Part shown: positions 1 to 38,747 of the stretch, piece by piece | Position numbering within the stretch: the first letter of the stretch is position 1 | Layout of the letters: each line of letters starts with the position of its first letter | NCBI GenBank assembly: GCA_030651305.1 | Contig: JAUSCI010000002.1 | Location: 1 to 38,747 of the forward strand | Direction: 5' to 3' | Origin: Sulfuritalea sp. | GTDB taxonomy: Bacteria > Pseudomonadota > Gammaproteobacteria > Burkholderiales > Rhodocyclaceae | DNA length: 38,747 nucleotides | Notes under the pieces: model-generated | Told to the model about the DNA's origin: nothing | Database searches by the model: none | The model's input: the letters and a program-made list of their open reading frames with translations, nothing else | Position numbers and translations under genes: made by a program

Positions 1-2
1 CA

Positions 3-128
3 AGCCGGGGCCCGATGAGTTTTACCTACGGGCTCAGCGCAAATGAATCCGAGTCCTACCTGCAACTGCCCCCGGGCAAAGCGCTCAGGCTGGACGGAAA
101 TGCCCTGATGCTGGTGGACGCAAGGTAA
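3..128 (+). CDS. C-terminal fragment of an unidentified protein
   Basis: An open frame enters from the left edge and ends at a TAA at 126-128, giving the last 41 residues of a protein that ends in MLVDAR. The fragment is rich in Leu, Ser and Gly and has no motif I recognise. It is convergent with gspF, whose stop lies 94 bp further on, so it is probably not part of the secretion operon. The 94-bp gap shows no clear T-tailed hairpin. The frame could be chance, but it is open from the edge and its codon use is typical of the window. No function can be assigned. Confidence 0.4.
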   Translation, partial: SRGPMSFTYGLSANESESYLQLPPGKALRLDGNALMLVDAR

Positions 129-222
129 CCGGTCCCGGCGAGCCTTCCGGTGACGGATCCGATCGCGCCTGCACCAGAGGCCGCGCCGCAAAACGCGCTC
201 AGCGCCGGGTTCAGGACGCCGC

Positions 223-1428
223 TCAGCGCACCAGTTGGTTGATCTCGATGATGGGAAGCAGGATGGCGAGCACGATCAGCAGCACGATACCACCCATCAC
301 CAGGATCATCGCCGGCTCGAGCAGCGTCAGGAATACCGCCAGGCGCCGCTCGAGCGCCTGGGTCTCCAGGCGCGCGGCGCGCTCAAGCATCTGCTCGAGC
401 GTCCCGCTCGTCTCCCCGCTCGCCACCAAGTGTACCAGCAAGGGTGGAAACGCGCGCGTTTCGCCCAGCGCTCGCGCCAGGCTCGTGCCTTCGCGTACCC
501 GCTCGATCGCGCGCTCGACGGCCTCCCTCAACACCGTGTTGGTCATCACCTGCGCACCGGAGTTGAGTGCGGAAAGCAGCGGCACACCGCCCCCGACCAG
601 AATCGCAAGCGTGCTGGCGAAGCGCGAGGTGTTGACGCCGCGAATCAGCGATCCCAGCCACGGCATGCGCAGCAACAGGACGTGCCAGCGGCGTCTGGTC
701 GTATCGCGGCGCAGCGCCATGCGTGCAGCCACCGCCGCGCCGACGATGATCGTGACGAGATACGGCCAGGTCGCGCGCAGGAAGTCGCTCAGCCCGATCA
801 GCGCGCGAGTCAACCAGGGCAGGCTTTGCCGCGACTGCTGGAACACCCCGACGACCTGCGGCACTACGTAGACCAGCAGGCCGGTGACGATCATGATCGC
901 CACGATCGTGACCAGGACGGGGTACAGCAGCGCGAGGCCGGTTTTCTGTTTCAGCGCCTGGCGCGCGTCGAGATAGTCGGCCAGATGCTGCAACACGGTC
1001 GGCAGCGCGCCCGATTCCTCGCCGCCATGCACCAGCGCCCGGTAGAAATCCGGGAAGCTCTTCTCGTAAGCGCCCAGGGCGCCGGCCAAAGAACTGCCGG
1101 CTGTGACTTCGGTCTTCACCCCGGTAAGCACTTCCCGCGTCATCGGCTCGGCGGCTTCCTCGATCAGTGCGTTGAGCGACTGCTCCATGGTCAGGCCGGC
1201 GTCGAGCAGAGTCGCCATCTGCCGCGTCAACAGACTCAGTTCGGCCGCCGAAATTCCCCGCGCCCACGCCTGGCGCGCGCGTTCGCGTGCATGCACCTGA
1301 TCGACCGCCGACGGCAACAGGCCCTGCGCACGCAACTGGTTGCGCGCCTGGCGCGGCGTATCGGCCTGCAACACGCCGGAAACCATGCGGCCCGTGGCAT
1401 CCAGCGCCTGGTATTGGAATGCTTCCAT
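223..1428 (-). CDS. gspF: Type II secretion system inner-membrane platform protein GspF
   Basis: GspF is the polytopic inner-membrane platform protein of the type II secretion system. It contacts the GspE ATPase and GspL and is thought to couple ATP hydrolysis to pseudopilus growth. The 401-residue product has the family's usual length and opens with the typical MEAFQYQALDATG start. It carries two T2SSF domains (about residues 70-195 and 275-395). Hydrophobic segments lie near 165-195, 222-240 and 370-395, the last ending in ILLPIIEIN, as is usual for the family. It is the last gene of the leftward arm. It sits 30 bp after the response regulator rather than directly after gspE, which is the unusual point. 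The assignment is very secure. Confidence 0.97.
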   Translation of the reverse strand: MEAFQYQALDATGRMVSGVLQADTPRQARNQLRAQGLLPSAVDQVHARERARQAWARGISAAELSLLTRQMATLLDAGLTMEQSLNALIEEAAEPMTREVLTGVKTEVTAGSSLAGALGAYEKSFPDFYRALVHGGEESGALPTVLQHLADYLDARQALKQKTGLALLYPVLVTIVAIMIVTGLLVYVVPQVVGVFQQSRQSLPWLTRALIGLSDFLRATWPYLVTIIVGAAVAARMALRRDTTRRRWHVLLLRMPWLGSLIRGVNTSRFASTLAILVGGGVPLLSALNSGAQVMTNTVLREAVERAIERVREGTSLARALGETRAFPPLLVHLVASGETSGTLEQMLERAARLETQALERRLAVFLTLLEPAMILVMGGIVLLIVLAILLPIIEINQLVR

Positions 1429-1458
1429 GACAGTGGCTGCTCGCTCCTTGCTGCAGCG

Positions 1459-2004
1459 CTAGGCGCGGGACGCCCGCCGTTGCCGGTTCTGCGCGCAGAA
1501 TCCCGCCACTTCCCTCAAGGCGTGGAAGCGCGCCTCGCTTTCGTGGAGTTCCGCAGTACGCTTCTCGACCATTTGTTCCAGCTTTCTGCTGTAGTTCCCG
1601 ACCTCCTGGTACAACAGCCGTACTTCCAGCATGTTGTGAATGCGGGTCGTCACTTCCAGAACATCGAAGGGCTTGCTGACGAAATCCTTGGCGCCGGCTT
1701 TCAAGGCGCGCAGCTTGTGGCCCGGTTGGGCGGTGATCACCAGGACCGGAAGGTAGCCCCCGGTTTCGATGACCTTGAGCCCTTCCATGACCTGGAATCC
1801 GTCCATGTCGGGCATCTGCAGGTCAAGCAGGATCAGGTCATAGTGGTTGCTGTTGTGAAGTTCGACGACGGCACGCGAATCCATGGTCGAGGCAACGCAG
1901 GTATAGCCGGCGCCATGCAGAATTTGCTCAAGCAAGATTACGTTGGACTCCTGATCGTCGACAATCAGAACCTTCGCGTTGAGTATGTCGGATTCGGTAA
2001 TCAT
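1459..2004 (-). CDS. Stand-alone response regulator inside the gsp operon
   Basis: A 181-residue CheY-type receiver with a charged helical tail. Visible receiver residues are the acidic pair D16/D17, phospho-acceptor D61 in LILLDLQMPDMDG, T91 and K111 in SKPF, so phosphorylation should be possible. Residues about 135-170 look like a short coiled coil (KLEQMVEKRTAELHESEA), and there is no DNA-binding, HD-GYP or GGDEF domain. I chose the ATG at 2004 because it begins MITESDILNAKVLIVDD, matching the start of a paralogue at 32578. The frame stays open upstream to 2079, but that part lies inside gspE. It starts 4 bp after the gspE stop and 30 bp before gspF, so it is almost certainly co-transcribed. 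It probably modulates secretion by protein-protein contact; the partner is unknown. Confidence 0.9.
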   Translation of the reverse strand: MITESDILNAKVLIVDDQESNVILLEQILHGAGYTCVASTMDSRAVVELHNSNHYDLILLDLQMPDMDGFQVMEGLKVIETGGYLPVLVITAQPGHKLRALKAGAKDFVSKPFDVLEVTTRIHNMLEVRLLYQEVGNYSRKLEQMVEKRTAELHESEARFHALREVAGFCAQNRQRRASRA

Positions 2005-2008
2005 CGAC

Positions 2009-3496
2009 TTATTCGCGCGTGACACGCACGACTTCCTCAATGCTGATGATGCCCTGGGCGGCCAGGCGCATGCCGTCATCCCGCAGCGAGCGCATGCCGC
2101 GCGACATCACATGCGTGCGCAATGTCTGCTCCGATGAGCGGTCATGGACCAGGCGGCGCAAGTCGTCGTCGACCGTGAGCAGTTCGTAGATTCCGGTGCG
2201 GCCGCGGTAGCCCGTTTGATTGCAGGCGGGGCAACCCTGCGCCGAATAGAGTGTGCCGTCGGTGGGGGCGAAGCCCAGGGCGCGAATTTGTGCCGGATCG
2301 GCGGCGAAGGGCTTGCGGCATTCCATGCAGAGGCAGCGCACCAGGCGTTGCGCGCCCACCCCGATCAGGCTGGAGGCGAGCAGAAAGGGCTCGACGCCCA
2401 TATCGACCAGCCGGGTGACCGCGCTCACGGCGTCGTTGGTGTGCAGCGTGGCAAACACCAGATGCCCGGTGAGACTGGCCTGAACCGCAATTTGCGCCGT
2501 TTCCAGATCGCGTATTTCGCCGATCATGACCACGTCCGGATCCTGGCGCAGGATGGTGCGCAAGGCCCGCGCGAAACTCATTTCGATGCGCGGGTTGATC
2601 TGGGTCTGGCTGATGCCGTCGAGATCGTATTCGATCGGGTCCTCGACGGTCATGATGTTGAGCGCTCCGGCGTCCAGCCGAGATAGCGCTGCGTAGAGGG
2701 TAGTGGTCTTGCCCGAACCGGTGGGCCCGGTGACCAGCACGATGCCGTGCGGTTCGAGGATCAGCCGGTCCATGTGGGCGAGTGTGGCGTCGTCCATGCC
2801 GAGCTTTGTCAGATCGAGCCGCCCGGCCTGCTTGTCGAGCAGGCGCAGCACGACGCGCTCGCCGTGCCCGGTGGGAATCGTCGAAACGCGCACGTCGACC
2901 GGCTTGCCGGCCACGCGCAGGGTGATGCGGCCATCCTGCGGCAGGCGCTTTTCCGCGATATCGAGTTGCGACATTATCTTGATGCGCGAGACGATGGCGC
3001 CATGCAGCGCGCGCGCCGGCTCGATCAGGTCGCGCAGCGTGCCGTCGATGCGCAAGCGGACCACGGAACGGGTTTCGAACGGTTCGATGTGAATGTCCGA
3101 GGCGCCGTCGCGCAGTGCCTGGGTGAATAGCGCATTGATCAGGCGGATCACCGGCGCATCGTCGCGGCTTTCGAGCAAATCCTCGACGCGGGGAATGTCC
3201 TGCAGCAATCGCGAAAGATCGACATCCTGCGCCAGATCAAAGGCCAGCGTGTTGGCAAACGCGGTTACGCCGGCGTCGGCGCCGTTGTACGTCGCCGTGA
3301 CCAGGTCGTCGAATTCGACGGCATCGATGCGGCGGGCGCGAATGGGCACGCCGAGCGCCCGGCGCAATTCGGCGAGTGCACCGGAGCGGGCGTCGCCGCG
3401 CACCGCCACTTCGGCGTGATTGTCGCTGAGGGCAGTGACGACGACACCGTTGGCCTTGGCGAAGGCGTAGGGAACCTTGAGTGCGACGCGGTTCAT
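2009..3496 (-). CDS. gspE: Type II secretion system ATPase GspE
   Basis: GspE is the cytoplasmic hexameric ATPase that powers pseudopilus assembly, anchored through GspL. The 495-residue product has the Walker A motif GPTGSGKTTT (about 257-266), an Asp box around VEDPIEY (284-290), the Walker B region MIGEIRD (324-330) and the His box ATLHTND (349-355). The zinc-binding module has CxxC pairs at C390/C393 and C422/C425. The N-terminal region is of ordinary length for a GspE with one GspL-binding domain. The start is 3 bp after the gspD stop. The gene that follows is a response regulator rather than gspF. Confidence 0.97.
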   Translation of the reverse strand: MNRVALKVPYAFAKANGVVVTALSDNHAEVAVRGDARSGALAELRRALGVPIRARRIDAVEFDDLVTATYNGADAGVTAFANTLAFDLAQDVDLSRLLQDIPRVEDLLESRDDAPVIRLINALFTQALRDGASDIHIEPFETRSVVRLRIDGTLRDLIEPARALHGAIVSRIKIMSQLDIAEKRLPQDGRITLRVAGKPVDVRVSTIPTGHGERVVLRLLDKQAGRLDLTKLGMDDATLAHMDRLILEPHGIVLVTGPTGSGKTTTLYAALSRLDAGALNIMTVEDPIEYDLDGISQTQINPRIEMSFARALRTILRQDPDVVMIGEIRDLETAQIAVQASLTGHLVFATLHTNDAVSAVTRLVDMGVEPFLLASSLIGVGAQRLVRCLCMECRKPFAADPAQIRALGFAPTDGTLYSAQGCPACNQTGYRGRTGIYELLTVDDDLRRLVHDRSSEQTLRTHVMSRGMRSLRDDGMRLAAQGIISIEEVVRVTRE

Positions 3497-3499
3497 TGC

Positions 3500-5650
3500 C
3501 TACTTCCCGGCATCGCGGGATGGCTTGGTCTCGCTGGCCTGCGTCGGCACCGGCAACGGACGCGCGGGCAGGCGAGGCGAGTCCATGTCGGGCAGGACGG
3601 CGTCGTGCGCGGGTTTGGCCTTGCCTTGCTCGCCGAGGATGTAGTCATAGCGGTCGCCGGTGACTAAATTGGCGCTCTGGCTGTCCCGCACCAGCGTCGG
3701 CCGCAGGAAGATCATCAGATTGGTCTTGTTCTGCGAGCGCTTCTTGTAGCGAAACAGGCCGCCGAGCAAGGGAATGTCGCCGAGTACCGGAATCTTTTCC
3801 TCGCCTTCGCTGACCGTGTTCTGCATCAGGCCGCCGATCACCACGATTTCGCCGTCTTTGACCATGACCGTGGATGCCACGGCGCGCTTGTTGGTGATCA
3901 CCCCGGCCGAATTGGAGGTGTCCTGGACGCTGGAAACTTCCTGGTAGATCTGCAGGCGCACGGTGCCGCCCTCGGAGATTTGCGGCTTGATGCGCAGCGT
4001 AAGGCCGACATCGCGCCGTTCGACCGTCTGGAATGGCGTGGGCGTGGTGGCCGTGCCCGACAGGGCGTACTGGCCCGTTATGAAAGGCACGTTCTGGCCG
4101 ATGACGATCGCAGCTTCTTCGTTGTCCAGTGTCAGCAAGGTCGGCGTGGACAGGATGTTCGCATTGACGTCGCTCTCCAGGGCGCGGATCAGCAGGCCGA
4201 GGTTCACGATCTGGCCGATGCCGGGAATGTTGACCTGGCCCTTGACGATGCCGATGTTGAGACCGCGTGCGGCGCTCGCCGGGTTCTGCGCGATGGCGGC
4301 GATGTTCTGCGCGGGAGTGCCGAAGTTGGTGCCGCCGAACGCCTGCGCACTGGTCTTGCCGAGGCCGCTCAAATTCTGCCACTGGATACCGAACTCGGCT
4401 GCCTTGTCAGCGGTGATTTCGGCAATCAGTGCCTCGACATACACCTGCGCACGACGCACATCGAGTTGATCCAGCACCGCGCGCAAATTGTTGTAGGTCG
4501 CGTCCGGTGCTGTGATGATGATCGAGTTGGTCGCCGCATCGGCCTGGATGATTCCCGGCGAGGTCGCAATGTTTTGTGTCTGGTTCGCGCCGAGCGAGGC
4601 CGGGGCGCCCGGAGTTTGGGTCGCGCCCGGAGCCGCAGCGCCGAGTGTCGTGGTGGCGGCCGTGGCCGTGCGCGCCCCGGCTGTCGTGCTGGCCTCGCTT
4701 TGGTAGATGGCGCGCAGGGTTTCGGCGAGTTTCACGGCCTGGGCGTTTTTCAGGTAGACCACGTGAATATTGCCGCCGCTGTTGGTGGGCGAATCGAGTA
4801 TCGCGATGAACTTGCGCAACTGGGCGAGGCGAGCCGGATTTCCGGAACGTACCAGCAGGCTGTTGGAGCGACCATCGGCTGTCACGATGACGCGCTGGAG
4901 GGGTTCCGCGGCCCCGGCTCCCGACGCCTGCGACGCTTCTGCAAACAGGCGGCTGACGGTTACCGCGACATCGACCGCTGACGCGTATTGAAGCGGGATC
5001 ACCACCGGATCGCTGCCGTTCGGCTGGTCGATCGATTCGATGATTTTTTCGATGCGCTGCAGGTTGTTGGCGTAGTCGGTGATGACCAGGGTATTGCTGC
5101 TCTGGTTGGCGGTAATGGTGTTGTTGGGAGAGATCAGCGGTCGCAGGATCGGCACCATCTGCACCGCCGACTCATACTGCAGCACATAGATCCGGGTCTG
5201 AATCCGGTCTCCCGTGCCGCGCGCCTGGTCCGCCGGGCCATAGGTCGGGCCGGGATTGAGTCTGGCCTCGGCCTCGGGAACGATCTTGACGATGCCGCGG
5301 TCCTCGATCGCCGCAAAGCCCTGCAAACGCAGCGCCGACACGAACACATCGTAGACGAGGGATCTCGGTATGGGTTTCGCCGAGACGATGTTGATCGTGC
5401 CTTTCACCCGCGGGTCGAGCACGAAGTTCTTGCCGGTGATCTGGCTGACCACCTTCACCACTCCCTCGATATCGGCATTGACAAGATTGAGAGTGACGCT
5501 GTCGGGACTCGCGGCGGTGCCGGCCTCGCGGGGCTTTTCTGCAGAGGCAGTCATGGCGACGCGCGCCGACGGGTCGGCCGGCCACGCCTGTCCGCTGCCG
5601 ATCATCATGGACAGCGACAGAAATCCGGTTCTCAACCAGTGATGCTTCAT
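3500..5650 (-). CDS. gspD: Type II secretion system outer-membrane secretin GspD
   Basis: GspD forms the outer-membrane channel of the secretion system. The 716-residue product starts with a cleavable signal peptide (MKHHWLRTGFLSLSMMIGSGQAWPA). The periplasmic N0 domain (about 50-125) holds the typical NADIEGVVKVVSQITGKNF stretch. N1-N3 domains follow to about residue 410. N3 contains an Ala/Thr/Gly/Pro-rich insertion near residues 318-362. The secretin core (about 430-680) includes the VPFITG and IPVLGDIPLLGGLF motifs. Its ATG overlaps the stop of gspC by 4 bp (ATGA), so the two are probably translationally coupled. No pilotin gene is present in the window. Confidence 0.97.
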   Translation of the reverse strand: MKHHWLRTGFLSLSMMIGSGQAWPADPSARVAMTASAEKPREAGTAASPDSVTLNLVNADIEGVVKVVSQITGKNFVLDPRVKGTINIVSAKPIPRSLVYDVFVSALRLQGFAAIEDRGIVKIVPEAEARLNPGPTYGPADQARGTGDRIQTRIYVLQYESAVQMVPILRPLISPNNTITANQSSNTLVITDYANNLQRIEKIIESIDQPNGSDPVVIPLQYASAVDVAVTVSRLFAEASQASGAGAAEPLQRVIVTADGRSNSLLVRSGNPARLAQLRKFIAILDSPTNSGGNIHVVYLKNAQAVKLAETLRAIYQSEASTTAGARTATAATTTLGAAAPGATQTPGAPASLGANQTQNIATSPGIIQADAATNSIIITAPDATYNNLRAVLDQLDVRRAQVYVEALIAEITADKAAEFGIQWQNLSGLGKTSAQAFGGTNFGTPAQNIAAIAQNPASAARGLNIGIVKGQVNIPGIGQIVNLGLLIRALESDVNANILSTPTLLTLDNEEAAIVIGQNVPFITGQYALSGTATTPTPFQTVERRDVGLTLRIKPQISEGGTVRLQIYQEVSSVQDTSNSAGVITNKRAVASTVMVKDGEIVVIGGLMQNTVSEGEEKIPVLGDIPLLGGLFRYKKRSQNKTNLMIFLRPTLVRDSQSANLVTGDRYDYILGEQGKAKPAHDAVLPDMDSPRLPARPLPVPTQASETKPSRDAGK

Positions 5651-6138
5651 CTCGACTCCTGACGCGCCATTCGCAAAACAGGGAGGACGGCAGACGGACT
5701 TTTTGCCGGCCAGCCGAGGCTTTCGCGGGTGTCGCCTCGTTCCAGAATGACGTGATCGGTGGCGACCTCGGCGAGGCGGAGACCGGGGGCGATGTCTTCT
5801 CCCTCGCGTACCGTGAGCAGGGTTTTCGGTTCCAGCCGCAGCACGGCGTATCCGCCTCCGCCTGCCGTGGCGGCAACGATGCCGAGCAGGCTGACCCCGA
5901 TCCCTGTCGATACCGGACTGTTGTCATCCCGCGCCGCATTGCCGAACAGGCCCTTGGCGGAGCCCGCATGGCCGACCTCGTTGGCGACTTGCTGTCCCCG
6001 GGATTCGGCATGCGGTGCCAGCCACTGCCACGTCCAGTGAGCGGCTACCAGGGCGAGCAAAGCCAGCGCGCCGACCGTCACCAGGGTGATCGCGGCGGAC
6101 TGTGCTGTAGTTGATCTGTCGAACGAGAGGAGTCGCAT
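5647..6138 (-). CDS. gspC: GspC-like inner-membrane clamp protein of the type II system
   Basis: A 163-residue bitopic inner-membrane protein. It has a short cytoplasmic head, one transmembrane helix (about residues 14-35, AAITLVTVGALALLALVAAHW) and a periplasmic part. The segment around YAVLRLEPKTLLTVREGEDIAPGLRLAEVATDHVILERG resembles the GspC homology region that binds the secretin N0 domain. No PDZ or coiled-coil domain follows, so this is a short form of the family. The ATG at 6138 is preferred because it gives MRLLSFDRS directly before the helix. An in-frame ATG at 6204 would add 22 residues. It heads the leftward arm and overlaps gspD by 4 bp. The call rests on position plus the homology region. 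Confidence 0.82.
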   Translation of the reverse strand: MRLLSFDRSTTAQSAAITLVTVGALALLALVAAHWTWQWLAPHAESRGQQVANEVGHAGSAKGLFGNAARDDNSPVSTGIGVSLLGIVAATAGGGGYAVLRLEPKTLLTVREGEDIAPGLRLAEVATDHVILERGDTRESLGWPAKSPSAVLPVLRMARQESR

Positions 6139-6370
6139 TTTTCTTTGTGGGCGGACCGCTGCGAAAGGCAGCGGTGAGCAGTGATCGACCGGATGGATCC
6201 GCATCAGGCCAGACGGAAAACCCCCAAGTGATACTGATGCTAGACGGAAGGCAATACGGGGTATGTACGCCAGCGCACAGAGTCAACTCCGGGCGACCGG
6301 GATACTCGCTGCCAACTGGATGGACAGCAGCGCCGGACAGCACTTGGATCAATGCAGCATTGGAGTGGAA
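6139..6370. promoter_or_regulatory. Divergent control region of the two gsp arms
   Basis: This roughly 230-bp stretch separates the starts of gspC (leftward) and gspG (rightward), so both arms must be transcribed from it. It holds no convincing gene; the frames that cross it are N-terminal extensions of gspC and gspG. The octamer AGACGGAA occurs twice, at 6211 and 6242, 31 bp apart, and could be a binding site. A purine-rich GGAGTGGAA lies just before the gspG ATG. I cannot assign a sigma-factor class by eye. Confidence 0.5.
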
Positions 6371-6814
6371 ATGACAGCGCACGCAAAAGCGACGAACCGT
6401 CAGCGCGGCTTCACGTTGCTCGAAGTGATGGTGGTGGTCGTGATTCTTGGAATTCTTGCCGCCTTGGTGGTGCCGAAAATCATCAGCCGACCCGACGAGG
6501 CGCGGGTGATTGCGGCGCGGCAGGACATTGCAAGCCTGATGCAGGCGCTCAAGCTGTATCGGCTGGACAACCAGCGCTATCCCCTTACCGAGCAGGGATT
6601 GCAGGCGCTGGCGGCGCAGCCCGCCATTGCGCCGTTTCCGCCGAACTGGAAAGCGGGTGGCTATGTCGAGCGATTGCCGAGGGATCCCTGGGGCAATCCT
6701 TACCAGTACTTGAATCCCGGACTGCGCGGCGAGATCGATATCTTCAGTCTGGGTGCCGACGGCATGCCCGGCGGCGACGGCAATGATGCCGACATCGGCT
6801 CCTGGGCGCTCTAG
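6371..6814 (+). CDS. gspG: Major pseudopilin GspG
   Basis: GspG is the main subunit of the periplasmic pseudopilus that pushes substrate through GspD. From the ATG at 6371 the protein is 147 residues, with a short leader and the prepilin peptidase site G13|FTLLE. Glu at mature position 5 and an N-terminal hydrophobic helix are both present. The C-terminal part shows the calcium-loop signature typical of GspG (DPWGNPYQYLNPG, then GADGMPGGDGNDADIGSW). An upstream in-frame start at 6263 would place 36 extra residues ahead of the leader and is rejected. It is the first gene of the rightward arm. Processing requires GspO, which is not encoded here. Confidence 0.97.
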   Translation: MTAHAKATNRQRGFTLLEVMVVVVILGILAALVVPKIISRPDEARVIAARQDIASLMQALKLYRLDNQRYPLTEQGLQALAAQPAIAPFPPNWKAGGYVERLPRDPWGNPYQYLNPGLRGEIDIFSLGADGMPGGDGNDADIGSWAL

Positions 6815-6827
6815 GCCGGGCCACGCC

Positions 6828-7400
6828 ATGAGTCCTGTATCCCCGAGCCGCAATGTCCGTGCCGTGAAAGAGCCGGCATTTATCAAGCACCCGGTGACGA
6901 GGGCAATTGAACGCGGCTTCACGCTCGTCGAGATGCTGGTCGTGTTGCTCATCATGGGCCTGCTGATCGGCCTGGTGAGCGCCTCCGCGCAGCCGGACGA
7001 CAGAGCGCTGCTGCGCCTCGAAGTCGACAGGCTGGCGCAGTTGATGGATCTTGCCGCGACAGAGGCGCAACTCACCGGAAAGGCGATCGCCTGGACTGCG
7101 ACCGGGCCGGCCTACCGGTTCTGGAAATTCAGAGAAGACCTCGGCTGGTTGCCGATCGTCGATGATGTGCTGCGGGCGCGGACCCTGCCGCCGGGCATGA
7201 CGATAGACGGCATGCGGCTGGAGAACATCCGGTCGCCCGAACAGATGCGCGTGGAGTTCACTCCCTACGGCCCGGCAGCATCATTCAGTGTCGATATGTC
7301 CCTGGGCAACGCCCGTTACACCCTGGCGAATTCTCCGATCGGCGAAGTGCGCGTGTTGCCGCAAGGAGGTACAGGCAATGAGAAGTTCGTGCGGCGATAG
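6828..7400 (+). CDS. gspH: Minor pseudopilin GspH
   Basis: A 190-residue minor pseudopilin expected at the pseudopilus tip. The leader is long for the family (about 30 residues) before the cleavage site G|FTLVEMLVVL, which keeps Glu5 and the hydrophobic helix. The globular part fits the GspH/FimT family in size, with an N-terminal helix segment RLEVDRLAQLMDLAATEAQLTG and a beta-rich C-terminal half. It starts 14 bp after gspG and its end overlaps gspI by 23 bp. The ATG at 6828 gives MSPVSPSRN; an internal start nearer the cleavage site is possible. Confidence 0.9.
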   Translation: MSPVSPSRNVRAVKEPAFIKHPVTRAIERGFTLVEMLVVLLIMGLLIGLVSASAQPDDRALLRLEVDRLAQLMDLAATEAQLTGKAIAWTATGPAYRFWKFREDLGWLPIVDDVLRARTLPPGMTIDGMRLENIRSPEQMRVEFTPYGPAASFSVDMSLGNARYTLANSPIGEVRVLPQGGTGNEKFVRR

Positions 7401-7773
7401 ACGTCGCGGCTTTACCTTGATCGAAGTGCTGGTGGCGCTTGCAATCATCTCGATTGCGCTGCTTGCTTCGCTGCGCGTGGCGGGCGGCGGCACCCATAGT
7501 GTCGGCGAACTGCGGGCGCGTTTGCTGGCCGGCTGGGTGGCGGAGAATATTCTGGCAGAGCAGCGCGCCCGTGGCGTCTGGTTGCCGACCGGCATGCAAC
7601 GCGGTCTGGCCCGCCAGGGCGGCATTGAATTCGCCTGGCGCGAGGAGATCATCGCGACACCGAATGTTCTGTTTCGCCGGGTCGATGTTCGAGTTTTTGC
7701 GGCGCAGGAAGAAACGCATGAACTTGCGCATCTCGTCGGATTCGCGGTGCACCCGCCGGGTGGCGACAAATGA
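7378..7773 (+). CDS. gspI: Minor pseudopilin GspI
   Basis: A 131-residue minor pseudopilin that nucleates the GspH-I-J-K tip complex. The leader MRSSCGDRRRG precedes the cleavage site G|FTLIEVLVAL, with Glu5 present. The body contains the short GspI fold (AENILAEQRARGVWLP, then IEFAWREEI). A strong AAGGAGGT at 7363-7370, 7 bp before the ATG, fixes the start inside the end of gspH. The stop overlaps the gspJ start by 4 bp. Confidence 0.93.
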   Translation: MRSSCGDRRRGFTLIEVLVALAIISIALLASLRVAGGGTHSVGELRARLLAGWVAENILAEQRARGVWLPTGMQRGLARQGGIEFAWREEIIATPNVLFRRVDVRVFAAQEETHELAHLVGFAVHPPGGDK

Positions 7774-8369
7774 AAACGGCGGCGGGCAATCCGCACCGCG
7801 GATTTACGCTGATCGAATTGCTGACGGCGCTGCTCATCCTGTCTTTGCTGGCGCTGATGTCGTTCCGCGGCCTGGGCGCGGTGCTGGATGCGCGCGAACA
7901 CGTCAGGCAGGAAAGCGACAAATGGCGGCGCGTGGCAAGCTTCTTCGCCCGCTTCGAGCGCGACGCCCAACTGGCGGCGCCGCGCCCGGTGCGGACTGCC
8001 CTGGGCTCAATGCCGGCGTGGCGCGGCCAGGATGGCCTGGCGCACGGACCCCGCCTGGAGTTCAGCCGCTTCGCCACGGAGGATGGCATGGACACGCCGC
8101 GGCGACTGGCATACCGGCTGAACGGCGAGCAGGAGATCGAATTGCTGCTATGGCCGGGGCTGGACCTTGCACCCGAGGTGCAGCCTGCGCGCTACCCGGT
8201 GCTGACCGGGGTGAGCCGGTTTGACTTGCAGTACCTCAATGCCGACCTTGCATGGGTGGCCATGTGGCCGGCGTCGCCGAGCGACCCGCAGATTCCGCGG
8301 GCCGTGCAACTTAGCATCGTGCTGGTTTCCGGCGAGGAAATCGTGCGCGTGTTCGCCCTGCGATCATGA
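7770..8369 (+). CDS. gspJ: Minor pseudopilin GspJ
   Basis: A 199-residue minor pseudopilin of the tip complex. The leader MKTAAGNPHRG is followed by the cleavage site G|FTLIELLTAL. The family-typical segment RGLGAVLDAREHVRQESDKWRRV follows the helix. The later regions around ARYPVLTGVSRFDLQYLNADLAW and PRAVQLSIVL also match GspJ. It is coupled by 4-bp overlaps to gspI upstream and gspK downstream. Confidence 0.94.
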   Translation: MKTAAGNPHRGFTLIELLTALLILSLLALMSFRGLGAVLDAREHVRQESDKWRRVASFFARFERDAQLAAPRPVRTALGSMPAWRGQDGLAHGPRLEFSRFATEDGMDTPRRLAYRLNGEQEIELLLWPGLDLAPEVQPARYPVLTGVSRFDLQYLNADLAWVAMWPASPSDPQIPRAVQLSIVLVSGEEIVRVFALRS

Positions 8370-9280
8370 AGACGCCGCAGCACGGGGTCGCCATTGTGCT
8401 CGCCATGGGCGTGGTCGCGCTGGCAGCTCTGGCGGCGACGGCGATCATGGTCACGCAGAGCACCTGGACGCGGCAAAACGAACTGGTTGCCGATCACGTT
8501 CAGGCGCAGACCCTGATTCAGGTCGGCGTCGATTGGACCCGTGCACTGCTCAGCGATGATCGCCGTGCCAGCAGCGTCGATACCCTGGGCGAACCCTGGG
8601 CCTTGCGCCTGCCGCCGATTCCAGTCGAGAACGGCAGCCTGGCGGGTCACATCGAGGACCAGCAGGGCCGCTTCAATCTCAACAACATGGTGCAGGACGG
8701 CAAACCCAAGCTCGCGCAGATTGCCCACTTCCAGCGCCTGCTGTCCATCCTCGGCCTGCCGTCGGCGCTGGCCGATGCTCTCGTCGACTGGATCGACGTC
8801 GACAGCGAGGTGCAGGCACAGGGCGGAGCCGAGGATGCCTTCTATCTTGCGCTGCACCCCCCCTATCTCGCCGCCAACCGGCCATTGATCGACGTCGCCG
8901 AGTTGGCTCTGGTGCGTGGCTTTGACGACAACGTGAGACTGCGCCTGCGCCCCTTCGTTTCGGCATTGCCTGCGTTTACTGCGGTGAACGTGAATACCGC
9001 GCGGCCTGAAGTCATTGCCGCAGTGGTCGATGGCCTGGATATCGACGGCGCGCGCTCGTTGGTCGAGCAGCGCTCTCGCATCTTCTTTCGTGACCGCACT
9101 GATTTTCTCAACCAGCTTCCCAAGGATGTCGTCGCAGCGATCGAAGACATTTCCTTCAGCAGCGACTACTTCGTGGTCCAACTGCGCGTAAGCATCGGCA
9201 GCGCACAGGCGCGCAGTGCCGCACTGCTGGCGCGCGCCGATGCCAATTGGCCGACCATCGTCTGGCGAAAAATGCTATGA
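8366..9280 (+). CDS. gspK: Minor pseudopilin GspK (tip subunit)
   Basis: GspK is the large tip pseudopilin. This product is 304 residues and has a very short leader (MKTPQHG|VAIVLAMGVVAL). Mature position 5 is Leu, not Glu, as expected for GspK, which does not need Glu5 because it caps the filament. The body has the family motif QQGRFNLNNM, a saposin-like helical insertion around LPSALADALVDWIDVDSEVQAQGGAED, and the NVNTARPEVIAAV helix-hairpin segment. It overlaps gspJ and gspL by 4 bp on each side. Confidence 0.95.
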   Translation: MKTPQHGVAIVLAMGVVALAALAATAIMVTQSTWTRQNELVADHVQAQTLIQVGVDWTRALLSDDRRASSVDTLGEPWALRLPPIPVENGSLAGHIEDQQGRFNLNNMVQDGKPKLAQIAHFQRLLSILGLPSALADALVDWIDVDSEVQAQGGAEDAFYLALHPPYLAANRPLIDVAELALVRGFDDNVRLRLRPFVSALPAFTAVNVNTARPEVIAAVVDGLDIDGARSLVEQRSRIFFRDRTDFLNQLPKDVVAAIEDISFSSDYFVVQLRVSIGSAQARSAALLARADANWPTIVWRKML

Positions 9281-10488
9281 GCCTGCTGCGCATCTACAGT
9301 CCGCTTGCCGATCAGGCGCAAAGCTGCCAGTGGGCGCTGATCGACGCCGGCCGCCAACCGGTTGCAGGACAGGGCCGGCTGGCGGACCTGCCGGAACGTG
9401 CCGATCGCGTCCAGTTGGTTATTCCCGCGGCCCAGGTACTGATCACCCGCGCCCGCATACCGCAAGGGGCCAGACGCGGTCCCGGTTCGGTGCTGGCTTT
9501 CGCGGTGGAAGAAAAACTGGCCGGCGAGCCGGATGCCAGCCAGGTGAGTTGGCTCGGCAGTGTCGGTGACGAGGACGCCCTGGCCGTCATTGACAGGAAG
9601 GGACTGGAGCGCTGGCAGGAGGCGCTTGGCGCCGTCGGCATTCGTGTTGATGAAGTGCACTGCGAAACCCTGCTGTTGCCTCGGGCGGCGGGGGAGTGGA
9701 GCATTGCCTGGAATGGCAGCGAAGGATTTGTTCGTAGCGGGGAGTTCGAGGGAACGACGACGGATTGCGGCGACCGGAACTCGCCGCCGCTGGGCCTGCG
9801 CCTCATGCTGGACGAAGCGAAGGCGCGTGGCGCCGGGCCCGCATCGATCGCGCTGTATGTGACGACGCCGGATGCGGAACCGGATGTTGCGGCATGGCAG
9901 CGCGAACTCGGCACCGATCTGCGCGTCGCCGGAACATGGGATTGGCGCATGGCGTCGCCCGCTGCCGGCGTTTGCCTGGCGCAGCAGCGCCAGCGCTGGC
10001 GGGTCCTTTCCGGTGCGGTTCGCCGGCTGCGACCGGCGGCATGGATACTGGGTGCTGCATTGGCCCTCCATGCCATCGCGCTGGTGACCGACTGGACCTT
10101 GCTCGCCGGCGAGCAGCGGGCACTGCGCCAAAAGATGGAATCGCAGTTTCGCAGCGCCTTTCCCGAGACGGTGGCCGTGGTGGATCCGGCGCTGCAAATG
10201 CGCCGCAAACTCGCCGAGGCACGTCATGCCGTGGGGATGTCCGATAGTGGCGACTTCCTGCCGATGATCGATCAAGTCGCGACAGCAGCGAAGGAACTAC
10301 CGGCTGGCGCATTGCGGACCGTGTCCTACGAGGGCGGACAGATCACCCTGGAACTTTCCACAAGCGCAGAAGCGGCGATACAGGCGCTCCGGGCGCGCCT
10401 GCTCCAGTCGGGCCTGAGCGTTGAAGCGTCGCCGGCCGCGACGCGCGCCGCAAAGGCGACCGTTGTCCTGATCGTGAGGGCGCCATGA
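9277..10488 (+). CDS. gspL: Type II secretion assembly-platform protein GspL
   Basis: GspL links the cytoplasmic ATPase GspE to the inner-membrane platform. The 403-residue protein has a long actin-like cytoplasmic domain (about 1-245), one transmembrane helix (about 254-275, AAWILGAALALHAIALVTDW) and a ferredoxin-like periplasmic domain (about 285-400). The ATG at 9277 overlaps the gspK stop by 4 bp and begins MSLLRIYSP. An upstream start at 9247 lies inside gspK and is not preferred. The cytoplasmic domain is the likely docking site for GspE, whose gene is in the other arm. Confidence 0.92.
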   Translation: MSLLRIYSPLADQAQSCQWALIDAGRQPVAGQGRLADLPERADRVQLVIPAAQVLITRARIPQGARRGPGSVLAFAVEEKLAGEPDASQVSWLGSVGDEDALAVIDRKGLERWQEALGAVGIRVDEVHCETLLLPRAAGEWSIAWNGSEGFVRSGEFEGTTTDCGDRNSPPLGLRLMLDEAKARGAGPASIALYVTTPDAEPDVAAWQRELGTDLRVAGTWDWRMASPAAGVCLAQQRQRWRVLSGAVRRLRPAAWILGAALALHAIALVTDWTLLAGEQRALRQKMESQFRSAFPETVAVVDPALQMRRKLAEARHAVGMSDSGDFLPMIDQVATAAKELPAGALRTVSYEGGQITLELSTSAEAAIQALRARLLQSGLSVEASPAATRAAKATVVLIVRAP

Positions 10489-10976
10489 AAGCGAAATTGC
10501 GCCAGGCATGGGAATCGCGGGCGCCGCGCGAGCGAGTCGTCATTGCGATTCTGGCCGCGCTGACGGGAGCGGCGCTGTATTTCTGGCTGGTTCAAGCCGG
10601 AGGTCAGGCGCATACGCGGTTGCAGGCGAGCGTCGTGACACTCCGGGCGCAAGCTGCGACTCTCGAGCAGCAGGCGGTTGAACTGGAGCGGCTGCGCGCC
10701 ACACCTGTACCGCCGGCATCGCCAACGGATCTGCGCACGCTGGTGGAAGGGCAGGTCGATGCCAGCGGGCTGACCGACACCCTGACAAAAATGGATGCGG
10801 CGGACGCCAATCAAGTGGTGGTCGCATTCGGGCCCGTCGAATTCGCCGCGTGGCTGAACTGGGTCGCCAGCCTCAAGTCGCAGCATGTCCGGCTCTCCGC
10901 CTGCCGGATCGAAGCTCAGCCGGCACCGGGCATGGTCAGCGTGACCGCGACATTGCTGCGGGCAAGTCATCGGTGA
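10485..10976 (+). CDS. gspM: Type II secretion protein GspM
   Basis: A 163-residue bitopic inner-membrane protein that partners GspL. It has a short charged head (MKAKLRQAWESRAPRERV), one transmembrane helix (about 18-38, VVIAILAALTGAALYFWLV), a coiled-coil segment and a small periplasmic ferredoxin-like domain. The QAATLEQQAVELERLRA stretch fits the coiled coil of the family. It overlaps gspL by 4 bp and ends within the GTGA start of gspN. Confidence 0.9.
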   Translation: MKAKLRQAWESRAPRERVVIAILAALTGAALYFWLVQAGGQAHTRLQASVVTLRAQAATLEQQAVELERLRATPVPPASPTDLRTLVEGQVDASGLTDTLTKMDAADANQVVVAFGPVEFAAWLNWVASLKSQHVRLSACRIEAQPAPGMVSVTATLLRASHR

Positions 10977-11716
10977 AGCGCCGGCACCTGGCGGCAATCG
11001 GGCTCGCCGTCTATGCAGTGGGAATCATTGCGATCGCGCCGGCGACCCTGGTCGATGCCGGCCTGCAGCGGATGAGTCAGGGCAAACTGCACCTCGTCGA
11101 GGCGCAGGGCACGCTGTGGTCGGGTTCGGGACAAATCGAGATGCGTGATCCGGGTGGTCGTGCCGGAGTGGCGAAGAGCCTTGCCTGGCGCCTGCAGCCG
11201 GAGTCCCTGCTGCGCGGACACTTGGTTGGCGAAGTCCGGCTGGACCAGTCAGGCAAGGTCTTTCCCGTGATCCTGTCATGGTCCGGGATCGAGCTTGCCA
11301 ACGCCGATATCAGTTTTCCGGCCACCGCCCTGGGTCTCGGCATGCCGACGCTGGCGCCGCTGGGTCTTACCGGTGATGTCCTGCTGCATATTGCCGCGCT
11401 ATCGGTTGAGCGCACGCAAGTGCAGGGCAAGGCCACATTGCAATGGCGCAATGCGGGTTCGGTGTTCACGCCGATTTCGCCTCTCGGAGACTATGAACTG
11501 AACTTCGATGGCGACGGCGCCGCGGTCCACGTCCTGCTGCACACCCTTCAGGGTCCGCTGCAACTCGATGGCAAGGGATCCTGGGCGATCGGGGCAAGTC
11601 CGGACTTTCTCGCCATCGCGCAGGTGCCCCCGCCGCAGCTTGAACAACTCGCCCCGCTGCTGCGCCTGATAGCCGTGGAGCGCGCTAGCGGTCGCTTCGA
11701 GCTGCAACTGAAATAG
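10973..11716 (+). CDS. gspN: Type II secretion protein GspN
   Basis: A 247-residue GspN-family protein, an accessory component found in many betaproteobacterial and xanthomonad gsp operons. It has one N-terminal membrane helix (about 4-24, HLAAIGLAVYAVGIIAIAPATLV) followed by a beta-rich periplasmic domain with the typical LVEAQGTLWSGSGQI stretch. The start is inferred to be GTG at 10973, overlapping the gspM stop as GTGA. A start further upstream at 10850 would lie inside gspM in another frame. It closes the rightward arm, with only 3 bp before the convergent permease stop. Confidence 0.88.
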   Translation: MKRRHLAAIGLAVYAVGIIAIAPATLVDAGLQRMSQGKLHLVEAQGTLWSGSGQIEMRDPGGRAGVAKSLAWRLQPESLLRGHLVGEVRLDQSGKVFPVILSWSGIELANADISFPATALGLGMPTLAPLGLTGDVLLHIAALSVERTQVQGKATLQWRNAGSVFTPISPLGDYELNFDGDGAAVHVLLHTLQGPLQLDGKGSWAIGASPDFLAIAQVPPPQLEQLAPLLRLIAVERASGRFELQLK

Positions 11717-11719
11717 GCT

Positions 11720-12844
11720 TTAGACAGGCGTAGTCTCAGCGGGCGCACCGGCGACGGCCGGTGGCGCCCGATGGGCGATCCAGAGTTGTGCCAGGGTCAG
11801 TCCGATGGCCAGTACCGGCGGACCGATGAACAGGCCGATGAAACCGAACGCGACCACGCCGCCGAATACGCCGAGCACGACCAACAGCATTGGCAGCTTG
11901 CTGCTGCGGCTCATGAGGTAGGGCTTGACCAGATTGTCGATGGTGCTGATGCCGAGGAAACCCCACGCGACCATGAAAGCCGCCCAGCCCATTTGTCCGT
12001 CGTAGGCCAGCCACGCGGCTGCGCCGCCCCATACCAGTGGCGGCCCGATCGGAACAATCGAGAGGAAGAACGTCGCCACCGAGAGCAAAAAGGCGGCGGG
12101 AACGCCGGCGATGACAAAACCGGTCAAGGCCACCAGCGCCTGCGCCAGCGCCGTGCCGAAAACGCCAACGACTGCCCCGGTCACGCTGTTGTCGATAGTC
12201 TCCAGAAACTCATTGCCCCGCCCGGCGGCGATCCGGTCCAGCGCCTTGCGCACGGCAACCATCAACGCTTCGCCGTCGCGGTAGAAAAAGAAACCGATGA
12301 AGCTCGCCAGCGTCAGTTGCAGCAAGCCCGCGCCTGCGGACTTGCCTGCGCCAATCAGGAAGTTGCGTACGGGTTCCAGCAGGCTCTTCCACAGTGCGGA
12401 AAGGCTGTCGCTGCCGGACGCGAGTCGTTGCCATTGGTCGGCAAGCAGTTCTCCCACCAGCGGAATTTTCCGCAGCCATGCGGGCGGTGCCATGGGGCCA
12501 CCGTTCAGCATCGCCTTGGCGGCCTCGGCCATGGCCGTTACGTCGTCGGCGAGGCTTGCGGCCAGCAGCACGGTGGGCCCGATCACCAGCACGATCAGCA
12601 GCAGCGTCATCACCAGCGCCGCGAGCGCAGAACGACCCCAAAGAGCCATGCGCAGCCGCAAATACAACGGCCAGGTTGCGGAGCACACTACCGCGGCAAA
12701 CAGGACGGCGGGAATAAACGGATACAGAACAAGATAGCAGCCAAGCGCGATGACCAAAACCGCAGCCAGTTGTGCGTACCGGTTCAGGCGCAGGTCCGCC
12801 GGGCTGAGCCACTCGGTGTGCGGTGTCTTGCTGGCGTCGCTCAT
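11720..12844 (-). CDS. AI-2E family transporter (PerM/YdiK type)
   Basis: A 374-residue polytopic membrane protein of the AI-2E/PerM family. Hydrophobic segments include about 20-62, 73-98, 195-215, 250-285 and 290-362, and the central soluble region carries WLRKIPLVGELLADQWQ. The C-terminal core motifs (FLSIVPIGPPLVWGGAAAWL and FIGLFIGPPVLAIG) are typical of the family. Substrates of most members are unknown; some act as autoinducer-2 exporters or Na+/H+ antiporters, so no substrate is claimed. The ATG at 12844 lies 1 bp after the cardiolipin synthase stop, so the two are probably co-translated. Upstream in-frame starts overlap that gene. A second family member lies at 18470-19633. Confidence 0.88.
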   Translation of the reverse strand: MSDASKTPHTEWLSPADLRLNRYAQLAAVLVIALGCYLVLYPFIPAVLFAAVVCSATWPLYLRLRMALWGRSALAALVMTLLLIVLVIGPTVLLAASLADDVTAMAEAAKAMLNGGPMAPPAWLRKIPLVGELLADQWQRLASGSDSLSALWKSLLEPVRNFLIGAGKSAGAGLLQLTLASFIGFFFYRDGEALMVAVRKALDRIAAGRGNEFLETIDNSVTGAVVGVFGTALAQALVALTGFVIAGVPAAFLLSVATFFLSIVPIGPPLVWGGAAAWLAYDGQMGWAAFMVAWGFLGISTIDNLVKPYLMSRSSKLPMLLVVLGVFGGVVAFGFIGLFIGPPVLAIGLTLAQLWIAHRAPPAVAGAPAETTPV

Positions 12845-12845
12845 G

Positions 12846-14231
12846 CTAGAGCAAACGCCCCCAGACTCGCGCCATCCATTCCTTGAGCCGCCATAAGAAT
12901 GGCCGACGCTTCCAGTTTTCCGGATCGATTGCCTCTGAGGCGCCGAGATCCGCGGCGAAGGCCGCCTGCATTTTCTGGCCAAATTCGCGCCCCAGGATCA
13001 CGGCGTTGACCTCGTCGTTGTCGAGAAAGCTGCGCCAGTCCAGATTGGCCGACCCTACCGTAGACCAGACGCCGTCGATCACCGCCGTCTTGGAATGCAG
13101 CAGTTGCCCGCGTCGCTCGTAGATCTTGACGCCGCCATCGAGCAGGCCGGAATAATGCGAGTGCCCGGCCTGAAACACCAGCTCGGAGTCCGAATGGCTC
13201 GGCAACAGCAGCCGCACATCGACACCGCGCCCGGCGGCATCGATCAGCGCCTTCAGCAACTGGGGATCGGGAACGAAGTAGGCGTTGGTCAGATACACCT
13301 GCCTCTCGGCATTTCCGATCGCCGATATCAGCGTCAGGTAGATCAGGCAATAGGGATCGTCGGGCGTACTGCCGATGGCGCGCACGATTTCATTTCCCTG
13401 AGGCTTCAGCACGGGAAAATATGCCCTTGGCGCAAGCGGCTTGCCACGCTGCTTTTCCCATGTTTGCATGAACAGCTTCTGCACTTCGCCGACCACCGGG
13501 CCTTCGATCTGAATGTGGGTGTCGCGCCATGTCACCCCACCGGCCGCTTTCGCTGGCCGCCTGGCTGCCGATCCCGCGGAATTGACGCTGCTGATGTTGA
13601 TTCCGCCGATGAACGCGGTCTGCCCGTCGACGACAAGCACTTTCCGATGATCGCGATTGTTGATCAGCCAGGGCGTCTTGCCGGCGAACGGGTTTACCGG
13701 ATTGAATTCGAGCACGGCGATTCCGGCGGCGGTCAAACGATCGAAGAATGCCTTCGGCGTATTGAAGCCGCCAACGCTGTCATAGATCACGTTGACCTGA
13801 ACGCCGGCGAGCTGCTTCTCCAGCAACAGATCCGCGAACTGCCGGCCGATCTCGTCGTCCTCGATGATGTAGGACTCCATGTTGACGTGGTCCCGCGCCT
13901 GGCGTATCGCGGCGAACATGGCCGGATAGGTCGCCGCGCCATCCTGCAGCAGCGTGACCTTGTTGCCCAGGCTGAGCGGGCTGTCGACGACCGCCTGCTC
14001 CAGGGCGATCTGTTTGTCCAGTATGTCGATGTCGCCGGATTTGCGCTTCAGTTCCGCGACAATGGCAGCGCTTCTCCGCGCCGAAACCGGTCCGCTCGCA
14101 TTTTCAAATCTGGCGGCCTGACCGGCGTGTCGCTCGATCAGCGCATCCGTGTCCGGCAAGGTCGCGCAGCCCGTTGCGGCGAGCAGGCAAAGACCAATCA
14201 CCGCGGCAGGTTTGATCGCGCGAATTGGCAT
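12846..14231 (-). CDS. Cardiolipin synthase-like phospholipase D lipoprotein
   Basis: A 461-residue enzyme of the phospholipase D superfamily, most like bacterial cardiolipin synthases, which join two phosphatidylglycerols or equivalent lipids. Two complete HxKxxxxD motifs are visible: H195-R-K197 to D202 (HRKVLVVD) and H379-S-K381 to D386 (HSKTAVID). Each is followed by the Gly/Ser-rich stretch of the family (AFIGGINIS, STVGSANLDWRS). The N-terminus (MPIRAIKPAAVIGLCLLAATGC) looks like a lipoprotein signal with Cys22, unlike the membrane-anchored ClsA. This suggests action at the periplasmic face. It sits between a LapA-domain gene (66 bp upstream) and the AI-2E permease (1 bp downstream). 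Confidence 0.88.
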   Translation of the reverse strand: MPIRAIKPAAVIGLCLLAATGCATLPDTDALIERHAGQAARFENASGPVSARRSAAIVAELKRKSGDIDILDKQIALEQAVVDSPLSLGNKVTLLQDGAATYPAMFAAIRQARDHVNMESYIIEDDEIGRQFADLLLEKQLAGVQVNVIYDSVGGFNTPKAFFDRLTAAGIAVLEFNPVNPFAGKTPWLINNRDHRKVLVVDGQTAFIGGINISSVNSAGSAARRPAKAAGGVTWRDTHIQIEGPVVGEVQKLFMQTWEKQRGKPLAPRAYFPVLKPQGNEIVRAIGSTPDDPYCLIYLTLISAIGNAERQVYLTNAYFVPDPQLLKALIDAAGRGVDVRLLLPSHSDSELVFQAGHSHYSGLLDGGVKIYERRGQLLHSKTAVIDGVWSTVGSANLDWRSFLDNDEVNAVILGREFGQKMQAAFAADLGASEAIDPENWKRRPFLWRLKEWMARVWGRLL

Positions 14232-14297
14232 GATTCACCTATGACATACGTGGACGGGCGGCGATCGGGAAATCACCGCGCGAGACGGAAATCCCGC

Positions 14298-14537
14298 TCA
14301 ACGCAAATAGACCAACTCGCCTTTGTCATTCCTGGACTTTCTATGCAAGAGATAAGCATGCACAAACCAGCCCAAGACAAACCCGGCCGTCAGCGCGAAG
14401 AACATCAACAGCGCACTCGACATCGTTGTTTGCCAGGACAGGAAGCCGATATTGACGGGAGCGATGTTCTGGGCGACAAACATCACGGCGAGGCTGGACA
14501 GAACAAGTATCAGGATCAGTTTCAGGTTCAGGTTCAT
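14298..14537 (-). CDS. LapA-domain (DUF1049) small membrane protein
   Basis: A 79-residue protein with two hydrophobic segments (about 5-24 and 38-62) around a short loop containing QNIAPVNIGFLSWQ. It ends in a basic, cytoplasmic-looking tail. This is the pattern of the LapA/DUF1049 family; E. coli LapA works with LapB in controlling lipopolysaccharide synthesis through LpxC. No lapB is visible here, so the role is inferred only. It lies between a coiled-coil protein and the cardiolipin synthase, probably in one leftward operon. Confidence 0.8.
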   Translation of the reverse strand: MNLNLKLILILVLSSLAVMFVAQNIAPVNIGFLSWQTTMSSALLMFFALTAGFVLGWFVHAYLLHRKSRNDKGELVYLR

Positions 14538-14613
14538 TTTCCTGGCCTCGCGAAGAGATTGAAGAAATGTTCGGGTCTATCGGCGGTTCAGGGCAGCGTT
14601 CGTCGCCCACGGG

Positions 14614-14901
14614 TCACTTGAACCGGGCGCTGGCATCAGCCATGCCGGTCCTCAGGTCTTCCCAGATTTTGTCGGCAGTTTCCTTGATCTGCTCCCATGC
14701 TTCACCGCTGGCCGTTTCCAGATCCTGCAATTTCTCATGTGCCGTACGTTGTTTGGCACGCAGCGTATCCAGTTCCTCGGCGCGCCTGACCTTCATGTCA
14801 GCCCCGGCGTTCTCCGCCTTGGCTTCGAACAAATCAACCTGCGCGCCCCATTCCTTGAGTTGCGCCGCCATCTTCTGCTTGTATGCTTCCTGCAATTCCA
14901 T
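14614..14901 (-). CDS. Coiled-coil stress protein, sll1863-like
   Basis: A 95-residue, highly charged, almost wholly helical protein with no membrane segment or signal peptide. It resembles the sll1863-type coiled-coil family in length and in the pattern MAAQLKEWGAQVDLFEAKAE and ASGEAWEQIKETADKIWEDL. The family is linked to stress responses in cyanobacteria, and its molecular function is unknown. Its neighbours (BON lipoprotein 35 bp upstream, LapA protein downstream) support a stress or envelope role. Confidence 0.75.
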   Translation of the reverse strand: MELQEAYKQKMAAQLKEWGAQVDLFEAKAENAGADMKVRRAEELDTLRAKQRTAHEKLQDLETASGEAWEQIKETADKIWEDLRTGMADASARFK

Positions 14902-14936
14902 GATCTGGCTCCTGACAGCTTGGCTACGACACCTGA

Positions 14937-15425
14937 CTATTTGAACGTCTTCTGCACCAGCCTGTTTTCAACCCTGGTCACGCCGGCCACAGCGCTGGCC
15001 AGTACTTTGACCCGGTCGCTGCTCGGCTCCGAATCAACCGATCCGCTCAATGTCACGACGCCTTTTACGGTATCGACACTGATTTGCAGGGTCTTCAAAC
15101 CGGGCTCGGCAAAGATGGCGGCCTTGACCTTGGCTGTAATTTCGGTGTCGTCAATGGCGACGCCGGTTTTCACGCCTTGCTCGCCCAGCTTCTCACCGAC
15201 CTTCTCGGTTGCTGCATTGATCTTCCTGCCGGCGGCCTCCGCGGTCTTTTCTATCTCTTTCCCGGCGGCCTCAGCTGTCTGTTCTATCTTCTTCCCGGCG
15301 GCCTCCGCTGTCTGGTCTATCTTCTTGCCGGCAGTCTCTGCGGGCCCGGGTTTATCGCAAGCGGCAAGTCCTGCAACCAGCAACATCGAAATGCCGATCA
15401 ATTTGAGGCTTCCTGAGGCTTTCAT
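14937..15425 (-). CDS. BON-domain lipoprotein with 11-residue repeats
   Basis: A 162-residue lipoprotein: the signal ends in a lipobox (VAGLAAC, Cys23). Residues about 29-72 are four to five copies of an 11-residue unit of the form TAEAAGKKIEQ, an amphipathic helix like those of LEA-type proteins. Residues about 90-160 form one BON domain, the OsmY-type module thought to bind phospholipid or envelope surfaces. Recognisable parts are DDTEITAKVKAAIFAEPG and VKGVVTLSGSVDSE. The BON domain closely resembles that of the lipoprotein at 16904-17218. It is the first gene of the leftward stress operon and has an AAGGAACC Shine-Dalgarno. Confidence 0.88.
   Translation of the reverse strand: MKASGSLKLIGISMLLVAGLAACDKPGPAETAGKKIDQTAEAAGKKIEQTAEAAGKEIEKTAEAAGRKINAATEKVGEKLGEQGVKTGVAIDDTEITAKVKAAIFAEPGLKTLQISVDTVKGVVTLSGSVDSEPSSDRVKVLASAVAGVTRVENRLVQKTFK
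15210..15341 (-). repeat. 33-bp tandem repeats coding an 11-residue helix unit
   Basis: Within the BON lipoprotein, near-identical 33-bp units encode successive AETAGKKIDQT, AEAAGKKIEQT, AEAAGKEIEKT and AEAAGRKINAA segments. The DNA copies are similar enough to suggest fairly recent expansion, and copy number could vary between strains. The hendecad pattern suggests a long amphipathic helix linking the lipid anchor to the BON domain. Confidence 0.85.
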
Positions 15426-15782
15426 TTTGGTTCCTTTTAAAACGTGTTCGCATTGGCGAGAATTTGTTCCGTAACTGGCTGGCAGACCAATTCGCAGACA
15501 CCATTTGATCCTTTACGCATAAATGCTTTATCCGCTTTGCGGCTGCGGAACTCTGTGCGCTGGAACACATTGAGATGTCTTTCCGCAGACGCAAACCATT
15601 TCGGCGAAGCGGCGGCCAATGAGTACGGCAGCGCACAGAGAGCATGTCGGCCGAGGAACACGATGCGGGACAGGGGATGCCAGGAGTCGGGAATGTCCCG
15701 TCCAGCTACCCGCAGCAGGAGGCATTGTGAATATCGCACGTACCGCAAGCATTGAAACCATTTCAGACAAGAAGGAAACGTC
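15426..15782. promoter_or_regulatory. Divergent intergenic region of the stress island with a 12-bp inverted repeat
   Basis: These 357 bp separate the leftward BON-lipoprotein operon from the rightward DUF883 operon and must hold both promoters. Frames crossing it on either strand lack family resemblance and cross the start of DUF883. CTCTGTGCGCTG at 15551-15562 is matched exactly by its reverse complement at 15629-15640, with a 66-bp spacer. A smaller palindrome CGGGA-atg-TCCCG lies near 15692. GAAGGAAACGTC just before 15783 supplies the DUF883 Shine-Dalgarno. I cannot name the regulator. Confidence 0.5.
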
Positions 15783-16058
15783 ATGACAGATCTCAAAAGC
15801 CTGGTCGCCGATGGCGACGACCTGTTGCAGCAATTGGTCAAGTGCAGCAACGAAGAATTTTCCGCGGCGCGTGCCGGGATCGAAAGAAGGCTGCGCGAAA
15901 CAAGCTCCAGGCTTCATCACGCACGAATCGCGATCGCCAGGAAGGCCGGCAGGACTGCGGACTCGACATTCGAGTACGTTCAGGAGAACCCGTGGAAGGT
16001 CTTCGGGGTTGCGGCGATGGCCGGACTCATCACCGCATTTGTCCTTAGTCGCCGCTGA
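15783..16058 (+). CDS. DUF883 (ElaB/YqjD-like) C-tail membrane protein
   Basis: A 91-residue protein with a long amphipathic, charged N-terminal helix and one C-terminal membrane helix (about 70-88), ending in the family hallmark VLSRR. The YVQENPWKVFGVAAMAGL segment is typical of DUF883/YqjD/ElaB. E. coli relatives are tail-anchored inner-membrane proteins that bind ribosomes in stationary phase; whether this one does is unknown. It opens the rightward stress operon, followed 91 bp later by the CsbD gene. Confidence 0.88.
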   Translation: MTDLKSLVADGDDLLQQLVKCSNEEFSAARAGIERRLRETSSRLHHARIAIARKAGRTADSTFEYVQENPWKVFGVAAMAGLITAFVLSRR

Positions 16059-16149
16059 TGCATGTTTCCATTCAGGCGAACGGGATGAGTAGCGAATCGG
16101 CAATTGCGGCCGGCATGACCGACACCGAAGAGACTCGACGGAGTCCGCC

Positions 16150-16377
16150 ATGAACTGGCATATCGTCGAAGGCAGCTGGAAGCAGTTCAAGGGCAAGGCG
16201 AGAAAGCATTGGGGCAGGCTTACCGGCAATCGACTCGACGTGATAGCCGGCAAGCGGACCGAGCTGGCGGGAAAGGCACAGCGTGCCTACGGCGAAACAA
16301 AAGACAAGGCCGAGCATCAGCTCACGCGCTTCCTGCGGCAGCACCACAAGGACTATCGTCCGAAGCGGTCCACTTGA
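16150..16377 (+). CDS. CsbD family stress protein
   Basis: A 75-residue basic, hydrophilic protein matching CsbD (MNWHIVEGSWKQFKGKARKHWGRLT, with later KAQRAYGETKDKAEHQL). Family members are general-stress or sigma-B-type proteins of unknown biochemical role, often induced by osmotic stress. The extra C-terminal segment (about 56-75, RFLRQHHKDYRPKRST) is basic. The EncFtn-like gene follows 13 bp after its stop, so the two are very probably co-transcribed. Confidence 0.9.
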   Translation: MNWHIVEGSWKQFKGKARKHWGRLTGNRLDVIAGKRTELAGKAQRAYGETKDKAEHQLTRFLRQHHKDYRPKRST

Positions 16378-16390
16378 TCAGGTGAATGAA

Positions 16391-16678
16391 ATGTCCAGCG
16401 TCGGTTATCACGAGCCCGTTGAAGAACTGTCCACTGCAACACGCGATATGCACAGAGCAATTGTTTCCCTGATGGAAGAGCTGGAAGCGGTTGACTGGTA
16501 CAACCAGCGCGCCGAGACTTGCCATGACAAGGAACTCAAGGCGATTCTCGAACACAACCGGGACGAGGAAAAGGAACACGCAGCCATGCTGATGGAGTGG
16601 ATTCGGCGAACCGATCCGCGCTTTTCCACGGAACTGAAGAATTGCCTGTTCAGCAAAGGACCGGTGGCGAGGAAGTAG
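16391..16678 (+). CDS. Encapsulated-ferritin-like (EncFtn) protein, no targeting tail
   Basis: A 95-residue two-helix ferritin-like protein. The segments HRAIVSLMEELEAVDWYNQR and LEHNRDEEKEHAAMLMEWIRR match EncFtn, the iron oxidase that fills encapsulin nanocompartments. By recalled alignment with Rhodospirillum rubrum EncFtn, ferroxidase-centre residues correspond to E30, E60 and H63, with entry-site residues E29/E32 and W36. All are present. The protein stops at GPVARK without the C-terminal cargo-loading peptide, and no encapsulin shell gene lies in the window. It may work free in the cytosol as a decameric ferroxidase. The ATG at 16391 is supported by AGGTGA 5 bp upstream; an earlier in-frame start overlaps csbD. 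Confidence 0.87.
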   Translation: MSSVGYHEPVEELSTATRDMHRAIVSLMEELEAVDWYNQRAETCHDKELKAILEHNRDEEKEHAAMLMEWIRRTDPRFSTELKNCLFSKGPVARK

Positions 16679-16903
16679 ACCAGCCGGTCTGTTTGTCGTG
16701 GCGTGGCTCACGGTTTCCCGCTTCGCTATGTGCGCCACCGTACTGTCAGAGCCGACTTTCGTGACTATTCTGAATCAGGGATTCGAGAACATGGGCCGCT
16801 TGAGTGCTGCCAGGCTCGGCTCTCGGTCCACAGAACTGCGCAAATCGCGCAGCTCGAAATCGGATCAGGACGTTCTGTTCAACCTAAATTTGGAGAGCCA
16901 ATC

Positions 16904-17218
16904 ATGAAACAACTCAGAAGCTATCTTTCAGCAGCATTCCTCGCCGTTACACTGATATCCGTTGTGGGTTGTGCGTCCACGTCGACCCAGGAGGGAACCG
17001 GCGAGTACGTCGACGACAGCATCATCACCACCAAGGTGAAGGCGGCTATTTTCAATGAGCCGACCATGAAGTCTGCCGAAATCAATGTCGAGACCTTCAA
17101 GGGCGTAGTTCAATTGAGCGGCTTCGTCAGCGCCCCGGCTTCCGCTGGCAAGGCGGCCGAGCTGGCTCGCGGCGTCCGTGGCGTGAAGTCGATCAAGAAC
17201 GACATCCGCGTCAAGTAA
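16904..17218 (+). CDS. BON-domain lipoprotein
   Basis: A 104-residue lipoprotein with the signal MKQLRSYLSAAFLAVTLISVVGC (Cys23), then one BON domain (about 38-103). The domain has DDSIITTKVKAAIFNEPTMK, the Gly-containing turn GVVQLSGFVS and a final VKSIKNDIRV. Its domain parallels that of the repeat-bearing lipoprotein at 14937-15425, but without the helical repeats. It probably sits at the outer membrane or in the periplasm and helps stabilise the envelope. The ATG at 16904 with TTGGAGAG upstream is preferred; the longer frame from 16703 lacks a signal. A 225-bp gap before it may carry its own promoter. Confidence 0.9.
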   Translation: MKQLRSYLSAAFLAVTLISVVGCASTSTQEGTGEYVDDSIITTKVKAAIFNEPTMKSAEINVETFKGVVQLSGFVSAPASAGKAAELARGVRGVKSIKNDIRVK

Positions 17219-17246
17219 GACAGTCCTCGGGCCACGCCCGCGGGGA

Positions 17247-17274
17247 GTATCCCCGGGGCGGCGTCCGGGGATAC
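17247..17274. terminator. Perfect 10-bp GC-rich hairpin after the BON gene
   Basis: GTATCCCCGG (17247-17256) and CCGGGGATAC (17265-17274) form a perfect 10-bp stem with an 8-base loop, 29 bp after the BON stop codon. The position fits a transcription terminator or a 3-prime stabiliser of the stress mRNA. No run of T follows, so intrinsic termination is uncertain. Confidence 0.5.
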
Positions 17275-17307
17275 CTGTCATGTCACCGTCGATAGAGGTG
17301 CTTCATC

Positions 17308-17517
17308 ATGCAAGGCGACCAGACGCAACATGGAGAAAGATGCGAAACGGTCGGCGAACTGTTTGCGTTGCTCGCCGTAGCTCAAAAAATGGGGCACCGA
17401 CTGGGTTATGAAACGCATGGCGAAGCGTACGACTCCGTTCGGGATCTGAATCAACTGCTGCACCAGGCCTGCGAAAAAGCCGAACTGATCCAGCAAACCC
17501 TGACCAAGTTTCGCTAG
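17308..17517 (+). CDS. Small hypothetical helical protein
   Basis: A 69-residue reading frame predicted to be soluble and helical, with a Cys at position 12 and another at 55. It contains segments such as VGELFALLAVAQKMGHRLG and DLNQLLHQACEKAELIQQTL. I do not recognise a family. It lies in the same direction between the BON lipoprotein and the YihY gene, with a weak GAGGTG upstream, and ends 30 bp before yihY. Longer frames exist on the other strand but are antisense to the YihY gene. Probably real, but unproven. Confidence 0.5.
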   Translation: MQGDQTQHGERCETVGELFALLAVAQKMGHRLGYETHGEAYDSVRDLNQLLHQACEKAELIQQTLTKFR

Positions 17518-17547
17518 GCGCCCGAGTCCTGAACTGCGAGGCAATCC

Positions 17548-18492
17548 ATGTCGCGCGGACTCTTCGATTACCTGCTGCTGGCCCCGACCCACTGGGTAAG
17601 GCGTCTGAAGATCGTTCTGGTCCAGTCGCTGGTCTCCTGGATCGATCACCGTGCCGCCAGCAAAGGCGCCGCGCTGGCCTTCTATACCCTGTTCTCGCTG
17701 ACACCCATCCTGGTGCTGGCAATCGCAGTCGCCGGCTATGTCTTCGGCGCCGAAGCAGCCCAGGGCGAGATCGTTTCCCAGGTGCAGGACCTGGTCGGGC
17801 CGAATGGCGCGCAGGCGATACAGGCCTTGCTCGCCGCGGCGCGAAATCCCGCCTCGGGAATGGTTGCGACGCTGATTGCCAGTGTCCTGCTGCTGCTGGG
17901 AGCCACCAGCGTTTTTGCCGAACTCAAGGGCAGCCTGGATGAGTTGTGGGGTATCGGCAAACCGTGCAGATCCCCCTTCGGCCTGCTCCTGAGAACGCGC
18001 CTCCTGTCCTTCGGCCTGGTGCTTGTACTGGCTTTCCTGTTGCTCGTTTCTCTTGTCGTCAGTGCCTCGCTGGCCATTCTTGAACGCTATGCGCATGGGA
18101 TGGTGGGAAGTTCCGCCGCGGCCATCGCGACCATCTCGTCATTCATTTCCTTCGGCGTCATAGCCTGCATGTTTGCAATCATCTACAAGACCCTGCCCGA
18201 TGCGCCGCTGTCGTGGCGCGATGTCTGGATCGGCGCCGCCTTCACGGCGGCGCTGTTCAGCCTGGGAAAATATGCAATTGGCCTGTATCTCGGCAACAGC
18301 GGCGTGGCGTCGAGTTTCGGCGCCGCCGGATCGCTGATTGCCCTGCTGCTCTGGGTCTACTACTCGGCACAGATTTTCTTTCTCGGTGCCGAATTCACGC
18401 GGCATTACGCGCTGTGGTTCGGCAGCCTGCGGCACGCAGAGCTGCCCGTTTGCGCCGGACCGGAAATTGATGAAAACGATCGTCACTCCTGA
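17548..18492 (+). CDS. YihY/BrkB family inner-membrane protein
   Basis: A 314-residue polytopic protein of the YihY/virulence-factor-BrkB family (once mislabelled RNase BN). Six or so hydrophobic segments are visible, near 40-68, 105-122, 145-178, 195-222, 230-250 and 258-290. The family signatures SKGAALAFYTLFSLTPILVL (about 38-57) and SSFGAAGSLIALLLWVYYSAQIFFLGAEFT (about 252-281) are intact. The biochemical function of the family is not settled. Its end overlaps the start of the next AI-2E permease by 23 bp, so they are probably translated together. Confidence 0.92.
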   Translation: MSRGLFDYLLLAPTHWVRRLKIVLVQSLVSWIDHRAASKGAALAFYTLFSLTPILVLAIAVAGYVFGAEAAQGEIVSQVQDLVGPNGAQAIQALLAAARNPASGMVATLIASVLLLLGATSVFAELKGSLDELWGIGKPCRSPFGLLLRTRLLSFGLVLVLAFLLLVSLVVSASLAILERYAHGMVGSSAAAIATISSFISFGVIACMFAIIYKTLPDAPLSWRDVWIGAAFTAALFSLGKYAIGLYLGNSGVASSFGAAGSLIALLLWVYYSAQIFFLGAEFTRHYALWFGSLRHAELPVCAGPEIDENDRHS

Positions 18493-19633
18493 AGCGGAGG
18501 CTGCGACCGGCGAGCCGGCTGCGGCCCCGTCGCCGGTCATGGTGCTCGGGCCCGGACGGGGTCTGGCGCTGACCATACTGGCAACGATTGCCGTGGTATT
18601 TGCCTTGAAATCGGCGCAGAGCTTTTTCATTTCGCTGCTGCTCGGGATTCTTTTCGCCTACACCCTGAATCCCCTGGTGGCGTGGCTCGAGCGGATCAAA
18701 ATCCCGCGCCTGCTGGGTACCGGTCTGGTGATGACGGCTGTCGTCTGCGTGCTCGCGCTGGGAAGCTACTCGCTGCGCGGGGAGATGCAGACCATACTCG
18801 ACCAGTTGCCCGCGGCAGCGAGCAAGCTGTCGGCCGGACTCGCCAGCCTGCGCGAGGGTCAGGCCAGCACCATGCAGAAGGTGCAAAAAGCGGCGAGCGA
18901 GATCGAGAAAGCCACCAGCCAGGCGGCGGGCATGTCCGCGCCGCCAAGACAGCCGGCGACGCATGTCGTGATCGACGCACCGGGCTTCAAGCTCGACAAC
19001 TTTCTGTGGGCGCGTTCCATGGGGGCGGCAGGACTGATCGGCCAGGCATCCATGGTGTTCTTTCTGACCTTCTTTCTCCTGCTGTCGGGCGATACCTACA
19101 AAAGAAAGCTGGTGCGAGTCACCGGGCCGTCGCTGTCGAGCAAAAAGATCACGGTGCGCATCCTCGATGACATCAATGAATCCATCCAGCGCTACATGTT
19201 CATGCTGTTGACCACGAATGTACTGGTCGGGGCGCTGACCTGGATCGCGCTGCGCTGGTTCGGTCTGGAAAATGCAGGGGCCTGGGCGGTGGCCGCAGCC
19301 CTGCTGCACGTCGTTCCCTACTTTGGTCCGGCGGTCACTGCCGCCGGTCTCGGCATGGCGGCCTTCATGCAGTTCGACAGCGTGTCGACGGCTTTGCTGG
19401 TCGCGGGCGCTTCGCTGGCGATTGCGACCTTCGTCGGCTCCTTCGTCACGACCTGGATGACGGGCAGGATCGCAAAAATGAACAAGGCCGCGGTGTTCGT
19501 CTCGCTGCTGTTCTGGGCCTGGCTGTGGGGTATCTGGGGCATGTTGCTGAGCATTCCCATCATCGTCATTCTGAAAGTGGTGGCGCAGCACGTCGAGGAG
19601 CTTGAGCCGGTGGCCGAGTTGCTGGGCGACTGA
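18470..19633 (+). CDS. AI-2E family transporter (second copy)
   Basis: A 387-residue AI-2E/PerM-type membrane protein. Early hydrophobic segments (about 30-60 and 75-98) are followed by a helical soluble stretch with coiled-coil character ([24 protein letters not shown]). The conserved C-terminal membrane core includes [13 protein letters not shown] and [18 protein letters not shown]. The ATG at 18470 sits inside the end of the YihY gene. An upstream in-frame start at 18338 would give a Cys/Ser-rich prefix that looks non-native. It is only moderately like the copy at 11720-12844, so it is not a recent duplicate. The substrate is unknown. Confidence 0.9.
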
Positions 19634-19656
19634 ATGTCCTCCGCAGAAGCGTCGTT

Positions 19657-22600
19657 TTGTTGAAAGGGTTTACCGAATTGAACGCCGGCACCAAGCTCAC
19701 CGCCTATTGGCAGCAATCAAAAGCACTGCTTTCCCGAGGCGGATGGACACATCCTTCACTTGAGGAAGAGCTTCCGCTTCGCTCGGAATTGTTCAGCGCT
19801 GAACAGATGGAGCAGCACGGCAAGATTCTCGCGCGCTCGCACAAGCTCGCTGCAGGCCGCGCGCCCGACCAGCTGCTGGCAAGGCTGGCAGCCAACGAAG
19901 TCATTCTTGCCGGTGTCTGCAAGGGGCTGACGACGGCTGTCACGAAAAGACGCCGGGTCTCGCCGGCAGGCGAATGGCTGCTCGACAATTTCTATCTGAT
20001 CGAAGAACAGATTCGCACCGCCAAAAGGCACTTGCCGAAAGGTTACAGCCGGGAACTGCCGCGCCTGGCGAGCGGATCGTCGACCGGACAGCCGCGAGTT
20101 TATGACGTGGCGCTGGAAATCATCGCCCATGGCGACGGCCGTATCGATACCGAAAGTCTCGGCCGCTTCGTGGCTGCCTACCAGACCGTCACGGCCCTCA
20201 AGCTTGGCGAGTTATGGGCAATCCCGATCATGTTGCGGCTGGCGCTCATCGAAAACCTGCGTCGCGTCGGGGCCGGCATTGCCGCCCGGCTGGTCGAGCG
20301 AAACCTGGCCCGCTACTGGGCCGACCAGATGGTGGAGACTGCCGAGCAGGATCCAAAGGGCTTGATTCTGGTGATTTCGGACATGGCACGCTCGAGTCCG
20401 CCGATGGTCAGTGCGTTCGTCGCCGAGTTGGCGCGCCGGCTGCAGGGCCGGGGCGTCGCCCTGGCCTTGCCCCTGACCTGGATCGAGCAGCGTCTCGCCG
20501 AGTCGGGCCTGACCATCGAGCAGCTGGTGCAGGCGGAAAACCAGCGTCAGGCGGCCTATCAAGTGTCTATCAGCAACAGCATCGGCAGCCTGCGGGTACT
20601 CGGCGCCATGGACTGGCGAGAATTCGTCGAGACCATGAGCGTTGTCGAGCAAACCCTGCTCGGGGATCCGGCAGGCGTCTATGGTGCAATGGATTTCGCA
20701 ACCCGCGATCGCTACCGTCACGCGACGGAGAGGATTGCGAAAAGGGGCCGTCTGTCCGAGTTCGAGGTGGCCCGCAAGGCGGTCGAACTGGCGCGCAGCG
20801 GCGCGGCGATCACTGCCGACGCTGGTGCCAGCGATCGCGCGGGACACGTCGGTTTCTACCTGATCGACAAAGGCCTGCCAGACCTGGAGCGGGCCGCAGA
20901 AGTGCGTCTGCTGCGCGCCGAAGCTCTGGCGAGAAGGGCGGGCCGGTCGCCGCTGTTGCTGTATCTGGGCGCCATGGCGCTGATCACGGCGATCGTCAGC
21001 GGCGGCCTGGTGGCGCAGGTGCCTCCCATTGCGCTGCCTGCGGGCATTTTTGCAGGTTGGTCCGGCTGGGCGTTGTGGCCCATCGGGATTCTCTCGCTGC
21101 TGGCGGCCAGTCAGTTGGCGATAGCGCTGGTAAACCGGCTGGCGACATTGCTGGTGATCCCGCGACCGCTGCCGAGGATGGACTTCGGTGCGGGAATTCC
21201 ATCGACCGCGCGCAGCCTGGTGGTGATTCCGACCATGCTGACGAGCGCCTCGGGCATCGAAGATCTGGTCGAGGCGCTGGAAGTCAGATTCCTGGCGAAC
21301 CGTGATGAGCGGCTGCACTTTGGCCTGTTGACCGACTTCCGCGACGCGGACCAGGAATCGCTGGCCGAGGATGCCGCACTGGTGCAACTGGCCCGGACGC
21401 GGATAGACGAGCTGAACGAGAGATACGGCAGCACGGGGGGGCAGACTGGAAGCGACATATTCTTTCTCTTTCATCGCGCGCGGCAATGGAACCCGCAGGA
21501 ACGCATCTGGATGGGCTACGAGCGCAAGCGAGGCAAGCTGGCGGATTTGAACGCACTGTTGCGAGGCAGGGCGCACGTGAGTGCCGATGACGGCGTTAAC
21601 AGCGGTTTTGCGCTCGTCGTCGGCGACACTGCGGTTCTGCTGGAAGTGAAGTACGTCATCACCCTGGATACGGATACGCGACTGCCGCGCGACGCGGCCC
21701 GGCAGTTTGTCGGCGCCATGGCGCATCCGCTCAATCGTCCACATTATGACGAGGGCAAGCAACGCGTCAGCGCCGGCTATGGCATCCTGCAGCCGCGCGT
21801 GGCGATCAGCCTGCCGGGAACCAACCGCTCGCACTATGCCCGCCTGTACGGCGGCGAGCCGGGCATCGACCCGTACACGCGAGCCGTTTCGGACGTCTAC
21901 CAGGACGTGTTCCGGGAAGGGTCGTTCATCGGCAAGGGCATTTACGACGTCGATGCCTTCGAGCAGGCGCTGGGCGGGCGCTTTCCGGAGAATTGCATCC
22001 TCAGCCACGATCTGATCGAGGGATGTTTTGCCCGTGCCGGGCTGCTGAGCGACGTCGAATTGTACGAGGACACTCCAGCGCGCTACAGCGCCGACGTGAA
22101 TCGCCGCTACCGCTGGATTCGCGGCGACTGGCAGTTGGCCGGCTGGCTGCGGAGGCGCATCCCGGGCGAGTGCGTCGGAACGGACAAGACGCGGCAGAAG
22201 AATCCGCTGTCGATGCTGTCGCAGTGGAAACTGTTCGACAATCTGCGGCGCAGTCTTGTTCCCGCGGCGCTGCTGCTGCTCTTGCTGCTGGGATGGACGC
22301 TATTGCCCTTGCCCGGAAGGTGGACCTTGTCAGTGGTCGCCATCCTGCTGCTTCCCTCCTTGTCGGCCGCTATCATCGACTTGTTCGGCAAGTCGAAGGA
22401 GGCGCTGCTGCGACAGCATCTTGCCGACGTGGCACGTTCGGCATCGCGTTGCCTCATGCAGGTCGCCTTTGAGCTGGCCTGCCTTCCCTATGAGGCGTAC
22501 TTCAGTCTCGGCGCCATCGTTCGCACCACCTGGCGGATGAAGGTCGCGCACAGCCGACTGCTGGAGTGGAATCCGTCGGGCGAGATCGATTGCAACCCGC

Positions 22601-25600
22601 CCCTGCCTGGGCGCAGCGACCTGGCCACCTCTTTCCGGGTGATGTGGGTCGGCCCCGCCATCGCCACGGCGGTCGCGACTTACCTCGCGCTATCGACGCC
22701 GGCGATGCTGCTTGTGGCAGCGCCGATTCTGCTGCTCTGGTTCGCTTCGCCCGCCATCGCGTGGTGGATCAGCTGCCCGCTGGCGGAGCGCAAGGCCCCC
22801 CTGTCCGCCGACCAGACATTCTTTCTGCGCACGCTTTCGCGCCGGACCTGGGCCTTCTTTGACAACTTCGTCGGCGCCGAAGATCACTGGTTGCCGCCGG
22901 ATAACTATCAGGACTATCGAATTGCCGCCATCGCGCATCGCACATCGCCGACCAACATCGGCATGGCGTTGCTGGCGAATCTTGCCGCTTACGACTTCGG
23001 CTACATCCCGTCAGGACAACTCGTCCTGCGCACCGCCAACACCTTCAGCACGATGGCAGGAATGGAGCGGCACCGGGGACATTTCTACAACTGGTACGAC
23101 ACACTGACACTGCAACCGCTGCCGCCGCGGTACATCTCGACAGTAGACAGCGGCAACCTCGCCGGCCATTTGCTGACCTTGCGTGCCGGCCTGCTCGCGC
23201 TGGCCGATGACCCGATCCTTCCGGCGCGACTGTTCGACGGTTTGAGCGATACCCTGGGAATCCTCGCCGAGGCGTCGGACGGAGCCGGCGCGGTTCCGGT
23301 GGCGGCGTTCCGCAAGAATCTCGAGTCGGCGTCCGCTGCTGCGCCGCGACCACTCGCAGCGGCGAGACTGATCCTTTTCGGACTGGCGACCGGCGCCGAG
23401 GATCTCATCGTCCAGATCGCGCGCGGCCTGAAGGGCAGCGATGACCCTGCGCTCGAGAGCGAAGCCAACGCCTGGGCAGAGGCACTTGCCCGGCAATGCC
23501 GCGAGGCCCTGGACGACCTGAACTTCCTCGCCCCGTGGCTGTCGCTGGCCACGGCACCGAACGGGTTCAGGAAGTTCGACGGCAGCGACGGAATCCCGAC
23601 CCTGCGCCAACTGGCCGCGGCAGGCAGCACCCAGGCTCGCCACCGTCTGGCTGCGATCGAAGATCTGGCGCTGCAAGCCTTTGGGCTGGCAAGCATGGAG
23701 TTCGATTTTCTGTTCGACGCGCAGCGACACCTGCTGACTATCGGCTACAACGTGGATGAACGTCGTGCGGATACCAGTTACTACGACCTGCTGGCTTCGG
23801 AAGCACGACTGTGTTGCTTCGTCGCCATTGCGCAGGGGCAACTGCCGCAGGAGAGCTGGTTTTCGCTGGGGCGCCTGCTCACCGGCAGCGGCGGCGAGCC
23901 GGTGCTCCTGTCGTGGAGCGGCTCCATGTTCGAGTACCTGATGCCGCTTCTGGTGATGCCGACCTACGACAACACGCTGCTCGACCAGACCTGCAAGGCG
24001 GCAGTGGCCCGGCAGATCGAGTACGGGAAGCAGCGCGGCGTTCCCTGGGGCATTTCGGAGTGCGGCTACAACACGGTCGATGTGCATCTCAATTATCAGT
24101 ACCGGGCATTCGGCGTGCCGGGCCTGGGGCTCAAGCGCGGCCTGGCCGATGACCTGGTCATCGCGCCCTACGCCTCGGCGCTGGCGCTGATGGTAGCGCC
24201 CGAGGCGGCGTGCCTGAATCTGCAGCGACTCGCGGCCGAGGGCTTCATGGGCAAGTTCGGCTTCTTCGAAGCAATCGACTACACGCCGGCACGGCAGCGA
24301 CGCCGGCAATCGAGCGCAGTGGTGCGGTCCTTCATGGCCCATCACCAGGGCATGAGCCTGCTGGCTTTGGCCTACCTGCTGCTGGATCGTCCGATGCAGC
24401 GCCGGTTCGAATCGGACCGGCTGTTCCAGGCCGTCATGCCACTGCTTCAGGAAAGGGTTCCCAAGGCCACCGCCCTGTTCTCGCATACCGATCAGCTTTC
24501 CAGCCAGCGTGCAGCGGGAACCGTTGCGGAGATGCCGATACGGGTATTCAACACGCCCGATACCCCGAACCCCGAGGTGCAGTTGCTGTCGAACGGGCAC
24601 TATCACGTCATGGTGACCAACGCCGGCGGCGGCTACAGCCGCTGGAAGGATCTTGCCGTCACCCGCTGGCACGAAGATGGCACCAGGGACCATTGGGGTT
24701 CCTTCTGTTACCTCCGTGACGTGGCGAGCGGGGCTTACTGGTCGACCGCCCATCAGCCGACGCAGAAGCGACCAGAAAGTTATGAGGCGATTTTCTCCGA
24801 GGGACGCGCCGAGTTTCGCCGCCGCGATTCGGTTGCCGCCAAAGACGGCACCGATGCCGGACAATTCGAAACCCATACCGATATCGTCGTCTCGCCTGAG
24901 GACGATATCGAGCTGCGCCGGGTCCGCATCACCAATCGATCACGCCAGCGCAGGGAGATAGACGTCACCAGCTATGCCGAGGTGGTAATTGCACCGGCGG
25001 CTGCGGACGTGCTGCATCCGGCCTTCAGCAATCTTTTCGTGCAGACCGAAGTCATGCGCGAGCGGCGTGCGATCCTGTGTACGCGTCGACCCCGTTCGAC
25101 TGGCGAGCAGCCGCCGTGGATGTTTCACCTGATGATCGCGCACGGAGCCGACATCAGCGAGGTGTCTTACGAAACGGACCGGTTGCGCTTCATCGGCCGC
25201 GGCAGAAACGTCGCCGCTCCGCTGGCGATGGGCGTCGCCGGAGCAGGTCCCGCCACCCTCTCGGGAAGCGACGGCTCGGTGCTCGATCCGATCGTCGCCA
25301 TACGCTATTCACTGATGCTCGATCCGGAGCAGTCGGCCACCATCGACATCGTGTCGGGTGTCGCCGACAGCCGCGAGCTAGCCGTGTGCCTGATCGAAAA
25401 ATACCAGGACCGGCATCTCGCCGACCGTGTCTTCGAACTGGCGTGGACTCACAGCCAGGTGGTACTGCGGCAGCTCAATGCCACCGAGGCCGATGCCCAG
25501 CTTTTTGCGCGTCTGGCCAGTTCGGTCATCTATGCCAACGATTCGCTGCGCGCCGCCGCCGCCATCCTGATCAGGAATCGACGCGGGCAGTCCGGGCTGT

Positions 25601-28476
25601 GGGGATACTCCATTTCCGGCGACCTGCCCATCGTGCTGCTGCAGATCGGGGACGCCGCCAATATCGGGCTCGTGCGCCAGCTGGTGCAGGCCCATGCTTA
25701 CTGGCGCCTGAAGGGACTGGCAGTGGACCTGGTGATCTGGAACGAAGATCAAGCCGGCTACCGGCAGCAATTGCAGTCGCAAATCCTCGGACTGATCACT
25801 TCGGGCATAGAGGCCAGCGTGATCGACCGACCGGGCGGCATTTTCGTGCGGCCGGCCGAGCAGATCTCCGGTGAGGACCGGATCCTGTTCCAGTCGGTCG
25901 CGCGCGCCGTCATTACGGATGGCCGGGGAACACTGGAGGAACAGATCAACCGTGGCGGTCCTGTCGAACCGCGCGTGCCGCAACTGGTGCCGACACGCCG
26001 CTACCGACCCGACACCTCGCATGACAATGCTGCCGCCGAGGCTTTGGCGCGCCGCGATCTGATCCTGTTCAACGGTCTGGGCGGCTTCACGCCCGACGGG
26101 CGCGAATACGTCATTACGCTTGGGCCGGGGCAAACGACACCGGCGCCGTGGGCGAACGTCCTGGCCAATCCGTGGTTCGGCACGGTCATTTCGGAGAACG
26201 GCGTCGGTTACACCTGGAGCGAGAACGCGCACGAGTTCCGCCTCACGCCCTGGCACAACGATCCGGTTAGCGACGGGAGCGGCGAAGCGCTGTACTTGCG
26301 CGACGAAGAGACCGGCCATGTCTGGTGCCCGACGCCGTTGCCGATCCGCGCGGCAACGCCTTACGTCATCCGGCATGGCTTCGGCTACAGCGTCTTCGAG
26401 ACCCGGTCGGGCGGCATCTGCTCGGAACTCTGGATCTATGTGGCCATCGACGCGCCCGTCAAGTTTTCGGTGTTGAAGGTGCGCAACGAGTCCGGTCGCG
26501 CGCGGAAACTCTCCGCGACCGGTTACGTCGAATGGGTGCTGGGCGATATCCGCGCGAAATCCGCCATGCACGTGACCACGGAAGTCGCTGTGCACAGTGG
26601 CGCGCTCCTGGCGCGGAATCCGCACAACCCGGAGTTCTCAGACCGGGTCGCCTTCTTCGACGTGGATGATCCGAAGCGCGCCGTGAGCGGCGACCGCAGG
26701 GAATTTCTCGGGCGCAACGGCTCGCCGGGAAATCCGGCCGCCATGAAGCGGGCGCGTCTTTCCGGCAAGACCGGAGCCGGTCTCGATCCCTGCGCTGCGA
26801 TCCAGGTGAGTATTGATCTGGCTGCCGGACAGGAGCGCGAGATCGTCTTTCGCCTTGGTGTCGGGCGCAATGCCAGTGACGCCGGCAAACTTGTGCAGCG
26901 CTGCCGTGGCGCACAGGCAGCGCGCGGCGCGCTGGAAGCCGTTTGGCAGCACTGGAACCACACGCTGGGCGCGGTACAGGTGGAAACCCCCGATCCCTCG
27001 GTCAATGTGCTGGCCAACGGCTGGCTGGTTTACCAAACTCTGGCCTGTCGTGTCTGGGCCCGTAGCGGCTACTACCAATCAGGCGGCGCCTTCGGTTTTC
27101 GCGATCAGTTGCAGGACATGATGGCGCTGATCCATAACCGCCCGGGTCTGGTGCGCGAACACCTGCTGCTGTGCGCCAGCCGCCAGTTCCATGAAGGCGA
27201 TGTCCAGCACTGGTGGCATCCGCCATCTGGCCGGGGCGTGCGCACGCATTGTTCGGACGATTACCTCTGGCTGCCGCTGGCGGTTTGCCGCTATGTCACA
27301 AGCACCGGCGATACCGGGGTACTGGATGAACCCGTGCCTTTTCTGGAAGGCCGTCCGGTCGGCGCCGAGGACGATTCCTACTTCGACCTGCCCGGCCGCT
27401 CGTCCGACACGGCAAGCCTTTACGACCACTGCGTGCGGGCCATCCGGCACGGCCAGCAATTCGGCGAGCACGGCCTGCCGCTGATCGGTTCCGGTGACTG
27501 GAACGACGGCATGAACCTGGTGGGCATGGATGGCCGGGGAGAGAGCGTCTGGCTCGGCTTCTTTCAGTGCGAAGTCCTCAGGCAGTTCACCGCGGTGGCG
27601 ACTGCGCATGACGATCCATCCTTCGCCGAACTTTGCCGGGAGGAGGGAGGGCGCTTGCGTCAGAATATCGAGCAGCATGGCTGGGATGGCGAGTGGTACC
27701 GCCGCGCCTACTTCGACGACGGCACGCCGCTGGGGTCGGCCGGCAACGTCGAATGCCGGATCGATTCAATCTCGCAAAGCTGGGCTGTGCTGTCGGGGGC
27801 GGGGGAAGAACATCGTTCGCGCATAGCCATGAAATCGGTCGTCGCCAAGTTGGTGCACCGGGACTCAGGGCTCATCCAGCTTCTCGATCCGCCCTTCGAC
27901 AACAAATCGGACATGGATCCGGGTTACATCCGAGGCTATGTGCCGGGTGTCAGGGAGAACGGCGGGCAATATACCCATGCGGCAATCTGGGCAGCGATGG
28001 CTTTTGCACAGTTGGGTGATCGCGAGCATGCCTGGGACTTGCTGACCATGATCAATCCGGTCAACCATTCACTCTCGGCAGAGGACATTGCGGTCTACAA
28101 AGCGGAACCCTATGTCGTCGCGGCAGACGTCTATGCGGTCGAGCCGCATGTCGGCCGTGGTGGCTGGAGCTGGTACACCGGCTCGGCCGGCTGGATGTAC
28201 CGTCTTGTCCTTGAATCGCTTCTCGGCCTGAGGCTTGAGGGAGAGCGCTTGTTGCTTGATCCCTGCCTGCCTGCCGACTGGCAGGCGTTCAAGATTCACT
28301 ATCGCTATCGCGAGACCGTATATCACATTGCCGTTTCACAAACGCGCACCGGCGATGACGGCAAGGACGGCGTGACGAGCGTAGTGGTTGACGGCGCCGA
28401 ACGTGCTGACATGACGATTCTTCTGGTTGATGACCGCCGCGATCACGCGGTTCGGGTTATCGTCCACGTCAAATAA
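19657..28476 (+). CDS. ndvB: Cyclic beta-1,2-glucan synthase (NdvB/Cgs type)
   Basis: A 2939-residue inner-membrane enzyme that starts, extends, cyclises and trims cyclic beta-1,2-glucan, an osmoregulated periplasmic glucan. The length matches rhizobial NdvB and Brucella Cgs. Membrane clusters lie near 429-500, 864-910 and 989-1040. The GT84 domain holds D671-T-D673 (TLDTDTRLP), LSHDLIEG (782-789) and the [10 protein letters not shown] segment (816-825), equivalent to QxxRW. The C-terminal half carries GH94-type phosphorylase modules that set chain length, with G2611-SGDWNDGMN including D2614 and D2617. The start is uncertain: no ATG or GTG fits, and TTG at 19657 (or 19660) is the best choice, 23 bp after the permease stop. 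No glucan exporter (NdvA) lies nearby. Confidence 0.95.
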
Positions 28477-28500
28477 CCGGCTGCGGGACTACAGACAAGG

Positions 28501-28529
28501 GCAGGCTGTCCCCGCCGAGGCCAGCCTGC
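28501..28529. repeat. Inverted repeat between ndvB and the metallopeptidase gene
   Basis: GCAGGCTG (28501-28508) pairs exactly with CAGCCTGC (28522-28529) across a 13-base loop, 24 bp after the ndvB stop. It could be a weak terminator or a processing hairpin between the two genes. No T-run follows. Confidence 0.35.
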
Positions 28530-28561
28530 ACGCGCCATAACACCATGCTTCCAGAGGCGAA

Positions 28562-29647
28562 TTGAAAGCGTTCCATTTTCTCGCCGTGCTTGCGATGCTT
28601 GTGCTGCAGCCAGCTGCGGGACAAGACGCAGCTGCGCTGCCATGCGCCGACAAAGACCGGAAATGCGCGCATGGCGCGATGCAAAAGCATGTCGCGGCCA
28701 GGATAGCCACGTGGCAGGCGGTGGTATCAGTGCCCGTGAGCGAACGCATCGGCACCGCGCCGCCCTACCTCGTTGAATACATCAACCTGGACAATATCCT
28801 TAACGGCTTTCCGGAAAGGCCGCGCGCGGCAAAGGTGGAGGCTGACTTGCTGGCTGACGTGAAGGCTGCCATTGCAGACTTGCCGGCGGAGATATGGAAT
28901 CTTCCCGGCCAGCGTCTCCTTGGCATCTATTTCGTCGAGAACCTTGGCGGAACCGGGTACACCGACTATGTCCTCGACCGGAATGCCAAACCTGTCGCCG
29001 CCTACATGGTCTTTGACGCCGCTGTTCTTGCCCGGACCAAAGCCAACGCCTGGGCGACCTGGAAAGAAAGCACGCCATTCAAGACCGGTTCAGGGTATGT
29101 GCTCGATGCCCGCATCGAAGCGGATGGCGACGACAACCGCAAGAACGCCATCCAGTACATCCTCCTGCACGAACTGGGGCACGTACTGTCAGTCGGCACC
29201 AATCTCCACCCGCCGTGGAATATCGCACCCAGGGACGTGGCGGGAAGCGCGACCTATCCGTATTCCGATCTGTCGTGGCAGATCGATCGAAAGGCGAACA
29301 AGTACCGAAGCCTGTTCGATGCCAGGTTTCCGCAGCGCACGAGCACGGTGTACTACGTCGGCGCGAAACTTCCTGCCGATGCGATGGTGTCCACTTATGC
29401 CAATCTGGGGAACACCAATTTCCCGTCGCTCTACGCCGCCACCAGCCCGGGTGACGATTTTGCCGAGGCCTTTGCGAGCTATGTGCATGTGGTACTGATG
29501 CAGCGACCCTGGCAGATCAGAATATCGCACAATGGCGACGTGGTGAAAGTCTTCAAGTCCTGCTGGGGCGAACCGCGCTGCGCAAGGAAACAGGAATTAC
29601 TGAGGGACCTTGTCGAGCGTTCTTCCAGTGTTACAGGTGTGCGATAA
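28562..29647 (+). CDS. Putative secreted zinc metallopeptidase (HELGH), uncharacterised
   Basis: A 361-residue protein with a TTG start. That start is supported because it begins directly at a good signal peptide (KAFHFLAVLAMLVLQPAAG, cleavage near residue 20) and no ATG gives one. The zinc motif H203-E204-L-G-H207 lies in IQYILLHELGHVLSVG. About 95 residues later, DDFAEAFASYVH supplies E302 as a candidate third ligand, as in gluzincin-like and ATLF-like toxin-fold peptidases. Four cysteines (28, 35, 334, 340) could form disulfides in the periplasm or outside. I do not recognise a named family. It follows ndvB by 85 bp and may share its transcript. Confidence 0.7.
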   Translation: MKAFHFLAVLAMLVLQPAAGQDAAALPCADKDRKCAHGAMQKHVAARIATWQAVVSVPVSERIGTAPPYLVEYINLDNILNGFPERPRAAKVEADLLADVKAAIADLPAEIWNLPGQRLLGIYFVENLGGTGYTDYVLDRNAKPVAAYMVFDAAVLARTKANAWATWKESTPFKTGSGYVLDARIEADGDDNRKNAIQYILLHELGHVLSVGTNLHPPWNIAPRDVAGSATYPYSDLSWQIDRKANKYRSLFDARFPQRTSTVYYVGAKLPADAMVSTYANLGNTNFPSLYAATSPGDDFAEAFASYVHVVLMQRPWQIRISHNGDVVKVFKSCWGEPRCARKQELLRDLVERSSSVTGVR

Positions 29648-29718
29648 AGAAGTTTGCGTACGGCGCTCGGGATGTCGCCGATCTGCTTGCGTTCGCGATA
29701 TTCTCAAGGCTGCGACTG

Positions 29719-30354
29719 TCAAGTCTCGATGTGCGCAATTCGCACAATTTCCTGAGCGATTCCTTCCGGCGACAGGACAAAATCGATGCAGCCGCTGGCA
29801 ATGGCGCTCTCCGGCATGTCCGGCTGCTTCGCCGTATCCAGCTTCTGGGCGATGGTGATGCCGCCCGCGTCCTTGATGCCGCATAGCGCTGCGGCGCCAT
29901 CGCCATCATAGCCAGAGACAATGACGGCGATCAGCTTGCCGTCCCAGCACTCGGTCATCGAGCGCAGAAAAACCGTGATCACATCCGGCCAGCCCCGCGG
30001 TTTGGATATCGGCTCCAGATGAAATTTTCCGTTCCGGACGTGCAAATCGCGATTTTCAGGAATGATGAATACCCGATTGGGTTCGATCAGCATGTGTTCC
30101 GCAATCAGATCGACCGGCATTTTCGTGAAGCGGGGAAGAACCTCATGGAGATGCGTTGGCATGCTGGTGATGTGATTGACGATGACGATCGCCACTCCCA
30201 TGTCAGCCGGAAGATTTTGCAGTAGCCGGATGTAGGCGTCGAGGCCGCCCGCCGAACCGCCGACGCAGACAACAGGAAAGCTCGCCGCGGAGAAATCCGC
30301 TGCAGGACGGCTTGGCGCCGGCTTCCGCGTCTGACTTTCCATTTGTCGATTCAT
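29719..30354 (-). CDS. Stand-alone CheB-type methylesterase domain protein
   Basis: A 211-residue protein that is only a CheB catalytic domain, with no receiver. The expected catalytic residues are visible: S34 in VGGSAGG, H61 in IVNHI and an Asp in SGYDGDG (D152, less likely D150). In chemotaxis, CheB removes methyl groups from, and deamidates, receptor glutamates. No chemoreceptor, CheA, CheW or CheR is in the window, so the substrate is unknown. Solo CheB domains also occur in non-chemotactic regulatory loci. The ATG at 30354 has GGAGGG 7 bp upstream. It follows the SDH-type protein by 27 bp and ends convergent with the metallopeptidase. Confidence 0.85.
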   Translation of the reverse strand: MNRQMESQTRKPAPSRPAADFSAASFPVVCVGGSAGGLDAYIRLLQNLPADMGVAIVIVNHITSMPTHLHEVLPRFTKMPVDLIAEHMLIEPNRVFIIPENRDLHVRNGKFHLEPISKPRGWPDVITVFLRSMTECWDGKLIAVIVSGYDGDGAAALCGIKDAGGITIAQKLDTAKQPDMPESAIASGCIDFVLSPEGIAQEIVRIAHIET

Positions 30355-30381
30355 GAAACCCTCCAGCTGCGCAGTACGGGA

Positions 30382-31350
30382 CTACTTTCCGGAATTCTGG
30401 TTCGGAATCTGAACGGGACCGGGAGCAGGAACGGCCCGGCCGGGAGCAGGAACGGTCCGGCCGGGAGGAGCAAGCTCGCCCTTGCCTTCGCCGTGGCTAC
30501 GGATTGGCACATAGACTACCGACGGGCGGCGCACATTCGCTTGCGGATACAGGTCCATCAGTTCATACACCACGCGCGGCATCTCGGTCGTAACCGGCAG
30601 GCCGAGTTGCTTGGCGAATCGCACGGTGATCGGAAAGTCGTGCGTCCATCGTCCTTCGCTCAGCACCACCGCCAGCTCGGCCGCTTTGTTTTCCGGCATG
30701 TGCTTGCTCAAAATGTCGGTCACGAAGCCGGCGACCTGAATGCGGGCCTTGGCGGCGATATCAGCCAAGATCAGCGTTTCGTCGCTGATGTGCTGTGCCT
30801 TCTTGAGTTTGAGGACTTGCAGAATGGAGGCCGCCGGCATGTCGCCGATCTGCGGATCAACCGGCCCCAGCACGGCATTGCGGTCCATCACGATTTCGTC
30901 GGCGGCGAGCGCGATCAGGGTGCCGCCGCTCATGGCGTAGTGGGGGATGAACACCGTGACCTTGCCTTTGCGCTCGACCAGCGCCCTGGCGATCTGTTCG
31001 GCAGCAAGGATCAGCCCTCCCGGCGTGTGCAGAACGAGGTCGATGGGACGGTCGTCGGGTGTCAGCCGGATCGCTCGAAGTACTGCCTCGGAGTCTTCGA
31101 TGTTGATGTCGCTCGACAGCGGCACGCCGAGGACGCTGCGGCTTTCCTGGCGGTGGATCAGTGCGATCACCCGCGACTTGCGCTCGTTCTGCAACTGATC
31201 GACCAGTGCATCGCGTTTCTGCCGGGTGGTATCGCTGCCGCCGAATACCTGCAGCAGCAGAAGTCCGACCAGCGACAGCCAGAACAGCATGCGCGCTGCT
31301 TGGGCGAGGTGGAACCAGATTCCCATTCCGGATTGCTTTTGAATGTCCAT
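30382..31350 (-). CDS. SDH-family (ClpP/crotonase-fold) membrane serine protease-like protein
   Basis: A 322-residue protein with one N-terminal membrane helix (about 17-37) followed by a ClpP/SppA-fold domain of the serine dehydrogenase proteinase (SDH_sah) family. Visible signatures are HTPGG (108-112), the probable nucleophile S141 in HYAMSGGT, DEIVMD (151-156), GPVDPQIGD (162-170) and the late WTHDFPIT segment. It is likely an inner-membrane-anchored peptidase; substrates are unknown. The C-terminus is Pro/Gly-rich with a repeated PAPGRxV heptapeptide. It lies 187 bp from the REC-DUF1003 gene upstream and 27 bp from the CheB gene downstream. Confidence 0.83.
   Translation of the reverse strand: MDIQKQSGMGIWFHLAQAARMLFWLSLVGLLLLQVFGGSDTTRQKRDALVDQLQNERKSRVIALIHRQESRSVLGVPLSSDINIEDSEAVLRAIRLTPDDRPIDLVLHTPGGLILAAEQIARALVERKGKVTVFIPHYAMSGGTLIALAADEIVMDRNAVLGPVDPQIGDMPAASILQVLKLKKAQHISDETLILADIAAKARIQVAGFVTDILSKHMPENKAAELAVVLSEGRWTHDFPITVRFAKQLGLPVTTEMPRVVYELMDLYPQANVRRPSVVYVPIRSHGEGKGELAPPGRTVPAPGRAVPAPGPVQIPNQNSGK
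30420..30461 (-). repeat. Two 21-bp tandem repeats in the C-terminal tail of the SDH-type protein
   Basis: Two nearly identical 21-bp units encode the heptapeptides PAPGRTV-like and PAPGRAV, with a partial third copy on the C-terminal side. They lengthen a Pro/Gly-rich tail outside the protease fold. Such a run may be length-variable between strains. Confidence 0.7.
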
Positions 31351-31537
31351 GGCATGGAGGTGAAAGGCGGCAATACGGTGCCGGAGGATTTCAGATTAAT
31401 GTTTGGCAATCTGGCCGTCTGTTCGGCTACGCACACAGCAATGCATCCGGCGGATTGTTCATCGATTTAGGCCGCAAGGGTTTGGCGGCGGGCCCCCGGC
31501 GACCAATCCTTACAAAATGGCGTCGACGGTCCGAATG

Positions 31538-32578
31538 TCAGTTTTCATCCTTGCTCCTGACGGGCCACATCATCGGCAGATGTTCCCGCAGAAATCCGCT
31601 ACCGGCCTGGATCAATCTCTTGCCAGAACCTGCGCTTCTGTCTTCGCGCTGATGAAGGCGCTCAATTTCGGACAGTACATCCTCGAGCTTGGTTTCCATC
31701 TCAAGGTCCGCATCTGCAAGCTTGCTGGTCTCATCGCTGGTGATCCCGATTTTGTTTTGAATGGCCCGCAACATCTGCAGCACCCGGGTCAGTTCGTGCT
31801 CGGTAAGCAGGCCGGTCTGCAGACCCAGGTCGGAGAGACGGCTGGCCTCCTTGGCCAACAGGTTTTGGCTGATGAGCACGAATGTCGCCAGGAAAATAGC
31901 TTCCAGTGACACGACCATGGTCAGGAATCCGTAGGGATACGGGTCGAAGGGAACCATGCCGAGATGGCCGGTGTTCAAAATGAACCACAACAGAAACCAC
32001 ACGATATGCACGTAAAAAAACGCCATGCTGCCGGAAAAGAATGTCATGCCGTTGGCGATCCGGTCCTGCAAACTTTGCTCACGGGCGGCCTTCTGGCGCA
32101 CCTGGATGATCTTGCGAATGTTGCGCTGAATGACGCTTGACAGTGCCGGATTGTCTTCTTTGTGATCGGCAATTTCCCTCTGCAGCAGACGCATCTCCAG
32201 CAGGTTGTGGACGCTGGTCAATATTTCCAGGCGTTCAAACGGACGATGGATGAAGTCCTTTGCACCGGATTGCAGCGCACGAAGCTTGTATTCGGGCTCG
32301 GCCGTGAGGGCGAGTATCAACGGGTAATCGTCTGCGTCGGCTTCCTTCAACCGTTCCATTACCTGAAATCCATTCATGCCCGGCATCTGGATATCCATCA
32401 GAATCAGGTCGTAGCGATTTTTCCGCTGCAGCGCGCAGACCTCCAGCGGATCCGTGGTCGCGGCCACGCCGGTGTAGCCCGCAGTGCTCAGAATTAGAGC
32501 AAGCAAACGGACATTGAGTTCCTGATCGTCAACAATCAGGATGCGGGCGCCAAGAATGTCGGGTTCGGCAACGGTCAT
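31538..32578 (-). CDS. Response-regulator receiver fused to DUF1003 membrane domain
   Basis: A 346-residue fusion. Residues 8-125 are a CheY-type receiver with D17/D18, phospho-acceptor D62 and T92, but the conserved Lys before Pro is R112 (IHRPF). A charged linker leads to a DUF1003 domain (about 140-245) with two membrane helices (180-204 and 217-238) and the family stretch FDPYPYGFLTMVVSLEAIFLATFVLISQN. A coiled-coil-rich tail follows. The receiver is very similar to the regulator in the gsp operon, including the start (MTVAEPDILGARILIVDDQ). This supports the ATG at 32578 over one at 32641. It follows the OmpA lipoprotein by 65 bp. Its output is presumably membrane-located, but DUF1003 has no known function. 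Confidence 0.88.
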   Translation of the reverse strand: MTVAEPDILGARILIVDDQELNVRLLALILSTAGYTGVAATTDPLEVCALQRKNRYDLILMDIQMPGMNGFQVMERLKEADADDYPLILALTAEPEYKLRALQSGAKDFIHRPFERLEILTSVHNLLEMRLLQREIADHKEDNPALSSVIQRNIRKIIQVRQKAAREQSLQDRIANGMTFFSGSMAFFYVHIVWFLLWFILNTGHLGMVPFDPYPYGFLTMVVSLEAIFLATFVLISQNLLAKEASRLSDLGLQTGLLTEHELTRVLQMLRAIQNKIGITSDETSKLADADLEMETKLEDVLSEIERLHQREDRSAGSGKRLIQAGSGFLREHLPMMWPVRSKDEN

Positions 32579-32643
32579 GGCGTTTCCGCGGATGGGGTAT
32601 CGGCTGCCCGGGGCAATTTGCCTCCGGACAGAACCCGCCATGA

Positions 32644-33372
32644 TCAGCGCTGCGAAATCAAGCCGCTGTCACCGGAAAATACAATCTCGACGCGCCGGTT
32701 CAACTGGCGATTCGCTTCGGTATCATTGGCGGCGACCGGATGGGTTTCGCCATAACCGCGGATTGCAATGCGGTTCTGCGCCACACCCATTTCCTGCAAT
32801 GCACCGCGCACTGCGTCAGCGCGACGCTCCGACAGTTCCTGGTTATGCGCTGCCGTGCCTGTGCTGTCGGTAAAGCCTTCGATCAACACTGTCCGTTGCG
32901 GATGTTGTTGCAGGACATCGGCCAGCTTTTGTGCCGTGCGCATTCCATCCACATTGAGGAGGGCCAGGTCGGTGCCAAACAGCACGTCGCCGAGAGTGAT
33001 GACCAGACCACGTGCGGTTTGTGTTGCTGCCAGATCGGCCAACTGCGCCTCCAGCATTGCGCTACGTGCTTGTGCGGCCTGCAGCTGGCGTTCGGATTCA
33101 GCGGCATTGCCGCGGGCCAGCAGGGTCTGGCGCTGTGCTTCATCGGCGTCGCTTTCGGCGGCCTGGGTCTGGCGCCTGGATTCAGCGGCATTGCCGCGGG
33201 CCAGCAGGGTCTGGCGCTGAGCTTCGTCGGCGTCGTTCTCGGCGGCCTGGGTCTGGCGCCGGGCGTCCGTGACGTCAGCGGTCGCCGGGGCCTTCAGGCT
33301 GCTGCAACCGGCAGCCACAACCACTACTGCGCCGAAAAGGGCGTTGCGCCAGTGTTTCGAATTGTTTGTCAT
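32644..33372 (-). CDS. OmpA-family peptidoglycan-binding lipoprotein
   Basis: A 242-residue outer-membrane lipoprotein: the signal ends at AAGC (Cys23). An Ala/Gln/Arg-rich coiled coil (about 35-115, DUF4398-like) contains two copies of a 28-residue repeat. An OmpA C-terminal domain (about 122-233) follows. It has GFTDSTG with D169 and the SERRADAV helix with R183/R184, residues that in OmpA bind meso-diaminopimelate of peptidoglycan, and the closing NRRVEIVF. The ATG at 33372 is preceded by GGAGAAGAACG; the frame remains open to 33627 but has no signal there. It probably tethers the outer membrane to the wall. Confidence 0.9.
   Translation of the reverse strand: MTNNSKHWRNALFGAVVVVAAGCSSLKAPATADVTDARRQTQAAENDADEAQRQTLLARGNAAESRRQTQAAESDADEAQRQTLLARGNAAESERQLQAAQARSAMLEAQLADLAATQTARGLVITLGDVLFGTDLALLNVDGMRTAQKLADVLQQHPQRTVLIEGFTDSTGTAAHNQELSERRADAVRGALQEMGVAQNRIAIRGYGETHPVAANDTEANRQLNRRVEIVFSGDSGLISQR
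33101..33268 (-). repeat. 84-bp tandem duplication in the OmpA lipoprotein
   Basis: Two adjacent 84-bp units (33101-33184 and 33185-33268) differ at only a few positions and each encode 28 residues of the coiled-coil region. That region carries the alternating RRQTQAAE and DADEAQRQTLLARGNAAES pattern. Near identity at DNA level points to a recent in-frame duplication that lengthens the coiled coil. Confidence 0.88.
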
Positions 33373-33529
33373 CGTTCTTCTCCAGTAGACCGCCAGGAAG
33401 GTGCGGCTGTGTTCGTACTGTGGATTGTTATAGGCCGTGGCGTCGACAAAGTCGGTACGCTGACGCACACAGTCCTGCACCCAGGCCGGCACGGCCTGCC
33501 AACGCCGTACCGCCAGCGCCGACTTTCCG

Positions 33530-33889
33530 CTACACCATCTTGCAGACCACCTTGAGGAATTCCTGGTAGCGAATCGGTTTGGCAATGTAGCCGTCGCAGC
33601 CGGCGGCTTCCATCCGTTCGCGGTCACCGTTCATGGCGAGGGCAGTCAGCGCCACGATCTTGATCTTGCTGGTCGCGGCATCCCTCTTGAGCAGACGCGT
33701 CGCCGCCAGGCCGTCCATGCCGGGTAACTGCACGTCCATCAGGATCAGTTGCGGCAGGCTCTCGCGGGCGAGCCGGATGCCTTCTTCGGCGTCGGTTGCC
33801 TCGATCACCTCGTGACCCTCCCTTTGCAACAGCAAAGCGGTCAGCTTCATGTTGGCGGCATTGTCTTCGATCACCAGGATGCGTGCCAT
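33530..33889 (-). CDS. Single-domain response regulator (CheY-like)
   Basis: A 119-residue receiver with no output domain. E8/D9 form the acidic pair (VIEDN), the phospho-acceptor Asp lies in LILMDVQLPGMDG, and the Thr (VALTALAMNGDR) and Lys (IAKPIRY) positions are intact. Its sequence is of the DivK/hybrid-kinase receiver type (MKLTALLLQREGHEV). The ATG is 1 bp after the stop of the upstream hybrid kinase, so it is almost surely its partner or a relay shuttle. A 157-bp gap without any gene separates it from ompA downstream. Confidence 0.93.
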   Translation of the reverse strand: MARILVIEDNAANMKLTALLLQREGHEVIEATDAEEGIRLARESLPQLILMDVQLPGMDGLAATRLLKRDAATSKIKIVALTALAMNGDRERMEAAGCDGYIAKPIRYQEFLKVVCKMV

Positions 33890-33890
33890 G

Positions 33891-35987
33891 TCAGCTCACC
33901 CGGGCGGTCATGGCCCGTCTCACTTCGTTGATGAACCGGCCGTGGTTGAGCTCGGCTTTGTCGATCACTTTCATGACGTCGCCGTCGAGCCGCGCGCGCT
34001 CGGCGGTGGTCACCTGCTTGCCGGTGACTATGACGATGGGTATGGCGGCGGTGGCCGCGTCCTGCTTCAAGGCCGCCACCACCTCGAAACCGCTTGCCTC
34101 CGGCATCAGCAGGTCGAGTACGATCAGGTCCGGATGCTGGCGTCGCGCAATATCGACTCCCTCCTGCCAACCCAGGGCCGACAGCACGCGGTAGCCGGCG
34201 GAATCGAGATGGGTGCCAAGCAGCTTGACTGTCTTCGGATCGTCGTCCACCACCAGCACCGTGGGTCGCTTGCCGCGGGCTCCGGCGTGGAAGCCGATCG
34301 CCGCCAGCGCGCGCGCAAGCGCTTCGCGGCCCACGGGTTTTTGCAGCACATAACTGGCGCCCAGCGTCAGGCCGCGAATGCTGTCGGCGACAATGGAAAC
34401 CATCACCACCGGCACCCTGGCGAACTCCGGATGTTGCTTCAAGCGTTCAAGGAAGGTCCAGCCGTCCATCCCCGGCAGTTGAATGTCGAGGGTAATCAGG
34501 TCGGGACATTCCTGAGTTGCCAGCTCCAGTGCGGCTTCCGCCGTGGCGGCGCGAACAACGCGGAATCCGGCGCGCTCCAGTTGCAGTCGCAGAAGCTGGG
34601 CACCCTTGTCGTCGTCCTCGATCACCATGGCCAGCGATTGGCCGCCGTCGGGAAGTGGCACAGCGGTGCCGGCGAATGTGACCGCTGCGGTCGGGGGCAC
34701 GCCTTCTCGAGCGCTCAAAGGCATGGAAAGTGGTGCGACGCGGACGTGTTGGTCCACGGTTTCGCGCCACGGCAGCCACACCGTAAACGTCGAGCCATTT
34801 TTCGGCGTGCTGAGCAGAGCCACCGCGCCACCGTGCAGCTCGGTCAGTTGCTTCACCATTGCCAGGCCGAGGCCGGTGCCCTCGTAGCGGCGTGCCAGTG
34901 TGCTGTCGATCTGGGTGAAGGGCCGGAACAGGCGAGCCTGGTCTTCGGCGGAGATGCCGATGCCGCTGTCGCTCACGGCCAGCTCAAGATAGTGTTCGAA
35001 GCCGCCGTCGGGTAGCACCTGGCGCCCGACGCGCCGCGCCGCGACGCGCACTTCGCCGCCCTCGGGGGTGAACTTGACGGCGTTCGAGAGCAGGTTGTAA
35101 AGAATCTGCTTGACCTTGCGGCCGTCCAGCATCACCTCGCCGAGGTCTGCCGCGACATCGGCAATCAGGTGCACGCGTTGTGTGCTGGCTTGTTCCCGCA
35201 CCACTTGCAGGCCGGCCGCGACCAATGCCGCCGGTTGCAGCGGATCGAGTTCCAGCGTCATCTTTCCTGCTTCCACCTTCGACAGGTCGAGAATGTCGTT
35301 GATTAGCGATAGCAGGTGGTTGCCGCTGCTGAAAATATCATTGACCGACTCCTTCTGCTGCGGCGACAGATCGCCCAGCAGTCCGTCCTTCAGCATTTCG
35401 GAAAAGCCGATGATGGCGTTCAGCGGGGTTCTCAGTTCGTGCGACATGTTGGCGAGGAACTCCGACTTCATCCGGCTCGCGTCCTCGAGTTGCAGGTTCT
35501 TGGCTGCCAGGTCCCGGCTTGCCATGACTTCCTTGGTGCGCTTGGCCACCTCTTGTTCGAGAAAGCTGTTCTGGTCGCGCAGGAAGTCATTCGTGGCTTT
35601 CAGCGCCAGATGGTTCTTCACCCGTGCCATGACAAGCGGCGGACTGATCGGCTTGGTGATGTAATCGACCGCGCCGAGTTCCAGCCCCTTCTTCTCGTCC
35701 GTTACCTCGGCTTTGGCGGTGAGGAAGATCACCGGGATGCCGGCCGTTTTCGGGTCGTGCTTGAGTCGCTCGCAGACCTCGTAACCGTCCATGTCCGGCA
35801 TCATGATGTCAAGCAGGATCAGGTCCGGTGGCGAGTCCGAGGCGGCGATCTTCAACGCCTTTTCGCCACTGTTGGCAATCTTTACCCGGTAGCGGTCCAT
35901 GAGCAGGTTGCTCATCAGGCTCAGGTTGTCCGGCGTGTCGTCGACCACCAGTATCGTGGCCCTTTCGGTGAAATCTAGTCCGTCCAT
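33891..35987 (-). CDS. Hybrid sensor kinase, REC-HisKA-HATPase-REC-REC
   Basis: A 698-residue soluble kinase with no membrane segment. Domains are an N-terminal receiver (about 11-130, phospho-acceptor D60), a coiled coil, HisKA with H183 (NMSHELRTP), and HATPase_c with N302, DSGIG (340-344) and the G2 box around 370-374. Receiver 2 has phospho-acceptor D501 and receiver 3 has D625. In receiver 3 the usual Lys-Pro pair is Lys677-Ala (VIDKAEL), and the acidic loop reads LDLLMPEASG. The N-terminal receiver suggests it is itself a phosphorelay target. It begins 10 bp after the large hybrid kinase upstream and is followed after 1 bp by a CheY-like regulator. Confidence 0.94.
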   Translation of the reverse strand: MDGLDFTERATILVVDDTPDNLSLMSNLLMDRYRVKIANSGEKALKIAASDSPPDLILLDIMMPDMDGYEVCERLKHDPKTAGIPVIFLTAKAEVTDEKKGLELGAVDYITKPISPPLVMARVKNHLALKATNDFLRDQNSFLEQEVAKRTKEVMASRDLAAKNLQLEDASRMKSEFLANMSHELRTPLNAIIGFSEMLKDGLLGDLSPQQKESVNDIFSSGNHLLSLINDILDLSKVEAGKMTLELDPLQPAALVAAGLQVVREQASTQRVHLIADVAADLGEVMLDGRKVKQILYNLLSNAVKFTPEGGEVRVAARRVGRQVLPDGGFEHYLELAVSDSGIGISAEDQARLFRPFTQIDSTLARRYEGTGLGLAMVKQLTELHGGAVALLSTPKNGSTFTVWLPWRETVDQHVRVAPLSMPLSAREGVPPTAAVTFAGTAVPLPDGGQSLAMVIEDDDKGAQLLRLQLERAGFRVVRAATAEAALELATQECPDLITLDIQLPGMDGWTFLERLKQHPEFARVPVVMVSIVADSIRGLTLGASYVLQKPVGREALARALAAIGFHAGARGKRPTVLVVDDDPKTVKLLGTHLDSAGYRVLSALGWQEGVDIARRQHPDLIVLDLLMPEASGFEVVAALKQDAATAAIPIVIVTGKQVTTAERARLDGDVMKVIDKAELNHGRFINEVRRAMTARVS

Positions 35988-35997
35988 TGGATGTCTT

Positions 35998-38747
35998 TCA
36001 GGCTGTCGTTTCGGTGGTGGTACTCAGTGCGGCAAGCGCCGCTTCGAAGTCAAATGATCGGATGCCGTCGTCGATCTTGCGATAGTCGTCCGGGAATGCC
36101 GTGCTCAGCAGGTCGGCATTCGCTTCCAGCACATCGACGGCCCTGGCGTCGTTTGCTGCCAGCAGAACCGTCAGCCGGTCACAGACCGCCTTGAGTTTCT
36201 TCGGGTCGATCGCGACCGCCTTCTGGCTCTGTTTCTCTGGCAGCTTTTGTTCGAGTTGGGCGATCAGATAGCCGAGCGGCTCTTTCAACTCGCCAAGCCG
36301 GGCATCGATCTCGGTGCGCGGACGGTGCTCCATGATCGCGGTCTCGAGCTTTTCCGCCAGCGGCAGCAGCGTGACGGCGCCGATGTTGCCGGAGACACCC
36401 TTCAGCGTGTGGGCGAGCCGCTCAGCGGTGTCCCAGGAGTTGCTGTCCAGCGCCGTGAGGATGTTCGCTATTGCCGGTTTCTGTCCGGCGACGAACTTGC
36501 GCAGCATCGAGAAGTAGAGCGGCTTCTTGCCCAGCACGCGGCGCAGGCCGTTGGCGATGTCCAGTCCCTCGATGCCGGACGGCAGTTCGGCATCGTCCGC
36601 CGCCTGTGGTTTCCGCTCTGTCGGGGAGGGGGGCGATCCGCGTGGCTTGATCCATTTCAGCAGCACCTTCCACAAGTCTTCCGGCTCGATCGGTTTGGCC
36701 ACGTGATCGTTCATGCCCGCCACCATGCAGCGATCGCGATCGCCCTGCATGGCGTTGGCGGTCATCGCCACCACCGGCAGATCCTTGAAGAGCGCCTCCT
36801 TGCGAATCTCGCGGGTCGCCGTAACGCCATCCATCACCGGCATCTGCATGTCCATCAGCACAATGTCGTAAGCGGCAGCCCTGACCTTGTCCACCGCGAT
36901 CTGGCCGTTTTCGGCCAGATCGACCACGAAGCCGGCGTCCGTCAGCAATTCCGTGGCCACTTCCTGGTTAAGGTCGTTGTCATCCACCAGCAGGATGCGC
37001 GCGCCCCTGATGGTAGCGAGTTGCTCGAAGGTATCGGTCGGCAAGTCGGCGGCGGTGCGCGTGCCTTCGACAGCGCCGCCCAGAATGCGTACCACGGCAT
37101 CGAACAGCGTCGAGGCATTGACCGGCTTGATCAGCACATCCTCGATACCCGACTCCTCCGCGCCCTTGATCACTTCCTCATGGCCGTAAGCGGTCACCAT
37201 CATGATGTGCGGGCTGCTGGTGAGCGGCAGTTCCCGCAGCCGCTTGGCTGTCTCATTGCCATTCATGCCCGGCATGTGCCAGTCAAGAAACGCGATTTCG
37301 TAAGGCATGCCCTCCGCCTCGGCACGATCCACGGCGCCGATGGCTTCCTTGCCCGACGCCACGCGGTCAACCTTGAAACTCATGTTGCCGAGGAGGTCGC
37401 CCAGTACCAGCCGGGCGTTCTCGTTGTCGTCCACCACCAGCACGCGCTTGCCCTGCAGGTCGGCCGACAGTGCCAGCCTGCGCTGCTGGCCGACGCCCTT
37501 GCCGAGGCGCGCGGTGAACCAGAAAGTGCTGCCCTTGCCCGGCTCGCTGGCTACGCCCACCTCGCCGCCCATCAGTTCGGCCAATTTCTTGGAAATGACC
37601 AGACCGAGGCCGGTGCCGCCAAATTCGCGGGTGGTCGAGCTGTCGCCCTGCGAAAAGCTTTGGAACAGCCGCCCCATCTGCTCCGCCGACAGGCCGATGC
37701 CGGTGTCGCGCACGGTGCAGTACAGGAGTACTTCCTTGTCGGTCTGCTCCTTGACCCGAACGGCGATGTCGATCTCGCCCTGCTCGGTGAACTTGACGGC
37801 ATTGTTGCTGTAATTGATAAGAACCTGCCCCAGTCGCAATGGATCGCCGATCAGCTTGAGCGGCACGTTCTTGTCGACGTCGAACACCAGTTCCAGCCCT
37901 TTGGCGGAGGTTTTTTCGGCGATCAGATTGGCTACATTGTTGAGCACCTTTTCCAGTTCGAACTCGGTGTGCTCGACCGTCAGCTTGCCCGCCTCGATCT
38001 TCGAGAAGTCGAGAATATCGTTGATGATGCTGAGCAGATGCTGGCTGGAGCCCTGAATCTTCTTGACGTAGTCGCGCTGGCGCGGCGTCATCTCGGTCTT
38101 CAGCGCCAGGTGCGACATGCCGATGATGGCATTCATCGGAGTGCGAATCTCGTGGCTCATGTTGGAGAGAAAATCCGATTTGGCGAGACTGGCCTTGTCC
38201 GCCGCGGCCTTGGCGCTCTCCAGTTCGATGTTCTTTTCCTGCAATGCCTGATCCAGGCGATTGCGCTCGGTAACGTCGCGTGCCGAGGCGAACACCCCCT
38301 GCAGCCTTCTGTCCCGATCATAGAAGGTGGTCGCGTTGAAGGAAACCACCGTTTCCTTGCCGTCCCTGGCGCGCGCGGTGAGCTCGTAGTTGGTGACCTT
38401 CTTTTCGGCCAGCACCAGTTTGATACTCGCCTCGGCCCGCTCCGGATCGGTGAAATAGCTCTTGAACGGGGCGCCGATCAATTCGTCGCGCGTGCAATCG
38501 GTGAGGGATTCCATCTGTTTGTTGACATCGGTGATGATGCCGGACAGATCGGTGGTCATCAGTGCGTCGATGTTGGATTCGAACAGGGAACGCGTGTAGA
38601 ACTGATGGTCGCGCAGGCGCTGGGAGAGCTGCTTCTGCTCCCCCTCGATCTGCTTGCGCGCGGTGTTGTCGGTACCGATCAGCAGGTAGCCGATGATGGC
38701 ATTCATCGGAGTGCGAATCTCGTGGCTCATGTTGGAGAGAAAATCCG
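35998..38747 (-). CDS. Large hybrid histidine kinase, PAS-HisKA-HATPase-REC-REC-Hpt, 5-prime end off the window
   Basis: A BarA-like hybrid kinase; at least 910 residues lie inside the window and the frame is open to the right edge. Numbering from the internal ATG at 38730, a PAS domain (about 42-160) is followed by HisKA with H193 ([14 protein letters not shown]). The ATP-binding domain has N310, DTGIG near 342-346 and GTGLG near 372-376. Receiver 1 has D483, receiver 2 has D627, and the Hpt domain has H774 ([13 protein letters not shown]). The ATG at 38730 lies in a second copy of the H-box and is not a credible start. The true N-terminus probably holds more sensory domains. It heads the kinase/regulator series transcribed leftward. 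Confidence 0.9.
38119..38177 (-). repeat. 59-bp H-box segment, inner copy of an exact direct repeat
   Basis: This segment codes [20 protein letters not shown] of the kinase H-box. The identical 59 bases recur at 38689-38747, where the window ends, so the repeat may extend beyond the edge. Here it sits in the normal place, just before the HisKA helix. Confidence 0.9.
38689..38747 (-). repeat. 59-bp H-box segment, outer copy at the window edge
   Basis: An exact copy of 38119-38177 in the same orientation and in frame. It joins the H-box [20 protein letters not shown] directly to [12 protein letters not shown], which looks like the end of a PAS domain. A PAS beta-strand rather than an H-box would be expected there. 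It may be an assembly join at a repeat or a true duplication. Confidence 0.85.

Follow-up and report, generated by a model that had tools for sequence, protein, structure and literature searches.

The window, by which we mean the whole analysed stretch of 38,747 nucleotides from Sulfuritalea sp., carries a short EncFtn-like gene that is preceded on the same strand by genes for DUF883 and CsbD family proteins and followed by one for a BON-domain protein (Table 1). Divergent genes upstream encode a LapA-domain protein and a second BON-domain protein, and an sll1863-family stress protein is encoded on the same minus strand as the latter. A sequence-only reading of this DNA had named CsbD, DUF883 and BON genes as the neighbours, and the Pfam matches bear out all three. 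The DUF883 and CsbD genes are separated by 91 nt, the CsbD and EncFtn genes by 13 nt and the EncFtn and BON genes by 225 nt, and this shared strand and spacing suggest a probable operon. A promoter and terminator scan of positions 15300-17400 returned 0 promoter-like and 3 terminator-like sites, which is within the level of shuffled sequence. We found no paper joining DUF883, CsbD and the BON domain, and a search of the phage record collection gave no match. Farther downstream, at 19657-28476, lies an ORF of 2939 aa, which we take to be cyclic-glucan-synthase-like; an ORF with a similar start is found downstream of the EncFtn gene in another locus, L216.

Table 1. Features at the short EncFtn locus of the window
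Feature	Position	Strand	Basis
sll1863-family stress protein	14614..14901	-	NF052504, 102.1 bits (cut-off 35)
BON-domain protein, divergent upstream	14937..15425	-	PF04972, E 6e-16
LapA-domain gene, divergent upstream of EncFtn			
DUF883 protein, 91 aa	15783..16058	+	PF19029 and PF05957 over cut-off
CsbD family protein, 75 aa	16150..16377	+	PF05532, E 2.1e-18
AGGTGA, ribosome-binding-site-like, 5 nt ahead of ATG	16380..16385	+	read directly
Short (tailless) EncFtn-like ferroxidase gene, 95 aa, from ATG at 16391 to the end of the stop codon at 16678	16391..16678, stop included	+	PF22277, TIGR04535, identity to NE0167/3K6C
Codon E30 (R. rubrum E32), ferroxidase centre	16478..16480	+	82/82 short, 20/20 tailed homologues
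Codon Y37 (R. rubrum Y39), ferroxidase centre	16499..16501	+	82/82 short, 20/20 tailed
Codon C44, cysteine kept in short class	16520..16522	+	79/82 short, 7/20 tailed
Codon E60 (R. rubrum E62), ferroxidase centre	16568..16570	+	82/82 short, 20/20 tailed
Codon H63 (R. rubrum H65), ferroxidase centre	16577..16579	+	82/82 short, 20/20 tailed
BON-domain protein, 104 aa, downstream	16904..17218	+	PF04972, E 1.9e-18

The encoded protein matches the Pfam EncFtn-like profile PF22277 with 142.6 bits (cut-off 27, E 3.2e-42) and the NCBIfam profile TIGR04535 with 132.4 bits (cut-off 125); the name of the latter, "encapsulin-associated ferritin-like protein," is misleading for the window protein. The ferroxidase-centre residues that the sequence-only reading had recognized are complete, with the ligands E30, Y37, E60 and H63 all in place, the roles of their counterparts in the R. 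rubrum EncFtn being described in PMC5012862. The entry residues E29 and E32 and the exit residues H55, E59 and E62 are likewise there, and this whole set of ligand, entry and exit positions is kept in 82/82 short homologues, except for H55 (81/82), and in all 20 tailed or fused ones. That a cargo-loading tail is missing also proved correct: 8 residues follow F87, whereas tailed or fused relatives (n = 20) have 27 to 159 there, the upper value coming from a fusion, and the loading motif, in the pattern used, is absent from this C terminus and from those of all 82 short proteins.

The nearest solved structure is that of NE0167 from Nitrosomonas europaea (PDB 3K6C), which is identical to the window protein at 66 of 94 residues, is likewise tailless and 95 aa long, and has the ferroxidase ligands in common with it in the alignment. 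The window protein differs from it in its divergent C terminus (...NCLFSKGPVARK), which lacks the common ...KPIAH ending and the histidine that 72 of the 82 short proteins have within their last four residues. A review (PMC11202242) reports decamers in the 3K6C crystal structure and describes s-FLPs as having an EncFtn domain without a long disordered C terminus or an apparent targeting peptide. The window protein fits this definition, and NE0167 would, we infer, be a member of the group called "s-FLP" or "Non-EncFtn" in the literature. The tailed FLP-TP of R. rubrum, Rru_A0973 (5DA5), is identical to the window protein at 54 of 92 residues and has like ligands; it is described as 140 aa long, with a localization sequence and a C-terminal region that is disordered, and as being sequestered in an encapsulin. 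In contrast, the window protein has neither a tail nor a shell gene found in its genome, and so lacks both the loading peptide and the shell gene that mark an FLP-TP (encapsulated ferritin cargo). Hence, a tailless EncFtn is not something new: the window protein belongs, as an unremarkable example, to a short class that is already known, that has a name and a crystal structure and that is commoner than the tailed or fused form (83 versus 19 genomes) in a sample of 369 genomes of the class.

Forty-nine of the 82 short homologues are exactly 95 aa long, with the starts as chosen in our analysis. In a sibling MAG (L157) the protein is 96% identical and has the identical length and stop codon (dN 0.018, dS 0.069), and the comparison with the more distant L158 gives a dN of 0.123 and a dS of 1.44. 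The shared length and stop, together with the low dN/dS, indicate a maintained gene under purifying selection, and we accordingly rejected the idea of a truncated cargo protein. In a tree of 194 rows, which is unrooted and has many unresolved forks and unsettled bootstrap values, the window protein and that of L157 share a long branch, surrounded by short proteins of betaproteobacteria. That the tailless state defines a single clade is not supported: the short/tailed label requires 5 changes on this tree, at least 3 of them on well-supported branches, and the short proteins of L097, L102, L119 and L246-L249 cluster with tailed ones.

An encapsulin elsewhere in the genome was named in the sequence-only reading as a finding that would, if it loads this protein, tell against a free-standing one. 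No family-1 encapsulin (PF04454) was detected in the genome of origin (G000; 3.9 Mb in 82 contigs, 97.59% complete), and the same search was positive in 3 of 14 genomes as a control. The corresponding search for family 2 (PF19307) returned nothing in this genome, but its control was positive nowhere, so only the family-1 negative is informative. With no tail and no family-1 shell gene found, the description of the protein as a free-standing EncFtn stands.

A survey of tailless homologues and their neighbours, which had also been proposed at the outset, places this result in a wider setting. In the class sample, EncFtn-like matches over the cut-off occur in 101 of 369 genomes and an encapsulin in 19. 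The loci analysed were 102 from 97 of these genomes (82 short, 20 tailed or fused), plus the window; left out of the counts were G002, G027 and G087, whose matches pass the cut-off and are partial or weak, G093, G211, G265 and G283, which fall below it, and additional matches below the cut-off. Encapsulin and a tailed or fused EncFtn occur in exactly the same set of 19 genomes. Encapsulin is absent from 79 of the 83 short-form genomes, the window's included, part of the class genomes being incomplete, so that single absences are not proof; the remaining four (G014, G196, G236 and G247) also carry a tailed or fused EncFtn. Overall, no shell gene accompanies the EncFtn in 79 of the 98 class genomes with a full EncFtn-like gene.

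A second sample comprised 80 named genomes with short relatives close to the window protein (the best 80 of 582 matches) and overlaps the class sample in at least 3 genomes (L203, L204 and L219). An encapsulin was found in only 1 of these 80, a Thiohalocapsa MAG whose encapsulin locus carries its own tailed EncFtn (L237). For locus counts in this sample (n = 78), L203 and L219 were dropped as class-sample copies and L204 (= L126, identical protein) was retained. In a draw of 299 genomes from the phylum, 19 of which were over the EncFtn cut-off, 15 of 17 short-form genomes are without encapsulin (G000 and G013 having already been counted in the class sample). The other two, G458 and G478, pair a divergent short form with an unlinked encapsulin, so that shell loading is possible in them; G686 carries an encapsulin and no EncFtn. 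The exact correspondence of tail and shell is thus true of the class sample but not of the phylum.

These counts bear on the explanation that the window protein is loaded, via an undefined short C-terminal signal, into an encapsulin that our search missed, either in an assembly gap or because it belongs to another shell family. This is extremely improbable: it draws on the fragmentation of the genome into 82 contigs at less than full completeness, on the family-2 search with its control positive nowhere, on G458 and G478, and on the 2024 review (PMC11202242), in which it is left open whether s-FLPs become encapsulated, but it is opposed by the lack of a family-1 encapsulin in 79/83 class and 79/80 second-sample short-form genomes (the latter among the best 80 of 582 matches), by the tailed or fused EncFtn that all encapsulin genomes of both samples hold as well, and by the 82 short tails devoid of the loading motif. 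We conclude that the encapsulation question for s-FLPs is largely answered by the genomes.

The proposal that the gene sits in a stress setting held for the window itself, where the DUF883, BON and sll1863 genes are present, but only a handful of betaproteobacterial loci repeat this arrangement. Near class short EncFtn genes, DUF883, BON and CsbD genes were each found in 0/82 loci and sll1863 in 1/82. Among the 78 second-sample loci (from the best 80 of 582 matches), the corresponding counts are 6 for DUF883, 6 for BON, 4 for sll1863 and 1 for CsbD, the last being the sibling L157. Genomes with such neighbours include those of Sulfuriferula, Thiobacillus, Accumulibacter and Azonexaceae; L216 mirrors the window, with DUF883 directly upstream of EncFtn and with divergent BON and sll1863 genes. 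The stress island therefore recurs, but in some betaproteobacteria only, whereas the wider link of the short form is to the three-gene cluster of rubrerythrin (RBR), RFO and DUF3501, known as the aerobic-type rubrerythrin system (PMC5114695).

In 22 of the 82 class short loci, representing 18 families, a DUF3501 gene lies within about 5.6 kb on the same strand, and in 17 of these 22 the EncFtn gene is placed between RFO, an Fe-S oxidoreductase, and DUF3501. Rubrerythrin is upstream of RFO in 16 of the 17, and the remaining one (L103) is interrupted by a contig end. If the two genes were placed at random, about 0.2 linked loci would be expected by a rough estimate (an 11.2-kb span in 3.1 Mb, over the 58 genomes that have both), and the linkage is seen in 0/20 tailed loci. 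It is seen in only 3 of the 78 loci of the second sample (L182, from Sedimenticola selenatireducens, L232 and L236; best 80 of 582 matches) and 1 of 16 in the phylum draw (L243), and a nearby DUF3501 gene was not found in 60/82 class short loci, some of which are cut by contig ends. At the level of whole genomes, DUF3501 is present in 59 of 83 short-form genomes versus 101 of 286 others, a comparison uncorrected for kinship. A peroxiredoxin gene adjoins the short EncFtn on the same strand in 4/82 loci (L058, L131, L133 and L144), three of them from one family. The window gene differs from the 22 linked genes in being neither in nor beside such a cluster: it lies on contig C28, and the RBR, RFO and DUF3501 genes of the same genome stand in a row without EncFtn on contig C47 (L254:3952-7576), next to a gene for a LysR-type regulator. 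We presume that this regulator resembles OxyR.

This linkage is open to the interpretation that the short EncFtn mainly assists the rubrerythrin system or another redox chain, delivering electrons or metal, rather than acting as a free ferroxidase, and that the window copy has been relocated. The 17 genes between RFO and DUF3501, the selective retention of Cys44 in the short class (Table 1) and the persistence of the RBR-RFO-DUF3501 cluster by its LysR regulator on another contig of the same genome are in keeping with such a role. It is nevertheless unlikely, since no placement in the cluster was found for 60/82 class and 75/78 second-sample short genes (best 80 of 582 matches), and since the ferroxidase ligands match those of ferroxidases with proven activity. 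A bolder version of the link, which we put forward tentatively and consider on balance doubtful, is that aerobic-type rubrerythrin peroxide defence has the short EncFtn as an overlooked fourth component: a shell-independent ferroxidase, perhaps H2O2-using, would remove Fe(II) while rubrerythrin removes peroxide, with the shell-free form being the usual one in the class and the encapsulin-bound form a special case. Neither "encapsul" nor "ferritin-like protein" is found in the main text of PMC5114695, and a figure legend there mentions an unspecified hypothetical protein in rubrerythrin neighbourhoods; rubrerythrins near Flp-fusion encapsulins appear in PMC8346489. In the titles and abstracts searched, we did not find a link between short EncFtn and rubrerythrin or DUF3501 in print. 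This link and the genome-wide answer on encapsulation are what the analysis mainly adds.

Several other EncFtn-like genes were encountered. One, at L001:4932-5276 (+) on the large, phage-like contig IMGVR_UViG_3300021514_000002 (363,531 bp), encodes a tailless protein of 114 aa that is 43% identical to that of the window, and genes close to it match PHROGs for a DNA polymerase, an HNH endonuclease and an exonuclease; a second match on a viral contig is L257. A homologue with 61% identity was recovered from a distant phylum, in Acetoanaerobium noterae (Bacillota; L258), on a 2.6-Mb record labelled a plasmid. Divergent genes (about 40-44% identical) are found on Bradyrhizobium/Rhodopseudomonas plasmids typed as conjugative (L259, L260 and L261): the first is divergent from mbfA, the second is downstream of cadA and an MgtC-family gene, and the third begins 38 nt after a heavy-metal P-type ATPase gene, with genes for CzcA and CDF proteins close by. 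Within about 6 kb of the chromosomal relatives L250-L253 there is no MbfA gene. In L128, a short EncFtn gene and a znuA-like gene for zinc uptake stand back to back, near a gene for a Fur-family regulator.

The company of MbfA, P-type ATPases, CzcA and CDF on the three Nitrobacteraceae plasmids, along with the one short gene back to back with a znuA-like gene, could be taken to mean that the window protein, rather than oxidizing iron, acts on a different metal or buffers metals in general under envelope or heavy-metal stress. We regard this as very unlikely: the plasmid proteins are only about 40-44% identical to the window protein, the one of the three that was inspected, from B. betae, no longer has H55 and E62 of the exit site, and the di-iron ligands of the window protein are complete.

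We also considered whether the short form replaces classical ferritin, and rejected this idea. A PF00210 match below 1e-10 occurs in 54 of 80 short-form genomes versus 53 of 80 EncFtn-free genomes, so there is no class-wide pattern of ferritin replacement; that classical ferritins are no rarer in short-form genomes also speaks against the reading favored below. The EncFtn-free set was chosen by hand from 150 randomly listed genomes, ahead of all ferritin searches on them, and 2 of the 82 other short-form genomes were omitted (G005, 62% complete; G178, 72%). No Ftn, Bfr (bacterioferritin) or Dps was found in the window's own genome, both of its PF00210 matches being rubrerythrin-family proteins.

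Taken together, we favor the reading, with a probability of about 0.72, that the window gene encodes a stand-alone short (s-FLP) EncFtn acting as a shell-free, Fe(II)-oxidizing ring that would serve peroxide or stress defence and store no mineral. By analogy with its relatives, its monomers would pair to form a four-helix bundle with a di-iron site, and the pairs would build up an open ring like the one reported for 3K6C. This ring, in the cytosol, would oxidize Fe(II), holding tens of iron ions at most per decamer and buffering or passing on Fe(III) with no mineral core. Oxidation of this kind without mineral storage fits the behaviour published in PMC5012862 for isolated R. rubrum EncFtn, which oxidizes Fe(II) faster than background, takes up at most about 48 Fe per decamer with precipitation above that, and for which a shell is described as needed for iron storage. 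Against the favored reading stand the lack of peroxidase activity of R. rubrum EncFtn in one assay, the many short loci with no DUF3501 gene found nearby, the place of the window gene outside the rubrerythrin cluster of its own genome, its missing C-terminal histidine and the unlinked encapsulins of G458 and G478. According to a 2020 review (PMC7762939), it is not known whether EncFtn prefers O2 or H2O2 as oxidant; the gene neighbourhoods favor H2O2 as the probable one.

During oxidative and related stress, such a protein would leave less Fe(II) to feed Fenton chemistry, much as the sequence-only reading had plausibly proposed. In some relatives the gene would be tied to peroxide removal by rubrerythrin, and in this lineage it is found among DUF883, CsbD and BON stress genes. 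For the family as a whole, the shell-free status seen in 79 of the 98 class genomes makes a testable statement of a point left open by the 2024 review, and the operon link with rubrerythrin hints at a function for part of the shell-free proteins, in which iron oxidation may be tied to peroxide defence and not to storage.
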